Made by a program: the position numbers and the translations under genes. Positions 1 through 64,000 of a stretch of DNA of 64,000 nt are shown here, one piece after another; position 1 is the first letter of the stretch, and the number at the start of each line of letters is the position of its first letter. The notes under the pieces are model-generated. The model searched no databases and was not told the origin of the DNA. It saw nothing but the letters and a program-made list of their open reading frames with translations. The stretch is from NCBI RefSeq assembly GCF_002813325.1, contig NZ_PHUG01000001.1, positions 3,906,001 through 3,970,000 on the forward strand. Reading direction: 5' to 3'. The DNA comes from Janthinobacterium sp. 64 (GTDB lineage: Bacteria > Pseudomonadota > Gammaproteobacteria > Burkholderiales > Burkholderiaceae_D).

Positions 1-1
1 G

Positions 2-304
2 CTGGCGCTGGCCGTCGCCTTGACGCAGGCGGGGCAGGACCAGCAATTGCCGCCGATGCTGCGCGCCTTCGCCTACCTGCCGTTCGAGCACGCGGAAGAC
101 CTGGCCATGCAGGCGCGCGCCGTCGAATTGTTCCAGCTGCTGTCGCAGGCGCAGCCCGGCTTTGAGGGCATGCTCGATTATGCCGAGCGCCACCAGGAAG
201 TCATCGCCCGCTTTGGCCGCTTCCCGCACCGCAACGCGATCCTGGGCCGCGCTTCCACGCCGCAAGAGCTGGAATTTCTGCGCCAGCCGGGATCGAGTTT
301 TTAG
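2..304 (+). CDS. DUF924 family protein, C-terminal part (truncated by window start)
   Basis: The reading frame is open from base 2 to the stop at 304, so only about the last 100 residues are visible and the true start lies upstream of the window. The visible part has the aromatic and histidine-rich helical segments typical of DUF924 proteins, including LPPMLRAFAYLPFEHAED near the start, YAERHQEVIARFGRFPHRN in the middle, and a C-terminal block on PQELEFLRQPG. DUF924 is a widespread helical family of unknown function. The next gene starts 9 bases downstream on the same strand, so the two may be cotranscribed. Confidence 0.8.
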   Translation: MALAVALTQAGQDQQLPPMLRAFAYLPFEHAEDLAMQARAVELFQLLSQAQPGFEGMLDYAERHQEVIARFGRFPHRNAILGRASTPQELEFLRQPGSSF

Positions 305-313
305 AAAATCATC

Positions 314-1141
314 ATGAATGTCACTTTGAATATCATCGGCGCCGGCCACGTGGGCCGCGTGCTGGGCCGCTTGTTCGCCGGCGTGGAAGGTGTCGCCGTG
401 CAGGACGTGCTGACACGCTCGATGGCCTCGGCGCAAGCGGCCGTCGCTTTCATCGGCGCCGGCACGCCCGTCGCCAGCTATGCGGCCTTGCGCCACGCCG
501 ATGTCACCCTGCTGGCCGTCTCCGACGACCAGATCGGCCCGGCCTGCGCGGCGCTGGTGGCCGAGGGACGGCAAGCGGGCGCCATCGTATTTCACTGCAG
601 CGGCGCGCTGGCGTCCAGCGTGTTGTTGGCGGCCACGCAGGCCGGTGCATCGGTGGCCAGCGCGCACCCGATCCGCAGCTTTGCCGACCCGGCACAAGTG
701 GCCGCCACCTTTGACGGCACGTTTTGCGGCGTCGAAGGCGATCCGCTGGCGCTGGCCTTCCTCACGCCAGCCTTGAACGCCATCGGCGCGCGCCCCGTGC
801 CCATCGACCCGGCCGCCAAGACCCTGTATCACGCCGCTGCCGTGTTTGCCAGTAATTACCTGGTGACGGTGCTCGACGCGGCCCTGCGCGCCTACCAGGC
901 AGCCGGCATTGCCGAGCCCGTGGCGCGCGAACTGGCCCAGCCTTTGGTGATGGAAGCGGTGGCCAATGTATTCCGCCTGGGCGCCGCGCCGGCGCTCTCC
1001 GGCCCCATCGCACGGGGCGACTCGGCCACCGTGCAACGCCAGCAGCAGGCGGTGCAAAGCTGGGATGCCGCCACGGGCGAGTTGTACCGGGCGCTGGTGG
1101 CGCCCACGCAAGACCTGGCCAGGCGCAAGCGCGGAGGATGA
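314..1141 (+). CDS. Rossmann-like/DUF2520 domain oxidoreductase
   Basis: A 275-residue protein beginning with a nucleotide-binding glycine motif (IIGAGHVGRVLGRLF, residues about 7-21), followed by an alpha/beta Rossmann half and a helical C-terminal half matching DUF2520. These proteins resemble pyrroline-5-carboxylate reductase and F420-dependent NADP reductase-like dehydrogenases. The substrate is unknown. Conserved blocks such as FHCSGALAS (about 94-102) and AHPIRSFADP (about 117-126) are as expected for the family. The length is complete for the family. The downstream neighbour on the opposite strand converges and ends 2 bases away. Family call is secure, physiological role is not. Confidence 0.8.
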   Translation: MNVTLNIIGAGHVGRVLGRLFAGVEGVAVQDVLTRSMASAQAAVAFIGAGTPVASYAALRHADVTLLAVSDDQIGPACAALVAEGRQAGAIVFHCSGALASSVLLAATQAGASVASAHPIRSFADPAQVAATFDGTFCGVEGDPLALAFLTPALNAIGARPVPIDPAAKTLYHAAAVFASNYLVTVLDAALRAYQAAGIAEPVARELAQPLVMEAVANVFRLGAAPALSGPIARGDSATVQRQQQAVQSWDAATGELYRALVAPTQDLARRKRGG

Positions 1142-1142
1142 C

Positions 1143-2597
1143 TCAGGCGGCGTGCACGCGGTTGCGGCCGTGATGCTTGGCCTGGTACAGGGCGCTGTCG
1201 GCGCGCGAAAAGAAGGCCGATTCGCTTTCGTCGCGCCGGTATTCGGCCACGCCCAGGCTGATCGTCACGGTTAGCTGCGGCGCGGGCAGGCCGAAATCGT
1301 GGCCTTCGACAGCGGCGCGCAGGTTTTCCGCCACTTCCGCCGCCTGCGCCAGGCTGCAGTTATTCAGCAGCACCAGGTATTCCTCGCCGCCCCAGCGCGT
1401 GATGACGTCGCTTTCGCGCACGGTGGCGCGCGCCACGTCCGCCACGCCACGGATGACCTTGTCGCCCCACAGGTGGCCGTGGGTATCGTTGACGCGCTTG
1501 AAGAAATCGATGTCGAACAGGATGGCCGACATCGGTTGCTCGTTGCGCCTGGACAGGAGCATGGCGCGCTGGAACAGCAATTCCAGCGATTGGCGGTTCA
1601 GCAAGCCCGTCAGCGCATCCGTCGAGGCGATGCGTTCGATGCGGCGCTGGTAGCGGTTCACCGTCAACAGGGTCAGCAGCAATACCAGCACGGTGACGCC
1701 AAAGCTGATGGCCAGATTCAGGATGAACACGCCCTGCAGCGACTTGACTTCGTCGCTGACATTCTGCTCGACCACCAGGTACCAGCCCAGCTCGGGAATG
1801 AAACGCGAGTTGACGAGGATTTGCGCACTGCCCAGCTGGTACGACAGGTGCGTCGGTGCGCTCTGGTGGTTGATGATCTGGTCGGCAATGCTGCTCACGC
1901 CAGGCAAATTGCGGATGTTGCCGCGACCCTCGCGCATGGTCTTGCCCGCTAGTACCAGGGCGCCGGCGCCGTCGACAAAGTAGATGTTGCGGTGAAAGCG
2001 CGCCTGGTAGCGGTCGATGATGTGGCTCATGGTTGCCAGGGTCAGGCCGATGCCCGTGGCGCCGATGAACTGGCCATCGTAATCATAAACGCGGTGGTTG
2101 ATGAAGATGGTCATGCTGTCGCGGTTGGCCATGTCCACATCGACATTGGTTTCATAATCGGTGCTGTCCATGGCGCGCACGCGGTAGTACCAGAGGTCGC
2201 GCGTTTCTTGCGGGCTGACGGATTTCAGCGTGCCTTCCGCGTAATAATATTTGCTGCTCTTGTCGGAAACGAGAAAGCTGGTGATGGCGCCGTATTTCTT
2301 CTTGACCTCGGCCAGGTAGCGCACGATCTGCGCCGGGTTGCTTTCGCCGGCGAGGATCCAGTCGCGCACGAAGGTATCGTGCGCCATCAGCGACGAGATG
2401 AAGACGGGGCGCAGCATGTCCTTCTGGATTTCCGAGTAAATGTTGTCGCCCGTCAGCGGCAAGGTCTGGTCGGCGATGCCATGCTCGATGGCCTGGCGCG
2501 ACGCCAGGTAGCTGGCCAGGCTGGTCGCCATGAAGCCCGCACCCAGGATCAGGGTCAGGAGGATGAGCAGGCGGTACTTGATCGACAGAAGGCGCAT
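1143..2597 (-). CDS. Membrane diguanylate cyclase with periplasmic dCache-like sensor
   Basis: The ATG at 2597 is chosen because the protein then begins with MRLLSIKYRLL followed by a transmembrane helix (about 9-31); the longer open frame upstream is not coding-like. The result is 484 residues. A periplasmic region of about 250 residues, probably a double Cache sensor, is followed by a second membrane helix (about 289-314) and a GGDEF domain. The active-site loop reads GGEEY (about 403-407), a functional variant, and the inhibitory I-site RESD lies five residues before it, so product inhibition by c-di-GMP is predicted. The protein should synthesise c-di-GMP from two GTP in response to an unknown small ligand. 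No EAL domain is present. Confidence 0.88.
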   Translation of the reverse strand: MRLLSIKYRLLILLTLILGAGFMATSLASYLASRQAIEHGIADQTLPLTGDNIYSEIQKDMLRPVFISSLMAHDTFVRDWILAGESNPAQIVRYLAEVKKKYGAITSFLVSDKSSKYYYAEGTLKSVSPQETRDLWYYRVRAMDSTDYETNVDVDMANRDSMTIFINHRVYDYDGQFIGATGIGLTLATMSHIIDRYQARFHRNIYFVDGAGALVLAGKTMREGRGNIRNLPGVSSIADQIINHQSAPTHLSYQLGSAQILVNSRFIPELGWYLVVEQNVSDEVKSLQGVFILNLAISFGVTVLVLLLTLLTVNRYQRRIERIASTDALTGLLNRQSLELLFQRAMLLSRRNEQPMSAILFDIDFFKRVNDTHGHLWGDKVIRGVADVARATVRESDVITRWGGEEYLVLLNNCSLAQAAEVAENLRAAVEGHDFGLPAPQLTVTISLGVAEYRRDESESAFFSRADSALYQAKHHGRNRVHAA

Positions 2598-2863
2598 GGA
2601 GACGAGGAAGTGGCAGGCGGGAAGGCTATCGTGACGCAAGCCAAAAGTATGCAGCAGGCCGGGTATTGGCGCAATGATAACTGGCTTTATTGACAATTTG
2701 CACTGGTGTCCGCGACAAGATAACCACGACTTACCAAATAAAAGTGCCGATTTGTCGACAAAGATGCAAATTAGCAATAAGATTTGACGATGGGAATCAT
2801 TGCGCACCGCCCCTGTCTTGCCGTCCGTTTCAGGCGCAGGACACCACGCGCAGGGAGTGTAGT

Positions 2864-3226
2864 ATGTTATTTTTAAAGAGTACGTCTGTCAGCAAGGCCC
2901 CCGGCATTTATGAAGTCGATATCGCCGCCAAACCACCGGGCAAGACCTTTGGCATTTTTCTCGCCACCGATCCCGACCATCCGCCATCAGCCTTGCTGGG
3001 GCAATTGAAGGCGTTGGGCTTCGAGAACACCTATAGCTCGCCCTACCTGCACAAGGATGGGGGCAAAGTGCTGGACCTGCATTTCCAGAAGGATGGCACG
3101 GATATCTTCAAGGGCTGGAAAACCGAGGAGTGCACGCAGAACGTGGCGGCCATCACGGCGCTGTTCGAGGAGCATGGCATCACCATCGCGCCGAGGGTCA
3201 TGTCGATGGCGGAAGCCTACGCTTAA
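2864..3226 (+). CDS. Small conserved hypothetical protein
   Basis: A 120-residue soluble protein; the start at 2864 is preceded by AGGGAGTG at a suitable distance, and the upstream extension of the frame lacks coding character. No signal peptide, membrane helix or recognised catalytic motif is seen. The sequence alternates strands and helices (a VYEVDI-like strand start, a central LGQLKALGFENTYSSPYLHKD segment, and a C-terminal helix on AAITALFEEHGITIAP), compatible with a compact alpha/beta fold. I do not recognise the family. Neighbours are a divergent diguanylate cyclase and a convergent molybdopterin-domain gene, which give no clear functional clue. Confidence 0.6.
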   Translation: MLFLKSTSVSKAPGIYEVDIAAKPPGKTFGIFLATDPDHPPSALLGQLKALGFENTYSSPYLHKDGGKVLDLHFQKDGTDIFKGWKTEECTQNVAAITALFEEHGITIAPRVMSMAEAYA

Positions 3227-3241
3227 TCTGCCTCAACCGCG

Positions 3242-3823
3242 TCAACCCGCCTCCACGCCAATGTGATACAGCGCCCACGGGCAGCTGGCAAAACGTTCGG
3301 CCAGGGGCAGCGCCGCCACGGCCGCGATGCGGTCCGCGTCATGGATCGCCCATAGCGGCCCCAGCCCGCCCAGCGCCATCGCCTGCCCGTCCAGGTGGGT
3401 GGCGACGATAAAACGCTGCGCGCGCGCCTGCGCCATGGTCAGCGCCGCCGCATAGCCATCCACGGCACGCAGCAGCAGGCGCACATCATCGTCCTCGGGG
3501 GCGCCCGCCGCCTTCAAGACATCGACCAGCAGCGGCCCGCGCAGGGCATGCGCCTTGCCGTCGTATTCCAGGGTGGGGTGGATGGTGCGCGCCGGCAAGT
3601 TCGCCAGCGCCGCGAAGTCGAATGCCCGCGCCCGCTCAAAACTGATTTTTTGCTTGTGCATCATCTGGTCGCGCACGGCGTCGAACGGCCCCCGGTTGGG
3701 TTTGGCGATGCTGCCCGTGATGGTCAGCAAGGCCGGACCGCGCAGGCCGGCGGGCGCCGCCCGGGCGATGGCGGGCAGGGCGGTGGCCGCCATGGCGGCG
3801 GCGAGAAACTGGCGTTTGTGCAT
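3242..3823 (-). CDS. Exported molybdopterin-binding-domain protein (SUOX-like fold, small)
   Basis: A 193-residue protein with an N-terminal export signal (MHKRQFLAAAMAATALPAIARA, lysine/arginine then hydrophobic stretch). The remainder resembles the oxidoreductase molybdopterin-binding fold: an early strand LLTITGSI, a central YDGKAHALRGPLLVDVLKAAGAP block, and VRLLLRAVDGYAAALTMAQA. Such short proteins are often annotated as molybdopterin-dependent oxidoreductases. The cysteine that ligates molybdenum in sulfite-oxidase-type enzymes is not apparent; the only cysteine is near the C-terminus (ASCPWALYHIG). It may therefore be a degenerate or ligand-binding relative. It converges with the upstream hypothetical gene. 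Confidence 0.65.
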   Translation of the reverse strand: MHKRQFLAAAMAATALPAIARAAPAGLRGPALLTITGSIAKPNRGPFDAVRDQMMHKQKISFERARAFDFAALANLPARTIHPTLEYDGKAHALRGPLLVDVLKAAGAPEDDDVRLLLRAVDGYAAALTMAQARAQRFIVATHLDGQAMALGGLGPLWAIHDADRIAAVAALPLAERFASCPWALYHIGVEAG

Positions 3824-4048
3824 GCACCTCTCCTGTTCGTCCGAAATTCAAATTGTTCTTAAGTCTATCTTAAGTTCGCTCAACAGTGCGCATTGTATGG
3901 TTATTGTCAGTTTGGAATGTCCGCTTACATCTTGTCACAGTTCTTACGGAATGGAGAAAGACGTAGCTTTTTTCGGCTGTTATTGTGTCCTCATCGCACT
4001 TCGCTGAACTGCGAATCCAGGCACCATTCACTAATTGAGAGAGAGAAC

Positions 4049-4630
4049 ATGATGAAGAAGAAAATCCTGTTTGCAATGATCGCTTCCGTTACCGCATTCA
4101 CCGGCATGAGCGCCGCGCACGCCGAAGGCGCCTATGTGGGTGCTGGCGTCACGGGCAACCGTTATAACTTCGATATTCCTGGCGCCACCAGCGCCGATAA
4201 TCACAGCGGCTACAAGGCCGGCGCCAAGATCTTCGCCGGTTACGATTTCGATAAAACCTGGGCGGTCGAGGGCGGTTACGCCGATTTCGGCAGCAAGGAT
4301 TACAGCTATGTCACGGGCGCCGGCAACGGTTCCGTGAAAAGCGATTCGCACGGCTACTATCTGGCCGGCAAGGCCAGCATGCCCGTGACCGACAAGGTCG
4401 GCGTATTCGGCAAGCTCGGCGTGGCCAAGGTCAAGAATAGCCTGAGCGGCACGGGCCTGTCGACCGGCATCAGCGGCAACGACAAGACGGGCGTGTACGC
4501 TTCCGTCGGTGCCCAGTACGCGATCAACGAGAAAGTCTCGCTGACGGCGGAAGTGGAACATTTCGGCAAGAGCGCCGACCAGGGCCGCAAGGCTACGGGC
4601 TTAGCTCTTGGCGCACGCTACAATTTCTAA
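4049..4630 (+). CDS. Outer membrane beta-barrel protein (OmpA-like/OmpW-like, 8-strand)
   Basis: The start at 4049 is preceded by GAGAGAGAAC and gives a clean signal peptide (MMKKKILFAMIASVTAF..SAAHA, cleavage about residue 23) in a 193-residue protein. The mature part is a run of alternating amphipathic strands with aromatic ends (AYVGAGVTGNRYNF, KIFAGYDFDKTWAVEGGYADF, GYYLAGKASMPVTDKVGVFGKLG, ASVGAQYAINEKVSLTAEVEHFG) and ends in LGARYNF, the C-terminal phenylalanine signature for BAM-mediated assembly. This matches the outer membrane beta-barrel domain family. No OmpA peptidoglycan-binding domain follows. It is monocistronic and ends at a strong terminator. Confidence 0.88.
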   Translation: MMKKKILFAMIASVTAFTGMSAAHAEGAYVGAGVTGNRYNFDIPGATSADNHSGYKAGAKIFAGYDFDKTWAVEGGYADFGSKDYSYVTGAGNGSVKSDSHGYYLAGKASMPVTDKVGVFGKLGVAKVKNSLSGTGLSTGISGNDKTGVYASVGAQYAINEKVSLTAEVEHFGKSADQGRKATGLALGARYNF

Positions 4631-4650
4631 TTACTTAGAAATGTGCTGAA

Positions 4651-4686
4651 AAAAAAGGCAGTTACCACGAGGTAACTGCCTTTTTG
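4651..4686. terminator. Bidirectional intrinsic terminator
   Basis: A near-perfect hairpin (AAAAAAGGCAGTTACC, loop ACGA, GGTAACTGCCTTTTT) with A-tract and T-tract on both sides lies between the convergent outer membrane protein gene and ettA. It can terminate transcription from either side. Confidence 0.9.
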
Positions 4687-4702
4687 CATTGCTGCACCCG
4701 AT

Positions 4703-6373
<1,671 letters not shown>

Positions 6374-6460
6374 TAGAAATCTCGGGTGATATACAAAGAC
6401 GGACAGGATACGGTAAACGCCCGCTTCCGGCCAGCGCTGTACGCTGCCGGAGCGGGTCGG

Positions 6461-7345
6461 TCAGGCGGCCAGGCGCGCGCGGCGGCTGCTCCACAGCCCT
6501 TCGGCCGCGTACAGGGCCAGCGCCGTCCAGATGACGAGGAAGCCCAGCATGCGTTCGGGCGTGAACGATTCGTGGAAGACCCATACGCCGATCAGCAGCT
6601 GGCCCGTGGGGGCGATGTATTGCAGCAGGCCCAGCACGGCCAGCGGCAGGCGGCGCGCGCCGGCGGCAAACAGCAGCAGGGGGATGGCCGTGATGGGGCC
6701 GGACGCCAGCAGCAGCGCGCGCGTGGCGGTGGAATCTGTATTGACGAAGCCGCTCTGGCCGTGCCAGGCCAGCCACAGCATGTAGGCCAGCGCCAGCGGA
6801 AACAAAATCAAGGTTTCGAATGACAGGCCTTCCAGCGCACCGAGCGCGGCCGTCTTGCGCAGCAAGCCATAGCCGCCGAAAGTGGCCGCCAGCAGCAGGG
6901 CGATCCACGGCACTTGCCCCGCCTGCCAGGTGAGCCAGGCCACGCCGCAGGCGGCCAGGCCGATGGCCAGCCACTGCAGGCGGCGCAAGCGCTCGTGCAG
7001 CAGCATAAAGCCCAGCATGACATTGATCAGCGGCGTAATGAAGTAGCCGAGGCTGGCATCGACCACATGGCCGTTGTTGACGGCCCAGATATAGATGAAC
7101 CAATTGGCGGACAGCAAAAACGCACTGGCGACGAAGCCGGCCACGACCTTGGGCTGCGCTTTCAGGCTGCCCAGCCAGCTCCACTGGCGGCGCACGGTCA
7201 GCACGATGCCTAGAAACAACAGAGACCAGACCATGCGGTGCGCCAGGATTTCCTGTGGCGCGATCTCGCCGATGGCGTGAAAGTACAGGGGGAACAGGCC
7301 CCAGCACAGGAAGGCGAGGGAGGCGTACAACATGCCTGGATTCAT
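6461..7345 (-). CDS. rarD: RarD-type EamA-family transporter
   Basis: A 294-residue integral membrane protein with about ten hydrophobic helices in two EamA repeats. The opening MNPGMLYASLAFLCWGLFPLYFHAIG and the motif EILAHRMVWSL are characteristic of RarD (chloramphenicol-sensitive protein) within the drug/metabolite transporter superfamily. Its transported substrate is not established. The gene lies upstream of ettA on the same strand and divergent from kup. Confidence 0.9.
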   Translation of the reverse strand: MNPGMLYASLAFLCWGLFPLYFHAIGEIAPQEILAHRMVWSLLFLGIVLTVRRQWSWLGSLKAQPKVVAGFVASAFLLSANWFIYIWAVNNGHVVDASLGYFITPLINVMLGFMLLHERLRRLQWLAIGLAACGVAWLTWQAGQVPWIALLLAATFGGYGLLRKTAALGALEGLSFETLILFPLALAYMLWLAWHGQSGFVNTDSTATRALLLASGPITAIPLLLFAAGARRLPLAVLGLLQYIAPTGQLLIGVWVFHESFTPERMLGFLVIWTALALYAAEGLWSSRRARLAA

Positions 7346-7583
7346 GATGGGGTTCGCTGGAGAGTAGACAGTCTGTCATTATGGCTGAAAACATCGGGGG
7401 CTGCCCGGCGCCGCTGGCGAGGCGTAGAATGGCAACAAATCAATGGCCGCAAGCCCGCGCAGCAAGGCGGAGCGGTACAAAACCACGACTTTGGGGCAGC
7501 TGCGGAACCATGCAAAAATACTCTTGCTATTTGCTAATACCTATCATATTGTGCGATGCAACAAAACAAAAACGGGTGCAATC

Positions 7584-9461
7584 TTGACGTCGGAACACAA
7601 AAAAAGCGGCCTGGTCGGCTTGACACTGGCTGCCGTCGGCATCGTCTATGGCGATATCGGCACCAGTCCGCTATACACCCTCAAAACGGTATTCGACCCG
7701 GCCCACGGCCTGTCTGTCACGCATAACAACCTGCTGGGCATCGTTTCGCTGATCTTCTGGGGCCTGACCCTGATCGTTTCGCTGAAATACGTGACCCTGG
7801 TGCTGCGTGCCGACAACCGCGGCGAGGGCGGCATCATGGCCCTGATGGCGCTGGTGCTGTCGTCCGTCAGCAAGTCCTCGCGCTGGCATGTGCCGCTGAT
7901 GGTGATCGGCGTGTTTGGCGCCACCCTGTTCTATGGCGACAGCGTGATCACGCCGGCCATTTCGGTGCTGTCGGCGATCGAAGGCCTGGAAGTGGCCACG
8001 CCTGCCTTCAGCCCGTATGTGGTGTGGCTGACGATCGCCGTGCTGGTGGCGCTGTATTCGGTGCAGTCGCACGGTACGGCCGGCATCGGCCGCTTCTTCG
8101 CTCCCATCATGCTGATATGGTTTGTCGCGCTCGCCTTTATGGGCGTGCTCAACATCATCAAGTCGCCAGGCATCCTGGCCGCCGTCAATCCGCTGCACGC
8201 GGTGGCTTTCCTGCTCGACAATGGCCGCATCGCCTTCCTGTCGCTGGGCGCCGTGGTGCTGGCACTGACGGGCGCCGAAGCGCTGTACGCGGACATGGGC
8301 CACTTCGGCAAGAAGCCGATCCGCATGGCCTGGTTCCTGATCGCCTTTCCCGCGCTGGCGCTGAATTACCTGGGCCAGGGCGGCTTGCTGCTGGCGCACC
8401 CGGAAGCCATTTCCAATCCGTTCTACCAGCAGCTGGGCGCCTGGAGCGTGTATCCGCTGGTGATTTTGTCGACCATGGCCACCGTGATCGCTTCGCAGGC
8501 GACCATTTCCGGCACCTTCTCGATGACCAAGCAAGCCATCGCGCTGGGCTTCTTGCCGCGCATGCGCGTGCGCCACACGTCGGAAAGCGAAATCGGCCAG
8601 ATTTACATCCCGGCCGTGAACTGGCTGCAACTGGCCGTCGTGCTGCTGGCCGTGGTTGGTTTTGGTTCGTCGGAAAAGCTGGCCGCCGCCTACGGCATCG
8701 CCGTCACCGCCACCATGCTGGCCACCACGATCCTGACCTTCTTCGTCATCCGCTACCGCTGGAAGATGAATTTGCTGCTGTGCTGGGCCGCCACCGGTTT
8801 CTTCCTGATCATCGATGTGAACCTGTTCGCGGCCAGTTCCCTGAAACTGTTCCACGGCGGCTGGTTCCCGCTGTTGCTGGGTGCCGTCCTGTTCATCATC
8901 ATGCTGACCTGGAAACGGGGCCGCCAGCTGGTGTTCCAGAACCTGGAAAAGCACGCGATCCCGCTCAACGAATTTCTTTCGTCGCTGTTCATCGCGCCGC
9001 CGTTGCGCGTGCCCGGCACGGCCATTTTCCTGCGCGGCGAAACGGATGGCGTGCCGCATGCGCTGCTGCATAACTTGCTGCATAACAAGGTGCTGCATGA
9101 GCGCGTCATTTTCCTCACCGTCTTCATGCATGAAGAGCCGTGGGTGTTGCCATCGGAGCGCGTGCGCGTGGTGGAGCTGGGCCACCAGTGCTATCAGGTC
9201 AATGTGCATTACGGCTTCAAGGATGAACCGGACATTCCGGCGGCGCTGGCGCAATGCGCCGAACAGGGACTCGATTTCGAGATGATGGAAACGTCGTTCT
9301 TCATCGCGCGCCAGACCATCATCTCGACGCCGGGGGCCGGCATGATGCCATGGCGCGAACACCTGTTCGTCACCATGTCGCGCAATGCGCGCACGGCGGC
9401 CGACTACTATCAGATCCCGAGCAACCGGGTGATCGAACTGGGTACGCAGGTGGAAATCTAG
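7584..9461 (+). CDS. kup: Low-affinity potassium uptake protein Kup (KUP/HAK/KT family)
   Basis: The family N-terminus begins close to the SGLVGLTLAAVGIVYGDIGTSPLYTLK block, so the TTG at 7584 is preferred over the longer frame. This gives 625 residues, matching the E. coli Kup length. About twelve membrane helices fill the first 430 residues, followed by a cytosolic C-terminal domain (PGTAIFLRGETDGVPHALLHNL and following). The conserved YGDIGTSPLY motif and VITPAISVLSA block are present. Kup carries out K+ uptake, probably with protons, across the inner membrane. It is monocistronic; the 5' region shows a weak GGGTG ribosome site and no K+-dependent riboswitch that I can recognise. Confidence 0.93.
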   Translation: MTSEHKKSGLVGLTLAAVGIVYGDIGTSPLYTLKTVFDPAHGLSVTHNNLLGIVSLIFWGLTLIVSLKYVTLVLRADNRGEGGIMALMALVLSSVSKSSRWHVPLMVIGVFGATLFYGDSVITPAISVLSAIEGLEVATPAFSPYVVWLTIAVLVALYSVQSHGTAGIGRFFAPIMLIWFVALAFMGVLNIIKSPGILAAVNPLHAVAFLLDNGRIAFLSLGAVVLALTGAEALYADMGHFGKKPIRMAWFLIAFPALALNYLGQGGLLLAHPEAISNPFYQQLGAWSVYPLVILSTMATVIASQATISGTFSMTKQAIALGFLPRMRVRHTSESEIGQIYIPAVNWLQLAVVLLAVVGFGSSEKLAAAYGIAVTATMLATTILTFFVIRYRWKMNLLLCWAATGFFLIIDVNLFAASSLKLFHGGWFPLLLGAVLFIIMLTWKRGRQLVFQNLEKHAIPLNEFLSSLFIAPPLRVPGTAIFLRGETDGVPHALLHNLLHNKVLHERVIFLTVFMHEEPWVLPSERVRVVELGHQCYQVNVHYGFKDEPDIPAALAQCAEQGLDFEMMETSFFIARQTIISTPGAGMMPWREHLFVTMSRNARTAADYYQIPSNRVIELGTQVEI

Positions 9462-9558
9462 ATATCGTGGCCATTGTGGCAACGTTGTATCGGTGCACCA
9501 TTTAAGGCCGAGCTTACGTCTGCTTACAAATGGGCCCGGCGACACCTGTTAAACTCCA

Positions 9559-9585
9559 GCCCGTACCGGTCCGCACCGTACGGGC
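9559..9585. promoter_or_regulatory. Inverted repeat upstream of the FKBP gene
   Basis: Two perfect 8-bp arms, GCCCGTAC and GTACGGGC, are separated by 11 bp and lie 34 bp before the FKBP start codon. No T-tract follows, so it is not a terminator for kup. It could be an operator or an mRNA 5' hairpin. Confidence 0.4.
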
Positions 9586-9619
9586 CCCAGCCATACACAC
9601 CAATATTTAAAGGGAAACC

Positions 9620-10081
9620 ATGAAATCGGTATTTCAAATGATCGCCACGCTCGCTTGTGCCGTGGTCCTGACCGCCTGCGGTGCTGCTGCCAACACCGAG
9701 AAGCCAGTCGTGCTCGACCCGAATACGCAGGTGAAAGACCTGGTCATTACCAATCCGGTGGTCGGCACCGGCACGACAGCGGCAGCGGGCGATACTCTGG
9801 ATGTGCTCTACACGGGCTGGCTGTACGACGCGAGCAAGCCGGACAACAAGGGCAAGCAGTTCGAGACAAACATGTCTGGCGCGGCGTTGCCTTTCCAGCT
9901 GGGCAAGGGTCTCGTGATTGTGGGATGGGACCGCGGCCTGGACGGCATGAAGGTGGGCGGCACCCGTATCCTGTCCATTCCGTATGACCTCGGTTATGGC
10001 AAGGTGGGCAAGCCACCGTTGATTCCCGGCTACGCGGGCTTGCTGTTTGAAGTCAAGCTTGTGAACGTGTCGAAAAAATAA
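9620..10081 (+). CDS. FKBP-type peptidyl-prolyl cis-trans isomerase, lipoprotein
   Basis: A 153-residue protein with a lipoprotein signal: lipobox LTAC with the acylated cysteine at residue 20 (MKSVFQMIATLACAVVLTAC). The mature domain is FKBP-like: GDTLDVLYTGWLYDASKPDNKG, LPFQLGKGLVIVGWDRGLDGMKVGG, RILSIPYDLGYGK and the final LLFEVKLVNV strand. The family catalyses Xaa-Pro isomerisation, here probably in the periplasm, anchored to a membrane. The start is preceded by AAAGGGAAACC. The gene is monocistronic and closed by a strong terminator. Confidence 0.93.
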   Translation: MKSVFQMIATLACAVVLTACGAAANTEKPVVLDPNTQVKDLVITNPVVGTGTTAAAGDTLDVLYTGWLYDASKPDNKGKQFETNMSGAALPFQLGKGLVIVGWDRGLDGMKVGGTRILSIPYDLGYGKVGKPPLIPGYAGLLFEVKLVNVSKK

Positions 10082-10104
10082 GCCCGCGCAGGGCTGCCAA
10101 TACC

Positions 10105-10133
10105 AAGGGCGATTCCACGGAATCGCCCTTTTT
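10105..10133 (+). terminator. Intrinsic terminator after the FKBP gene
   Basis: A perfect 12-bp stem (AAGGGCGATTCC / GGAATCGCCCTT) with a 2-nt loop followed by a T-run. It ends the FKBP transcript 24 bp after the stop codon. Confidence 0.9.
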
Positions 10134-10154
10134 GCTTGGCGGGCCTGGTCCTCG

Positions 10155-10826
10155 TCAGGCAGGCGCCAGTTCCTGGAAGTAATACGTGGCGCCGCCCAGA
10201 TCGGCCGGCGCGTCATATTGCAGCACCTGCGTGCGGCGCAGCGCCACCGGGGCGCTGAAGGCGGGGCCGTCGTAGACGAAGGTGTGGAATTCGCCGTTTT
10301 CGCCGCAGGCGTCGACGCCGGGCGGCAGGTCGGCCAAAAAGGCGGCATCGAACTCGCGCCCGCAAAATGCGCGTGGCAGGTGCCGGCCATTGATGCACAC
10401 GACGATGGCCTTGAAGCCGGCGGCGAGAAATTCGTCGACCAGCGCGCGGCGGTCCCCGCCCCACAGGGGCAGGTGGGCCGTCAGGCCGGCCGCGGCGCAG
10501 ACTTTTTCTTCCCAGTCGCGGTGCGGCTGCAGGTCGATGTCGCCAAACAGCGCATGATCGATACCCTCGGCCTTGGCCGCGCGCAGCATGGCGATGAATT
10601 GCTCCTCGTAGCTGGCCCAGCTGGCGTGATAGCGCTGCAGGCGCGCGCCCAGGCTGGCCGCCTGCGCCTCAAGCAGCTCGGGCGGCACGCCGTGCGAGCG
10701 CGATTTGCGGCCGTCTTCATCCATGGCCGTGATCAACAGGGGAACGGCCATGCCGGCGTTGCGCGCGCGCCACAGGGCCAGGCAGGAATCCTTGCCGCCG
10801 CTCCAGGAAATCAGGGCCGTCGTCAT
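10155..10826 (-). CDS. PP-loop ATPase of the diphthine-ammonia ligase (Dph6)-like family
   Basis: A 223-residue protein with the PP-loop SGGKDS at residues 9-14, used to bind and adenylate with ATP, and conserved downstream blocks DHALFGDIDLQPHRDWEEKVC, AHLPLWGGDRRALVDEFLAAGFKAIVVCI and GENGEFHTFVYDGP. This is the pattern of the adenine nucleotide alpha-hydrolase/Dph6-related family. Bacteria have no diphthamide, so the real substrate is unknown. Its start overlaps the stop of the upstream acetyltransferase by 4 bases, implying translational coupling. Confidence 0.85.
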   Translation of the reverse strand: MTTALISWSGGKDSCLALWRARNAGMAVPLLITAMDEDGRKSRSHGVPPELLEAQAASLGARLQRYHASWASYEEQFIAMLRAAKAEGIDHALFGDIDLQPHRDWEEKVCAAAGLTAHLPLWGGDRRALVDEFLAAGFKAIVVCINGRHLPRAFCGREFDAAFLADLPPGVDACGENGEFHTFVYDGPAFSAPVALRRTQVLQYDAPADLGGATYYFQELAPA

Positions 10827-11299
10827 GCCGCTGTTTCCGGCGCCACTGCACGCAGCATATCGATGTGCTCAATGCCGTCTTCGTCGTACGGTGCGCTGAC
10901 GGTGACAAAACCGAAGGACTGATAGAAACGCTCCAGGTAGTGCTGCGCACCGATGCGGATGGCGTGACCGGGGTGCTGGCCTTCGGCGCGCGCGATGCCC
11001 TCCGCCAGCAGCAGCTTGCCGGCGCCCGTGGTGCGCGCTTCGGGCGCCGTCAGCACGCGGCCCAGCGACATTTCCACGTATTTGGCGCCCGGCGCCAGCA
11101 CGCGCAGATACGCGGCGAGCCGGCGCTGGCCATCGACCGTTTGCCAGCCCAGCAAATGCATGGCTTGCTGGTCATGGCCATCGAGGTCCGGGTAAATGCA
11201 CTGCTGTTCGATGACGAACACGCGCTGGCGCAAGGCCAGCACCTGGTACAAAGCGTGGGGGCCGAGTTCGTCGAAGGTTTGCCATTGCCAGGTGATCAT
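10823..11299 (-). CDS. elaA: ElaA-type GNAT acetyltransferase
   Basis: A 158-residue GNAT protein matching ElaA: N-terminal ITWQWQTFDELGPHALYQVLALRQRVFVIEQ, then CIYPDLDGHDQQAMHL, the strand ending in EMSLGRVLTAPEARTTGAGKLLL (acetyl-CoA binding loop) and the C-terminal YLERFYQSFGF. ElaA proteins are predicted N-acetyltransferases with no assigned physiological substrate. It is the first gene of a two-gene unit with the PP-loop ATPase (4-base overlap). Confidence 0.85.
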   Translation of the reverse strand: MITWQWQTFDELGPHALYQVLALRQRVFVIEQQCIYPDLDGHDQQAMHLLGWQTVDGQRRLAAYLRVLAPGAKYVEMSLGRVLTAPEARTTGAGKLLLAEGIARAEGQHPGHAIRIGAQHYLERFYQSFGFVTVSAPYDEDGIEHIDMLRAVAPETAA

Positions 11300-11347
11300 C
11301 GCTGTTCCAGGTTGTCAGGGAAAAGCGCCATTTTAAAGCGGCAGATG

Positions 11348-11380
11348 AAAAAAAACCGCGCTGCCTTTCGGGCAGCGTGG
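11348..11380 (-). terminator. Intrinsic terminator reading leftwards
   Basis: On the minus strand, the stem CGCTGCC/GGCAGCG is followed by CGG and a run of T. It probably ends the ohr transcript, whose coding region stops at 11529; the dispersed repeat at 11420-11515 would then lie in the ohr 3' UTR. Confidence 0.7.
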
Positions 11381-11419
11381 CTTTTGATGTGTAAACCTCT
11401 GGCTTACCGCGCCTGACAG

Positions 11420-11515
11420 AAGCGTAGCGAGCGGCAGTGATTTGTGGCAGAGAAGCGCAACCGTGCTGGAGCACGGTGAGCATCGCCGGCCGCAAAGCGC
11501 GACGCGCAGTAGCTT
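11420..11515 (-). repeat. Dispersed 96-bp intergenic repeat, copy 1
   Basis: The reverse complement matches 29929-30024 over its full 96 bp with about eight mismatches by eye. It contains an internal palindrome CCGTGCTNNAGCACGG and starts AAGCTACTGCGCG. It lies between ohr and its probable terminator and contains no plausible ORF. Confidence 0.85.
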
Positions 11516-11528
11516 ATGTCAGGTGCCA

Positions 11529-11954
11529 TCATACGATGGTCAGGGTAACGTCGATGTTGCCGCGCGTGGCGTTCGAGTACGGGCAAACGATGTGGGCGGC
11601 GGCGACCAGCGCTTCGGCGGCGGCGCGCTCCATGCCTGGCAGCGAGATTTTCAGTTCCACTTCGATGCCGAAGCCCGTGTCGATGGCGCCGATGCCGACG
11701 TTGCCTTCGATGGACAGATCCGCTGGCAGGGCGATCTTGTCGCGGCCGCCGACGAATTTCATGGCGCCGATGAAGCAGGCCGAGTAGCCGGCGGCGAACA
11801 GTTGTTCCGGATTGGTGCCCACGGCGCCATTGCCGCCCAGTTCTTTCGGCGTGGTCAGCTTGACGTCCAGCACATTATCGGACGACACGGCACGGCCTTC
11901 GCGGCCTCCGGTGGCGGTGGCTTGAGCGCGGTACAGGACTTGTTTGATCGACAT
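11529..11954 (-). CDS. ohr: Organic hydroperoxide resistance protein (Ohr)
   Basis: A 141-residue OsmC/Ohr protein. The two redox cysteines are C60 in YSACFIGAM and C124 in [13 protein letters not shown], with the conserved [11 protein letters not shown] segment just before the first. Ohr reduces organic and fatty-acid hydroperoxides with lipoyl-dependent recycling in the cytosol. Ohr is preferred over OsmC from the [13 protein letters not shown] and [10 protein letters not shown] blocks. Upstream, the AT-rich stretch 11970-12110 includes TATTTAATTGCAAGC, which resembles one half of an OhrR-type site, but no symmetric partner is clear and no ohrR gene is nearby. Confidence 0.92.
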
Positions 11955-12239
11955 GATGGTTCCTTGAGTAAAGTAAATAGTTAACGACTAAATAGTGTGC
12001 TACTTGTTTCATGGGCTAATGCCCCAGGATGCCCGTCTGCAGAAGCGCTTGCCGGCGTCCATGTGCTCAATATATATCGTGCGCTATTTAATTGCAAGCT
12101 ATTTTATTTTCAGGCGATGCGGATTTGTGCTTTATTTTGATGCCTTTGTCGCCAGTATTGCCCTTCCATCGCATAATGGCCACCGTCGCCGGGGGCGATG
12201 GTTATGCTGGGCCCATTTCACACCCCAAGGAAAAAAATC

Positions 12240-13505
12240 ATGACTAGCCTTTTCTTTATCCTGCGCATCACCTTGGCCACGATGCTCACCTACATCATCG
12301 CCACGGCGATCCTGGTGGAGAATTTCCTGCGCTATATCTTCGGGCAGACGGAAGGCTTTTTTGTCATCGTTGGCGCGCTGCTGGCCAGCGCCGTCATCAC
12401 GAATGCGTTTTCGCACGTGCGCCGCGTGCGCCTGATCGCCGGCACCGTCAACGCCGGCACCCTGTCGAGCCGCCAGCGGCGCCAGATCGAGATTCCGTTC
12501 GAGGCGGGCGAGGCATTCGACATGATCGACGCGGCCATCCGCGAACTGCCGGGCAGCGAAGTGGTCGAAAGCGCGCGCGACAGCCTGCAGGTGCAGGCCA
12601 GAGTGCGCCGCGCGGCGCCGTACACGGACACGGGCTTGCCCCGCATGCGCGTGCTGGGTTTCCTGGAGCCGCGGCCGAACCAGATTCTCGCCACCGTCAC
12701 GCCGAATGGCGAAGCGGGCAGCGTGACCCTGATCTGCGAGCCGGCGCGCAATGCCTGGACCGACTGGTTCCTCGTCGACCATGGCAGCAACCTGGAAAAC
12801 GCGGAAGCGGTGACGCGGGCGATGACGCGCCGCGTGGCGCAGCGCCGGCGCGGCGAGCAGGCCGAGGCGCGCCAGACGGTGACGGAAAAGGAACTCACGG
12901 TGGCCAAGCTGAGCCTGCTGCATGCGCAGGTGGAGCCGCACTTCCTGTACAACACCCTGGCCAGCGCGCAGCTGCTCACGCGCAGCGACCCCGTGCGCGC
13001 CGACGAGATGCTGGGCAACCTGATTCTGTACCTGCGCCACTCGCTGCCGCGCACGGAGCAAGCCATGTCGACCCTGGGCACGGAGCTGGAACGGGCGCGC
13101 GCCTACCTCGATATTTTGAAAATCCGCATGGGCGGACGCCTGAACCTGCAGATCGAAGTGCCGCAATACCTGCGCCAGGCGGAACTGCCGCCGATGATGC
13201 TGCAAACCCTGGTGGAAAACGCCATCAAGCATGGCCTGGAGCCGAAGAGCGGCGGCGGCACCATCTGGATCATGGCGCGCAGCGGCAATGGCACGGTGAT
13301 CGTCACGGTGGCCGACGACGGCAAGGGGTTCAGCGACGACGGCGCCGGCACGGGCATCGGCCTGCGCAATGTGCGCGAACGCCTGCGCCTGACTTACGGC
13401 AATACCGCCGCGTTTGCCATCGTCGCCAATTTCCCCGATGGCGTGACGGCCACCATCACGGTGCCCGACAGCACGGCGCAAGGAGTGTCCCATGCATCAG
13501 CCTGA
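12240..13505 (+). CDS. LytS/AlgZ-type sensor histidine kinase
   Basis: The ATG at 12240 follows CCAAGGAAAAAAATC and gives 421 residues. Two hydrophobic helices occupy about residues 3-25 and 38-58. They are followed by a soluble region of about 160 residues without a recognised sensor, the His_kinase block VEPHFLYNTLASAQLL with the phospho-acceptor histidine, and an HATPase domain (ENAIKHGLEPKSGGG, VADDGKGF, GTGIGLRNVRERL). This is the architecture of LytS/YehU-type kinases. The gene overlaps the LytTR regulator gene by 14 bp, so the pair is one operon and one signalling system. The signal is unknown. Confidence 0.9.
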   Translation: MTSLFFILRITLATMLTYIIATAILVENFLRYIFGQTEGFFVIVGALLASAVITNAFSHVRRVRLIAGTVNAGTLSSRQRRQIEIPFEAGEAFDMIDAAIRELPGSEVVESARDSLQVQARVRRAAPYTDTGLPRMRVLGFLEPRPNQILATVTPNGEAGSVTLICEPARNAWTDWFLVDHGSNLENAEAVTRAMTRRVAQRRRGEQAEARQTVTEKELTVAKLSLLHAQVEPHFLYNTLASAQLLTRSDPVRADEMLGNLILYLRHSLPRTEQAMSTLGTELERARAYLDILKIRMGGRLNLQIEVPQYLRQAELPPMMLQTLVENAIKHGLEPKSGGGTIWIMARSGNGTVIVTVADDGKGFSDDGAGTGIGLRNVRERLRLTYGNTAAFAIVANFPDGVTATITVPDSTAQGVSHASA

Positions 13506-14274
13506 GATGACTTGCGTCATCGCCGAAGATGAAACCCTGCTGCGCGATGCGCTGGTGGCCTTGCTGGCCGAGGAGTGGCCCTGCTTGCGCATCGTTGCCG
13601 CCTGCGATGACGGCGGCACGGCGCTCGAGGCCATCGCCACCCTGCGCCCCGACGTTGCCTTTCTCGACATCCGCATGCCGGGTTTGACGGGGCTGGAAGT
13701 GGCCGCTGGCGCGCTCGACGCCAGTCCCGCCACGCAGGTGGTGTTCGTCACGGCCTACGACCAGTACGCGATCGATGCCTTCGACAAGGGCGCCGTCGAT
13801 TACTTATTGAAACCGATCGCCCGCGAGCGCCTGCGGGCGACCTTGCAGCGCGTGCAGGCGCGGGCCGGCAAGGCAAAGGCGGGCGACGGCGCGCTGGCCG
13901 GCTTGCTGCAGCAATTGAGCAGTGCTTTGCCGGCCGCGGCCAAATCGCCGCCGCTGGTGTGGCTGACGGCCAGCAGCGGCAAGGATACGCGGTTGATCAT
14001 GGTGGAAGACATCGCCTATTTTCAGTCCGATACCAAGTACACGGCCGTCATGACGGCCGATGGCGAGGCGCTGCTGCGCAAGCCGATCCGCGAACTGCTC
14101 GACGTGCTCGATCCGGCCATCTTCAAGCAGATCCACCGTTCCACCATCGTCAACATGAAGATGGTGGCGTCGGTGACGCGCGACGAGGTGGGCCGCGGCG
14201 CCTTGCGCCTGAAAACGCGGCCGGAAACCCTGGCCGTGAGCCAGCCGTTCATGAGTTTGTTTCGGAATATGTAG
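13492..14274 (+). CDS. LytTR-family response regulator
   Basis: A 260-residue regulator with an N-terminal receiver (acidic EDE at 12-14, phospho-acceptor D59 in FLDIRMPG, conserved T/K positions in VFVTAYDQYAIDAFDKGAVDYLLKP) and a C-terminal LytTR DNA-binding domain (IMVEDIAYFQSDTKYTAVMT, FKQIHRSTIVNMKMV). It is partnered with the overlapping histidine kinase gene. LytTR regulators bind direct repeats at promoters of envelope or quorum-related genes; the targets here cannot be told. Confidence 0.92.
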   Translation: MHQPEMTCVIAEDETLLRDALVALLAEEWPCLRIVAACDDGGTALEAIATLRPDVAFLDIRMPGLTGLEVAAGALDASPATQVVFVTAYDQYAIDAFDKGAVDYLLKPIARERLRATLQRVQARAGKAKAGDGALAGLLQQLSSALPAAAKSPPLVWLTASSGKDTRLIMVEDIAYFQSDTKYTAVMTADGEALLRKPIRELLDVLDPAIFKQIHRSTIVNMKMVASVTRDEVGRGALRLKTRPETLAVSQPFMSLFRNM

Positions 14275-14280
14275 GCTGGC

Positions 14281-15324
14281 TTACTCCGCCGTCTCAAAAC
14301 CTTCCAGCACATTGACGACATTGATGCCGATTTCCTTCACTGCATAGCCGCCTTCGAGGATGAAGGCGGTGGGCAGGTTCAGATGCGCCAGGCGCTCGCC
14401 CACGCGCAGGTAGTCGCCGCTTTGCAGGGCGAAGTGTGACAGCGGGTCGCCGACGAAGGTGTCCACGCCGAGCGACACCACCAGCGCGTCGGGCGCGTAC
14501 ATCTTGATGCGCAGGCAAGCCGTTTCCAGCGCGGCGAACCAGTTGGCCGTGGTGCTGCCGGCCGGCAGCGGCAGGTTGACGTTGTAGCCCAGCCCCGCGT
14601 CGCTGCCTGTCTCATCGGCGTGGCCCAGGTAAAACGGGTATTCGCTGCGCGGGTCGGCGTGGATCGAGGCAAACAGCACGTCGTTGCGCGCATAAAAGAT
14701 GCTTTGGGTGCCATTGCCGTGGTGGTAATCGATATCGAGGATGGCGACCTTGCGGGCGCCGTCGTCGAGCAGATGCTGCGCGGCCAGGGCCGCGTTGTTC
14801 AGGAAACAGTAGCCGCCAAAGAAATCGCTGCCCGCATGGTGGCCCGGCGGGCGCGTCAGGGCGAACGTGGCGCGCTCGCCCAGGCGCAGCGCGTGCGCCG
14901 CGTTGACGGCGCAGTCGGCGCCCGTCTTGGCCGCCGTCCACGTGCCGGCCGTCAGCGGCGTGCCGTTGTCCATCGAGTACAGGCCCAGCCTGGCCGTGAA
15001 GTCGTCCGGTTCGATATCGCTGCGCAAGGTGCGCACGGGCCACACGGATGGCAAGGCATCTTTGCTGGCATTGTCGGGGTCGAGCGCCAGCCAGTCGTGC
15101 CAGGCGTGGCGCAGGAAGTGCAGGTAACGGGGCGTGTGGATGCGCTCTAACGACGTCAGCGGTACACCGTGCGGCGTGACGATGCGGCCCAGGTTGCGCC
15201 GTCCCAGTTCGGCCACCACCATGTCGGCCCGTTCGGGCGTCTCGAAGCAGGGCACCAGGGTGCCGCGAAACATTTCGAAGCGGCCCCGGTGCTGGCCGTG
15301 CAATTCATTGTAGAAGGTCAGCAT
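14281..15324 (-). CDS. Class II histone deacetylase/acetylpolyamine amidohydrolase family protein
   Basis: A 347-residue cytosolic zinc amidohydrolase. Catalytic elements are RPPGHHAG (about 158-165, tandem catalytic histidines), DIDYHHGNGTQ (about 197-207, with two zinc ligands), and the later SLGVDTFVGDP aspartate. The family deacetylates acetylated polyamines or similar small amides in bacteria. The MLTFYNELH start and overall length are close to bacterial acetylpolyamine amidohydrolases. It converges with the LytTR operon, ending 6 bp after it. Confidence 0.9.
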   Translation of the reverse strand: MLTFYNELHGQHRGRFEMFRGTLVPCFETPERADMVVAELGRRNLGRIVTPHGVPLTSLERIHTPRYLHFLRHAWHDWLALDPDNASKDALPSVWPVRTLRSDIEPDDFTARLGLYSMDNGTPLTAGTWTAAKTGADCAVNAAHALRLGERATFALTRPPGHHAGSDFFGGYCFLNNAALAAQHLLDDGARKVAILDIDYHHGNGTQSIFYARNDVLFASIHADPRSEYPFYLGHADETGSDAGLGYNVNLPLPAGSTTANWFAALETACLRIKMYAPDALVVSLGVDTFVGDPLSHFALQSGDYLRVGERLAHLNLPTAFILEGGYAVKEIGINVVNVLEGFETAE

Positions 15325-15342
15325 CGGGGCGTTTGTGCAAGG

Positions 15343-16944
15343 TCAGGTGTGCGAGCACAGGGTGCTGGCGCGGTAGGCGGCGACGAAATCGTCGAAGCTG
15401 CCGGCGGGCGCCGCCTCCATGGCGCGCTGCTCGGCCAGCGAGCTGGCGGCCATCGCGTCGAAATACGCGCTTTGTTCCTTGCTTGCCGGATGCGCGCGGA
15501 AGTAGGCGGCGTGGCGCTCGCTCTGGCGCAGGCCGAAGGCGGCAAACGAACCGCCGTTGGCGCGCAGCTCGGCCAATACCTTGGCCGATGGCGTCGTGTC
15601 CGGGTCGGCCAATTTTGCTGCCTGCGCCGCCAGGCTGTCCGCGTGTGCCGTGCCGCCATGGCGAGAGTCGAGCAAGGCCGCCACGGGGGCGATGCGCGCC
15701 AGCAATTGCTCGCCCCACGCCTGCAAGCTGATTTCCTCGCCATCGCGGTGCAGGGTCAGGCCCGGCGTGCGGCCTTCCTTGACGGTGCGCGCAAAATTGT
15801 GCGTGTAGCAGGCGCTTTGCTCGGCGGAAATTGGCGCGCTGTCGTCGAGCGCGCAGAACAGCAAAAACGCGTCGAGGAAGCGGCCCGTTTCCAGGCTGAT
15901 GCCGACCGGTTCGAACGGGTCGACATCCATGCAGCGCACTTCGATGTATTGCACGCCGCGCAGGCACAGGGCCTGGATCGGGCGCTCGCCCGTGCGGATC
16001 ACGCGCTTCGGGCGGATGGTCGAATAGTATTCATTTTCGATCTGCAGCACGTTGGTGGACAATTGTATCCACTCGCCATCCTTCTTCGTGCCCAGCGTTT
16101 CGTACGGCGGATACGGATCGTTGACGGCGTGCGTGAGCGCGTTGACGTAATCATCGAGGCTGTTTTCGTGCGGGCGCAGGCCGGACTGGGCATCGTTCTG
16201 GTAGCCGAGGTCGCTCATGCGCAGGCTGGTGGCATACGGCAGGAACAGCGTGTCGTCGGACAAGGTGTCGAGCTTGTGCGCGCGGCCGCGCAGGAAACCG
16301 GCGGACAGGGCCGGCGAGGCGCCGAACAGATACATCAGCAGCCAGCTGTAGCGGCGGAAATTGCGGATCGTCGCCAGGTAGCTTGCCGACTGCACGTCTT
16401 TTGGCGAGGCGGTTGCCTGCGTCGGGCTGGCGCTGGTCTCCGGGTTGCTGGCGAGCACTTGCCACAGCTGTTCGTCGAGCGAATAGTTGTAATGGATGCC
16501 GGCGATGCATTGCATGGCCTTGCCGTAGCGCAAGGCCAGGCCGCGCCGGTAGACGTGCTTGAGCATGCCCATGTTCGAGCTGCCGTAGTTGGCGATTTCG
16601 ATGTCCGCTTCGGGCGGCAGCTGGCACGGCATCGACTGGCTCCACAACAATTCGTCGCCGAGGCGGCTGTAGGCGTGGCGGTGCACGGTATCGAGCTTGT
16701 CGAGCGTGACGGCGATGTCGCTTTCGGCCGGGGTGATGAATTCGAGCAGCGCTTCGGCGTAGTCGGTGGTGATTTCAGGGTGCGTCAGCGCCGAGCCCAG
16801 GGCGGCGGGGTGGGGCGTGGAAGCCAGATGGCCGGCAGGGTCGACGCGCAGGGTTTCACGCTCGATGCCGCGCAAGCCGCCCAGCAGCGCGCGGTTGGCA
16901 TCTTCGGTCAGCAATGCCAGGCGGCGAGTCAACAGGTTGGGCAA
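15343..16944 (-). CDS. gshA: Glutamate-cysteine ligase (GshA, proteobacterial type 1)
   Basis: I place the start at TTG 16944, preceded by AAGGAAGCTC, giving 533 residues; the E. coli enzyme also uses TTG and has 518 residues. Family motifs include [22 protein letters not shown] near the N-terminus, [18 protein letters not shown], and [17 protein letters not shown]. The enzyme joins glutamate and cysteine using ATP, the first step of glutathione synthesis. An in-frame extension up to 17028 exists but lacks family sequence. The gene ends 18 bp after the start of the deacetylase gene, on the same strand. Confidence 0.95.
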
Positions 16945-17157
16945 TTTGAGCTTCCTTTCTTGTGCAGCATATAAATAATTTGTGCTGAGATTAACCGAAT
17001 TTTGGCAAATGCGTCGGCGCCGGCCCAAAAAATGCCGCGTCGCCAGCGTCCGCCCCGGGCAGGAAGGGCGGCGCTTCGGTCAGGAATGCGCTTGATATTT
17101 TAACAAACTGCGGGGGGATCTGGCGCGCCGCCGGGTCAAGCTTTGCGCAGATGGCGG

Positions 17158-17988
17158 TCAGCCCAGGCGGGCGCCGCTGACGCGCTCGATGCCGGCCAGG
17201 TCGCGCCAGCTTTGCACTTTGCCGTAGCCGGCGTCGGCCAGCAAGCCGCGCACGGATACCGCCTGGTCGTAGCCGTGCTCCATCAGCAGCCAGGCGCCCG
17301 ACGCCAGGTGGCGCGCGGCGCCGGAGACGATGGTGCGCAGGGCCGACAGGCCGTCCGCGTGGTCGGTCAGCGCACCGGCCGGCTCGAAGCGCAGATCGCC
17401 TTCGGCCAGGTGGCGGTCGCCGCTGGCGATGTAGGGGGGATTGGAGACGATCAGGTCGAATTTTTCCGTGCCCAGCGCTTCGAACCAGTCGCTGGCCATG
17501 AAGGTGATGTTGACGCCGTTGGCGCTGGCGTTGCGGCGCGCCACGGCCAGGGCCGTGCTGCTGACGTCCAGGGCCGTGACGACGGCGTCGGGCCGCGTGT
17601 ACGCCAGCGCGACGGCGATGGCGCCGCTGCCCGTGCCCATGTCGAGCACCCGTCCGCCGGGCGGCAGGCGTTCGAGCGCCAGTTCCACCAGCACTTCCGT
17701 GTCGGGGCGGGGGATCAGCACGGCGTCGTTGACTTCGAACGGCAGGCCGAAGAATTCGCGCTGGCCAACGATGTAGGCGATCGGCTCGCCTTGCAGGCGG
17801 CGCGCCAGCAAGCTCGATAAACGTTCGGCTTCATCGGAAGTGAGCACACGCTCCGACTGCGTGATCAGGCTCACGCGCGACAGGCCCAGCGCGTGGCCCA
17901 GCAGGATGCGGTTGTCGAGCGCATCGAGCAGCGGACGGATTTGCAGCGCGCCGACAGTGCTGCCGGCGGGAATCAAGGTTTCTGGCAT
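17158..17988 (-). CDS. prmC: Peptide chain release factor N5-glutamine methyltransferase
   Basis: A 276-residue SAM-dependent methyltransferase with an N-terminal helical domain, the SAM loop DMGTGSGAIAVALA (about 120-133) and the catalytic NPPYI motif that binds the target glutamine. PrmC methylates the glutamine of the GGQ motif in RF1 and RF2. prfA, which encodes RF1, lies two genes upstream on the same strand, a common pairing. dsbB is inserted between them and ends 10 bp before this start. Confidence 0.95.
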   Translation of the reverse strand: MPETLIPAGSTVGALQIRPLLDALDNRILLGHALGLSRVSLITQSERVLTSDEAERLSSLLARRLQGEPIAYIVGQREFFGLPFEVNDAVLIPRPDTEVLVELALERLPPGGRVLDMGTGSGAIAVALAYTRPDAVVTALDVSSTALAVARRNASANGVNITFMASDWFEALGTEKFDLIVSNPPYIASGDRHLAEGDLRFEPAGALTDHADGLSALRTIVSGAARHLASGAWLLMEHGYDQAVSVRGLLADAGYGKVQSWRDLAGIERVSGARLG

Positions 17989-17998
17989 GAATAGTCTA

Positions 17999-18469
17999 TT
18001 ATTTCTGGCGGCGCAGCAGTGTCCACAGCAGGCCTACGGTAAAAATGGCGAACCAGGCGAATGCCCATTGCGGGATCGACAGGCCGAAAAACGGCTCGCC
18101 GGCGTTTTCGCAGGCGCCATACGATTCAAACATGAACGGCATGAGTTCGGCCGTGAAGATCTTGTTCAGCGCCGTTTCCACCGGGTCGATGCCGCACGAG
18201 AAGCCGGGGTTGGCCAGCACGTACAAATGCTTGGCGCCTACGCCCAGGCCGCCCAGGGCCGCCAGGACACCGATGCCGGCGCCGATTTTCGGCCGGTTCG
18301 CCGCCGCGCCAGCCAGGCAGGCGATGCCGATGGCGAGGAACAGGTAGCGCTGGATCACGCACAGGGGGCACGGCGCCATGTTCATGGCATGTTGCAAATA
18401 CATGGCCACGCCCAGCATCAGGAAACACAGGGCGGCGATCGACAGGAGGACGGTGCGTGAATTTTTCAT
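17999..18469 (-). CDS. dsbB: Disulfide bond formation protein B
   Basis: Starting at the ATG at 18469 the protein has 156 residues with four membrane helices. The two periplasmic cysteine pairs are visible: C34/C37 in CPLC, beside the quinone-binding arginine region (CVIQRYLF), and C92/C120 in the second loop. DsbB reoxidises DsbA and passes electrons to quinone. The open frame extends further upstream (to 18517) but that part is not membrane-like. Its place between prfA and prmC is unusual for its function. Confidence 0.94.
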   Translation of the reverse strand: MKNSRTVLLSIAALCFLMLGVAMYLQHAMNMAPCPLCVIQRYLFLAIGIACLAGAAANRPKIGAGIGVLAALGGLGVGAKHLYVLANPGFSCGIDPVETALNKIFTAELMPFMFESYGACENAGEPFFGLSIPQWAFAWFAIFTVGLLWTLLRRQK

Positions 18470-18554
18470 GGGCGACACGGTGAGGTGGATGGAATCGAGC
18501 TGGTCATTTTCGCACAAGGGCCGATTTTTATTGCTTAGCCGCTACTTAAACCCC

Positions 18555-18567
18555 GGGGTCTGACCCC
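18555..18567. repeat. GGGGTC-type short palindrome (single unit)
   Basis: GGGGTCTGACCCC lies between dsbB and prfA. It is the core of the double palindromes at 38522-38548 and 41777-41803 and of a half unit at 60533-60544. Confidence 0.6.
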
Positions 18568-18572
18568 AGCCT

Positions 18573-19649
18573 TTAGTCACCCAGCGCGGCCAACAATTCA
18601 GCCTGGTGCTCCGCCGCCAGCGCATTCGTCAACTCCGTCAAATCCCCGTCCATGATGAAGTCGAGCTTATATAAGGTCAGATTGATGCGGTGGTCCGTCA
18701 GGCGGCCCTGCGGGAAGTTATAAGTGCGGATGCGCTCGCTGCGGTCACCCGAGCCGATCAGGCTCTTGCGCGTGGCCGCTTCCTTCGACTGCTGTTCGCG
18801 CAGCTGCACGTCCTTGATGCGCGCGGCCAGCACTTTCATCGCTTGCGCCTTGTTCTTGTGCTGGCTGCGGTCATCCTGGCACTCCACCACGATGCCAGTT
18901 GGCAAGTGGGTGATGCGCACGGCCGAATCGGTCTTGTTGATGTGCTGTCCGCCCGCGCCCGAGGCGCGGTAGGTGTCGATGCGCAGGTCGGCCGGGTTGA
19001 TGTTGACGTCTTCCACTTCATCGGCTTCCGGCATCACGGCCACCGTGCAGGCGGACGTATGGATGCGGCCCTGCGTTTCCGTGGCCGGCACGCGCTGCAC
19101 GCGGTGGCCGCCCGACTCGAATTTCAGCTTCGAATACGCGCCATTGCCGACCACGCGCACGATCACTTCGCGGTAGCCGCCCAGGTCGGAGTCGGACGAC
19201 GACACCAGCTCGACTTGCCAGCGGTTGCGTTCGGCAAAGCGCGAGTACATGCGCAGCAGGTCGCCGGCGAACAGGGCCGATTCATCGCCGCCCGTGCCGG
19301 CACGAATTTCCAGGAAGATATTGCGCTCGTCATTGACATCCTTCGGCAGCAGCATGGTTTGCAATTCGCGTTCCAGGCGCGCCATGGTGGTTTTCGCCGC
19401 CTCGATTTCTTCCTGCGCGAATTCCTTCATGTCCGGGTCGCCCAGCATCTCTTGCGCCGTCGCAATATCGTTGCCCGCTTCCTGGTAGGAATGGTACAGG
19501 GCCACCAGCGGGCCCAGTTCGGCGTGCTCGCGCGTCATCTTGCGGTAGCTGTCCATGTTCGACGTGGCGTCCGGGTGCATCAGCAGTTCGTCGAGTTCGA
19601 CCAGGCGGTTCGCCAGTTGATCGAGTTTGCCCAGCATGGATGGTTTCAT
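18573..19649 (-). CDS. prfA: Peptide chain release factor 1
   Basis: A 358-residue class I release factor. It has an N-terminal coiled helical domain, the central [21 protein letters not shown] block, and the catalytic GGQ in [20 protein letters not shown] (about residue 232), which reaches the peptidyl transferase centre. The anticodon-like loop region and C-terminal [19 protein letters not shown] are those of RF1 rather than RF2 (no programmed frameshift). It recognises UAA and UAG stops. It lies downstream of hemA on the same strand, the classical hemA-prfA order. Confidence 0.96.
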
Positions 19650-19744
19650 AGCGATTCGCGGTAAAAGAGTGTAGGGATGGTGCGGTCCGGCAAGCCCGGC
19701 AGGCGGGCAAGGGTAGCCGCGCGCGGGCGGCCAGCGGGGCTGCG

Positions 19745-21019
19745 CTAACGGCGGGGGCGGAACAGTTTCGGCAGCAGGGTGACCAGTTGCTTGCGCTCGT
19801 CGCCCTGCGCCTGGTGCAGCGCCTGCTGCGGGCCGTGCAGGAACTTGGCCGTCAAGCCTTTCGACAGCGCTTCGAGCACGGCGTCGATGTCGGCGCCCTT
19901 GGCCAGCATCTTGCGCGCCCGCTCCACTTCCATCAGGCGCAGCGATTCGCTGTTTTCATGCAAATGCTGGATGACGGGCACCATGGCGCGGTCGTCGACC
20001 CAGCTCATGAACGATTGCACGCGCGTCTCGATGATGGTCTCGGCTTGCGCCACGGCCGCTTGCCGGCTTTCCAGGCCCGTCTGCACGACCTTGCCCAGGT
20101 CGTCGACCGTGTACAGGAAGACGTCGTTCAGGCGGCCCACTTCCGCTTCGATGTCGCGCGGCACGGCCAGGTCGACCATGAACATGGGCTTGTGGCGGCG
20201 CGCCTTGATGGCGCGCTCGACCAGGCCCAGGCCCAGCAGCGGTAACGATGAGGCCGTACACGAGATAACGATGTCGAACTGGTGCAGCATTTCTGGCAAG
20301 TCGGCCAGGCGGATCGCCTTGCCGTTGAAGCGGTGCGCCAGCTCCTCGCCCCGCTCCATGGTGCGGTTGGCAATCGTGATGCTTTTCGGGTTTTGCGCCG
20401 CGAAGTGCGTGGCGCACAATTCGATCATTTCGCCGGCGCCGATGAACAGCACGTTCTGCTCGGCGATCTTGTCGAAGATGCGCTGCGACAGGCGCACGGC
20501 GGCGGCCGCCATGGACACGCTGTGGGCGCCGATTTCCGTGCTGCTGCGCACTTCCTTGGCGACCGAAAAGCTGCGCTGGAACAACTGGTGCAGATACGTG
20601 CCCAGGCCGCCCGCCTCGTCGGCCGTGCGGATGGCGTCCTTGATCTGCCCGAGGATCTGCGTTTCGCCCAGCACCATCGAATCGAGCCCGGAGGCGACGC
20701 GGAAGGTGTGGCGCACGGCATCGTGCTGCGGCAGCATATACAAGTGGGGGCGCAGCTCGCTGTAGTTGAGCTGGTGATAGTCGGCCAGGAAATGCGCGCC
20801 CGCGTCGAGCGGGTTCGGCACGTGGCTGGCCGCATACAGCTCGGTGCGGTTGCAGGTCGAGAGGATGGCCGCTTCGTCGTTGTCGCGCAAGTCGATGCGC
20901 TGGAACCAGGTGCGCGCCGCCATCACCGCCGAACCCAAGTGCTCAGGCGCAAACGCCAGCTGTTCGCGGAGCGACACTGGAGCGGTGGTATGGTTGAGGC
21001 CGACGGCGAGCAGTTGCAT
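19745..21019 (-). CDS. hemA: Glutamyl-tRNA reductase
   Basis: The start at 21019 gives [20 protein letters not shown], the canonical N-terminus, and 424 residues; the open frame upstream to 21259 is rejected. The catalytic cysteine lies in [10 protein letters not shown] (about 50), and the NADPH-binding segment includes [16 protein letters not shown]. The enzyme reduces glutamyl-tRNA to glutamate-1-semialdehyde, the first committed step of tetrapyrrole synthesis. The same-strand prfA follows after 95 bp. Confidence 0.96.
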
Positions 21020-21111
21020 TTCAGGGCTGTTGGGAATTCTTATGCCGACATTATAACGCCTTGTGCCCGCTCTTTGAGCAGTTCGCCTGTTTTCACCCGC
21101 ATGCGTGGACG

Positions 21112-21801
21112 TCACCCGCCCAGTTTTTCCAGGCGATAACCATAACTGTAGACGGGCACGAGGCGGTAGCCGTGTTCCGGTTTCAGCTGTAGCTTGTTGC
21201 GCACGCGCGAAACGTGGGTATCCATGGTGCGCGAGGGCAGGGCCGTGTCGCGTTGCCACACGGCTTCGTGGATGTAGGCGCGCGACAGGGGACGGCCCAT
21301 GTTGCGGAAAAACAGCAGCGCCAGGGCGAATTCCTTGTGCGTCACGTCCAGCACTTCGCCATCCTTCAGCAGGCGGCCGGGGCGGGTTTCAAACGTGTAA
21401 TGACCAAATTGCAGATACTCGGCGCCATTCTGCGCCGGGTAGGCCACGCGCAGCAGCGCCTGGGTACGCAAAGTCAGTTCGCTGCGCCGCAAAGGCTTGA
21501 TCATGTAGTCGTCGGCACCGGCCGTCATGCCGGCCACCACGTCGTCTTCGCCGGAACTGTTGGTCATAAACAACACGGGCGCCTTCGGCGCCAGTTTTTC
21601 CCGTGCACGGCGCAGTACTTCCGCACCGTCCAGATCGCTCACATGCCAGTCGAGGATGAGCATGTCGCAACTGTCCTTGCGCAGTTGCCCCAGCATTTCC
21701 TTACCACTCTGAAACTCGTGGCAAGCGTGGCCGGCGGCGGTGAGCACCTGGCAGATCAGTTCTGCCTGACTATGGTCGCTATCGAGTACGGCAATTCGCA
21801 T
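21112..21801 (-). CDS. OmpR/PhoB-family response regulator
   Basis: A 229-residue regulator: receiver domain with acidic D7/D9 and phospho-acceptor D51 in LILDWHVSD, then a winged-helix Trans_reg_C domain ([55 protein letters not shown]). No histidine kinase gene adjoins it, so it is an orphan in this window. Neighbours (hemA, a small helical protein) do not indicate its regulon. Confidence 0.9.
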
Positions 21802-21968
21802 AATGGGCTGGAGTGTGTAGCAACAAACAGACGGTCCGCTCTGCTTATCGTAATGTTAAGGAATGCTCACGTGAAATATAACAGAGATTGCAACTGTGTC
21901 CAGTGAAATCGGTGGCCACATTCTTTACGTTACACTTGTTCATCTACCCTCACCGCGGAGAAACGGCA

Positions 21969-22472
21969 ATGACAGACAAGAGCAGTACCGATTGGACCCT
22001 GATACCGGCCAGTCGTGCCGAAATCGAGCAAGTGCGCGAGCGTTGCCGGCGCCTGGTGCAGCGGCGTGCCGTGATGTCGGCGGGCGCCTCGGCCATTCCC
22101 ATTCCCGGCATCGACCTGATGTCCGATGTCGGGCTGTTTTCCATGCTGATCAACGATATCAACCACGAATTCGGTCTGACGCCCGAGCAGATCGAGCGCC
22201 TGAACCCGCAGTTCAAGATGATGGCTTACCGCGCGGCGGTGGGCATGGGCGGCATGCTGGTGGGGAAGCTGGTGTCGCGCGAACTGATCCTGCACCTGCT
22301 CAAGCGCAGTGGCGTCAAGATCGCCACCAAGCAGGTGGCGCGCTTCGTGCCGTTTGCCGGCCAGGCGGTGGCGGCAGCCATCGGCTACGCCGTGTTCCGC
22401 CAGATCGGCAACCAGCACGTGAATGCCTGCGCCGCGGTGGCGCAGGAATTGCTCACGGTGAGGCCGGAGTAA
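21969..22472 (+). CDS. Small conserved protein resembling DUF697
   Basis: The ATG at 21969 follows GCGGAGAAACGGCA and gives 167 residues. A charged helix (SRAEIEQVRERCRRLVQRRAVM) leads into glycine- and alanine-rich hydrophobic segments around ASAIPIPGIDLMSDVGLFSMLIND and VGMGGMLVGKLV, then KRSGVKIATKQVARFVPFAGQAVAAAIGYAV. This pattern is like the membrane-associated DUF697 domain found near GTPases, but no GTPase gene is near. It converges with minE. Function unknown. Confidence 0.7.
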   Translation: MTDKSSTDWTLIPASRAEIEQVRERCRRLVQRRAVMSAGASAIPIPGIDLMSDVGLFSMLINDINHEFGLTPEQIERLNPQFKMMAYRAAVGMGGMLVGKLVSRELILHLLKRSGVKIATKQVARFVPFAGQAVAAAIGYAVFRQIGNQHVNACAAVAQELLTVRPE

Positions 22473-22477
22473 AGGCT

Positions 22478-22729
22478 TTAAGCGTCCGGCAGCACCACGT
22501 TGACGTCGAGTACCTCCAGGTTGCCCTGGCGGTCCAGCGAGATCTTGATGTCGTCGGCATTGACCTTGGTGTACTTGGAAATGACGGCGATCAGTTCCTT
22601 GTGCAGTGCGGGCAGGAAGTCCGGACCACCGCGGCCGCTGCGTTCGCGGGCGATGATGATCTGCAGGCGTTCCTTGGCGGCGGTCGCCGTCTTCGGCTTG
22701 GGGGGGAACAGGAAAGAAAGCAAGGCCAT
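22478..22729 (-). CDS. minE: Cell division topological specificity factor MinE
   Basis: An 83-residue protein: N-terminal amphipathic membrane anchor ([13 protein letters not shown]), the MinD-interacting helix [19 protein letters not shown] and the C-terminal dimerisation domain ending in DVNVVLPDA. MinE stimulates MinD ATPase to give pole-to-pole oscillation. The start is one base past the minD stop, so translation is probably coupled. It is the last gene of minCDE. Confidence 0.95.
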
Positions 22730-22730
22730 A

Positions 22731-23546
22731 TCACTTCGCCCCAAAAATGCGCTGGAGTAATCCAGGTTTTTCATAGTTGGTAAAGCGCAACTCGACCTCT
22801 TCGCCGAGGAAGCGCGAGACCACGTCTTCATAGGCTTGCGCCACGTCCGTGCCCTTGAAATGGATGGCCGGATTGCCCTGGTTCGAGGCGGCCAGCACTT
22901 GTTCCGATTCCGGAATGATGCCCACCAGCGGGATGCGCAGGATTTCCTGCACGTCCTGGTAGGACAGCATTTCATCCGATTCCACGCGCTTCGGCGAGTA
23001 ACGGGTGATCAGCAAATGTTCCTTGACCGGTTCGCCGCCCGTCTGCGCGCGGCGCGACTTGGCTTGCAGGATGCCCAGAATGCGGTCCGAATCGCGCACC
23101 GACGACACTTCCGGGTTGGTGACGATGATGGCTTCGTCGGCAAACGTCAGCGCCATCAGCGCGCCATGCTCGATGCCGGCCGGCGAATCGCAGATGATGA
23201 ACTCGAAACCCATGTTGATCAGGTCGTTCAACACGCGTTCCACGCCTTCTTCCGACAAGGCATCCTTGTCGCGTGTTTGCGACGCGGGCAGGATGAACAG
23301 GTTGTCGCAGTGTTTGTCCTTGATCAGGGCCTGGTTCAGCGTGGCTTCCTTGTTGATCACATTGATCAGGTCGTAGACGACGCGGCGCTCGCAACCCATG
23401 ATCAGGTCGAGGTTGCGCAGACCCACGTCAAAATCGAGCACGGCTGTCTTGTGGCCGCGCAGGGCCAGGCCAGTGGAAAAACTGGCGCTAGAGGTCGTCT
23501 TGCCGACACCGCCCTTGCCGGACGTCACAACAATAATTCTTGCCAC
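22731..23546 (-). CDS. minD: Septum site-determining ATPase MinD
   Basis: A 271-residue P-loop ATPase with the deviant Walker [13 protein letters not shown] starting near residue 11, the D(F/V)GLRNLD switch segment, and a C-terminal amphipathic helix ([12 protein letters not shown]) for ATP-dependent membrane binding. It recruits MinC and MinE to the inner membrane and helps place the division septum at mid-cell. It lies 37 bp downstream of minC and one base upstream of minE. Confidence 0.97.
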
Positions 23547-23583
23547 AAATAATCCTTTTCAGATATCTCTTGAATTGTGCAGC

Positions 23584-24327
23584 TTAAGAGCGGTTCACGG
23601 GAGTGACCGGATTGACAGAGTGTATATCGATTCTGTCTCCAGCCAAACGAATTTGCGCCGGTCCGCGTGCCATTTCCGCCGGGAAACCATCCTCGAACGT
23701 GCGGTACACGCCGGCGATCGACACCAGTTCCGGCTCCATGGCCAGCGCGAAAATGCGCGCCTGGGCATTGCCCGAGGCGCCGGCCAGCGCGCGGCCATAC
23801 AGCGAGGAATACACATGGATGCTGCCGTCGGCGATGATTTCGGCGCCATTGTTCACCACGGCGGTGATGATCAGGTCGCAGCCGCGCGCATAAATGCGCT
23901 GGCCCGCACGCACGGGCGTGTCGATCACCATCACTTGCGCTTCGGCGCCCGCTTGGGCGGCCGCCGTGGGCGTATCCTTGGGCGGCGCATCGTCGCGCGT
24001 CTTGCCGCTATCGAGGCTCAGGCCTTGCGCCAGGATGGCGTCATGCATGTCGGCCGGCGCATTGCGCACGGCCACGGCATTCAAACGGTATTTTTTCAGC
24101 AGGGCCACCAGCGAAGCCCAATCGACGGGCATGCCGCCAGGCGGCAAGTCGGCCACGTCCAGCACGGCCAGGTCATCTTCGAAAAAGTCCGCCACGCCTC
24201 CCGTCATGTCGCGCAAGGCGGCATCGAGTGCCTGCGTATCGGCGCTATGCACAATGGCGGAAACGGCGACGACGGTGGAAATCTTGATTTCGATAGGCTT
24301 CTGCGACGGGCTTTTGGACATAAACAT
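23584..24327 (-). CDS. minC: Septum site-determining protein MinC
   Basis: A 247-residue FtsZ inhibitor. The N-terminal domain (about 1-105) contains FFEDDLAVLDVADLP; a variable linker rich in Ala and Asp follows; the C-terminal beta-helical domain has VDTPVRAGQRIYARGCDLIITAVVNNGAEIIADGSIHVYSSLYGRALAG-like repeats that dimerise and bind MinD. First gene of minCDE. Either M1 or M3 could start translation. Confidence 0.94.
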   Translation of the reverse strand: MFMSKSPSQKPIEIKISTVVAVSAIVHSADTQALDAALRDMTGGVADFFEDDLAVLDVADLPPGGMPVDWASLVALLKKYRLNAVAVRNAPADMHDAILAQGLSLDSGKTRDDAPPKDTPTAAAQAGAEAQVMVIDTPVRAGQRIYARGCDLIITAVVNNGAEIIADGSIHVYSSLYGRALAGASGNAQARIFALAMEPELVSIAGVYRTFEDGFPAEMARGPAQIRLAGDRIDIHSVNPVTPVNRS

Positions 24328-24467
24328 TTATCAAAGTGAAACTGCGGCAGGCCAAATGTTCCGCACGGCAACAATGGGAGCAGTAAATTTCTTGCATTCT
24401 ACTGCAAAAAAATCAGCATCAGGGGCCTGGCGCGTGCTATTCCGCAGGGCAACACCTACTTCATGTC

Positions 24468-24507
24468 AAAAAAAACGGACGGCGCCCCGGAAAACCGGTG
24501 CGCCGCC
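24468..24507 (-). terminator. Intrinsic terminator after metE
   Basis: On the minus strand a GC-rich hairpin (GGCGGCGCACCGG, loop TTTT, CCGGGGCGCCGTCC) is followed by a T-run at 24475-24468. It lies about 40 bp past the metE stop. Confidence 0.8.
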
Positions 24508-24545
24508 CTGAAAGCAGCCCTGCATGCGGCTTGGGTCGGCTGATG

Positions 24546-26879
24546 TCATGCAGCCGCGCGCATCTGCTGCGCTGCCGCGACCATATTTTTTAAAGCCGCC
24601 TCCGTTTCCGCCCACCCCCGCGTCTTCAAGCCGCAGTCCGGGTTCACCCACAAGTTGGCCGGGGCAATGACGGTGCTGGCTTTTTGCAGCAAGCGCACCA
24701 TGTCGACGGTCGACGGGACGCGCGGCGAGTGGATGTCGTACACGCCGGGGCCGATTTCGTTGTGATACTGGAACTGGCCCAAGCCCGTCAGCAACTCCAT
24801 GTCCGAGCGGCTCGTCTCCAACGTGATGACGTCGGCATCCATGGCGGCGATCTGCGGCAGGATGTCGTTGAACTCGGCATAGCACATGTGCGTGTGGATC
24901 TGCGTCGTGTCGCTGACGACGGACGCGGCGATGCGGAAGGCGCGCGTGGCCCAGTCCAGGCAGGCGTCCCACTGGCTGCGGCGCAGCGGCAAGCCTTCGC
25001 GGATGGCCGGCTCGTCGATCTGGATAATGCCGATGCCGGCCGTTTCCAGGTCTTGCACCTCGTCGCGGATGGCCAGGGCGAGCTGCAGCGCCGTGGCGGC
25101 GCGCGGCTGGTCGTCGCGCACGAACGACCATTGCAAGAGTGTCACGGGGCCCGTCAGCATGCCTTTCACCGGTTTGCTCGTCAGGCTTTGCGCGTGCACC
25201 GTCCAGGCCACGGTCATGGCGGCCGGGCGCTGCACGTCGCCGTAGATGACGGGCGGTTTCACGCAGCGCGAGCCGTACGATTGCACCCAGCCGTGGCGCG
25301 TGAAGGCGAACCCGTCGAGCTGCTCGCCGAAGTATTCGACCATGTCCTTGCGTTCCGCCTCGCCATGCACGAGCACGTCCAGGCCCAGCGCTTCCTGGCG
25401 GCTGACGGCGTGGGCGATTGCGGCGCGCATCTGGTTTTCATACTCGTCGCTGGCCAGTTCGCCCCGTTGATGGCTGGCGCGGGCGGCGCGGATGGCCGCC
25501 GTCTGCGGGAAGGAGCCGATGGTCGTCGTCGGGAAGTCGGGCAGCTGGAAACGCGCGCGCTGCACGGCCTGGCGCAGCGGGAAGCTGGAATCGCGGCGGT
25601 CGACGGTGGGCGTGAGCGCTTGCAGGCGCTGCGTGACCGAGGCACGGTGGACGCGGGGGCTGGCGCGGCGGCCGGCGATGGCCAGGCGAGAAGTGGTCCA
25701 TGCGGCCAGCGCGGCGGCGTCGGGCTGGCCTTCGAGTGCCCTTTTGAGCAGCGACAGTTCCGCCAGTTTTTCCGTGGCAAACGCCAGCCAGCGCTTGATT
25801 TCACCGTCGAGTTCCGTTTCCGCTTCCAGGCTGAACGGCACATGCAGCAGCGAGCACGACGGCGCCAGCCACAGCTGGCCGTTGCGCCTGGCTGCCAGCG
25901 GCTGCAGCACGGCCAGGGCCGCGTCGAGGTCGGTGCGCCAGATGTTGCGGCCATCAACGATGCCGATCGACAAGACTTTATGCGCGGGCAGCCAGTCCGT
26001 CACGCTGATCAATTCATGCGGCGCGCGGATGCCGTCCACGTGCAGGCCGGCCACGGGCAGGCGGCAGGTCAGGCTGAGGTTTTCTTCCAGCGGCGAGAAA
26101 TACGTGGCCAGCAAGATGTTCACGCCCACCTGGTTCAGCTGCCAATACGTGCTCTCAAAAGCGCTGCGCCAGGCGCTGGGCAAGTCCAGGCCCAAAATCG
26201 GTTCATCGAGCTGCACCCACGCCACGCCTTGCTGTTTCAGGCGGTCGAGCAGGGCGCCGTACACGGGCAGTAATTGTTCCAGCAGGGCCAGGCGGTCAAA
26301 GCCCGACTCGCCGGGCGTCTTTTCCTTGCCCAGCCACAGGAAAGTAAGGGGGCCGATCAGGGCCGCCTTGACCTGGTGACCGAGCGCCTGCGCCTCGGCC
26401 ACTTCCGCCAGCAGGCGCTCGCCAGCCAGCGAAAACTGCGTCTGCGGCGACAATTCGGGCACCAGGTAGTGGTAATTGGTGTCAAACCACTTGGTCATTT
26501 CCAGCGCGGCAGTGCCTGCGGCGTTGCTATGGTGCGCATGGCCGCAGTCCGCGTGTTGCGCCTGCGTTGTTTCACCGCGCGCCATGCTGAAATAGCGCGC
26601 CAGCGGTGATTGCTCCGGCGTAAAGTCGAAACGCGCCGGTTCGCAGCCCAGCAGCTGGATATGGTTGGCCACCTGGTCGTACAAGGCAAAGTCGCCCACG
26701 GTGACGTAATCGAGCCCGGCATCGCGTTGCAAGGCCCAGTGGCGCGCGCGCAGTTGCTGGCCCGTCGCTTCCAGCGCGGCCTCGGACATCTCGCCACGCC
26801 AGTGGCTTTCCAGTGCCAGTTTCAGTTCGCGCGCGGCGCCGATACGGGGAAAGCCAAGGATGTGGGTACGAATGGTCAT
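24546..26879 (-). CDS. metE: Cobalamin-independent methionine synthase
   Basis: Starting at the ATG at 26879 ([20 protein letters not shown], the canonical N-terminus) the protein has 777 residues in two barrel-like halves. Zinc-binding residues are in [12 protein letters not shown] and [11 protein letters not shown] near the C-terminus. It transfers a methyl group from methyltetrahydropteroyl-triglutamate to homocysteine. The open frame continues upstream across the metR control region and is not used. metR is divergent, with a MetR box between. Confidence 0.96.
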
Positions 26880-26963
26880 GATGTCATCGAGATTTAATGT
26901 GAATGCGCTAGAGTGTGCGGCAACTTGCTCTATAATCAAAACGAAACATTTTGCCGAATAACA

Positions 26964-26976
26964 TGAAAATATTTCA
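26964..26976. promoter_or_regulatory. MetR-binding box between metE and metR
   Basis: TGAAAATATTTCA exactly fits the MetR consensus TGAA-N5-TTCA. It lies 22 bp upstream of metR and 85 bp upstream of metE, as expected for homocysteine-dependent activation of metE and autoregulation of metR. Confidence 0.85.
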
Positions 26977-26997
26977 CGTACGGAATCCATTTCCCCG

Positions 26998-27906
26998 ATG
27001 CTAGAAATCCGCCACCTGCGCACCCTGAGTGCCCTGCGTTCGTCCGGCAGCCTGGTGCGCGCCGCGCAGCTGCTCAATTTGACTCAGTCGGCGCTGTCGC
27101 ACCAGATCCGCTTGCTCGAAGAGCGCTACAAGGCGCCCTTGTTCGAGCGCAAGTCGATGCCGATCGCGTTTACGGCCACGGGCAGCCGGCTGCTGGAGCT
27201 GGCCGACAAGCTGCTGCCCGAGATCGAGCTGGCCGAGCGCGACGTGGCGCGCCTGTCGCAGGGCGACAAGGGGCAGTTGCGCGTGGCGCTCGAATGCCAT
27301 ACCTGCTTCGACTGGCTGATGCCGGTGATGGATGCGTTCCGCCAGCGCTGGCCGGAAGTGGAAATCGATCTTGTTTCGGGCTTTCACAGCGAACCGGCGG
27401 ACTTGCTGCGCTCGGGCGAGGCCGATCTCGTGATCGGCTCGCCGTATGGCCCCGATTTCACCGTGTTTCCATTGTTCCGCTTTGAAATGCTGGTGGTGAT
27501 GGCGCAGAAGCACCGCTTGCAGGCGCAGCGCCGGCTGGTGGCGGCCGACTTTACGGGCGAGACCCTGATTACCTATCCGGTGCCGGAAGAGCGCATCGAC
27601 CTGATCCGCGAAGTGCTGCGGCCTGCCGGCATCGCCTTTGAACGCCGCACGGCGGAACTGACGGTGGCCGTGCTGCAACTGGTGGCGAGCCGGCGCGGCA
27701 TCGCCGCCTTGCCGAACTGGGCCATCAAGAATTATGTCGACTACGATTATGTGGTGGCGCGTCCGGTGGGCGAGCACGGCCTGTGGAGCGATTTGTATGT
27801 CTCCGTGCCAGACCATCTGCAGGACAAGGCGTATGTGCGCGATTTCGTCAGCGTGATACGCGAGCAGTGCGCGGCCTCGCTCGACGGTATCAAGTTGTTG
27901 TCCTGA
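26998..27906 (+). CDS. metR: LysR-family methionine biosynthesis regulator MetR
   Basis: A 302-residue LysR-type regulator: N-terminal winged helix ([35 protein letters not shown], about 8-42) and a periplasmic-binding-protein-like effector domain that binds homocysteine in the family. The sequence after the HTH ([33 protein letters not shown]) is MetR-like. It is divergent from metE with a perfect MetR box between, which supports the assignment. Confidence 0.94.
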
Positions 27907-28033
27907 TCCGCGTTGGTGGGCACAAACCAACAGGAAAGCTTGATAAATATCAAGGTTCAGCAATGAACCACCGCTTACAGTTGAGTACTGTGCGGCGCAA
28001 CATGGCACCGCCTTCACATTGGAGAGGGACACT

Positions 28034-28519
28034 ATGTTTTCATTTTCCGAGCAATGGGCACTCGCCGGCAAGGCCGTGGTGGAAGCGCAATTGATCAGTG
28101 CGCAAGCGTATGCCCAGGCTGCCGTCGACAGCGGCGCCAGCGTGCTGGACTTGCAGCTCGATGCGGCCCGCGCGGCGTTGGCTGCCGCTACGGTGGCGGG
28201 CAATCAGCTGCTGTCCGTGAAGGATCCGCAAGCGCTGCTGCAACTGTCGCGCGCGCAGTCGCAACTGGCCATCGAACGCATCGGTGCATATGGTCGCCAG
28301 GCAAAGGATGTTGCCCAAGAAACCCAGGAAAAATTCGAGACTGTGACAAAGGGTGAGTTTGCTGCATCGCGTCAAAAATTTGGCGAGTTGTTGCAGGTGG
28401 TAAAGCAAACCCCCGTGCCCCTGATTATTCCCTTCAATAATTTTCTAAAAACCACTTTCGGCGGCGCCGATGAAGGGTATGATAAAAATAAAAACACGCG
28501 TCCCGCCCGTCAAATGTAG
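28034..28519 (+). CDS. phaP: Phasin family protein (PHB granule-associated)
   Basis: Starting at the ATG at 28034, after GGAGAGGGACACT, the protein has 161 residues and is almost wholly helical, with alanine- and glutamine-rich amphipathic stretches (LAGKAVVEAQLISAQAYAQAAVDSGASVLDLQLD). This is the Phasin_2/PhaP pattern. Phasins coat polyhydroxybutyrate granules and control their number and size. The PHB thiolase and acetoacetyl-CoA reductase genes follow, consistent with this role. Confidence 0.88.
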   Translation: MFSFSEQWALAGKAVVEAQLISAQAYAQAAVDSGASVLDLQLDAARAALAAATVAGNQLLSVKDPQALLQLSRAQSQLAIERIGAYGRQAKDVAQETQEKFETVTKGEFAASRQKFGELLQVVKQTPVPLIIPFNNFLKTTFGGADEGYDKNKNTRPARQM

Positions 28520-28731
28520 GCGCGTTGCGGCCCGGCAGCGGCTATCCGCCGCGCCAGGCCGCCCGCCGCCACCGCCGGGCAGGCTGCCATCGCTGCCGCC
28601 TGCGGTGTGGCGCTGGAACTGTGGCGTATGCCGCGCTAGAATAAAACACAGCTTGCTGTGTCTTCCCGGATTCATTGGATTGTATTAACACCTTGACCTT
28701 GGCCCTCGTGGCCTGCATATCGGAGAAATAA

Positions 28732-29910
28732 ATGGATGATGTCGTAATCGTGGCCGCCGGCCGTACCGCAGTCGGCAAATTCGGTGGCAGTCTGGCCAAG
28801 ATTCCTGCGTCCGAACTGGGCGCGCATGTAATCAAGGGCTTGCTGGCACAAACCGGCATCGACCCGAACCTGATCGGCGAAGCGATCCTGGGCCAGGTGC
28901 TGACGGCTGCCGTCGGCCAGAACGCCGCGCGCCAGGCTGTCATCAAGGCCGGCTTGCCCAGCTCCATCCCGGCATTCACCATCAACAAGGTATGCGGCAG
29001 CGGCCTGAAGGCCACGCACCTGGCGGCGCAAGCGATCAAATGCGGCGACGCCAACATCATCATCGCCGGCGGCCAGGAAAACATGAGCGCCTCGCCGCAC
29101 GCGATGAACGGCTCGCGCGACGGTTTCCGCATGGGCGACTTCAAGATGGTCGACACCATGATCGTCGACGGCCTGTGGGACGTGTACAACCAGTACCACA
29201 TGGGCATCACGGCGGAAAACGTCGCCAAGAAATACGAAGTGACGCGCGCCGAGCAGGATGAATTCGCGCTGCAGTCGCAACTGAAGGCGGAAGCGGCGCA
29301 AAAAGCGGGCAAGTTCAAGGATGAAATCCTGCCGCTGGAAATCGCCAACAAAAAAGGCACCGTGGTCTTCGACAGCGATGAATACATCAAGCCGGGCTCG
29401 ACCCTGGAATCGCTGACCGGCCTGCGTCCCGCGTTCGCCAAGGACGGTACTGTCACCGCCGGCAATGCTTCCGGCCTGAACGACGGCGCCGCCGCCGTCA
29501 TCATGATGTCCGCTGCACAAGCGAAGGAACTGGGCTTGAAGCCGCTGGCACGCATCAAGGCCTATGCCTCGTCGGGCCTGGACCCTGCCGTCATGGGCAT
29601 GGGCCCTGTCTCCGCTTCGCGTCTGTGCCTGAAAAAAGCCGGCTGGACGCATGAAGAGCTGGACCTGATGGAAATCAATGAAGCGTTTGCCGCGCAAGCG
29701 ATTGCCGTCAACAAGGAAATGGGCTGGGATACCAGCAAGATCAACGTGAACGGCGGCGCGATTGCCATCGGCCACCCGATCGGCGCCTCCGGCGCGCGCA
29801 TCCTGGTCACCCTGATCCACGAAATGATACGCCGCGACGCCAAGAAAGGCCTGGCAGCATTGTGCATCGGCGGTGGCATGGGCGTTGCTCTCGCCATCGA
29901 GCGCGATTAA
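28732..29910 (+). CDS. phaA: Acetyl-CoA acetyltransferase (beta-ketothiolase, PhaA/PhbA-like)
   Basis: A 392-residue thiolase. The nucleophilic cysteine is C88 in [12 protein letters not shown], the catalytic histidine lies in [12 protein letters not shown], and the second cysteine in [11 protein letters not shown] near the C-terminus. It condenses two acetyl-CoA to acetoacetyl-CoA for PHB synthesis, or works in the reverse direction in degradation. The gene lies between a phasin and an acetoacetyl-CoA reductase gene. The start follows GGAGAAATAA. Confidence 0.94.
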
Positions 29911-29928
29911 GTAGCTGGCACCACACCC

Positions 29929-30024
29929 AAGCTACTGCGCGGCGCGCTTTGCGGCCTGCGATGCTCACCGTGCTAGAGCACGGTTGCGCTTCTTAGCCAC
30001 AAATCATCGCCGCTCGCTACGCTT
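29929..30024 (+). repeat. Dispersed 96-bp intergenic repeat, copy 2
   Basis: Same element as 11420-11515 in opposite orientation, about eight mismatches by eye. It lies between the thiolase and reductase genes, just after the thiolase stop, and includes the palindrome CCGTGCTAGAGCACGG. It may uncouple or modulate expression of the two genes. Confidence 0.85.
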
Positions 30025-30122
30025 GGCTGCGATGCGGTACGCCGCCGTCATGCAGCGGTTTTGGACTGCTATATTTAAATAATTAACTTTTTAGCAATAG
30101 AACGACACTGAGGGGATGAAAA

Positions 30123-30863
30123 ATGGCAAGAGTTGCATTGGTAACTGGTGGCATGGGTGGTCTGGGCGAAGCAGTCTGTTTCAAGCTGGCGGCGCTCGGC
30201 TATCGCGTGGTCACGACCTATTCTCCAGGCAATCAGAAGGTCGCGGACTGGCTGGCGACGACCAAGGACATGGGCTATGACTTCAAGGCGTATCCGTGCG
30301 ACGTGGCCGACTACGATTCGGCCGCTGCCTGCGTGGCTGCCGTGGAAGCGGACATCGGTCCTGTCGACGTGCTGGTGAATAACGCCGGCATCACGCGCGA
30401 CATGACGTTCAAGAAGATGGACAAGCCGAACTGGGATGCCGTGATGGGCACCAACCTCGACTCCGTTTTCAACATGACCAAGCCTGTCTGTGACGGCATG
30501 GTGGAACGCGGCTGGGGCCGCATCATCAATATCTCGTCCGTGAATGGTCAGAAGGGTGCCTTCGGCCAGACCAACTATTCGGCTGCGAAAGCCGGCATGC
30601 ACGGTTTCACCAAGTCGCTGGCGCTGGAAGTGGCGCGCAAGAACGTCACAGTCAATACCATTTCGCCAGGCTACATCGGCACCAAGATGGTCATGGCAAT
30701 TCCACAGGAAGTGCTCGACAGCAAAATCATCCCGCAAATTCCGATGGCGCGCCTGGGCAAGCCGGAAGAAGTGGCCGGCCTGGTGGCCTACCTGGCGTCC
30801 GATGAAGCCGCGTTCGTCACGGGCGCGAATATCTCGATCAACGGCGGCCAGCACATGTCGTAA
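30123..30863 (+). CDS. phbB: Acetoacetyl-CoA reductase (NADPH)
   Basis: A 246-residue short-chain dehydrogenase with the cofactor motif GGMGGLGEAVC (about 10-20), NNAGIT, catalytic serine in INISSVNGQKG and the YSAAKAG tyrosine-lysine pair. The length and sequence fit PhbB/PhaB. It makes (R)-3-hydroxybutyryl-CoA for PHB. The PHB polymerase gene is not in this window. A terminator follows the gene. The start follows GAGGGG. Confidence 0.94.
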   Translation: MARVALVTGGMGGLGEAVCFKLAALGYRVVTTYSPGNQKVADWLATTKDMGYDFKAYPCDVADYDSAAACVAAVEADIGPVDVLVNNAGITRDMTFKKMDKPNWDAVMGTNLDSVFNMTKPVCDGMVERGWGRIINISSVNGQKGAFGQTNYSAAKAGMHGFTKSLALEVARKNVTVNTISPGYIGTKMVMAIPQEVLDSKIIPQIPMARLGKPEEVAGLVAYLASDEAAFVTGANISINGGQHMS

Positions 30864-30886
30864 TTGTTGTTGAGGTAAAACACAGA

Positions 30887-30909
30887 GACAGCTGCGGCTG
30901 TCTTTTTTT
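30887..30909 (+). terminator. Intrinsic terminator after phbB
   Basis: Stem GACAGC/GCTGTC with a TGCG loop, followed by TTTTTTT, 23 bp after the phbB stop. Confidence 0.85.
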
Positions 30910-30980
30910 ATGCTTGCCAGCAAAACAAGGGGATCGCCGGATTTGTCTTAAAATCAGTATTTCTCCACTGCATCATCTCC

Positions 30981-32426
30981 ATGACCCTTGTTCCCGCCTT
31001 GCGCCGCGCCAGCGTGGCCGTCATCCTTTTCCTGGGCGCCAGTGCGGCCCAGGCCAGCGTCGCCTTCCGCGTCACGGTGACGACCGAGCGCATCTTCAAG
31101 TCCGGCGTGAAAACCAGCCTGCCCGCGCGCGCTACGCAGGACAGCGACGTCGTGCTGGGCGAACATTTCATCAGCGTGCGTGATGGCAAGAGCTTGTCCG
31201 TGCTCGACTTTGCCACGCGCCGCCGCCACGTCATCGATACGGCGGCGTCCACCTACGACACGTATTCGCTGTTCGACGTGGCGGGCTTTCGCCGTTTCGA
31301 GATAGCACACCGCCAGGGCATGGCCGGCGCGCTCCAGGCTGGCGGCTTGCAAGCCCACGTCACGCCGCTCGTGTACGAGGAGCAAGCGCTGTCCGTGCCG
31401 GCGGCCAGGCGGCGCACTGCACTGCTGCCCCAGGTGCTCGACGGCGCCGTGCTGTGGTCGCTCGACGGACAGCCCCTGCTGCGTCTGGGGATAGCCGGCA
31501 GCCCCGTCAGTAATGACGATGCGACGGCGTTTGCCCAGTACTTGCGCTACACCTGGGGCGGCCATCCGCTGGTACTGAAGCTGCTGGCCGACGGCAAGCG
31601 CATTCCCGCCGCATTCACCTTGCACTACCAGGAGGTGGGCGGCAAGGTGACGCGCCATTTCCGCATCAGCGCCATGACGGCGGGCGCACCCGCCACGTAT
31701 TCCCTGGCCGCCTACCGGCCTCGCCCGCTGGCGGCCGATGCGCCGGTGCTCGAACGCGTGCTGGCGCAGGCGGCGCGGTTGCCGCCGCTGGGCCCCGAGG
31801 CGCCTCAGGCCCACCCTGCGCTGCGCGCCGAGGCGGAAAAGCTCTTTGCCGCGGAAAAACCGTTCGAGGCTTTTTTGACCATGCTGGAAGACCATTTTTC
31901 CACGGGGGCGCTGGTCGACAAACTGTCGCCGCAGCAGCAACTGGCCATGCAGGCGTGCCAGCCCATCCACGACTTGACGCGGGCACTGCTGGCCAAGGAC
32001 AAGGAAGGCATTCAGGCCGCGCTGGCCACCGTGCAGGGCTTGCGCCAGCAGCACGGCCTGGAGCAGCCGGTACTGGCCTTGTTTGAGGGGAACTTGCGCG
32101 CCAAGCTGGGGCAGTGGCCCGAAGCGACCGCGCTGTATTTGCACGTGCTGCAGGCAAAACCACAGATGGCGGCCGTGTACCAGGACCTGGGCGACGCCTT
32201 GCTGGCGCAATTTGATGCGCCGAACGCCTGGCGCAGCTGGGATGCGGGCCGGGCCATGGCGCCGTCGCTGCGGCAATTTCGCAAGGTCAACGACTTGGAG
32301 CGCAGCCTGCTGCAAGACTACCCCGCCTTCTTTGCCGGCGGGGCGACGCTTCCGCCTGAAGTTCAGCCCAGCACCAGCCGTCCGGCCAGCAGCACGAAGA
32401 CGGTGGGCAGCACGAACTTGCCGTAA
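30981..32426 (+). CDS. Exported hypothetical protein with TPR-like C-terminal half
   Basis: A 481-residue protein with an N-terminal signal peptide (MTLVPALRRASVAVILFLGASAAQAS). The first half is beta-rich (VTTERIFKSGVKTSLPAR and following), and the second half has alanine- and leucine-rich helical pairs around EAFLTMLEDHF, AIHDL-type segments and LFEGNLRAKLGQWPEATALYLHVLQAKP, which resemble tetratricopeptide repeats. I do not recognise a family name. Its 3' end overlaps the convergent LysE gene by 64 bp; the C-terminal tail there (STSRPASSTKTV) is low in complexity, so the last residues may be poorly conserved. Confidence 0.65.
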   Translation: MTLVPALRRASVAVILFLGASAAQASVAFRVTVTTERIFKSGVKTSLPARATQDSDVVLGEHFISVRDGKSLSVLDFATRRRHVIDTAASTYDTYSLFDVAGFRRFEIAHRQGMAGALQAGGLQAHVTPLVYEEQALSVPAARRRTALLPQVLDGAVLWSLDGQPLLRLGIAGSPVSNDDATAFAQYLRYTWGGHPLVLKLLADGKRIPAAFTLHYQEVGGKVTRHFRISAMTAGAPATYSLAAYRPRPLAADAPVLERVLAQAARLPPLGPEAPQAHPALRAEAEKLFAAEKPFEAFLTMLEDHFSTGALVDKLSPQQQLAMQACQPIHDLTRALLAKDKEGIQAALATVQGLRQQHGLEQPVLALFEGNLRAKLGQWPEATALYLHVLQAKPQMAAVYQDLGDALLAQFDAPNAWRSWDAGRAMAPSLRQFRKVNDLERSLLQDYPAFFAGGATLPPEVQPSTSRPASSTKTVGSTNLP

Positions 32427-32983
32427 GGCGAAGGTTTGCCGCGCAGGCGGCGCGCCAGACGCGCGGCCAAGACCGCATACAGGGCATCGAACAGCAGGCC
32501 CATCAGCACCAGCACGGCACCCAGGCGCAGGTATTGCATGCCGACCTGCTCGCTGCCGACGACGAATTGCGGCAGGAACATGCTGCAAAACAGCAGTGCC
32601 TTCGGATTGAGCAGATTCGTCAGGAAGCCGCGCACCAGGCTGGCGCGGGCGCCGTGTGCCGTGGCGGGGGCGGCTGCTTCCTGCGCCGTCTTTTTCGACA
32701 GGGCCGACTGCAGCAGGCGCAGCGCCAGGTACAGCAGGTAGGCGGCGCCCGCCCATTTGACCCACTGCAAGGCTTGCGGATGCGTGACCATCAATGCCGC
32801 CAGGCCTGCGCCCGACAGCGCCACGTGCACGGCGCGCGCGCCGGCGATGCCCAGCGCCGTCACCAGCGCCGTCGCCACGCCGCGCGCGGCGCCCGTCGCC
32901 AGCACCAGCGCCATGTCGGGGCCCGGTAATAAAAAGGCGCCGGTCAGTGCCAGCAGGTACATCAGGAAGGTAGAATCGGACAT
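32363..32983 (-). CDS. LysE/RhtB-family amino acid exporter
   Basis: A 206-residue membrane protein with about six helices. The N-terminal MYLLALTGAFLLPGPDMALVLATGAARG motif, with the GPD signature, is typical of LysE/RhtB exporters, as is the later FLTNLLNPKALLF motif. It exports an unidentified amino acid or derivative. The divergent Lrp/AsnC gene at 33149 is a likely regulator; such LysE-regulator pairs are common. Confidence 0.9.
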   Translation of the reverse strand: MSDSTFLMYLLALTGAFLLPGPDMALVLATGAARGVATALVTALGIAGARAVHVALSGAGLAALMVTHPQALQWVKWAGAAYLLYLALRLLQSALSKKTAQEAAAPATAHGARASLVRGFLTNLLNPKALLFCSMFLPQFVVGSEQVGMQYLRLGAVLVLMGLLFDALYAVLAARLARRLRGKPSPYGKFVLPTVFVLLAGRLVLG

Positions 32984-33148
32984 GGCGCAGCTCGGTCACA
33001 GGCAAAAAGTAAGGGCGGGAGCAACGGCAGCTTGCCGCATGCTCGCCGGGCCCCATTATGTTCTTGTCGCGATGAAATGTGCTTGCTTTTCCTGCCCTGC
33101 ATGCCCTAGTATTCGGGTAGATTCCACTCTTATAAAAACAAAAATTAG

Positions 33149-33631
33149 ATGAAAATTTCAGAAGTTAGCCTCGACGCCACCGATTTGCAGATACTCAGGC
33201 TGTTGCAGGATGAAGGAAGGCTGTCCAACGCGCGCCTGGCCGAGCGCTTGAAGCTCAGTGAAACCCCCGTCTGGCGCCGCCTGCGCCGCCTGGAAGAGGA
33301 AGGCTTTATTACCGGCTACCAGGCTTTGCTCAACCGCAAGAAACTGGGCATCGGCCTGGTGGCATTTGTCCGGGTCGTGTTTGCCAACCATGGCGGCGAG
33401 CAGCCGTCGCAGTTCGAGCAGGCGATCGCGACGATTCCCGAGATATTGTCGTGCCACAATGTGGCGGGCGAAGCCGATTATTTCCTGCAAGTGGTGGCGC
33501 GCGACCTGGAAACGTATGGTGAATTCGTCTCGACGGTGTTGCGCCGCCTGCCTGGCGTGGCGGAAATCCAGTCCAGCCTGTCGATGCGCGAAATCAAGTC
33601 GTCGAACCGCCTGCCCTTGCTGCTGGCCTGA
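33149..33631 (+). CDS. Lrp/AsnC-family transcriptional regulator
   Basis: A 160-residue regulator: N-terminal HTH (DLQILRLLQDEGRLSNARLAERLKLSETPVWRRLRRLEEEGFITGY, about 11-55) and C-terminal RAM domain for amino-acid sensing and oligomerisation (IPEILSCHNVAGEADYFLQVV). It lies 165 bp from and divergent to the LysE exporter gene, which it probably controls in response to an amino acid. Confidence 0.9.
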   Translation: MKISEVSLDATDLQILRLLQDEGRLSNARLAERLKLSETPVWRRLRRLEEEGFITGYQALLNRKKLGIGLVAFVRVVFANHGGEQPSQFEQAIATIPEILSCHNVAGEADYFLQVVARDLETYGEFVSTVLRRLPGVAEIQSSLSMREIKSSNRLPLLLA

Positions 33632-33713
33632 GGCGCCGGGCGCGCACTATAATTGGAACAGTTGCCAGGAATCGTGCCTGGCGCCCTGACCGCCATTCCA
33701 AGGACCGCTCGCC

Positions 33714-34670
33714 ATGCCAGACTCCCTGTCGCCCCTGTTTCCCGCCCTGACGCCGAACCGGCACGGCATGCTGGCGGTTGATGACATCCACACCATTTAT
33801 TGGGAAGAGTGCGGCAATCCCGACGGCATTCCCGTGCTGTTCCTGCATGGTGGCCCGGGCGCGGGCCTGTCGCCGCAGCACCGCCGCTTTTTTGACCCGC
33901 AGCGCTACCGCGTGATCCTGTTCGACCAGCGCGGCGCGGGCAAGTCCACGCCGCTGGGTGAATGGCGCAACAACACGACGCAGTTGCTGATCGACGATAT
34001 CGAAGTGCTGCGCGCCCAGTTCGGCATCGCCCAATGGCTGGTGTTTGGCGGCTCCTGGGGCTCGACCCTGGCGCTGGCGTATGGCCAGGCGCATCCGGCA
34101 GCTTGCCTCGGTTTCGTACTGCGCGGCATCTTTTTGTGCACGCAGGCGGAAATCGACTGGTTCATCGAAGGCGTGCGCTGGTTTTATCCGGAACTGTACG
34201 CAGAATTTGCCGCGCCCATTCCGGCCGAGGAGCGGGGCGACTTGCTGGCCGCTTACGTGCAACGCATCCTCAGCAGCGATCCCGCCGTGTACTGGCCTGC
34301 CGCGCGCGCCTGGAGCCGCTTCGAGGGGCGCCGCGTGTACCTGATGCCGCAGCCGGAAGACGCGCCGAACGATGCGCTCGACCTTGGCGTGGGCAGGCTC
34401 GAATCGCATTACATGGCCAACCTGGGCTTTTTCGAGGAAGACCAGCTGATCCGCAACATGGGGCGCATCGCGCACTTGCCGGCCGTCATCGTGCAGGGAC
34501 GCTACGACGCCATCTGCCCGCCGCTGTCGGCCTACCGTTTGCAGCAGGCCTGGCCCGGTTCCCAGCTGGAGATGATACCGGACGCGGGCCATGGCGCGCT
34601 GGAGCACGGCATCGCTTCGGCGCTGGTGCGCGCCACCGAGCGCTTCGTGCCGGGGCGCGGCTTCGCATGA
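33714..34670 (+). CDS. pip: Proline iminopeptidase
   Basis: A 318-residue alpha/beta hydrolase of peptidase family S33: oxyanion motif LHGGPGAGLSP (about 45-55), nucleophile S114 in GGSWGSTLALAYGQAHP, then aspartate in GRYDAICP and histidine in DAGHGALE. These match proline iminopeptidase closely. The enzyme removes N-terminal proline from peptides in the cytosol. It lies downstream of the AsnC gene with its own ribosome site (AAGGACCGC). Confidence 0.93.
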   Translation: MPDSLSPLFPALTPNRHGMLAVDDIHTIYWEECGNPDGIPVLFLHGGPGAGLSPQHRRFFDPQRYRVILFDQRGAGKSTPLGEWRNNTTQLLIDDIEVLRAQFGIAQWLVFGGSWGSTLALAYGQAHPAACLGFVLRGIFLCTQAEIDWFIEGVRWFYPELYAEFAAPIPAEERGDLLAAYVQRILSSDPAVYWPAARAWSRFEGRRVYLMPQPEDAPNDALDLGVGRLESHYMANLGFFEEDQLIRNMGRIAHLPAVIVQGRYDAICPPLSAYRLQQAWPGSQLEMIPDAGHGALEHGIASALVRATERFVPGRGFA

Positions 34671-34782
34671 CATTACAACATGCCGGTTGGCAAAGCGGCC
34701 AGCCGGCGTGCGCCACCTGCTACACTACGGCCTGTGCTGGCACCAGGGTCGGGCGCCGGTGTGAACCCACGACTTTTTATCC

Positions 34783-35223
34783 ATGAACATACAGATCGGC
34801 GACATCGGCCATATCATTCAGCTGGCGATTGCGCCGGTTTTCCTGCTGACCGGCATCGGCACCATGCTGGTGGTGCTGACCAATCGCCTGGGCCGCATCA
34901 TCGATCGCACGCGCGTGCTGGAAGACCGGCTCGACATCGGTTACAACGATTTCTATATGGATGAGCTAGATACGCTCTATACGCGTACCCATCTGATTAA
35001 TTACTCGATTTCGCTGAGCACGGCCTGCGGTTTCTTCGTCTGCGTCATCATCGCCATGCTGTTTTTGGGCGATATTCTGAACCTGACCCTCGATAAATAC
35101 ATCGCGGCCTTCTTTGTGCTGGCCGTGATTTGCCTGATCGGCTGTTTTATTTATTTACTGCGCGAAATTCACCTGGCCGCCAAAGCCCAGCGCATCCGGC
35201 GCCATATCCGCCCGCCCCATTAA
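34783..35223 (+). CDS. DUF2721 family membrane protein
   Basis: A 146-residue inner membrane protein. An N-terminal helix (IIQLAIAPVFLLTGIGTMLVVL) is followed by the conserved RLGRIIDRTRVLEDRLD segment, then two further helices (ISLSTACGFFVCVIIAMLFLG and YIAAFFVLAVICLIGCFIYLL) and a basic tail. This is the DUF2721 pattern. The function is unknown. Confidence 0.85.
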   Translation: MNIQIGDIGHIIQLAIAPVFLLTGIGTMLVVLTNRLGRIIDRTRVLEDRLDIGYNDFYMDELDTLYTRTHLINYSISLSTACGFFVCVIIAMLFLGDILNLTLDKYIAAFFVLAVICLIGCFIYLLREIHLAAKAQRIRRHIRPPH

Positions 35224-35264
35224 GCGCGCGCCGGTTTACCCTACTATTGAAGAACGAGTCAAGC

Positions 35265-35720
35265 ATGCACGATTACAAACGTCCCCCCACCCTGCACCGC
35301 TACGGCCAGCGCAGCGAACTCGAGCTGGCGCTGAGCCTGGGCCAGTTCCGCCTGATGCCAGCGGGCAATTGTTTGACCCTGAGCTTTTCGCAAGTGTGGG
35401 ACAAGCACCTGTTCGACCTGTTTGCCCCGGCCGACGCCTGTTTGATCATCCATAACACGGAAGAATTCGGCGAACGCCTGCACCGCGCCGTGCAGCGCAC
35501 CCTGCCCAGCTGGGCAGGCATCGATGGCCTGGTCGAGTATGGCCAGCGCGCGGCCCTGGGCGCCGCCTTCACCAAGACGCGCGCCGAAGCGCCCGAGCAG
35601 GAATGGCTGTTCGCCTGGCGCTCGATGCAGCCGCAAGCGAGCCTGAACCCCGTCACGGTAAAACTGGGCAGCCTGGAAAACTTCGCGGAAATCCGCGACC
35701 GCGACACGTATCTGGCGTAG
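35265..35720 (+). CDS. Conserved hypothetical protein
   Basis: Starting at 35265 the protein has 151 residues, is soluble and mixed alpha/beta, and has no signal peptide or membrane helix. Recognisable segments are YGQRSELELALSLGQFRLMPAGNCLTLSFSQVWD and a C-terminal AWRSMQPQASLNPVTVKLG. I do not recognise the family. It follows the DUF2721 gene by 41 bp on the same strand, so the two may be cotranscribed. Confidence 0.6.
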   Translation: MHDYKRPPTLHRYGQRSELELALSLGQFRLMPAGNCLTLSFSQVWDKHLFDLFAPADACLIIHNTEEFGERLHRAVQRTLPSWAGIDGLVEYGQRAALGAAFTKTRAEAPEQEWLFAWRSMQPQASLNPVTVKLGSLENFAEIRDRDTYLA

Positions 35721-36302
35721 TTAGCCCGCTTTGTCGGCGTGCTGGCTGTCGATGCGGGCTAAGACGGCTGCCATCATGCGCTCGATATCGCCGCGTATCA
35801 TGGTCGTGCCCAGCATGCCGGGCACATAGAAGCCCGGCATCAGCCGGCTGGAAAAGACGATGCGCGTGCCGCCCGTCTCGGGTACGGGAAACAGATTCCA
35901 GCGTGCTTCGTAATGCCGCATGTCGCCCGAGATCAGGGCGATGTCGATGGAGGTCAACGGCGTCTCCGTGGCCCGCACCACGAGGTGGATGGCGTGGTTC
36001 ATGAACAGGAAGCGCGCCATGCCCTGCTGCTCGATGATGATTTCATTGCCGTTGCGCGACAGCACGCGGCAGGAACTGAGGTCGGGCACGAATTCGCTCA
36101 TGCGCTCGTACGTGGTCAGGGTCTTCCACACGGACGCCGGCGGCGCCTGCACGCTGCCGCTGGCATCGACTTCATACATGCGCTGCCCGTCGACCTCGAT
36201 GCGCTTGACGTCGACCTTCAGCTTGTCCAGGCGCTGTGCCTGTGCCAGCGCGGTCGCGGGGACGGCGCACAGCATCAGCAGGCAGAGGAAGAGTCGCGTC
36301 AT
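35721..36302 (-). CDS. Exported SRPBCC/polyketide-cyclase-like protein
   Basis: A 193-residue protein with a signal peptide (MTRLFLCLLMLCAVPATALAQA, cleavage near residue 21). The mature sequence is a SRPBCC (START-like) fold: VQAPPASVWKTLTTYERMSEFVPDLSSCRVLSRNG, IEQQGMARFLFMNHAIHLVVRATETPL, and a long C-terminal helix (GTTMIRGDIERMMAAVLARID). The family binds hydrophobic ligands in a deep cavity. This copy is predicted to be periplasmic; ligand unknown. Confidence 0.8.
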   Translation of the reverse strand: MTRLFLCLLMLCAVPATALAQAQRLDKLKVDVKRIEVDGQRMYEVDASGSVQAPPASVWKTLTTYERMSEFVPDLSSCRVLSRNGNEIIIEQQGMARFLFMNHAIHLVVRATETPLTSIDIALISGDMRHYEARWNLFPVPETGGTRIVFSSRLMPGFYVPGMLGTTMIRGDIERMMAAVLARIDSQHADKAG

Positions 36303-36389
36303 GCACCTAGCCTACGGGAAACTAGCGCGCGGCACAAGCTGTACCCATCGCCAGCGGGCGCGCGCGGCGATTTAGAACTCCCGGTCTAG

Positions 36390-38507
<2,118 letters not shown>

Positions 38508-38521
38508 CCCGGAGAAAAACT

Positions 38522-38548
38522 GGGGTCGGACCCTCAGGGTCCGACCCC
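38522..38548. repeat. GGGGTC-type double palindrome
   Basis: A perfect 27-bp palindrome: two 13-bp arms GGGGTCGGACCCT and AGGGTCCGACCCC around a single C. It lies between the convergent fadH and antiporter genes. It can form a strong hairpin but lacks a T-tract, so it is not an ordinary terminator. Confidence 0.75.
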
Positions 38549-38586
38549 GGCATTTGCATGGGCTGGAGGTTCGGCATCAAAGAACC

Positions 38587-40296
38587 TTAATGGCCATGCC
38601 CCTTCTTCGCCGTCTCAAAACTCTGCAGCACGTGTTCGGCCATGCCATTGGCCAGCTCGTGCTCGCCGATAAACACCTTGCCCGCGTTTTCCGCGCGCAG
38701 CAATTCCGCCTCTTCCTCGCTGTGCGTGCGCACCACCGTCAGGATGGCGGGGTTCAGCGCGCGCGCCGTCTCGATCATGGCGCGTACGTGGAAGGTATCG
38801 GGCGTGGCGATGACGAGCATGGTGGCGTGCGTGATGTGCGCCTGGATCAATACGGCCGGTTCGCCCGCATTGCCGGCCACGGCCGGAATGCCCTGCTTGC
38901 GCAGCTGGTCGACGATTTCGCGGTTTTCCTCGGCGACGACAAAATGAATGCCGCGTTCCATCAGGGCGGCGGCGATGCGCCGGCCCACGCGGCCATAGCC
39001 GACCAGCACGATCTGGCCCGACAGTTTTTCCTGCGGCACCGTCATCGGCAGCTCGGCCAGCGGGTCGGTGGTGCGTTCGAACTTGCGCGCAAAATCGCTG
39101 TTGTTCATCACGCGCAGCAGCGGCTTGGCCATGCTGAACACGAGCGGGTTGAGGGCAATCGACAAAATGGCGCCGGCCAGGATCAGGCTTTGCCCTTCCT
39201 GCGGCATCAGGCCCAGGGACAGGCCCAGCGCGGCCAGGATGAACGAGAATTCACCGATCTGCGCCAGGCTGGCCGAGACGATGATGGCCGTTTTTGGCGG
39301 ATAGCGCAGGGCCATCACCAGCAAAAAGGCGGCAATCGACTTGCCGAAGATAATGATGGCGCACACGGCCAGCACTTGCAGGGGCTTGTCGATGAGGATG
39401 TTCGGTTCGAACAGCATGCCGACGGAAACGAAGAACAGCACGGCAAACGCGTCGCGCAGGGGCAGGGACTCTTCCGCGGCGCGGTGGCTCAGTTCGGATT
39501 CGCGCAGCACCATGCCGGCAAAAAAGGCGCCCAGTGCGAACGACACGCCGAACAGTTTGGTAGAAGCGTAGGCGATGCCGACGGCGGCGGCGATCACGCA
39601 CAGGGTAAACAGCTCACGCGAACCGGTGCGCGCCACTTGCCACAAAATCCATGGGAACAGCTTGCGGCCCACCACCAGCATGAAGACGATGAAACCGGCC
39701 ACTTGTCCCAGGGTCACGGCCAGGGTTTGCCACAGGCTGGTGGCCTCGGCATCCGGCGCGACCTTGCCACCGAGCACACCGGCGAACGCCGGCAGCAGCA
39801 CGAGCACCAGCACGGTGACGAGGTCTTCCACCACCAGCCAGCCGACGGCGATGCGGCCATTGAGCGAGTCGAGGATGCCCCGCTCTTCCAGCGCGCGCAG
39901 CAGCACCACGGTACTGGCCACGGACAGGGCCAGGCCAAAGACCAGCCCGCCACCGAGGGTCCAGCCCCACCAGTGGGCCAGGCCCATGCCCATCGCCGTG
40001 GCGACGCCGATCTGCAGGATGGCGCCGGGCAGCGCAATCTTGCGCACGTCCCACAAGTCTTCGATGGAAAAGTGCAGGCCGACACCGAACATCATCAGCA
40101 TCACCCCGATTTCCGCCAATTGTCCCGCTATTTCCGCATCCGCCACAAAACCGGGCGTGGCCGGTCCGATGATGATGCCGGCGGCCAGATAGCCGACCAG
40201 TGCCGGCAGTTTCAGGCGCGCGGCGATGAAGCCGAAGATGAGGCCGAACCCGAGGGCGGCGGCGATGGTGGTGATCAGGCTAATGTCATGGGGCAT
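38587..40296 (-). CDS. ybaL: CPA2-family cation:proton antiporter with TrkA-N domain (YbaL/KefB type)
   Basis: A 569-residue protein. The first about 390 residues form some twelve membrane helices of a Na+/H+ exchanger-type core. The C-terminal part is a TrkA-N/RCK domain with nucleotide motif LVGYGRVGRRIAAALMERG. The C-terminal tail (HELANGMAEHVLQSFE) and length fit YbaL more than KefB/C. It probably exports K+ or Na+ under regulation by a nucleotide or glutathione adduct. It converges with fadH. Confidence 0.88.
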   Translation of the reverse strand: MPHDISLITTIAAALGFGLIFGFIAARLKLPALVGYLAAGIIIGPATPGFVADAEIAGQLAEIGVMLMMFGVGLHFSIEDLWDVRKIALPGAILQIGVATAMGMGLAHWWGWTLGGGLVFGLALSVASTVVLLRALEERGILDSLNGRIAVGWLVVEDLVTVLVLVLLPAFAGVLGGKVAPDAEATSLWQTLAVTLGQVAGFIVFMLVVGRKLFPWILWQVARTGSRELFTLCVIAAAVGIAYASTKLFGVSFALGAFFAGMVLRESELSHRAAEESLPLRDAFAVLFFVSVGMLFEPNILIDKPLQVLAVCAIIIFGKSIAAFLLVMALRYPPKTAIIVSASLAQIGEFSFILAALGLSLGLMPQEGQSLILAGAILSIALNPLVFSMAKPLLRVMNNSDFARKFERTTDPLAELPMTVPQEKLSGQIVLVGYGRVGRRIAAALMERGIHFVVAEENREIVDQLRKQGIPAVAGNAGEPAVLIQAHITHATMLVIATPDTFHVRAMIETARALNPAILTVVRTHSEEEAELLRAENAGKVFIGEHELANGMAEHVLQSFETAKKGHGH

Positions 40297-40507
40297 GCGT
40301 GTGGGGTTCCTTATGGGGGACGTGCGGGTAGAAAAAGATGTTGCTCAGCGACCAAGTATAAACGCATCAAAGCCCCTGCCGGAAAATTTCCTGCGGCTTT
40401 ATGACAAAAAACCTGTGCTATATCTTCGTCCAGGTGGCCACGAACGCATGTTATCCACCTCGAACATCGCCTAATTCAAGGAATCAAACGATGTTACACC
40501 CATGCGC

Positions 40508-41629
40508 TCAGAGCTTGCGCACGACCACGCAGCCGATGGAATAGCCGGCGCCGAACGAGCAGATGACGCCCGTGCTGCCCGCCGCCATGTCATCCTGATA
40601 TTTGTGGAAGGCGATGATGGAACCGGCCGACGAGGTGTTGGCGTAGGTGTCGAGGATCACGGGCGCTTCGTTGGCCTCGGCATCGCGGCCCAGGATCAGG
40701 CGCGCGATCAGCAAATTCATGTTCAGGTTGGCCTGGTGCAGCCAGTAGCGGGAGACTTGCGCCACTTCCACGCCGGCCTTGGCGAGGGTCGCCTTGATCA
40801 TTTCGGCGGCCATCGGGCACACTTCCTTGAAGACCTTGCGGCCTTGCTGGCGGAACAGTTTATCCGCCTGGCCCACGCCGGACTCGTCAAAACGGTTGAG
40901 GAAGCCGAAATTGTTGCGGATGGCATTCGAGAAGCGCGTTTTGAGTTCCGTGCCGATGATCTCGAACTGGTGCTGCGACACGGCCGTGTCCTTGGCTTCG
41001 ACGATGATGGCGGTGCAGGCGTCGCCGAAAATGAAATGGCTGTCGCGGTCGCGCCAGTTCAGGTGGCCGCTGGTGATTTCGGGATTCAACACCAGCACGG
41101 CGCGCGCCTGGCCGCTTTGCACGGCGGCCACGGCTTGCTGGATGCCGAAGGTGGCCGACGAGCACGCCACGTTCATGTCAAAACCATAACCGTCGATGCC
41201 GAGCGCATCCTGCACCTCCACGGCCATGGCCGGGTAGGCGCGCTGCATGTTGCTGCAAGCGACCAGTACCATGTCGATATCGGCCGGCGTGCGGCCGGCG
41301 CGGGCCAGCGCGTCGTGCGCGGCGGCCACGGCCATTTCCGCCTGCAAGGACAGTTCGTCATCGCCCCGCTCCGCGATGCGCGAGACCATGCGTGCCGGGT
41401 CGAGAATGCCTTCTTTTTCCATCACGAAGCGCGACTTGATGCCGGACGCCTTTTCGATGAAGGCCACGCTCGACAGATCCAGCGCCGTCACCGTGCCCGC
41501 GGCGATCGCGTCAGCGTTGTCGGCATTGAATTTTTCCGCGTAGGCATTGAAGCAGGTGACCAGCTCTTCGTTGGAGATCGAAAATGGCGGCGTGTACAGT
41601 CCGGTACCGCTGATGACGACTTGTTTCAT
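40508..41629 (-). CDS. Beta-ketoacyl-ACP synthase III family protein (FabH-like)
   Basis: A 373-residue thiolase-fold synthase. The active-site cysteine is C156 in DMNVACSSATFG; the catalytic histidine is in WLHQANLNMNLL and the asparagine in ILDTYANTSSAGSI, completing the Cys-His-Asn triad. The protein is longer than ordinary FabH (about 320) and belongs to the group annotated as beta-ketoacyl-ACP synthase III in this clade. It stands alone, without fab genes, so the acyl substrate is uncertain; a dedicated lipid or aryl-lipid role is possible. Confidence 0.85.
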   Translation of the reverse strand: MKQVVISGTGLYTPPFSISNEELVTCFNAYAEKFNADNADAIAAGTVTALDLSSVAFIEKASGIKSRFVMEKEGILDPARMVSRIAERGDDELSLQAEMAVAAAHDALARAGRTPADIDMVLVACSNMQRAYPAMAVEVQDALGIDGYGFDMNVACSSATFGIQQAVAAVQSGQARAVLVLNPEITSGHLNWRDRDSHFIFGDACTAIIVEAKDTAVSQHQFEIIGTELKTRFSNAIRNNFGFLNRFDESGVGQADKLFRQQGRKVFKEVCPMAAEMIKATLAKAGVEVAQVSRYWLHQANLNMNLLIARLILGRDAEANEAPVILDTYANTSSAGSIIAFHKYQDDMAAGSTGVICSFGAGYSIGCVVVRKL

Positions 41630-41776
41630 GGTTAAACTTTCAAATTTGGCAATCGACGTGGCGCCGATAAGTGAAGCAAATTTTACACAAACGGGCTCGA
41701 CTGTAGAGAGTTTCGTGTTGCGGGGCAGGGCGATGTGTGGCGGAAGATTGATTTTTGTCGCGTGGACGTGCTGGGT

Positions 41777-41803
41777 GGGGTCAGACCTGGCGGGTCTGAC
41801 CCC
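41777..41803. repeat. GGGGTC-type double palindrome
   Basis: GGGGTCAGACC and GGTCTGACCCC arms flank TGGCG. It lies just downstream of the ctpA stop (minus strand) and upstream of the FabH-like gene. Same family as the elements at 18555, 38522 and 60533. Confidence 0.7.
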
Positions 41804-41810
41804 AAATTGC

Positions 41811-43253
41811 TTACTTCTTCTGTTCTTTCTTGACGTCGGCTTGCACCACCACCGGTTCGGCCTTGGCCAGTTGCACCGGCAAGCCCTTCAGGTGATTCAG
41901 CGCCTGGTGCAATTGAAAATCGTCCTTGCTGCCAAATTCCAGCGGCTTGCGGGTCTTTTCCAGCGCGATGAGGCGCAATTGCTCTTCCATCTCGTCGTTG
42001 ACGGGGGCCGCCTTGGTGCTTTCCTTGTCGCGGTCGTTGCTCAGGTGCTTGGTCAGGTCCGCTTCGCGAATGCGCAAGCCGTTGAGGCCGTCGCCGTCCG
42101 CATTTTCATCGACCAGCAGGTCGGGCACGATGCCCTTGGCCTGGATCGAGCGGCCATTCGGCGTGTAGTAGCGGGCCGTCGTCAGCTTGACGGCCGTGTC
42201 GGCCGTCAATTGACGGATGGTTTGCACGGAACCCTTGCCGAAGGTTTGCGTGCCGATGATGGTGGCGCGCTGGTAATCCTGCAGGGCGCCGGCGACGATT
42301 TCCGAGGCCGAAGCCGAGCCCGTGTTGACGAGCACCACCAGCGGCACTTTCTTGATGGCGGCCGGCAATTTCGCCAGCGCGTCGCCTTCCGAGCGGAAGC
42401 TATAGTATTCGGCGCGGCCGTAGAACACCTGTTTTGAATCGGGCAACTGGCCGTTGGTCGAGACGATGGCAGCGTCCTTCGGCAGGAAGGCGGCCGAGAC
42501 GCCGATGGCGCCCTGCAGCACGCCGCCCGGATCGTTGCGCAGGTCCAGCACCATGCCCTTGATGTGCGGGTCCTGTTTGTACAGCGCCGTGATCTGTGCT
42601 GCCATGTCGTCGACGGTCGGTTCCTGGAATTGCGACACGCGCAGCCAGGCGTAGCCGGGCTCGACCATCTTCGCCTTCACGCTTTTCTGGTGGATTTCCT
42701 CGCGCGTGATGGTGAAGGCCAGCGGCTGTGGTTCATCCTTGCGGGCAATCGTCAGCGACACCTTGGTGCCCGGTTCGCCGCGCATGCGCTTGACGTTGTC
42801 GTCGAGGCTGACGCCCTTCACGGGCTGGCCATCGAGGCGGGTAATCAAGTCGCCGGCCTTGATGCCGGCGCGGTAGGCGGGCGAGTCCTCGATGGGCGAG
42901 ACGATCTTGATGTAGCCGTCTTCGCTGAGGCCAATTTCAATGCCCAGGCCGACGAACTTGCCTTCGGAGCCTTCGCGCAGTTCGGCGTAGGCTTTCTTGT
43001 CGAGGTAGGCGGAATGGGGGTCGAGCGAGGCGACCATGCCGGAAATGGCGTCTTCCAGCAGTTTCTTGTCTTCGACGGGTTCGACGTAATCGGACTTGAT
43101 CAGGCCAAACACATCGGCCAGCTGGCGCAACTCTTCCAGTGGCAGGGGCGGCTCGACGTTTTTTTGCGCCATGGCGGAAAATTGCAGCGACACGGCGACG
43201 CCGGCCACCACGCCCAGGCCGATCAAGCCGGTATTTTTGAGTTTGCCCATCAT
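41811..43253 (-). CDS. ctpA: S41 carboxy-terminal processing protease (CtpA/Prc-like)
   Basis: A 480-residue protease with an N-terminal signal/anchor (KNTGLIGLGVVAGVAVSLQFSAMA). A PDZ domain follows (VGLGIEIGLSEDGYIKIVSPIEDSPAYRAGIKAGDLI, about 95-180), then the S41 domain with the catalytic serine in NTGSASASEIVAGALQD and lysine in GTQTFGKGSVQTI. These are the marks of C-terminal processing peptidases, which trim periplasmic proteins or lipoprotein targets. The gene is oriented away from the downstream M13 genes. Confidence 0.93.
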   Translation of the reverse strand: MMGKLKNTGLIGLGVVAGVAVSLQFSAMAQKNVEPPLPLEELRQLADVFGLIKSDYVEPVEDKKLLEDAISGMVASLDPHSAYLDKKAYAELREGSEGKFVGLGIEIGLSEDGYIKIVSPIEDSPAYRAGIKAGDLITRLDGQPVKGVSLDDNVKRMRGEPGTKVSLTIARKDEPQPLAFTITREEIHQKSVKAKMVEPGYAWLRVSQFQEPTVDDMAAQITALYKQDPHIKGMVLDLRNDPGGVLQGAIGVSAAFLPKDAAIVSTNGQLPDSKQVFYGRAEYYSFRSEGDALAKLPAAIKKVPLVVLVNTGSASASEIVAGALQDYQRATIIGTQTFGKGSVQTIRQLTADTAVKLTTARYYTPNGRSIQAKGIVPDLLVDENADGDGLNGLRIREADLTKHLSNDRDKESTKAAPVNDEMEEQLRLIALEKTRKPLEFGSKDDFQLHQALNHLKGLPVQLAKAEPVVVQADVKKEQKK

Positions 43254-43535
43254 TGCACCTTTGCAGCTAGCGTGTCTTGCACAAGCGCCAGTCCCCGTGG
43301 AGCGGCGCTTTGTTGAAAGTATAGACCTGAATCTCTGCCGGCGTGGGCCGGCCGTGGAAAAAGCGTGCCTGGAGCCAGTCTACGCGCGAAAACGGGGCTG
43401 CCAGCTTGCCATATGTTGCAGTTTTGTATGCGATGTATGGTGAGTCTTGAGGGGAGTAAGCATTTGTAAGAGTCGAAAAAAAGCATGTGCGGCGGCCCTA
43501 TAGTGGACTCGCATTCTCGACCCGAAGTGGTTTTG

Positions 43536-43564
43536 CCTGCGTCTGCGGACGCAGGTTTTTTTTT
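43536..43564 (+). terminator. Orphan intrinsic terminator upstream of the M13 genes
   Basis: A perfect hairpin (CCTGCGTC, loop TGCG, GACGCAGG) followed by a run of nine T. The nearest gene to its left, ctpA, is on the minus strand, so there is no plus-strand gene for it to end. The 280 bp before it contain a possible -10 TATAGT at about 43499, so it may end a small RNA or attenuate the leader of the M13 gene at 43753. The rest of the 499-bp gap shows no ORF I can support. Confidence 0.6.
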
Positions 43565-43752
43565 ATCCGGAGCCAGCATGATATTGCATGGGAGGCGCGG
43601 GCGTGAGCATGGGCAACTGAGGGGCGATTCCGGGGGCAAGGATGGCCAAATGGCATGCTCGCGTGCTACATTCCTGCAGCGCCTGGCGCGGTGGGCTATC
43701 CGCCCGCAGCTATCTGCCCGGTCTTTTTTGACATGCCCCATAAGGACAATCC

Positions 43753-45828
43753 GTGAATCGCTATCTCTTGAGCAGTCTGACCCTGACCCTGTTGGCTGCG
43801 TTTGCCCATGCCGCCGAACCCGTATCCGCCGCTGCCGCCCCGACCGTAGCTCCCAGCGTCGCACCTGCCGCCGCTGGCGTCGTTTCCGGCATCGACGTGC
43901 AGTACATCGACCCTGCCGTGCGCGTGCAGGACGACTTTTTCACCCATTTGAATGGCAAGTGGCTGGCCACGGCCGAGATTCCTGCCGACAAGTCGAGCTG
44001 GGGTTCGTTCGCCAAGCTGCGCGATGACACGACGCCGCAATTGCGCGGCATTATCGAAGCGACGCAACAGGACAAGCACAAGAAGGCCGGTTCCGAAGCA
44101 CAGAAAATCGGCGACCTGTACGCCAGCTACATGGATGAAGCCAAACTCGATGCGCTGGGCACGAAGCCGCTGGCCGGCGAATTGAACCGCATTCGCTCGC
44201 TGCGCGACAAGAAGGGCGTGCCCGCCCTGATCGCCCACCTGAGCCAGGCGCGCGTGTCGACCCCGTACGCCGTGTATGTGGGCCAGGATGCCCGCGCCTC
44301 CACCAAATACGCCGTGTATGTGAGCCAAAGCGGCCTGGGCATGCCTGACCGCGATTACTACCTGGAAGCCAAGCAGGCTGGCGTGAAAGAAAAATACCAG
44401 GCGCACGTGGAAAAAATGCTGGCCATGGCCGGCGACAAGAATGCCGCCGCCCGCGCCAAGGCTGTCGTTGCGCTGGAAACGGCCCTGGCCGAAGTGCAAT
44501 GGACCAAGGTTGAGAACCGCGACCCCGTGAAACGCTACAACAAGACCGACATCAACAAGCTCAACGACCTGACCCCCGGCTACGACCTGAAGTCCAGCCT
44601 GGCTGCCTTGGGCATCGCCAACAAGGTCGATTACGTCATCGTCAACCAGCCCAGCTACCTGGCCGGCTACAACAAGGTACTGGCCGCAAGCGACCTGGAC
44701 ACCGTGAAAGCCTACTTCGAATGGCAGTTGCTGAACAGCTATGCCAGCTATCTGTCGAAAAACTTCGTCGACGAGAACTTTGCCTTCTATGGCACGGTAC
44801 TCAGTGGCGTGACGCAGAACCAGCCGCGCTGGAAGCGTGGCGTGGGCGCCGTCGAAGGCGTGCTGGGCGAAGCCGTCGGCAAACTGTACGTGGCGCAATA
44901 TTTCCCGGCAGAGCGCAAGGCGCACATGCAGGAACTGGTGAAAAACGTGCTGGCCGCCTACAAGGACAGCATCGACACGCTGGACTGGATGAGCCCGGAG
45001 ACCAAGAAAGAAGCGCAAGCCAAGCTGGCCAAGTTCACGCCGAAGATCGCGTATCCGAACAAATGGCGCGATTACACGAAGCTGCAAATCGTTCAGGGCG
45101 ACCTGGTGGGCAACATCATGCGCGCGGCCAATTTCGCTTCGGCGCGCCAGGTGGCCAAGCTGGGCAAACCGATCGACCGCGAAGAGTGGGGCATGACGCC
45201 GCAGACGGTGAACGCCTATTACAGCTCGACGATGAATGAAATCGTCTTCCCCGCATCCATCCTGCAACCGCCGTTCTTCGACGCCAATGCGGACGACGCC
45301 GTCAACTATGGCGCCATCGGCGCCGTCATCGGCCATGAAATCAGCCACGGCTTCGACGACAAGGGCAGCCAGTCCGATGGCGATGGCAACCTGCGCGACT
45401 GGTGGACCCCGGCCGACCGCAAGAACTTCGCGGCCAAGGCCGATGCGCTGACCAAGCAGTACGATGGCTACAGCCCATTGCCGGGCTACAACGTCAACGG
45501 CGCCCTGACCCTGGGCGAGAACATCGCCGACAACTCGGGCGTGGCGATCGCCTATAAAGCCTACAAGATTTCGCTGGGCGGCAAGCCGGCGCCCGTGCTC
45601 GATGGCTTGACGGGCGACCAGCGCTTCTACATGGGCTTTGGCCAGGTGTGGCGCAGCAAGATGCGCGAAGCGCAGCAGATCGTGCAGATCAAGACTGACC
45701 CGCATTCGCCGGGCCAGTACCGCGCGAATGGCACCATGGTCAACCAGCCAGGTTTTTATGAAGCGTTTGGCGTGAAACCGGGTGACAAGATGTACGTGGC
45801 TCCGGAAAACCGCGTGATCATCTGGTAA
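43753..45828 (+). CDS. M13-family metallopeptidase (neprilysin/PepO-like), copy 1
   Basis: A 691-residue exported zinc peptidase with signal peptide MNRYLLSSLTLTLLAAFAHA. The peptidase_M13_N and M13 domains are present: the zinc motif HEISHG (H528) with the third ligand in GENIADNSG, NAYYSSTMNEIVFPASILQPPFF just before, and the C-terminal PGDKMYVAPENRVIIW, ending in the conserved tryptophan. These peptidases cleave small peptides in the periplasm or outside the cell. It is followed by a 691-residue paralog with the same architecture. Confidence 0.94.
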   Translation: MNRYLLSSLTLTLLAAFAHAAEPVSAAAAPTVAPSVAPAAAGVVSGIDVQYIDPAVRVQDDFFTHLNGKWLATAEIPADKSSWGSFAKLRDDTTPQLRGIIEATQQDKHKKAGSEAQKIGDLYASYMDEAKLDALGTKPLAGELNRIRSLRDKKGVPALIAHLSQARVSTPYAVYVGQDARASTKYAVYVSQSGLGMPDRDYYLEAKQAGVKEKYQAHVEKMLAMAGDKNAAARAKAVVALETALAEVQWTKVENRDPVKRYNKTDINKLNDLTPGYDLKSSLAALGIANKVDYVIVNQPSYLAGYNKVLAASDLDTVKAYFEWQLLNSYASYLSKNFVDENFAFYGTVLSGVTQNQPRWKRGVGAVEGVLGEAVGKLYVAQYFPAERKAHMQELVKNVLAAYKDSIDTLDWMSPETKKEAQAKLAKFTPKIAYPNKWRDYTKLQIVQGDLVGNIMRAANFASARQVAKLGKPIDREEWGMTPQTVNAYYSSTMNEIVFPASILQPPFFDANADDAVNYGAIGAVIGHEISHGFDDKGSQSDGDGNLRDWWTPADRKNFAAKADALTKQYDGYSPLPGYNVNGALTLGENIADNSGVAIAYKAYKISLGGKPAPVLDGLTGDQRFYMGFGQVWRSKMREAQQIVQIKTDPHSPGQYRANGTMVNQPGFYEAFGVKPGDKMYVAPENRVIIW

Positions 45829-45873
45829 GCGGCTGCGCGTCATAGCGGAAAACGTATTACTGTAGCAACAAGA

Positions 45874-45898
45874 AAGACCACCTCGCGTGGTCTTTTTT
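45874..45898 (+). terminator. Intrinsic terminator between the two M13 genes
   Basis: Stem AAGACCAC/GTGGTCTT with a CTCGC loop followed by TTTTTT. It separates the two paralogs into independent transcripts; the second has its own 5' region of about 118 bp. Confidence 0.85.
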
Positions 45899-46016
45899 GC
45901 ATTCCTGCCAAAGTTTTTTCTGTCGTTTCGGCCGGTATGCTACAGTCAAAAACCGGGCCAGAAGCCCTGGGCCTTCTGACCCTTATATTTCACACAATAC
46001 AATATAGAGGACAACC

Positions 46017-48092
46017 GTGAATCGTTATTTGTTAAGTGCATTGACCCTGAGTTTGCTGGCCGGCGTGTCCGGCATGGCTGGTGCCGCTGATACGGCCAAG
46101 AAAGCCGCTGCGGCTCCCGCCACGGCCGTCGCCGCTGCCGCGCTGACGTCCGGCATCGCCGTCGAATACGTCGACCCTGCCGTGCGCGCGCAGGACGACC
46201 TGTTCCAGCACCTGAACGGCAAATGGCTGGCGGAAACCGTCATTCCTGCCGACAAGTCGAGCTGGGGCAGCTTTGCCAAGCTGGCCGACGATACGCAAAC
46301 GCAGCTGCGCGGCATCGTCGAAGGCGCCGCCGCCGACAAGGCCCGCGCGGCCGGCTCGAATGCCCAGAAAATCGGTGATTTCTATAATAGCTTCATGGAT
46401 GAAGCCAAGCTGGAAAGCCTGGGCCTGACGCCCTTGAACGCCGAGCTGGCGAAGATCGCCGCGCTGCAGGACAAGGCGGAGTTGCCGGCCGTCATCGCCC
46501 ACTTCAGCAAGCTGGGCGTGACTTCGCCTTACGACTTCGGCATCCACCAGGACGCCAAGGATTCCACCAAATACGTGGCCGACATCGTGCAAAGCGGCCT
46601 GGGCCTGCCTGACCGCGACTACTACTTGGAAGCGGGCAAGGCCGATACGCGCGCCAAATACCTGGCCCACGTGGAAAAAATGCTGAGCCTGGCCGGCGAT
46701 GCGAATGCTGCTGCCAACGCCAAGGCTATCCTCGCGCTGGAAACGGATCTGGCCAAGGCGCAATGGAGCAATGTGCAGAACCGCGATCCCGTCAAGACCT
46801 ACAACAAGGTCGAGCTGGCGAAACTGGCGGAAGTGGCGCCAGGCTACGACTGGGCCCGCTACCTGAAGGACACGGGCATCGCCGGCAAGGTCAATTACGT
46901 GATCGTCAGCCAGCCCAGCTACCTGAAAGGCTTTGCCGAGATCGCCAACAAGACACCGCTGGCGACATGGAAAGCGTACTTCCAGTGGCACTTGCTGCAC
47001 GCCAACGCCGGCTACCTGCCGAAAGCGTATGTCGATGAAAACTTTGCGTTTTATGGCACCACCCTGACGGGCGTGACGGAAATGCGTCCGCGCTGGAAGC
47101 GTGGCGTGGGCGCCGTCGAAGGCGCGCTGGGCGAAGCCGTGGGCCAGCTGTACGTGGAGCAATATTTCCCCGCCGAGCGCAAGGTACGCATGGAAGCGCT
47201 GGTGAAAAACCTGATGACGGCCTACAAGCAAAGCATCGACAAGCTCGACTGGATGAGTCCTGTCACCAAGAAACAGGCGCAAATCAAACTGGCCAAGTTC
47301 ACCACCAAGATCGGCTATCCGAACAAATGGCGCGATTACTCGGGCCTGACGGTGGCGCCGGACGACTTGATCGGCAACATCCAGCGTTCGCACTTGCTCA
47401 ATTACAACCGCGAATTGAACAAGCTGGGCCAGCCCATCGACCGCGACGAGTGGGGCATGACGCCGCAGACCGTGAACGCCTATTACAACCCGGAACTGAA
47501 CGAAATCGTCTTCCCGGCCGCCATCCTGCAAGCGCCGTTCTTCGACGCCAACGCGGACGACGCCGTCAACTATGGCGCCATCGGCGGCGTGATCGGTCAT
47601 GAAATCAGCCATGGCTTTGACGACCAGGGTGCCCAGTACGACGGCGACGGCAACCTGCGCGACTGGTGGACCAAGGCTGACCATAAAAACTTCGCCAAGA
47701 AAACCAAGCAACTGGTGGCGCAGTACAACAGCTTCAGCCCGGTGAAAGGCCACTTCGTCAACGGCGAGCTGACCCTGGGCGAGAACATCGCCGACAATTC
47801 CGGCGTGGCGATCGCGTACAAAGCGTATAAATTGTCGCTCAATGGCAAGAAAGCCCCCGTCATCGACGGTTTCACGGGCGAACAGCGTTTCTATGCGGGC
47901 TTTGCCCAAGTCTGGCGCATGAAGATGCGTGAAGCGCAGCAACTGGTCTTGCTGAAAACGGACCCGCACTCGCCAGGCCAGTTCCGCGCCAACGGCACCA
48001 TGCGCAACCAGCCCGGCTTCTATCAAGCCTTCGACGTGAAACCGGGCGACAAGATGTATCTGCCACCGAAAGACCGCGTCATCATGTGGTAA
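46017..48092 (+). CDS. M13-family metallopeptidase (neprilysin/PepO-like), copy 2
   Basis: The same length (691) and layout as the upstream gene, with signal peptide MNRYLLSALTLSLLAGVSGMAGA, zinc motif HEISHG at H528, the segment DDQGAQYDGDGNLRDWW, and C-terminal PGDKMYLPPKDRVIMW. The two proteins align throughout by eye, with the greatest differences in the N-terminal half, so this is an old tandem duplication. Separate terminators suggest independent regulation and possibly different peptide preference. Confidence 0.94.
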   Translation: MNRYLLSALTLSLLAGVSGMAGAADTAKKAAAAPATAVAAAALTSGIAVEYVDPAVRAQDDLFQHLNGKWLAETVIPADKSSWGSFAKLADDTQTQLRGIVEGAAADKARAAGSNAQKIGDFYNSFMDEAKLESLGLTPLNAELAKIAALQDKAELPAVIAHFSKLGVTSPYDFGIHQDAKDSTKYVADIVQSGLGLPDRDYYLEAGKADTRAKYLAHVEKMLSLAGDANAAANAKAILALETDLAKAQWSNVQNRDPVKTYNKVELAKLAEVAPGYDWARYLKDTGIAGKVNYVIVSQPSYLKGFAEIANKTPLATWKAYFQWHLLHANAGYLPKAYVDENFAFYGTTLTGVTEMRPRWKRGVGAVEGALGEAVGQLYVEQYFPAERKVRMEALVKNLMTAYKQSIDKLDWMSPVTKKQAQIKLAKFTTKIGYPNKWRDYSGLTVAPDDLIGNIQRSHLLNYNRELNKLGQPIDRDEWGMTPQTVNAYYNPELNEIVFPAAILQAPFFDANADDAVNYGAIGGVIGHEISHGFDDQGAQYDGDGNLRDWWTKADHKNFAKKTKQLVAQYNSFSPVKGHFVNGELTLGENIADNSGVAIAYKAYKLSLNGKKAPVIDGFTGEQRFYAGFAQVWRMKMREAQQLVLLKTDPHSPGQFRANGTMRNQPGFYQAFDVKPGDKMYLPPKDRVIMW

Positions 48093-48118
48093 GACGCTTG
48101 TCCCAGGCATTAGTTGCC

Positions 48119-48149
48119 AGCCGCCCCGCGCAAGCCGGGCGGCTTTTTT
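48119..48149 (+). terminator. Intrinsic terminator after the second M13 gene
   Basis: GCCGCCC and GGGCGGC arms with a 10-nt loop, then TTTTTT. Confidence 0.85.
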
Positions 48150-48180
48150 ACGCCGTGTGATCTGGCGCAAACTGCTGGCG

Positions 48181-48206
48181 AAAAAAAAACCGCCCATCCG
48201 GGCGGT
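48181..48206 (-). terminator. Intrinsic terminator after the cytochrome c gene
   Basis: On the minus strand, ACCGCCC/GGGCGGT hairpin followed by a T-run (the A-run at 48181-48189 on the plus strand). It lies 25 bp past the cytochrome stop. Confidence 0.85.
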
Positions 48207-48230
48207 TCCTGGTTCAGCGCGCTGGCTGAA

Positions 48231-48791
48231 TTACTTGGCAGGCTCGGCTGCCGGAGCGGTGCCGTCGGCGGCAGCGGCCGGTGCCGGCACTTCCGGTTCC
48301 TTGAACTTGCCGCCCGACGCGTTGGCGATGTAGACGACGGCGCGCGCCACTTCCACATCGTCGAGGTCAGGATTGCCGCCCTTGGCCGGCATCGCGCGCA
48401 AGCCTTCGATGGCGTGTTTCAGGACCGTATCGTAACCCTGCGCCAGGCGTGCCGACCAGCTGCCCGCATCGCCAAATTTCGGTGCACCGGCCACGCCGGC
48501 GCCATGGCAAGCCACGCAGGTGGCCGTGTAGACGGCTTCGCCGCTTTGCAGCACCTTCGGACCACTGGCATCCTTGAAGGTAAAGCCGGCGTTGGCCACC
48601 GGGCTCAGGCGCTCGGCAATGGCTTCCGGCGCCTGGCTGTCCGTACCGGCACCCGTCAGTTTTTGCGCCGTGACGAACTGCACCAGCAGGATGATGCCGA
48701 TGACGGTGACGAGGAAGAAGCCAGCTACGGCGGCAAGCAATTGTTTAGGCGTTTTGATCGCTGATTGTTGTTCGTTATGTGCGTCGCTCAT
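48231..48791 (-). CDS. Membrane-anchored c-type cytochrome (c5-like)
   Basis: The ATG at 48791 gives 186 residues: MSDAHNEQQS, then one membrane helix (LLAAVAGFFLVTVIGIILLVQFV, about 18-40), then a single-haem cytochrome domain with CVACH at 92-96 and the distal methionine in RAMPAKGG, and an Ala/Pro-rich tail. The haem faces the periplasm. It is a class I cytochrome like cytochrome c5, a likely electron carrier to a terminal oxidase or reductase. The in-frame upstream region to 48887 has no RBS. Confidence 0.9.
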   Translation of the reverse strand: MSDAHNEQQSAIKTPKQLLAAVAGFFLVTVIGIILLVQFVTAQKLTGAGTDSQAPEAIAERLSPVANAGFTFKDASGPKVLQSGEAVYTATCVACHGAGVAGAPKFGDAGSWSARLAQGYDTVLKHAIEGLRAMPAKGGNPDLDDVEVARAVVYIANASGGKFKEPEVPAPAAAADGTAPAAEPAK

Positions 48792-48991
48792 GATGTCCTT
48801 AGTCCAGATTTGAAACTGATGGCCGTGTAAGGTAGCATTTTTACATGCTTGTATGTAAACCTTTATGAAACCCACAATTATAGGCACAAAAATTGAGCAG
48901 TGACATGCAATTGCCAGCGATACGACAGTTTCCGTAGACGTAGGTAAAGAAAAACGGTATCCTTCGCATCACTTCAGAAATTCCCCCCTAC

Positions 48992-49067
48992 GCGGCTGTA
49001 GCTCAGTGGATAGAGTATTGGCCTCCGAAGCCAAGGGTCGTGGGTTCGATCCCCGCCAGCCGCACCA
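48992..49067 (+). tRNA. tRNA-Arg (anticodon CCG)
   Basis: A complete 76-nt cloverleaf: acceptor GCGGCTG pairs with CAGCCGC, anticodon stem TTGGC/GCCAA with loop CTCCGAA, so anticodon CCG reads CGG; T-loop GTTCGATCCC region present; CCA 3' end is encoded. The following 4.7 kb are AT-richer and carry mobile repeats, so this tRNA may be an insertion site. Confidence 0.97.
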
Positions 49068-50042
49068 AATTTTCTAATAAAATCAATGATTTAAATGAAT
49101 TTTATTGGATGCTAATACCTCGGACTCGCCATTGGGAAAAACTTTGGGGAATTTTCCCTAAGAATCCCCTGATTTTGCGATCTCGATATTGGCCAATTTT
49201 TCCTGTACGTGACTCCTACCACTACGGAGTTCTGTCATGGCAAAAGATCAAAACGGTCGTCTTGATAAGCAAATCTACTAGTGACGTCCTCAGCATGCTG
49301 GAGGTGATAAATTCGTCGCGATGGGATCAAGATAGACCTTGCCTTCCGGCAGAGGCAGCGTCCGTTTAGCATCAGGACCCGGCCGACGGCTCCACGGCAT
49401 AATCCATTCTCGCAGCACCTCAATTCCGCCTCCGAGATGGTCTGCTCGCCGGACACCGTGCGCAAAAATAAGTAACCCCCTCCATAACCGGCGCTCTGCG
49501 GTGTTGCCCACGGCTAGCAGTGCTCGCACTGCGTGCCTTGCATGGCATCCGGCTCTGTTCTTCATAAATTCACAATAATTTCCTGAGGATTACTTAGGAT
49601 GACGTGTTTCGTTTTTGGTTGTGCACTGATTGTGTGGAATGCGCTGTAATGAATGGGACCGGGGATGCACGAGCTGGAATGGTTTTTTCCTGACTCGGCG
49701 AGTTTTGGCAACGTGCGCTATGTTTGCGGCGCTGATCGTTTTCGCCTGCGGCTGGCATCCAGCCAGGGAGGACGCTGTCGCGTCCTCGCCGGCTTCTGGA
49801 TGGCAGCGCGGAGTCCATCGATAGTATCGGTGACGTGCAAATAACGGGTTGCCATGAGCCAGTGGATGGCTTGATGATGGTGCGGTTCGTCGAGGCCGCA
49901 ACGTCCAGCTATCGTCCTATTATTTGCAGTGTCAGGCGGCCAAGTCGGGGGCGGGGATGTCAGCCCTGCTGCTGATCCGTTCGCTGCTTATGCGGAGGCT
50001 ATTCCATGCGATTGATTGCCTTGCCTATCCAGAAATAAATTA
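49068..50042. other. Gene-poor AT-richer stretch after tRNA-Arg
   Basis: No convincing gene is seen in these 975 bp. It holds the mobile repeat at 49469-49596 and a perfect 8-bp hairpin GAGGACGC-TGTC-GCGTCCTC at 49768-49787. Short open frames here (e.g. 49630-49824) have no ribosome site and no recognisable sequence, and the stretch looks like remnant or insertion-derived DNA. Confidence 0.5.
49469..49596 (+). mobile_element. MITE-like inverted-repeat element, copy 1
   Basis: 128 bp with ends TAAGTAACC and GGATTACTTA (imperfect terminal inverted repeat AGTAAYCC) between TA dinucleotides. It shares blocks AACCGGCGCTCTGCGG, CTAGCAGTG and TCCTGAGGATTA with the copies at 50794 and 53686. It lacks about 26 bp present near the left end of the other copies. 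It has no coding capacity. Confidence 0.75.
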
Positions 50043-50756
50043 CTACAGAAACAGAACTTGTGCATTATCTGGAATGTCAATGCGGAGGTTGTCGTCATAC
50101 TTCGCATCGCTAGCAAACGACTGACAATAGACCTGATGTCCACTATCGTCAGTATTTTTTTCACTGGTTACCAACGCAGTGACGACGACATCTCCATTCA
50201 TCAACTTGACTGGTGCACCAGCTTCACTACTGCACACGCCGACGGAATTAACCTTCATCGCGAAAGGTTTCTGATACCAAGGCGTGAATTTGTCAATCGC
50301 ATTCGTGGCATCAATTATCGATTGGCGAACTTTTCCGATAGTCCAGGCATTATTGGCGATTGCGGGCAACACGGTGATGCGGACATTCAGCTCACCTTTT
50401 TGTTTGTTAATCGAATAGCTTCCATTTTGTTCAGCCACTTCATCGTTGACAGGAACTACAAAAATACCCTTGGTCACTTTGATCGGAGTCGAACTTTGTT
50501 CACCGTCGAGCCACAGCTGAATATCGTTTATTTGCACGCCTGGCTTGGCCGGAGTGAACATCAGGCCCATAGCTACTCGCCCTGACGTAGCAATTTGCAC
50601 TTTTTTCGCCAAAGCATATGATTCTTTATATGATACAAATCGTACGCGGATGCTTTTGACTTCCACGGTCTGTACTGATTCAGTTTCTTGTGCATAGACA
50701 ACACTATTGCCTAAAAGAAGAGCCGAGAAGGCATAGCCAATAAATAACTTACGCAT
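50043..50756 (-). CDS. Exported hypothetical protein in accessory island
   Basis: A 237-residue protein with a clear signal peptide (MRKLFIGYAFSALLLGNSVVYA|QE). The mature part is beta-rich, with no membrane helix; two cysteines (GVCSSEAG and VYCQSFA) could form a disulfide. I do not recognise the family; a periplasmic or surface role is likely. It is AT-rich and lies between two MITE copies, downstream of the M50/peptide cluster on the same strand. Whether it belongs to that cluster is unclear, because a MITE sits between them. Confidence 0.6.
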   Translation of the reverse strand: MRKLFIGYAFSALLLGNSVVYAQETESVQTVEVKSIRVRFVSYKESYALAKKVQIATSGRVAMGLMFTPAKPGVQINDIQLWLDGEQSSTPIKVTKGIFVVPVNDEVAEQNGSYSINKQKGELNVRITVLPAIANNAWTIGKVRQSIIDATNAIDKFTPWYQKPFAMKVNSVGVCSSEAGAPVKLMNGDVVVTALVTSEKNTDDSGHQVYCQSFASDAKYDDNLRIDIPDNAQVLFL

Positions 50757-50793
50757 AGTTTCAATATCATTTCATAAAGTGAAGAGAAAATTT

Positions 50794-50956
50794 TAAGTAA
50801 TCCTCGGGAAATCAGTGTGAATTTATGACGAACAGAACCGGATGTTGTGCAAGGCGTTCGCTGCGATGCAGTGCGAGCACTGCTAGCAGTGAGCAACGCC
50901 GCAGAGCGCCGGTTATGGAAGTCAGAAATCACAATAATTTATTGGGGGGTTACTTA
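50794..50956 (-). mobile_element. MITE-like inverted-repeat element, copy 2 (reverse)
   Basis: 163 bp in the opposite orientation to copies 1 and 3, bounded by TAAGTAATCC and GGGTTACTTA with TA at both ends. It is the longest copy. It ends 3 bp beyond the M50 stop codon (50960) and begins 37 bp upstream of the exported-protein start. An insertion here would separate the two genes. Confidence 0.8.
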
Positions 50957-50959
50957 GCA

Positions 50960-52009
50960 TCAGGAAGTATGATCGCTGGTTCTAGCGCCCAACAAATTTT
51001 TAAATAATGAGTAACTGAACATTAATACCGACATCATGGCAAATACACAAAATATAAAGAGTACAATGCTTCGTACGGGGGAACTGGCCATCATACTGGT
51101 ACTCAGCATATATTGGGAAAAAATAGCTCGTAAGGCTGATGGCACTGTATTGATAAACAAGATCATGAGTGCCAGTCCATAGATTATTTCTAGAGGGTCC
51201 TTTGTATTTAATAGACGCGGCCGAAATTTTCGGCCAATCAGATCGACCAGTACCCAATAACCGTCATAAAATGGAAGCGGTAGAAGATTGAATAATGCGA
51301 GGAAAATTCCTAAACATGCGCCAGCCTGAATACCTGAGATATTGGTACTCGCCAAGATAAAAAACGAAATCAGGAGTTGAAATATGGCTCCGGCAAGAGA
51401 AATGCAAATTTTTCCAGTGCGGTTGGCCAAGCAATGGCTAGTGACATCCACAGTCATGGCGGGGATACCCCAGATTAATCGAAAATGCACTCGACCGACT
51501 GTTCCGGTGTAGTAGCACGCTGCAGTTGCATGACCAAGTTCGTGAACGATAGTTGTCAGTAGCAGGGTGAATACGGCCAACGCAATTTGCGTTGCGGGTG
51601 CAGTTTGTACCAAAGCGGCAATACTGAGTACTTTAAATGCTTGGTGAGAGTGCTGGTAGAGTAACAATGACATCAAGCACATTATTATCAATCCGGCAGC
51701 AGAACCCATGTGACGCAAGGGATACGCTAGCACATAGGACAATTGACGGCGCTCTGCGCCGCGTGTGGCTTTGTGCCCGCTAAGTGCGGCTAGATCGGTT
51801 GGCGCGAGAATATTTCCATTTACCAAAGTCGAGAGCGCCTCGGGCGATAGTTCACTACTGGCGATGAAATCATGTTTTGCATAGGCCTGCGTGAGCTTTG
51901 TCAAATCCATTGCCGGTAAGCCGCCGACCAGGAGGTGACGGTCGCCGCGCACTACCATCAGCTTACCGTTCTTGCTAGCCAACTGATCTACTTCAAAGCG
52001 AAACCACAT
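50960..52009 (-). CDS. M50 (site-2-protease-like) membrane metallopeptidase with N-terminal peptide-binding-like domain
   Basis: A 349-residue membrane protein. Residues 1-95 are soluble: a short strand-turn-strand (KLMVVRGDRHLLVGG) then helices (MDLTKLTQAYAKHDFIASSEL..LSTLVNGNILAP), reminiscent of PqqD-like recognition domains (inference by pattern). Membrane helices then carry the zinc motif HELGH (156-160) and a second motif NLLPLPFYDG with the third ligand D249, the two hallmarks of M50. Such proteases cleave peptides within or near the membrane; a YydH-type M50 protein occurs in the Bacillus yyd peptide locus. Overlaps the upstream acyltransferase-like gene by 17 bp, so they are cotranscribed. 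Confidence 0.82.
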   Translation of the reverse strand: MWFRFEVDQLASKNGKLMVVRGDRHLLVGGLPAMDLTKLTQAYAKHDFIASSELSPEALSTLVNGNILAPTDLAALSGHKATRGAERRQLSYVLAYPLRHMGSAAGLIIMCLMSLLLYQHSHQAFKVLSIAALVQTAPATQIALAVFTLLLTTIVHELGHATAACYYTGTVGRVHFRLIWGIPAMTVDVTSHCLANRTGKICISLAGAIFQLLISFFILASTNISGIQAGACLGIFLALFNLLPLPFYDGYWVLVDLIGRKFRPRLLNTKDPLEIIYGLALMILFINTVPSALRAIFSQYMLSTSMMASSPVRSIVLFIFCVFAMMSVLMFSYSLFKNLLGARTSDHTS

Positions 52010-52901
52010 GGCTTACCTTCCTGCCGATGACAGATTGTATGCAGTCCTTAAGCGATACGTTGGTTTCATCCGTGACAGGTAAGGACCAAGCTTTCATGTC
52101 ATGTGCATGTAGCATGTATCGGCCGGTTTTCCCTTGCCAGACAATTGCGACGTCTGATGGTTGAGCCGGCTCAAAATACATATGCATTTGAAATAGGCGC
52201 TCGTATTGTTGAGGACTATTGCGAACCGCATCGGCAAACACAGCAAAGCATTTTTCTTGGTTCAGATCACCATAGTTGGTAATGATAATCGACTGCTCAC
52301 CCACCATCGAGAGTATAAAATGCTTAGGCACCGCTAGGCGATCGATCATCCGAAACAACGCATCTTTGGCTTTGATCTCGCCACCGATAAATGGGAAGGA
52401 GACATTGCATTCGTGGGTCTGCCCCCAAGGAACGTCGATTTCAACAAAGACAGGGTAGCCATCAGCTAGTGCACGTTTAAGTTGACGCAGCATGCCAAAA
52501 CCACCGTCGATGAACTGGATAGCTATATTGGTTTCTCGTGCGCGCTGATGCAGAATCGTTTTCAGGCTGTCACTCTCGCTGCCGATTAGTACATAAATGG
52601 TTCGATCTTTTGCCCGCCTCGCTATAGCGTGCACTACATGTGGATAAGATCCGTAGTGACATGACATGAAGAATTGTCCGCCGACATCGTCCGGTAGGCC
52701 AGCGTCGTACACTGGAAGATCGATGGAGCCGATAGATGCTAAAGAATGCAAGGAAAATGCACGTTGATAGTTGGTCCATTGCTCGGAAATATAGCGAGAA
52801 TGGTCTGCTGGATAACCCATGCGTGATAAATTGGCGATAGTCGCCGCTTGACTAGTAGGAGTCATATATGAAAGGTGTAAATACGCATGCTTCTGGCACA
52901 T
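51993..52901 (-). CDS. LpxL/HtrB-like acyltransferase-fold protein, degenerate catalytic motif
   Basis: About 302 residues from the ATG at 52901; the ATG at 52865 is an alternative and neither has a clear ribosome site. The order of blocks follows lipid A acyltransferases: GGQFFMSCHYGSYPHVVHAI (about 74-92), LKRALADGYPVFVEIDVPWGQ (about 141-161), a FPFIGGE block (about 169-175) and LAVPKHFILSMV. In LpxL-type enzymes the first block has HX4[DE]; here it is H82-YGSY-P87, so the acid is missing. It may transfer an acyl group by another route or only bind peptide or lipid. It follows two small peptides past a terminator and overlaps the M50 gene, suggesting a role in peptide maturation. Confidence 0.6.
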   Translation of the reverse strand: MCQKHAYLHLSYMTPTSQAATIANLSRMGYPADHSRYISEQWTNYQRAFSLHSLASIGSIDLPVYDAGLPDDVGGQFFMSCHYGSYPHVVHAIARRAKDRTIYVLIGSESDSLKTILHQRARETNIAIQFIDGGFGMLRQLKRALADGYPVFVEIDVPWGQTHECNVSFPFIGGEIKAKDALFRMIDRLAVPKHFILSMVGEQSIIITNYGDLNQEKCFAVFADAVRNSPQQYERLFQMHMYFEPAQPSDVAIVWQGKTGRYMLHAHDMKAWSLPVTDETNVSLKDCIQSVIGRKVSHVVSL

Positions 52902-52902
52902 C

Positions 52903-52941
52903 AAAAAATTTTGCCGGCATCAATCAGAAGCCGGCAAAATT
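52903..52941 (-). terminator. Terminator/attenuator between peptide genes and acyltransferase-like gene
   Basis: A perfect 12-bp stem (AATTTTGCCGGC / GCCGGCAAAATT) with an 11-nt loop, followed on the minus strand by a T-run at 52908-52903, sits between the second peptide gene (ends 52980) and the next gene (starts about 52901). Partial readthrough would give abundant peptide message and less enzyme message, a common RiPP arrangement. Confidence 0.85.
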
Positions 52942-52979
52942 ATTAATTGATGATAAATGATATTGCTACTTCGACTTGA

Positions 52980-53117
52980 TTAACTCGCGTCGAAATTGAA
53001 GATGCAACAAGCGACCTGATTCACCGCATTTTCGCGCTGCTCAATCTCTTCCAAGGTGATAGCGATAATTTCAATGGCTTGATCTTTTTTGATAACTACT
53101 TGTTCTGATTGATTCAT
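52980..53117 (-). CDS. Small precursor-like peptide 2 (45 residues, CC near C-terminus)
   Basis: ATG at 53117 follows GGAG (rc GTGGAGTAATA) at good spacing. The 45-residue product begins MNQSEQVVIKKDQAIEI, continues ITLEEIEQRENAVNQVA, and ends CCIFNFDAS. It shares with the upstream peptide the MNQ start, the TL-[EQ]-EIE-x-REN-A block and CCI[FV]N. Charged leader-like N-terminus and short hydrophobic cysteine-bearing C-terminus are typical of ribosomally made precursor peptides. Too short for ordinary gene finders. No transmembrane or double-glycine motif is present. Confidence 0.75.
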   Translation of the reverse strand: MNQSEQVVIKKDQAIEIIAITLEEIEQRENAVNQVACCIFNFDAS

Positions 53118-53146
53118 TATTACTCCACTAAATTATGATTAATTTT

Positions 53147-53302
53147 TTAAAAAGCCACGTTTACAATGCAGCAATAAATCGTGTCGTTGGCCGATGCATT
53201 TTCACGCGCCTCGATTTCTTGCAGAGTAATTTCACCAACCGGCGCATCCGTATCATTACGGCGTGTGGTCATCGATAAAGCGATCTGAACATCTTGATTC
53301 AC
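53147..53302 (-). CDS. Small precursor-like peptide 1 (51 residues, CC near C-terminus)
   Basis: I choose GTG 53302, preceded by GGAGAAATTC, giving 51 residues; the longer in-frame ORF to 53401 has a lysine-rich N-terminus and no RBS. The peptide begins (M)NQDVQIALSMTTRRNDTDAP, has GEITLQEIEARENASANDT, and ends IYCCIVNVAF. It is a paralog of the peptide at 52980-53117: same MNQ start, TLxEIExRENA block, and CCI core. It is the first gene of the minus-strand cluster. Composition is AT-rich compared with neighbours. Confidence 0.72.
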   Translation of the reverse strand: MNQDVQIALSMTTRRNDTDAPVGEITLQEIEARENASANDTIYCCIVNVAF

Positions 53303-54206
53303 GAATTTCTCCAAAAAAATATTACATGTTGTGATTTTCGAGGAAGTTAAACGACGTTTCCAACCCTTGTTACGAGATTTAACTTTAACAGAAAATTGCA
53401 CCTGACTATCAATTGTATATTCACGGAAATTATTTAGGTAGGTGAATCAAGAAGTTTCCACTTCTTAAGCTATTGATTTTTCATGTTTTTTGTAGAAATG
53501 AAGATGATGTTGGTAAAGTAATTATTTTTCTGAGTGATGGAAAAGCAACATTGTGACAATTCGTGGATTTTTTTTCGTGAAAGCCTGATATGTATTGTCT
53601 CGATGGCAATCGTCCCACCACCACCATCTTGAGCGAGCCGTTATGCAGAACGAGTGTACAGCGGCTACTGCCTATTGGCGCATGCTAAGTAACCCACTAA
53701 ATTATTGTAATTTCTGACTTCCGTAACCGGCGCTCTGCGGCGTTGCCCACTGCTAGCAGTGGGCGCCTTGCATAGCAGCCGGTTCTGTTCGTCATCACTT
53801 CACAAGAATTTCCTGAGGATTATATTGATTCTCCATCAAGCCTTCGCGAGACGGTCTTTTTTTTCCTAGGGCATTTAATTGCGTTTGAACAGTGGCGATT
53901 CTTTTTTACAATCACGCCATAAACGTCCTGTTTGGAGCCTCCTGTATCTTTCGACTCGCAGTCATCACTCTCGTCAGCACGGGTTTCTGGCTAAGGAACC
54001 ATGTTGAGCCTGAAAATCAAGAGGTAGCTGCAAGAAAGCTAACCGCTGCCCGTTTTCCTGGGCATGCAACTATTACTTCAGCAAGCCTGACAAGGTCTGT
54101 ATCGCTGCTTGCCAGAGATGCCACTTTTTTGTGCGTCGCAGACCCGAAAACACCTCTGACGCCCCTGCCGTTGTCACTTTACAACCTTCAAAGTCCCTCC
54201 ACCACC
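53303..54206. other. Intergenic region between peptide cluster and pentose locus
   Basis: It holds the MITE copy at 53686-53826 and, at 53449-53466, a perfect inverted repeat AAGAAGT-TTCC-ACTTCTT about 150 bp upstream of the first peptide gene, a possible operator for the cluster. Nothing else with gene-like support is seen; the 127-codon open frame at 53892-54275 is not credible (see rejected list). Confidence 0.5.
53686..53826 (+). mobile_element. MITE-like inverted-repeat element, copy 3
   Basis: About 141 bp, same orientation as copy 1. Left end TAAGTAACCC is intact; the right end is degenerate (GGATTATAT instead of GGATTACTTA). Shared blocks AACCGGCGCTCTGCGG, CACTGCTAGCAGTG and TTTCCTGAGGAT are present; the outer arms AACCGG and CCGGTT can fold into a long hairpin. 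Confidence 0.75.
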
Positions 54207-54273
54207 GATATCAAAATTGATATCAAAACAGTGGAAAAATTGATTGGAGAGATTATCGCCCAGCCCCTAAGAT
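54207..54273 (+). promoter_or_regulatory. Shared operator-promoter, TonB receptor copy
   Basis: GATATCAAAATTGATATC (54207-54224) is followed after 10 nt by AAAAATTGATTGGAGAG (54235-54251), and a -35/-10 pair TTGGAG / TAAGAT with 18-nt spacing can be read at 54244 and 54268. The identical arrangement occurs at 60647-60713. The operator centre is about 64 bp upstream of the probable start of transcription (about 54280), fitting an activator site. Confidence 0.75.
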
Positions 54274-54338
54274 AAACGCCGAGCATGCGAACGACATGCA
54301 AGCGACATAAAAAATATCAATACAATATCTGGAGATTC

Positions 54339-56996
54339 ATGATGCGCCACGCCACCGGCCCGCTCGCGGCTACTTCCCCTCGTTCATTTACTTTGAAGGC
54401 AGCCGTTGCGGCACTGGCCGGTATTGGCTTGCTGAGCACGGCTTCGGTGTGGGCGCAGGAGGCGGTGGCGGCCGAGGCCAGTGCCGAGCCGGCGGCGGAA
54501 GTGTCGGTCGTGACCGTCAGCGGCGTGCGCCGTTCGGCGCAGAATTCGCAGCAGATCAAGATGCGCTCGGACCAGGTCATCGATTCCATCGTGGCCGACG
54601 ACATCGGCAAATTCCCTGACAACAACGTGGCCGAGACGCTGGCGCGCATTTCCGGCATCCAGATCCGTCGCGATTCCGGTGAGGCGAGCGCCGTCATGAT
54701 CCGCGGCTTGCGCGATGTCACGACCCTGCTCAATGGCCGCGAACTGTTCACCACCACGGGCCGCTACGTCAACCTGGCCGACATTCCCGCCACCATGCTG
54801 CAGCGCGTGGACGTCTATAAATCGCAGGGCGCGGGCCAGGTTGAAGGCGGCGTGGCTGGCATCATCGACGTGCGCACGAATCGTCCGTTCGATTTCAAGG
54901 AGTTTACCGCCAGCGTGAATACGCGCGCCGTCTACAGCGACAAATCGAAAGCCACCGACCCGAACATCAGCGGCATGCTGTCGAACCGCTGGAAGACGGG
55001 CATCGGCGAAGTGGGCGCGCTGTTGGGCTTGTCGCAGCAGCAGCACCGCTACCATGAAGAGCGCGCATTCAATACGGCGCCCGTGGATAAAAGTTTCCTG
55101 TTGCCTGGCTTGACGGGGCCGGATCAGGTGGGCTTGCTGCCGATCAAGGGCGACCGCCGCCGCACGACCGCCAATGCCGTGCTGCAATGGCGCCCGAACG
55201 CCGACGTCGAGCTGTACGCGGAAGGCATGGCCACGCGCTTCCTGCTCGACGCCGAGTCCGATTACTTTGTCGGCTTGCCATGGTGGGGCACGGCCGTGTC
55301 GGCAACAAAAATTCCTGGCACCAACCAGCTGCAAACGCTCACGTCCACCAACGTCAACACCATCATGTCGACGCAGGCGAACAAGAACCAGACGAAGACG
55401 CATCAGTTTGCCGTGGGTGGCTTGTGGGATATCAATCCGGAATGGCGTTTCACGTCGGAAGTGGCCAGCACCAAAAGCAGCTATGCCTGGCGCAACCCGA
55501 TTCTCGATGCCATTACCGTCGTGCCGAATGCCCGCATCAATACCAACCAGAACGGCACCTTGCACGTCGACTACACGGGCGTCGATGTGCAAGACCCGTC
55601 GAATTACTATCTGAAGGGCTTTTTCGACCGCTACGGCCGGGATCAGGGCAGCTCGAACGACGTGCGCGCCGACCTGGCCTACACGCCGAGTGCGGGCGGC
55701 ATCTTCAAGGAAATCAGCGTCGGCTTGCGCGGCGTCAAACGCGAAGCCGAATCGATCAAGAGCTTCGAGGGCAATGCGGAAGCACCGGACGTGTCCGGCG
55801 CCGCGTTTCCGTTCAGTCGCCAGAGCGTGACCTCGATTCCCGGCTTGAATTGTATGTCGGAACCGATGTCCAGCGGCGGCCCCGACTATGGTTTGAAGCA
55901 GTGGTACACGCCGTGCGCCAGCTTCCTGCTCAATAACACGGGCACGATCCGCCAAGCCGTCACGGGCAGCAGCACCGCGCGCGCCATGGACCCGGGCTCC
56001 TTCTTCAAGGATACGGAAAAGACGTATTCCCTCTATACCAAGGCGAAGGTCGCCTTCAAGCTGGGTGCCTACCCCGTCGACGGCACTCTGGGCGTGCGCG
56101 TCGTGCGCACCGAGCAAAGCTTGCAAGGCAACAGTTCGCAAGATGGCGTGTACACGCCCGTCATCAGCGACACGGCCAGCACCGATGTGCTGCCCAGCGT
56201 GGCCCTGAAAATCAAGCTGCGCTCTGATCTGGTCGGCCGCTTCGCTGCGGGCCGCACCATCAGCCGCCCCGGCTTTTCCCAGCTGAACCCGGGCGTGGCT
56301 CTGGTCAACTCGACGGAAACGGTGAAGGCGACGGGCGCGGGCGGCAATCCGAACTTGAAACCGGTAACGGGCGACAATGTCGATGCCGCGCTGGAATGGT
56401 ATTTCGCGCCCGCCGGTTCCGTCACGGCCACCGTGTTCCACCACAAGTTCGATGGCTATATCCAGCAACGCATTTCCAGCGAAACCATCGCCGGCAAGAC
56501 CTATGACGTGGACCGCCCGTACAACACGGCCGCCGGCAAGCTGCAAGGCCTGGAAATTGGCTACCAGCAATTTTATGACGGCTTGCCGGGCCTGTTGAGC
56601 GGCCTGGGCTTGCAAGCGAATGGCACCTATATGAGCGGCAAGACCAACGACGAGACGGGCAGCCATGCCATCACGGGCGTGTCGCGCTATGCCTACAACC
56701 TGGTCGTGCTGTACGAAAAAGACGCCTGGTCGGGCCGTTTGGCCTACAACTGGCGCTCGAAATTCATCGACAGCTACAACCAGGGCGGCCCCGGCCTGGA
56801 CTTGAAAGTGGCGGCCACAGCCCAGCTCGACGGTTCGCTGTCGTACAAGATCAACGAGCAGTTCACGGTGACCCTCGACGGGAATAACTTGCTCGACACC
56901 AAGTTCAAGGATTACTGGAACACTGCGGGCGTGTATCCGCGCGATACGCGCCGCTATGACCGGACAGTTGGCGTATCACTGCGCTGGAAGATGTAA
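54339..56996 (+). CDS. TonB-dependent receptor (carbohydrate-type, probably arabinan/arabino-oligosaccharides)
   Basis: The ATG at 54339 follows TGGAGATTC and gives 885 residues. A signal peptide (..FTLKAAVAALAGIGLLSTASVWA) and a plug domain with a TonB-box-like VVTVSGVRRSAQNSQQ and LARISGIQIRRDSGEASAVMIRGL precede the 22-strand barrel, which ends with the typical VGVSLRWKM. This is the large carbohydrate-receptor group. Substrate is inferred from the following pentose genes, not from the receptor itself. It is the first gene of the receptor-symporter-GH43-mutarotase unit. Confidence 0.9.
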   Translation: MMRHATGPLAATSPRSFTLKAAVAALAGIGLLSTASVWAQEAVAAEASAEPAAEVSVVTVSGVRRSAQNSQQIKMRSDQVIDSIVADDIGKFPDNNVAETLARISGIQIRRDSGEASAVMIRGLRDVTTLLNGRELFTTTGRYVNLADIPATMLQRVDVYKSQGAGQVEGGVAGIIDVRTNRPFDFKEFTASVNTRAVYSDKSKATDPNISGMLSNRWKTGIGEVGALLGLSQQQHRYHEERAFNTAPVDKSFLLPGLTGPDQVGLLPIKGDRRRTTANAVLQWRPNADVELYAEGMATRFLLDAESDYFVGLPWWGTAVSATKIPGTNQLQTLTSTNVNTIMSTQANKNQTKTHQFAVGGLWDINPEWRFTSEVASTKSSYAWRNPILDAITVVPNARINTNQNGTLHVDYTGVDVQDPSNYYLKGFFDRYGRDQGSSNDVRADLAYTPSAGGIFKEISVGLRGVKREAESIKSFEGNAEAPDVSGAAFPFSRQSVTSIPGLNCMSEPMSSGGPDYGLKQWYTPCASFLLNNTGTIRQAVTGSSTARAMDPGSFFKDTEKTYSLYTKAKVAFKLGAYPVDGTLGVRVVRTEQSLQGNSSQDGVYTPVISDTASTDVLPSVALKIKLRSDLVGRFAAGRTISRPGFSQLNPGVALVNSTETVKATGAGGNPNLKPVTGDNVDAALEWYFAPAGSVTATVFHHKFDGYIQQRISSETIAGKTYDVDRPYNTAAGKLQGLEIGYQQFYDGLPGLLSGLGLQANGTYMSGKTNDETGSHAITGVSRYAYNLVVLYEKDAWSGRLAYNWRSKFIDSYNQGGPGLDLKVAATAQLDGSLSYKINEQFTVTLDGNNLLDTKFKDYWNTAGVYPRDTRRYDRTVGVSLRWKM

Positions 56997-57020
56997 GTTG
57001 ATCGCATCGTAAAAAATCAA

Positions 57021-57052
57021 GGGCGTTGCCATGGTTTCGGCCGGCAACGCCC
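57021..57052. promoter_or_regulatory. Stem-loop between TonB receptor and symporter genes
   Basis: Perfect 10-bp arms GGGCGTTGCC and GGCAACGCCC with a 12-nt loop in the 108-bp gap. There is no T-tract on the plus strand, so it is more likely an mRNA-stability or partial-termination hairpin than a full terminator. Confidence 0.5.
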
Positions 57053-57104
57053 GTGTCAGTTGGGCAGTCACGCACGATTCATCATAAAAGAATGGACGGA
57101 AAGC

Positions 57105-58457
57105 ATGGAGACGCAAAAATTATCCACCGTTGAAAAGGTCGGCTTCGGCGCCGGCGACATGGCGCTCAATGTCGTCATCTCGTCGATGATGCTGATCATC
57201 ACCTTTTTCTATACCGATATCTATGGCTTGAAAACCACCGACCTGGCCCTGCTGTTCGTGGCCGTGAAAGTGGTGGGCGCCATCGCCGACCTCGTCATGG
57301 GGCAGATTACCGACCGCTACAGCTTTGCCTCGGGCCGCTACCGCCCGTACCTGCTGTGGCTGGCCGTGCCCTTCGGCATCAGCGTGTTTTTCGTCTTCAC
57401 CACGCCGGAGTGGGGCTATGACGCCAAGCTGATCTGGGCATATTCCACGTATATCCTGATGACCATCATGACGGCCGGCGTGGGCATTCCCTATATCTCG
57501 CTGATCAGCGGCCTGACCAGCGACCCGCACGAGCGCCTGTCAGCCAATGGCTACCGCTTGTTCTTCGCCAAGATCGGCGCCTTCATGGTGACCATCGTCG
57601 TGCCGATCCTGTCGCAGCGCTGGGGCGGCGGCAACCCGGCCGTCGGCTACCAGGCGGCCATGGCCGTGATGGCGGTGATGGGCGTGGCCCTGTTCCTGTT
57701 CTGCTATTTCACCACCACCGAGCGCGTCGTCCACGTGGTGGAGAAGCAATCGCTGCTGGCGCAATTGAAAGTGCTGCTGCAGAACGACCAGTGGCTGGTG
57801 CTGTGCGGCGTGTGCGTCACGGGCACGGTCGGCTATGTCGTACGCGGCTCCGTCGCCATTTATTACGCGAAATATTACTTGGGTGGCAGCACGGAAACGG
57901 TGGCCGCTTTTCTGACCACTGGCGTGGTAGCCGCCATCCTGGCGATGATCGCCTCGACCTGGATCACCAAGTTTTATTGCAAGGTCAAATTGTTCCGCTA
58001 CACGCAGATCGGTGTCGCGCTGATCAGCCTGGCGATCTATTTCTTCGTCACACCGAGCGACACCGTGCTGGCCTTCGCCCTGTATTTCCTGCTCTCCTTC
58101 GTGGTCGACTTGCATGCGCCCGTGTTCTGGTCGGCCATCGCCGAGACCATCGACTATGGCCAAGTGAAAACGGGCAAGCGCGTCTCCGGCTTCGCCTTTG
58201 GCGGCATTTCCGTCTGCCAGAAGGCGGGCATGGCGGTGGCCGGCTTTTTGGTCGGCATGCTGCTGTCGTATTTCGACTACCAGCCCAACCATGAGCAAAC
58301 GCAATTCGCCCTGAACGGCATCGCCCTGATGCTGTCGGTCATCCCCGGCTTCTTCCACTTGCTGATGGGCTTGCTGATGTTCAAATACCGCATCAGCGAT
58401 ACGTACTACAGCGGCGTGAAGTCGGAAATGCACAAGCGCGGCTACGTGGCTGCGTAA
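57105..58457 (+). CDS. GPH-family (glycoside-pentoside-hexuronide) cation symporter
   Basis: The ATG at 57105 gives 450 residues with about twelve membrane helices. Family marks include KVGFGAGDMALNVVISSMMLIITFFYTDIYG at the N-terminus and DRYSFASGRYRPYLLW after helix 2 (the D-x-x-x-x-GRxRPY type motif of GPH symporters), and LTSDPHERLSANGYRLFFAKIG. It imports sugars or oligosaccharides with a cation across the inner membrane. Context points to arabinose-containing oligosaccharides or a pentoside. Confidence 0.9.
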   Translation: METQKLSTVEKVGFGAGDMALNVVISSMMLIITFFYTDIYGLKTTDLALLFVAVKVVGAIADLVMGQITDRYSFASGRYRPYLLWLAVPFGISVFFVFTTPEWGYDAKLIWAYSTYILMTIMTAGVGIPYISLISGLTSDPHERLSANGYRLFFAKIGAFMVTIVVPILSQRWGGGNPAVGYQAAMAVMAVMGVALFLFCYFTTTERVVHVVEKQSLLAQLKVLLQNDQWLVLCGVCVTGTVGYVVRGSVAIYYAKYYLGGSTETVAAFLTTGVVAAILAMIASTWITKFYCKVKLFRYTQIGVALISLAIYFFVTPSDTVLAFALYFLLSFVVDLHAPVFWSAIAETIDYGQVKTGKRVSGFAFGGISVCQKAGMAVAGFLVGMLLSYFDYQPNHEQTQFALNGIALMLSVIPGFFHLLMGLLMFKYRISDTYYSGVKSEMHKRGYVAA

Positions 58458-58481
58458 GAATAATTGAATGGAGCAAGCAAC

Positions 58482-59429
58482 ATGGCAGACGTCTTGAAAC
58501 CGCTGATCGAACAGCGCGCCGACCCGCATATCTACCGTCACAGCGACGGATACTATTACTTTACGGCTTCCGTGCCCCAGTACGACCGCATCGAACTGCG
58601 CCGCGCCGACAGCATCGCCGGCTTGGCCGGCGCGCCAACGGTCGACGTGTGGCACAAGCCGGAAACGGGGCCGTACAGCGAGCTGGTGTGGGCGCCGGAA
58701 TTGCACTTCAACCAGGGCGCCTGGTATGTGTATTTTGCCGCCGCGCCGAGCCGCGAGATCAAACATAAACTGTTTCAGCACCGCATGTATGCGATCCGTA
58801 ACACGAATGCGAATCCGCTCGAAGGCGAGTGGGAATTCATGGGCCAGATCGATACGGGCATCGACACCTTCTGCCTGGACGCCACCACGTTCGAGCACGA
58901 TGGCGTGCTGTATTACCTGTGGGCGCAGAAAGATGTGGCCATCGAAGGCAATTCCAACCTGTACATCGCGCCGATGGCCACGCCGTGGCAGCTGGCCGGC
59001 CCGCCCGTGATGCTGAGTAGACCTGAGTTCGACTGGGAAATCCGCGGCTTCTGGGTCAACGAGGGGCCATCCGTATTGAAACGCAATGGCAAGATCTTCA
59101 TCAGCTATTCGGCCAGCGCCACCGATGAAAACTACGCGATGGGCTTGCTGTGGGCCGACGAGTCCGCCGACTTGCTCGATCCGGCGGCGTGGAGCAAGTC
59201 GCCTGAGCCCGTGTTTGCCACCTGCTACGAGCACGGCATCTACGGCCCCGGCCATAACAGTTTCACGACGGCCGGCGACGGCGATGGCGTATTGCTGGTG
59301 TACCATGCCCGCACCTACACGGAAATTGTTGGCGATCCTTTGTGGAACCCGGACCGCCACACGTTTGTCAAACCGCTGCGCTGGGATGCGCAAGGCATGC
59401 CCGTGTTTGGCCGTTCATCGACCCTGTAA
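58482..59429 (+). CDS. Glycoside hydrolase family 43 protein (probable exo-arabinosidase)
   Basis: The start at 58482 follows ATGGAGCAAGCAAC and gives 315 residues without a signal peptide, so it works in the cytosol. The GH43 five-bladed propeller pattern is seen: RADPHIYRHSDGYYYFTAS with the catalytic base aspartate near the N-terminus, LVWAPELHFNQGAWYVYFAA, the central LDATTFEHDGVLYYLWAQ, and GFWVNEGPSVLKRNGKIFISYSAS with the acid glutamate. Family members split arabinose or xylose from side chains. Substrate preference inferred from the operon. Confidence 0.88.
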   Translation: MADVLKPLIEQRADPHIYRHSDGYYYFTASVPQYDRIELRRADSIAGLAGAPTVDVWHKPETGPYSELVWAPELHFNQGAWYVYFAAAPSREIKHKLFQHRMYAIRNTNANPLEGEWEFMGQIDTGIDTFCLDATTFEHDGVLYYLWAQKDVAIEGNSNLYIAPMATPWQLAGPPVMLSRPEFDWEIRGFWVNEGPSVLKRNGKIFISYSASATDENYAMGLLWADESADLLDPAAWSKSPEPVFATCYEHGIYGPGHNSFTTAGDGDGVLLVYHARTYTEIVGDPLWNPDRHTFVKPLRWDAQGMPVFGRSSTL

Positions 59430-59446
59430 AACCTGGATCCGACGCC

Positions 59447-60517
59447 ATGACCCCAGTTGATTCTGTTTCAGTGACGCAAGCGCCGTTCGGCATCCTGCCC
59501 GATGGCCAGCCCGTCAGCGTATTTACCCTGACGAACCGCCAGGGCATGCAAGTCAAAGTGCTCGACTTTGGCGCCATCATCAGCGAAATCCACGTGCCGG
59601 ACCGCGACGGCCACTTTGCCGACGTGGTGCTGGGATTTGATCGCATCGAGCCGTATCTGCACAACGGCGCTTTCCTGGGCGCCGTCATCGGCCGCTACGG
59701 CAACCGCATCGCCGAAGGACGTTTCAGCCTCGACGGCAAGGATTACCAGCTGGCCGTCAACAACCCGCCCAATCACTTGCATGGCGGCAACCAAGGCTTT
59801 CACCAGGTCATGTGGCAGGCCGAGCCGTTCACCAGCGACGATGCCGTCGGCATCACGTTCACGCGCAGCAGCCCCGACGGGGAAGACGGTTATCCGGGCA
59901 AGCTCGACGTCACCGTCGTGTACGAACTGGACAATGATAATGCGCTGAGCCTGCGCTACCACGCGGTGACGGACCAGGCCACGCCGATCAACTTGACCAA
60001 CCACAGCTATTTCAATCTGGCGGGGCAGGGCACTATCCTCGGCCACGAGGTGACGATCAACGCGGACCGCTACCTGCCCGTCGATGCAGGGTCGATACCC
60101 ACGGGCGAACTGGCGGACGTGTCCGGCACGCCGTTCGACTTGCGCCAGAGCACCGTCATCGGCGATAACATTGATCTGCCGCATGAACAGCTGCGCATCG
60201 GCCGCGGTTACGACCATAACTTTGTGCTCAATAAACAGGCAGATCACGGGCTGAATCTGGCCGCCAGCGTGCGCGATCCGCAATCGGGCAGGGTGATGCA
60301 GGTGTACACGCAGGAGCCGGGTATCCAGTTTTATTCGGGCAATTTCCTCGACGGTAGCCAGCCCGGCAAGTTGCGCGCCAACAGTTATCGCAGCGCGCTA
60401 TGCCTGGAAACCCAGCATTTCCCCGATGCGCCGAACCAGTCGCATTTCCCGAACACCATCTTGCGCCCGGGCCAGGTGTATCAGACGGAAACGGTCTATC
60501 GGTTTTCCGCAGAATAA
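59447..60517 (+). CDS. galM: Aldose 1-epimerase (galactose mutarotase family)
   Basis: The ATG at 59447 gives 356 residues. Conserved blocks are GRYGNRIAEGRFSLDGKDYQLAVNNPPNHLHGG with the substrate-binding residues, YHAVTDQATPINLTNHSYFNLAGQG with the catalytic histidine, and the late EPGIQFYSGNFLDG segment with the catalytic glutamate region. It equilibrates alpha and beta anomers of aldoses after entry or release by GH43. It lies in the same unit as receptor, symporter and GH43, and its 3' end precedes a terminator. Confidence 0.92.
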   Translation: MTPVDSVSVTQAPFGILPDGQPVSVFTLTNRQGMQVKVLDFGAIISEIHVPDRDGHFADVVLGFDRIEPYLHNGAFLGAVIGRYGNRIAEGRFSLDGKDYQLAVNNPPNHLHGGNQGFHQVMWQAEPFTSDDAVGITFTRSSPDGEDGYPGKLDVTVVYELDNDNALSLRYHAVTDQATPINLTNHSYFNLAGQGTILGHEVTINADRYLPVDAGSIPTGELADVSGTPFDLRQSTVIGDNIDLPHEQLRIGRGYDHNFVLNKQADHGLNLAASVRDPQSGRVMQVYTQEPGIQFYSGNFLDGSQPGKLRANSYRSALCLETQHFPDAPNQSHFPNTILRPGQVYQTETVYRFSAE

Positions 60518-60532
60518 TCATCGCAGCTCCTT

Positions 60533-60544
60533 GGGGTCTGACCC
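60533..60544. repeat. GGGGTC-type half palindrome
   Basis: GGGGTCTGACCC, the core unit of the palindromes at 18555, 38522 and 41777, followed by unrelated sequence. Lies between the mutarotase stop and the terminator. Confidence 0.5.
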
Positions 60545-60600
60545 GGCGGGGGAATATGCCCGATGGGCAGATTCCGATCCCGAAGGGATAGACCAGCCCA

Positions 60601-60632
60601 CGCCCTGCCGCCACGCGCGCGCAGGGCGTTTT
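60601..60632 (+). terminator. Intrinsic terminator after the mutarotase gene
   Basis: Stem CGCCCTGC/GCAGGGCG with a 12-nt loop followed by TTTT, 84 bp after the mutarotase stop. It separates the uptake unit from the catabolic unit, which has its own promoter just downstream. Confidence 0.7.
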
Positions 60633-60646
60633 CATTGGTGCTGATG

Positions 60647-60713
60647 GATATCGTTTTCGATATCGGAACGCATTAAAAATTGATTGGAAAGGCATGGCAG
60701 GATTCTTTAGTAT
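60647..60713 (+). promoter_or_regulatory. Shared operator-promoter, dehydratase copy
   Basis: GATATCGTTTTCGATATC (60647-60664) is followed after 10 nt by AAAAATTGATTGGAAAG (60675-60691), and TTGGAA / TAGTAT with 18-nt spacing forms a -35/-10 pair. Same spacing and 16 of 17 identical bases in the block as at 54207-54273. The dehydratase start lies about 55 nt after the predicted transcription start. Confidence 0.75.
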
Positions 60714-60774
60714 TCCAACATCGCTGCCCGGGCCGACGACATTAGATCCGGCATGGCACAACCAGGAGAATGGC

Positions 60775-62517
60775 ATGTCTGAGACAAAAAAGAAGGTAGC
60801 CCTGCGCTCGGCCGAGTGGTTCGGCTCGCAGGACAAGAATGGCTTCATGTACCGCAGCTGGATGAAAAACCAGGGCATACCTGACCACGAATTTCATGGC
60901 AAGCCCATCATCGGCATCTGCAATACCTGGTCCGAACTGACCCCTTGCAACGCGCATTTCCGCCAGTTGGCCGAACACGTCAAGCGCGGCATCCTGGAAG
61001 CGGGCGGTTTCCCAGTTGAATTCCCCGTCTTCTCGAACGGCGAGTCGAATCTGCGCCCGACGGCCATGCTGACGCGCAACTTGGCGTCGATGGACGTGGA
61101 AGAATCGATCCGCGGCAATCCGATGGATGCCGTCGTGCTGCTGGTCGGCTGCGACAAGACGACGCCGGCGCTGCTGATGGGCGCGGCCAGCGTCGACATT
61201 CCCACCATCGTCGTCAGCGGCGGCCCCATGCTGAACGGCAAACTCAATGGCAAGGACATCGGTTCCGGCACGGCCGTATGGCAGTTGCACGAGCAGATGA
61301 AGGCCGGTTCCATCACCTTGCACCAGTTCATGTCGGCCGAATCGGGCATGTCGCGCTCGGCCGGTACCTGCAACACCATGGGCACGGCCTCGACGATGGC
61401 CAGCATGGCCGAAGCGCTGGGCACGTCCCTGCCGCACAACGCAGCCATTCCCGCCGTCGATTCGCGCCGCTACGTGCTGGCGCACATGTCGGGCATCCGC
61501 ATCGTCGAAATGGTGCACGAAGACCTGCGCCTGTCGAAAGTGCTGACGCGCGAAGCGTTTGAAAACGCCATCAAGGTCAACGCCGCCATCGGCGGTTCGA
61601 CCAACGCCGTGATCCACCTGAAAGCGATTGCTGGCCGCATCGGCGTGCCCCTGGAATTGGAAGACTGGACCAAGGTAGGCCGCGGCACGCCGACCATCGT
61701 CGACTTGCTGCCGTCGGGCCGTTTCCTGATGGAAGAGTTTTACTATGCGGGCGGCTTGCCGGCCGTGATACGCCGCTTGGGCGAGGGCGATCTGCTGCCG
61801 CACAAGAATGCGCTGACCGTCAACGGCAAGTCGCTGTGGGACAACTGCGTCGAAGCGCCGATCTACAACGACGAGGTGGTGCGTACCCTGGACAATCCCT
61901 TGCTGGCCGATGGCGGTATCTGCGTGCTGCGCGGCAACCTGGCGCCACGCGGTGCCGTGCTGAAACCGTCGGCCGCCTCGCCGCATCTGATGCAGCACCG
62001 CGGCAAGGCCGTCGTGTTCGAGGACTTTGAACATTACAAGGCCCGCATCGTTGATCCGGACCTCGATGTCGACGCGAACTCCGTGCTGGTCATGAAGAAC
62101 TGCGGTCCGAAAGGCTATCCCGGCATGGCGGAAGTGGGCAACATGGGCTTGCCGCCGAAACTGCTGGCGCAAGGCATCACGGACATGGTGCGCATCTCGG
62201 ATGCGCGCATGAGCGGCACCGCCTACGGCACGGTCGTGCTGCACGTGGCACCGGAAGCGATGGCCGGCGGCCCGCTGGGCATCGTCAAGGATGGCGACAT
62301 GATCGCCCTCGATTGCCACGCCGGCAGCCTGAACATCGACATCAGCGACGCGGAAATCGCCGAACGCCTGGCAGCTCGCGAACTGGGCAGCGCGCCCGGG
62401 CCGAAGAGCGGCTACCAGCAGCTGTACATCGAACACGTGTTGCAGGCCGACGAAGGCTGCGATTTCGACTTCCTGGTCGGCAATCGCGGTTCCGCCGTGC
62501 CGCGCCACTCACATTAA
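60775..62517 (+). CDS. araC: IlvD/Edd-family dehydratase, probable L-arabinonate dehydratase
   Basis: The ATG at 60775 gives 580 residues, first gene of the catabolic unit. Cysteines of the 2Fe-2S cluster are in ICNTWSELTPCN, LLVGCDKTTPALL and SRSAGTCNTMGTASTMA, as in L-arabinonate/D-xylonate dehydratases. The start and sequence (ALRSAEWFGSQDKNGFMYRSWMK) fit that subgroup rather than IlvD or Edd. The enzyme converts L-arabinonate (or a related pentonate) to the 2-keto-3-deoxy acid. The symbol follows the oxidative-arabinose convention and does not mean the regulator AraC. D-xylonate is an alternative substrate. Confidence 0.87.
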   Translation: MSETKKKVALRSAEWFGSQDKNGFMYRSWMKNQGIPDHEFHGKPIIGICNTWSELTPCNAHFRQLAEHVKRGILEAGGFPVEFPVFSNGESNLRPTAMLTRNLASMDVEESIRGNPMDAVVLLVGCDKTTPALLMGAASVDIPTIVVSGGPMLNGKLNGKDIGSGTAVWQLHEQMKAGSITLHQFMSAESGMSRSAGTCNTMGTASTMASMAEALGTSLPHNAAIPAVDSRRYVLAHMSGIRIVEMVHEDLRLSKVLTREAFENAIKVNAAIGGSTNAVIHLKAIAGRIGVPLELEDWTKVGRGTPTIVDLLPSGRFLMEEFYYAGGLPAVIRRLGEGDLLPHKNALTVNGKSLWDNCVEAPIYNDEVVRTLDNPLLADGGICVLRGNLAPRGAVLKPSAASPHLMQHRGKAVVFEDFEHYKARIVDPDLDVDANSVLVMKNCGPKGYPGMAEVGNMGLPPKLLAQGITDMVRISDARMSGTAYGTVVLHVAPEAMAGGPLGIVKDGDMIALDCHAGSLNIDISDAEIAERLAARELGSAPGPKSGYQQLYIEHVLQADEGCDFDFLVGNRGSAVPRHSH

Positions 62518-62529
62518 GCGGAGAATCCC

Positions 62530-63522
62530 ATGCTGTTGCTGCAATTTACGAATGAACATGGCGGCCGCCTCGTCGGCCTGCTGCAAGACGACGCCATCCG
62601 CGTCATCGAAGGCTACAACACGACGTATGCGCTGGCGCAAGACGCCATCCGCAAAAGAGTGAGCCTGGTGGAGCTGGTCAACGCCACCGTCGGCAATACC
62701 ACGCATTCCTTTGCCGACGTGGCCGCTGCCGGCCGCGTGCTGCCGCCGCTCGACCATGCCGACGAGGCGCATTGCTACGTGACGGGCACGGGCCTGACCC
62801 ACCTGGGCAGCGCCGGCGCGCGCGACGCCATGCACAAGAAGATCGGCGGCGACGCGGAGTCGCTGAGCGACTCGATGAAAATGTTCCGCCTCGGCGTGGA
62901 AGGCGGCAAGCCCGCCGATGGCACGGCCGGCGCCCAGCCAGAGTGGTTCTATAAAGGCGACGGCTCCATCGTGCGCGCTGGCGGCCAGCCGCTGCGCATG
63001 CCGGACTTTGCCCTCGATGGCGGCGAAGAGCCGGAAATCGCGGGCCTGTACGTGATCGGCGACGACGGCCAGCCATATCGCGTTGGCTACGCCATCGGCA
63101 ATGAATTCTCGGATCACGTGACGGAACGCCAGAACTATCTGTACCTGGCCCATTCGAAGCTGCGCATGTGCAGCGTGGGACCGGCACTGCTGGTGGGCGA
63201 ATTGCCCGCGCATATCGCAGGTACTTCGCGCGTGCTGGACGGGGCCGGCAAGGTGCGCTGGGAAAAAGCGTTCGTCAGCGGCGAAGACAATATGTCGCAC
63301 ACGATTGCCAACCTGGAACACCATCACTTCAAGTATCCGCTGTTCAAGCGCCCTGGCGACGTGCACGTGCACTTCTTCGGCACGGCAACGTTAAGCTTTG
63401 CCGATGGCGTGAGCGTGGCGCCGGGCGAAACCTTTGAAATCGAAGCGCCGGCCTTTGGCCCTGCCTTGCGCAACCGCCTCGACGTCTTCCCAACCGAATT
63501 TGCGAAAGTGAGCACATTATGA
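62530..63522 (+). CDS. AraD1-type fumarylacetoacetate-hydrolase-family protein
   Basis: A 330-residue FAH-fold protein. Segments LLQFTNEHGGRLVGLLQDDAIRVIEGYNTTYALAQ, CYVTGTGLTHLGSAGARDAMHKKIGG, PEWFYKGDGSIVRAGGQPLRMP and SHTIANLEHHHFKYPLFKRPGDVHVHFFGTATLSF match the AraD1 family, which is annotated in oxidative L-arabinose pathways. Predicted to convert 2-keto-3-deoxy-L-arabonate to alpha-ketoglutarate semialdehyde by dehydration. It lies 12 bp after the dehydratase gene and overlaps the next gene by 4 bp, supporting the same operon and pathway. Confidence 0.85.
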   Translation: MLLLQFTNEHGGRLVGLLQDDAIRVIEGYNTTYALAQDAIRKRVSLVELVNATVGNTTHSFADVAAAGRVLPPLDHADEAHCYVTGTGLTHLGSAGARDAMHKKIGGDAESLSDSMKMFRLGVEGGKPADGTAGAQPEWFYKGDGSIVRAGGQPLRMPDFALDGGEEPEIAGLYVIGDDGQPYRVGYAIGNEFSDHVTERQNYLYLAHSKLRMCSVGPALLVGELPAHIAGTSRVLDGAGKVRWEKAFVSGEDNMSHTIANLEHHHFKYPLFKRPGDVHVHFFGTATLSFADGVSVAPGETFEIEAPAFGPALRNRLDVFPTEFAKVSTL

Positions 63523-64000
63523 GTTTCAATATCACCGGTGATGCATTGATCGGCGGCGTCGCCGTCAAGGGCAATGGCGGCTCCTTCGAAGCGTGGGACC
63601 CGGCCGCGCGCGCGCACATCGCGCCTGCCTTCCACATGGTTGACGTAGCGCAAATCGATGAGGCTTGCCGTCTGGCGCAAGCCGCCTTCGACCCGTTCCG
63701 CGCCACCACGGATGCGCAGCGCGCCGATTTTCTCGACACCATCGCCGCGCAAATCGGCGAACTGGGCGACGAGCTGATCGTGCGCGCCATGACGGAAAGC
63801 GGCTTGCCGCGCGCCCGCCTGGAAGGCGAACGTGGCCGCACGGTGGGTCAATTGAAACTGTTCGCCGGCTTGCTGCGAGAGGGATCGTGGACGGATGCGC
63901 GCATCGATTCGGCTTTGCCCGAGCGTGTGCCGCCGCGTCCTGACTTGCGCTTGCGCATGATCGGCCTGGGCCCCGTCGCCGTGTTTGCGGCCAGTAACTT
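63519..64000 (+). CDS. Alpha-ketoglutarate semialdehyde dehydrogenase, 5' part (truncated by window end)
   Basis: The ATG at 63519 overlaps the AraD1 stop by 4 bp (ATGA). The 160 visible residues (start MSFNITGDALIGGVAVKG; then QIDEACRLAQAAFDPFRATT, RARLEGERGRTVGQLKLFAGLLREGSW, RPDLRLRMIGLGPVAVFAASN) form the N-terminal part of an NADP-type aldehyde dehydrogenase, close to ketoglutarate-semialdehyde dehydrogenases. It would oxidise the semialdehyde to alpha-ketoglutarate and end the pathway. The catalytic cysteine lies beyond the window. Confidence 0.88.
   Translation, partial: MSFNITGDALIGGVAVKGNGGSFEAWDPAARAHIAPAFHMVDVAQIDEACRLAQAAFDPFRATTDAQRADFLDTIAAQIGELGDELIVRAMTESGLPRARLEGERGRTVGQLKLFAGLLREGSWTDARIDSALPERVPPRPDLRLRMIGLGPVAVFAASN

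Follow-up and report, generated by a model that had tools for sequence, protein, structure and literature searches.

The 64,000-nucleotide stretch of DNA analysed here (the window) carries a very rare RiPP-type cluster, in which two short precursor peptides are encoded beside an LPLAT-fold acyltransferase-like protein and an intramembrane M50 protease. We give about an even chance to the reading that the cluster makes cysteine-lipidated peptides, which would be acylated by the LPLAT-fold protein and then set free by an intramembrane protease under the guidance of an RRE, a chemistry that we infer. The precursors, the LPLAT-fold protein and the M50 protease were found together, in the same order, in a distantly related genome (G422), and a reduced version was found in another (G391), as the original prediction of a RiPP-like locus would have it.

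Gene content and precursor peptides

RiPP clusters are recognised by short precursor genes that share a conserved leader motif and lie beside dedicated enzymes. Such an arrangement was found with two precursors in the window and in G422, and with one precursor in G391 and G434. The four minus-strand open reading frames originally predicted in the window were all confirmed in place, including the 17 bp by which the last two overlap. Precursor peptide A (51 aa; 53147-53302, minus strand) starts at a GTG codon at 53302 with GGAG upstream, has its stop at 53147, and consists of a leader ending in EITLQEIEAREN and the core ASANDTIYCCIVNVAF. It has a counterpart by position in G422, and its database version (P0026) is a 41-aa product that begins at an inner ATG. 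Precursor peptide B (45 aa; 52980-53117, minus strand) has a leader ending in ITLEEIEQREN and the core AVNQVACCIFNFDAS; its G422 counterpart also ends in DAS. The two peptides, said earlier to be paralogous, are indeed 45% identical and carry the same NQ directly after the start codon, with peptide A ending in F and peptide B in S.

Among 5.8 billion proteins searched, two further B-type peptides were identified on other contigs, P0028 (E 3e-8) and P0029 (E 1e-6). Both carry VTLEEIEQRENAxxQVACCI, and across the three B-type sequences (the window's peptide B, P0028 and P0029) the core QVACCI[FW]N hardly varies. An alignment of six peptides left the start Met, two Glu and one Cys as the invariant columns. 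The TL-x-EIE-x-REN motif, expected to be conserved, was partly kept in G422 and hardly in G391. As to the position of the cysteines, all eight peptides (seven distinct cases, G391 and G434 being near-identical, with the motif end placed at AEG in those two) have none up to the motif and two or three after it. The P0028 core, AVNQVACCIWNYN, contains no Ser, Thr or Lys, so that an acyl group could go only to Cys, Tyr, Asn or side chains like them, or to the backbone amine. This speaks against Ser, Thr or Lys as an acceptor site common to all the peptides; Lys was present in only one of the eight cores. None of the eight peptides has a transmembrane segment, the largest 19-residue hydropathy being 0.02-1.33, under 1.6, and the precursors carry a net charge of -5 to -8.

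When 739 ORFs of three loci were ranked with a profile of four peptides built without G422, the two ORFs directly upstream of the G422 acyltransferase came first and third. With E-values of 0.064 and 0.9 they are non-significant alone, and take their weight from position and order. The same profile did not list the lone peptides of G391 and G434, and G391 was also not among the matches listed in a peptide-profile search of 392 genomes; these two peptides were assigned by position, a ribosome-binding-like site and the alignment. Between G391 and G434 the peptide shows 4 synonymous changes and 1 non-synonymous change in 48 codons, and the acyltransferase 24 and 15, respectively, in 320. The codon numbers are small and prove no selection, but the peptide is not decaying. 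A further peptide match in G138 (L021, G138:C15:92096-92188), at E 0.012 per genome with 392 genomes searched, was taken as chance.

A hairpin with a T-run lies between the precursors and the enzymes (52902-52941, minus strand) and would act as a terminator or attenuator. As had been proposed for this position, the structure is terminator-like: the hairpin at 52907-52941 with its T-run has a folding energy of -25.8 kcal/mol (z -5.9), and none of 200 shuffles folded as well. A simple terminator scan, whose rule admits loops of 3-8 only, listed none, and promoter-like sites showed no excess (7 against a shuffle mean of 7.0). G422 has a similar hairpin, but between its two peptides (z -4.6). Since the hairpin follows the precursors, these are probably made in excess of the enzymes.

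Recurrence and rarity of the cluster

The proteome searches recovered nine relatives of the acyltransferase (its own entry included; the others 53-66% identical) as well as 12 strong and 3 weak relatives of the M50 protease among the 5.8 billion proteins. For four acyltransferase/M50 match pairs the longest contig was equally long (159551, 4055, 4050 and 4951), which suggests that the two genes may be adjacent there. In the genome searches, the acyltransferase was detected in 1 of 100 genomes (its own), in 3 of 392 in the family, in 3 of the 62 genomes from the genus to which G422 belongs and in 0 of 17 in one more genus, and in the order (1/399) and class (1/185) its own genome was the only match; the family (392) and order (399) searches scored at most 6 first-look candidates per genome. 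No cluster match was obtained on plasmids by tblastn, on viral contigs, or on GTDB 220 genome contigs with a close or a broad profile. The empty GTDB 220 scans say little on distant forms, because G422, G391 and G434 were likewise missed there.

The co-occurrence that the original prediction expected elsewhere was therefore complete in one other genome. G422, a distant relative, has the full set of peptide A, peptide B, acyltransferase and M50 in the same order. Its peptides of 44 and 50 aa end in CICSTMF and CICEYDAS, respectively, keeping the A-type F and B-type DAS ends, and its acyltransferase and M50 protease are each 28% identical to those of the window. G391 presents a reduced form, with one peptide (ending in GICTSATVCIEATSRFISTL), the acyltransferase and then a small 191-aa M50 protein, which is possibly a second subtype of the system. 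In G434 one peptide (also ending in GICTSATVCIEATSRFISTL) precedes the acyltransferase, and the contig ends 455 bases past that gene, before any M50.

The M50 protease and its N-terminal domain

The gene at 50960-52009 (minus strand), which overlaps the acyltransferase gene, encodes an intramembrane M50 (site-2 type) zinc protease of 349 aa, with membrane segments by hydropathy. Its PF02163 score of 27.6 bits is barely above the cut-off of 27.2. The zinc motifs noted earlier, HExGH (residues 156-160) and LPLPxYDG (D249), proved invariant in 13 of 13 aligned sequences, its own included. For the parallel once drawn with the Bacillus yydFGHIJ locus, the match is to the YydH/LiaK model (E 5e-9, 36 bits against a cut-off of 225), but the daptide M50 protease NF041824 is closer and is the best NCBIfam match (E 1e-14, 54.2 bits against a cut-off of 300), both being far below their cut-offs.

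In a predicted model (pLDDT 76), the N-terminal domain of the protein (residues 1-88; 51746-52009, minus strand) tentatively resembles an RRE fold, a feature that the original prediction did not include. The M50 protein of G391 (L005 745-1320) was observed to have HELCH in place of HELGH and to be without the N-terminal domain, and the peptide adjacent to it has GICTSATVC.

The acyltransferase-like protein

LPLAT-fold enzymes are the textbook lipid and lipid A acyltransferases. The acyltransferase-like protein of the cluster (290 aa from the ATG at 52865; 51993-52865, minus strand) has this fold, with a PatA/LpxM-like structure that is most similar to those of a lipid A acyltransferase and of a glycolipid acyltransferase. 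The longest reading frame, with its stop at 51993, is 303 aa from a TTG at 52904, a start codon within the T-run of the hairpin; a start equivalent to the Met at 52865 was found in seven of eight database relatives, P0004 being shorter.

H70 and D144 are invariant in all 11 aligned members, even at 24-28% identity, and are 74 residues apart, the same spacing as in the PatA catalytic pair. These residues match the PatA-type pair of a His and a block-3 acid, and are putatively catalytic. The acid at His+5 (HX4D/E) is absent from all 11 members, in which residue 75 is P, A, V or T. None of the 11 gave a match, at E up to 1, to PF03279 (the LpxL family), which occurs at two other places in the window's own genome, the cluster gene not among them; there was likewise no Pfam or NCBIfam acyltransferase match at the curated cut-off. 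An LpxL profile from 20 sequences matched residues 126-232, and H70 itself is thus not aligned by it. Hydropathy indicated no membrane helix in the protein.

Genomic setting

The cluster lies in an island that begins at the 3' end of a tRNA-Arg (CCG) (48992-49067, plus strand). The segment 49068-54110 has a GC content of 46%, its flanks 60% and 61%, and the far border of the low-GC stretch is a TonB-type receptor gene, read by eye, from 54285 onward. On its minus strand the island holds peptide A, peptide B, the hairpin with its T-run, the 290-aa protein, the M50 protease and a secreted protein of 237 aa. Of 40 congeneric genomes, the window's own among them, 24 matched a 1216-base query from the receptor gene over its full length at 89% or more. 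Among 19 relatives inspected upstream, the tRNA 3' end was at most 1.5 kb from the receptor side in 14, and the tRNA was not reached in 5. The gap between tRNA and receptor measured 62-208 bp in five relatives and 862-1341 bp in nine, compared with 5051 bp here, and the acyltransferase gene was absent from all 39 congeners. The low GC, the short gap in relatives and the absence from congeners indicate that the cluster was most likely acquired recently and horizontally at a tRNA hotspot.

A near-palindromic repeat of 130-170 nt that looks like a MITE or similar element occurs three times within 4.3 kb around the cluster (no strand assigned). One copy is located 3' of the M50 gene (50794-50946), one, inverted relative to it, 5' of peptide A (53693-53822), and the third between the tRNA and the 237-aa gene (49481-49596). 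The four genes are thus bracketed by two copies in inverted orientation, and the repeat may have helped to move the cluster. A DNA search of the whole genome returned 14 matches in 12 places. At the same tRNA-Arg (CCG) site, other congeners are near-empty or hold different cargo; in the six loci listed, the cargo read by eye included a PIN-type toxin-antitoxin pair (L025, L027 and L041) and integrase pieces (L026 and L039). Among known RNAs, the tRNA alone scored well in the island, a mir-1956 match (E 0.056) being far below its gathering score. A defence system or phage gene was also considered, and searches of the proteins submitted against PADLOC and PHROG returned nothing at E 0.01.

The secreted 237-aa protein (50043-50756, minus strand) is a possible fifth member of the cluster. 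Its family has no Pfam name over the cut-off and is present in 67 of 195 family genomes, in 13 of 44 genera and at six places in the window's own genome. A dedicated partnership was rejected for this widespread, multi-copy family, as no shared partner was seen by eye in 12 neighbourhoods of more than 100 places. It is kept as a possible member only because a copy follows the M50 gene in both full clusters.

Proposed mechanism and alternative explanations

A mechanism that would connect the four genes can be outlined as follows. The two precursors, in which an acidic leader bearing a TLxEIExREN-like motif is followed by a short core with Cys, would be overproduced relative to the enzymes. The soluble LPLAT-fold enzyme could then transfer a fatty acyl group from acyl-CoA or acyl-ACP to a core Cys, or to the amine of an N-terminal Cys, and the acyl chain would serve as a membrane anchor for a peptide that has no transmembrane segment. 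The RRE-like domain of the M50 protein may hold the leader, and the protease would cut in the membrane between leader and core to free a short lipopeptide, or a pair of them, with an antimicrobial or signalling role. If the cut exposed an acylated Cys, an S-to-N shift might, speculatively, yield an N-acyl-Cys peptide. That the cluster represents a novel RiPP class on this pattern, with LPLAT-fold Cys acylation as the membrane tether to an RRE-guided M50 protease and paired N-/S-acyl-Cys lipopeptides as products, we regard as somewhat short of an even bet. Lipopeptides are mostly made by large non-ribosomal enzymes, and the cluster, if so understood, would be a genetically minimal, four-gene route to them. 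It would also establish an LPLAT family dedicated to ribosomal peptides, a new enzyme type in RiPP chemistry, and would explain how an intramembrane protease can gain access to a peptide that lacks a membrane segment.

The acyltransferase might instead act on lipids, protecting the producer by altering its own lipid A or phospholipid as the M50 protease trims the peptides to membrane-active bacteriocins. Its closest folds agree with such a task, no other immunity gene was seen, and excerpts of the literature describe site-2 type proteases at work in the production of epipeptides (PMC10885120) and TMcins (PMC13252029). However, its gene stands between the precursors and the protease and overlaps the M50 gene, the host already has its two PF03279 genes elsewhere, the protein has no predicted membrane helix and the precursors are negatively charged, which makes self-protection rather unlikely. 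It is likewise improbable, and slightly more so, that the protein has lost acyl transfer and performs another job on the peptide before the M50 cut, such as bond formation at Cys or leader escort. The missing acid at His+5 and the missing curated acyltransferase match would fit this loss; invariance of His70 and Asp144 at 24-28% identity, with the spacing of the PatA catalytic pair, speaks against it.

A different question is what the products do. The M50 protease could cleave the precursors to small (lipo)peptide signals that the producing cells themselves perceive, a proposal on role that is compatible with the acylation and release mechanism preferred here. The nearly fixed B-type core is what the ligand of one receptor would show, and two peptides per cluster also suit this idea, but no regulator- or receptor-like ORF was seen by eye in the 5 kb island, and we consider signalling quite unlikely.

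Comparison with known systems

One close likeness is to the daptides. Excerpts of PMC10036551 describe for them short precursors, 2.3 to a cluster on average, whose leaders bear the acidic motif ELExMEAP (TLxEIExREN here), and an RRE used together with the site-2 protease MpaP; here a putative RRE-like domain is part of the M50 protein. In contrast to the daptides, no oxidative decarboxylase, DUF-RRE protein, aminotransferase or methyltransferase was seen by eye in 49068-54110, the peptides have no C-terminal Thr, and the M50 protease reaches 54 bits against the NF041824 cut-off of 300. The epipeptides (YydFGHIJ / EpeXEPAB) likewise combine a small precursor with an M50 protease to which its cleavage and export are ascribed in excerpts of PMC10885120; here, no radical SAM or ABC gene was seen in the island, and the LiaK/YydH match is 36 bits against 225. 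The same excerpts describe M50 proteases acting on a modified peptide in the pearlins (TglG, TmoG), but the pearlin enzyme removes a single C-terminal residue, and no PEARL/LanB-like ORF was seen in the island. TMcins are likewise RiPPs that a protease of the site-2 clan processes at the membrane, and they share a conserved Cys pair, although in the available parts of PMC13252029 their precursors have a transmembrane helix, which is absent here, and their system adds an ABC transporter and an escort protein, with a protease of PF11667.

Acyl groups on a ribosomal peptide are described for the nostolysamides, which are lipidated lanthipeptides, in excerpts of PMC13060382. There the acyl group is on Lys and a GNAT is named 26 times, whereas the present cluster has an LPLAT-fold protein and Lys in one of eight cores. 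RiPPs with M50 or related proteases (daptides, epipeptides, pearlins, TMcins) and acylated RiPPs (nostolysamides) are already known. Within the excerpts of open-licence literature consulted, no account was found of a RiPP cluster or peptide-tailoring pathway that includes an LPLAT-fold enzyme. The acyltransferase-like protein shares its fold, its His and its distal acid with PatA, LpxL and LpxM, but differs from them in having no PF03279 match, no acid at His+5, and peptides and a protease as its partners. There is a fair chance that the cluster is a new RiPP class.
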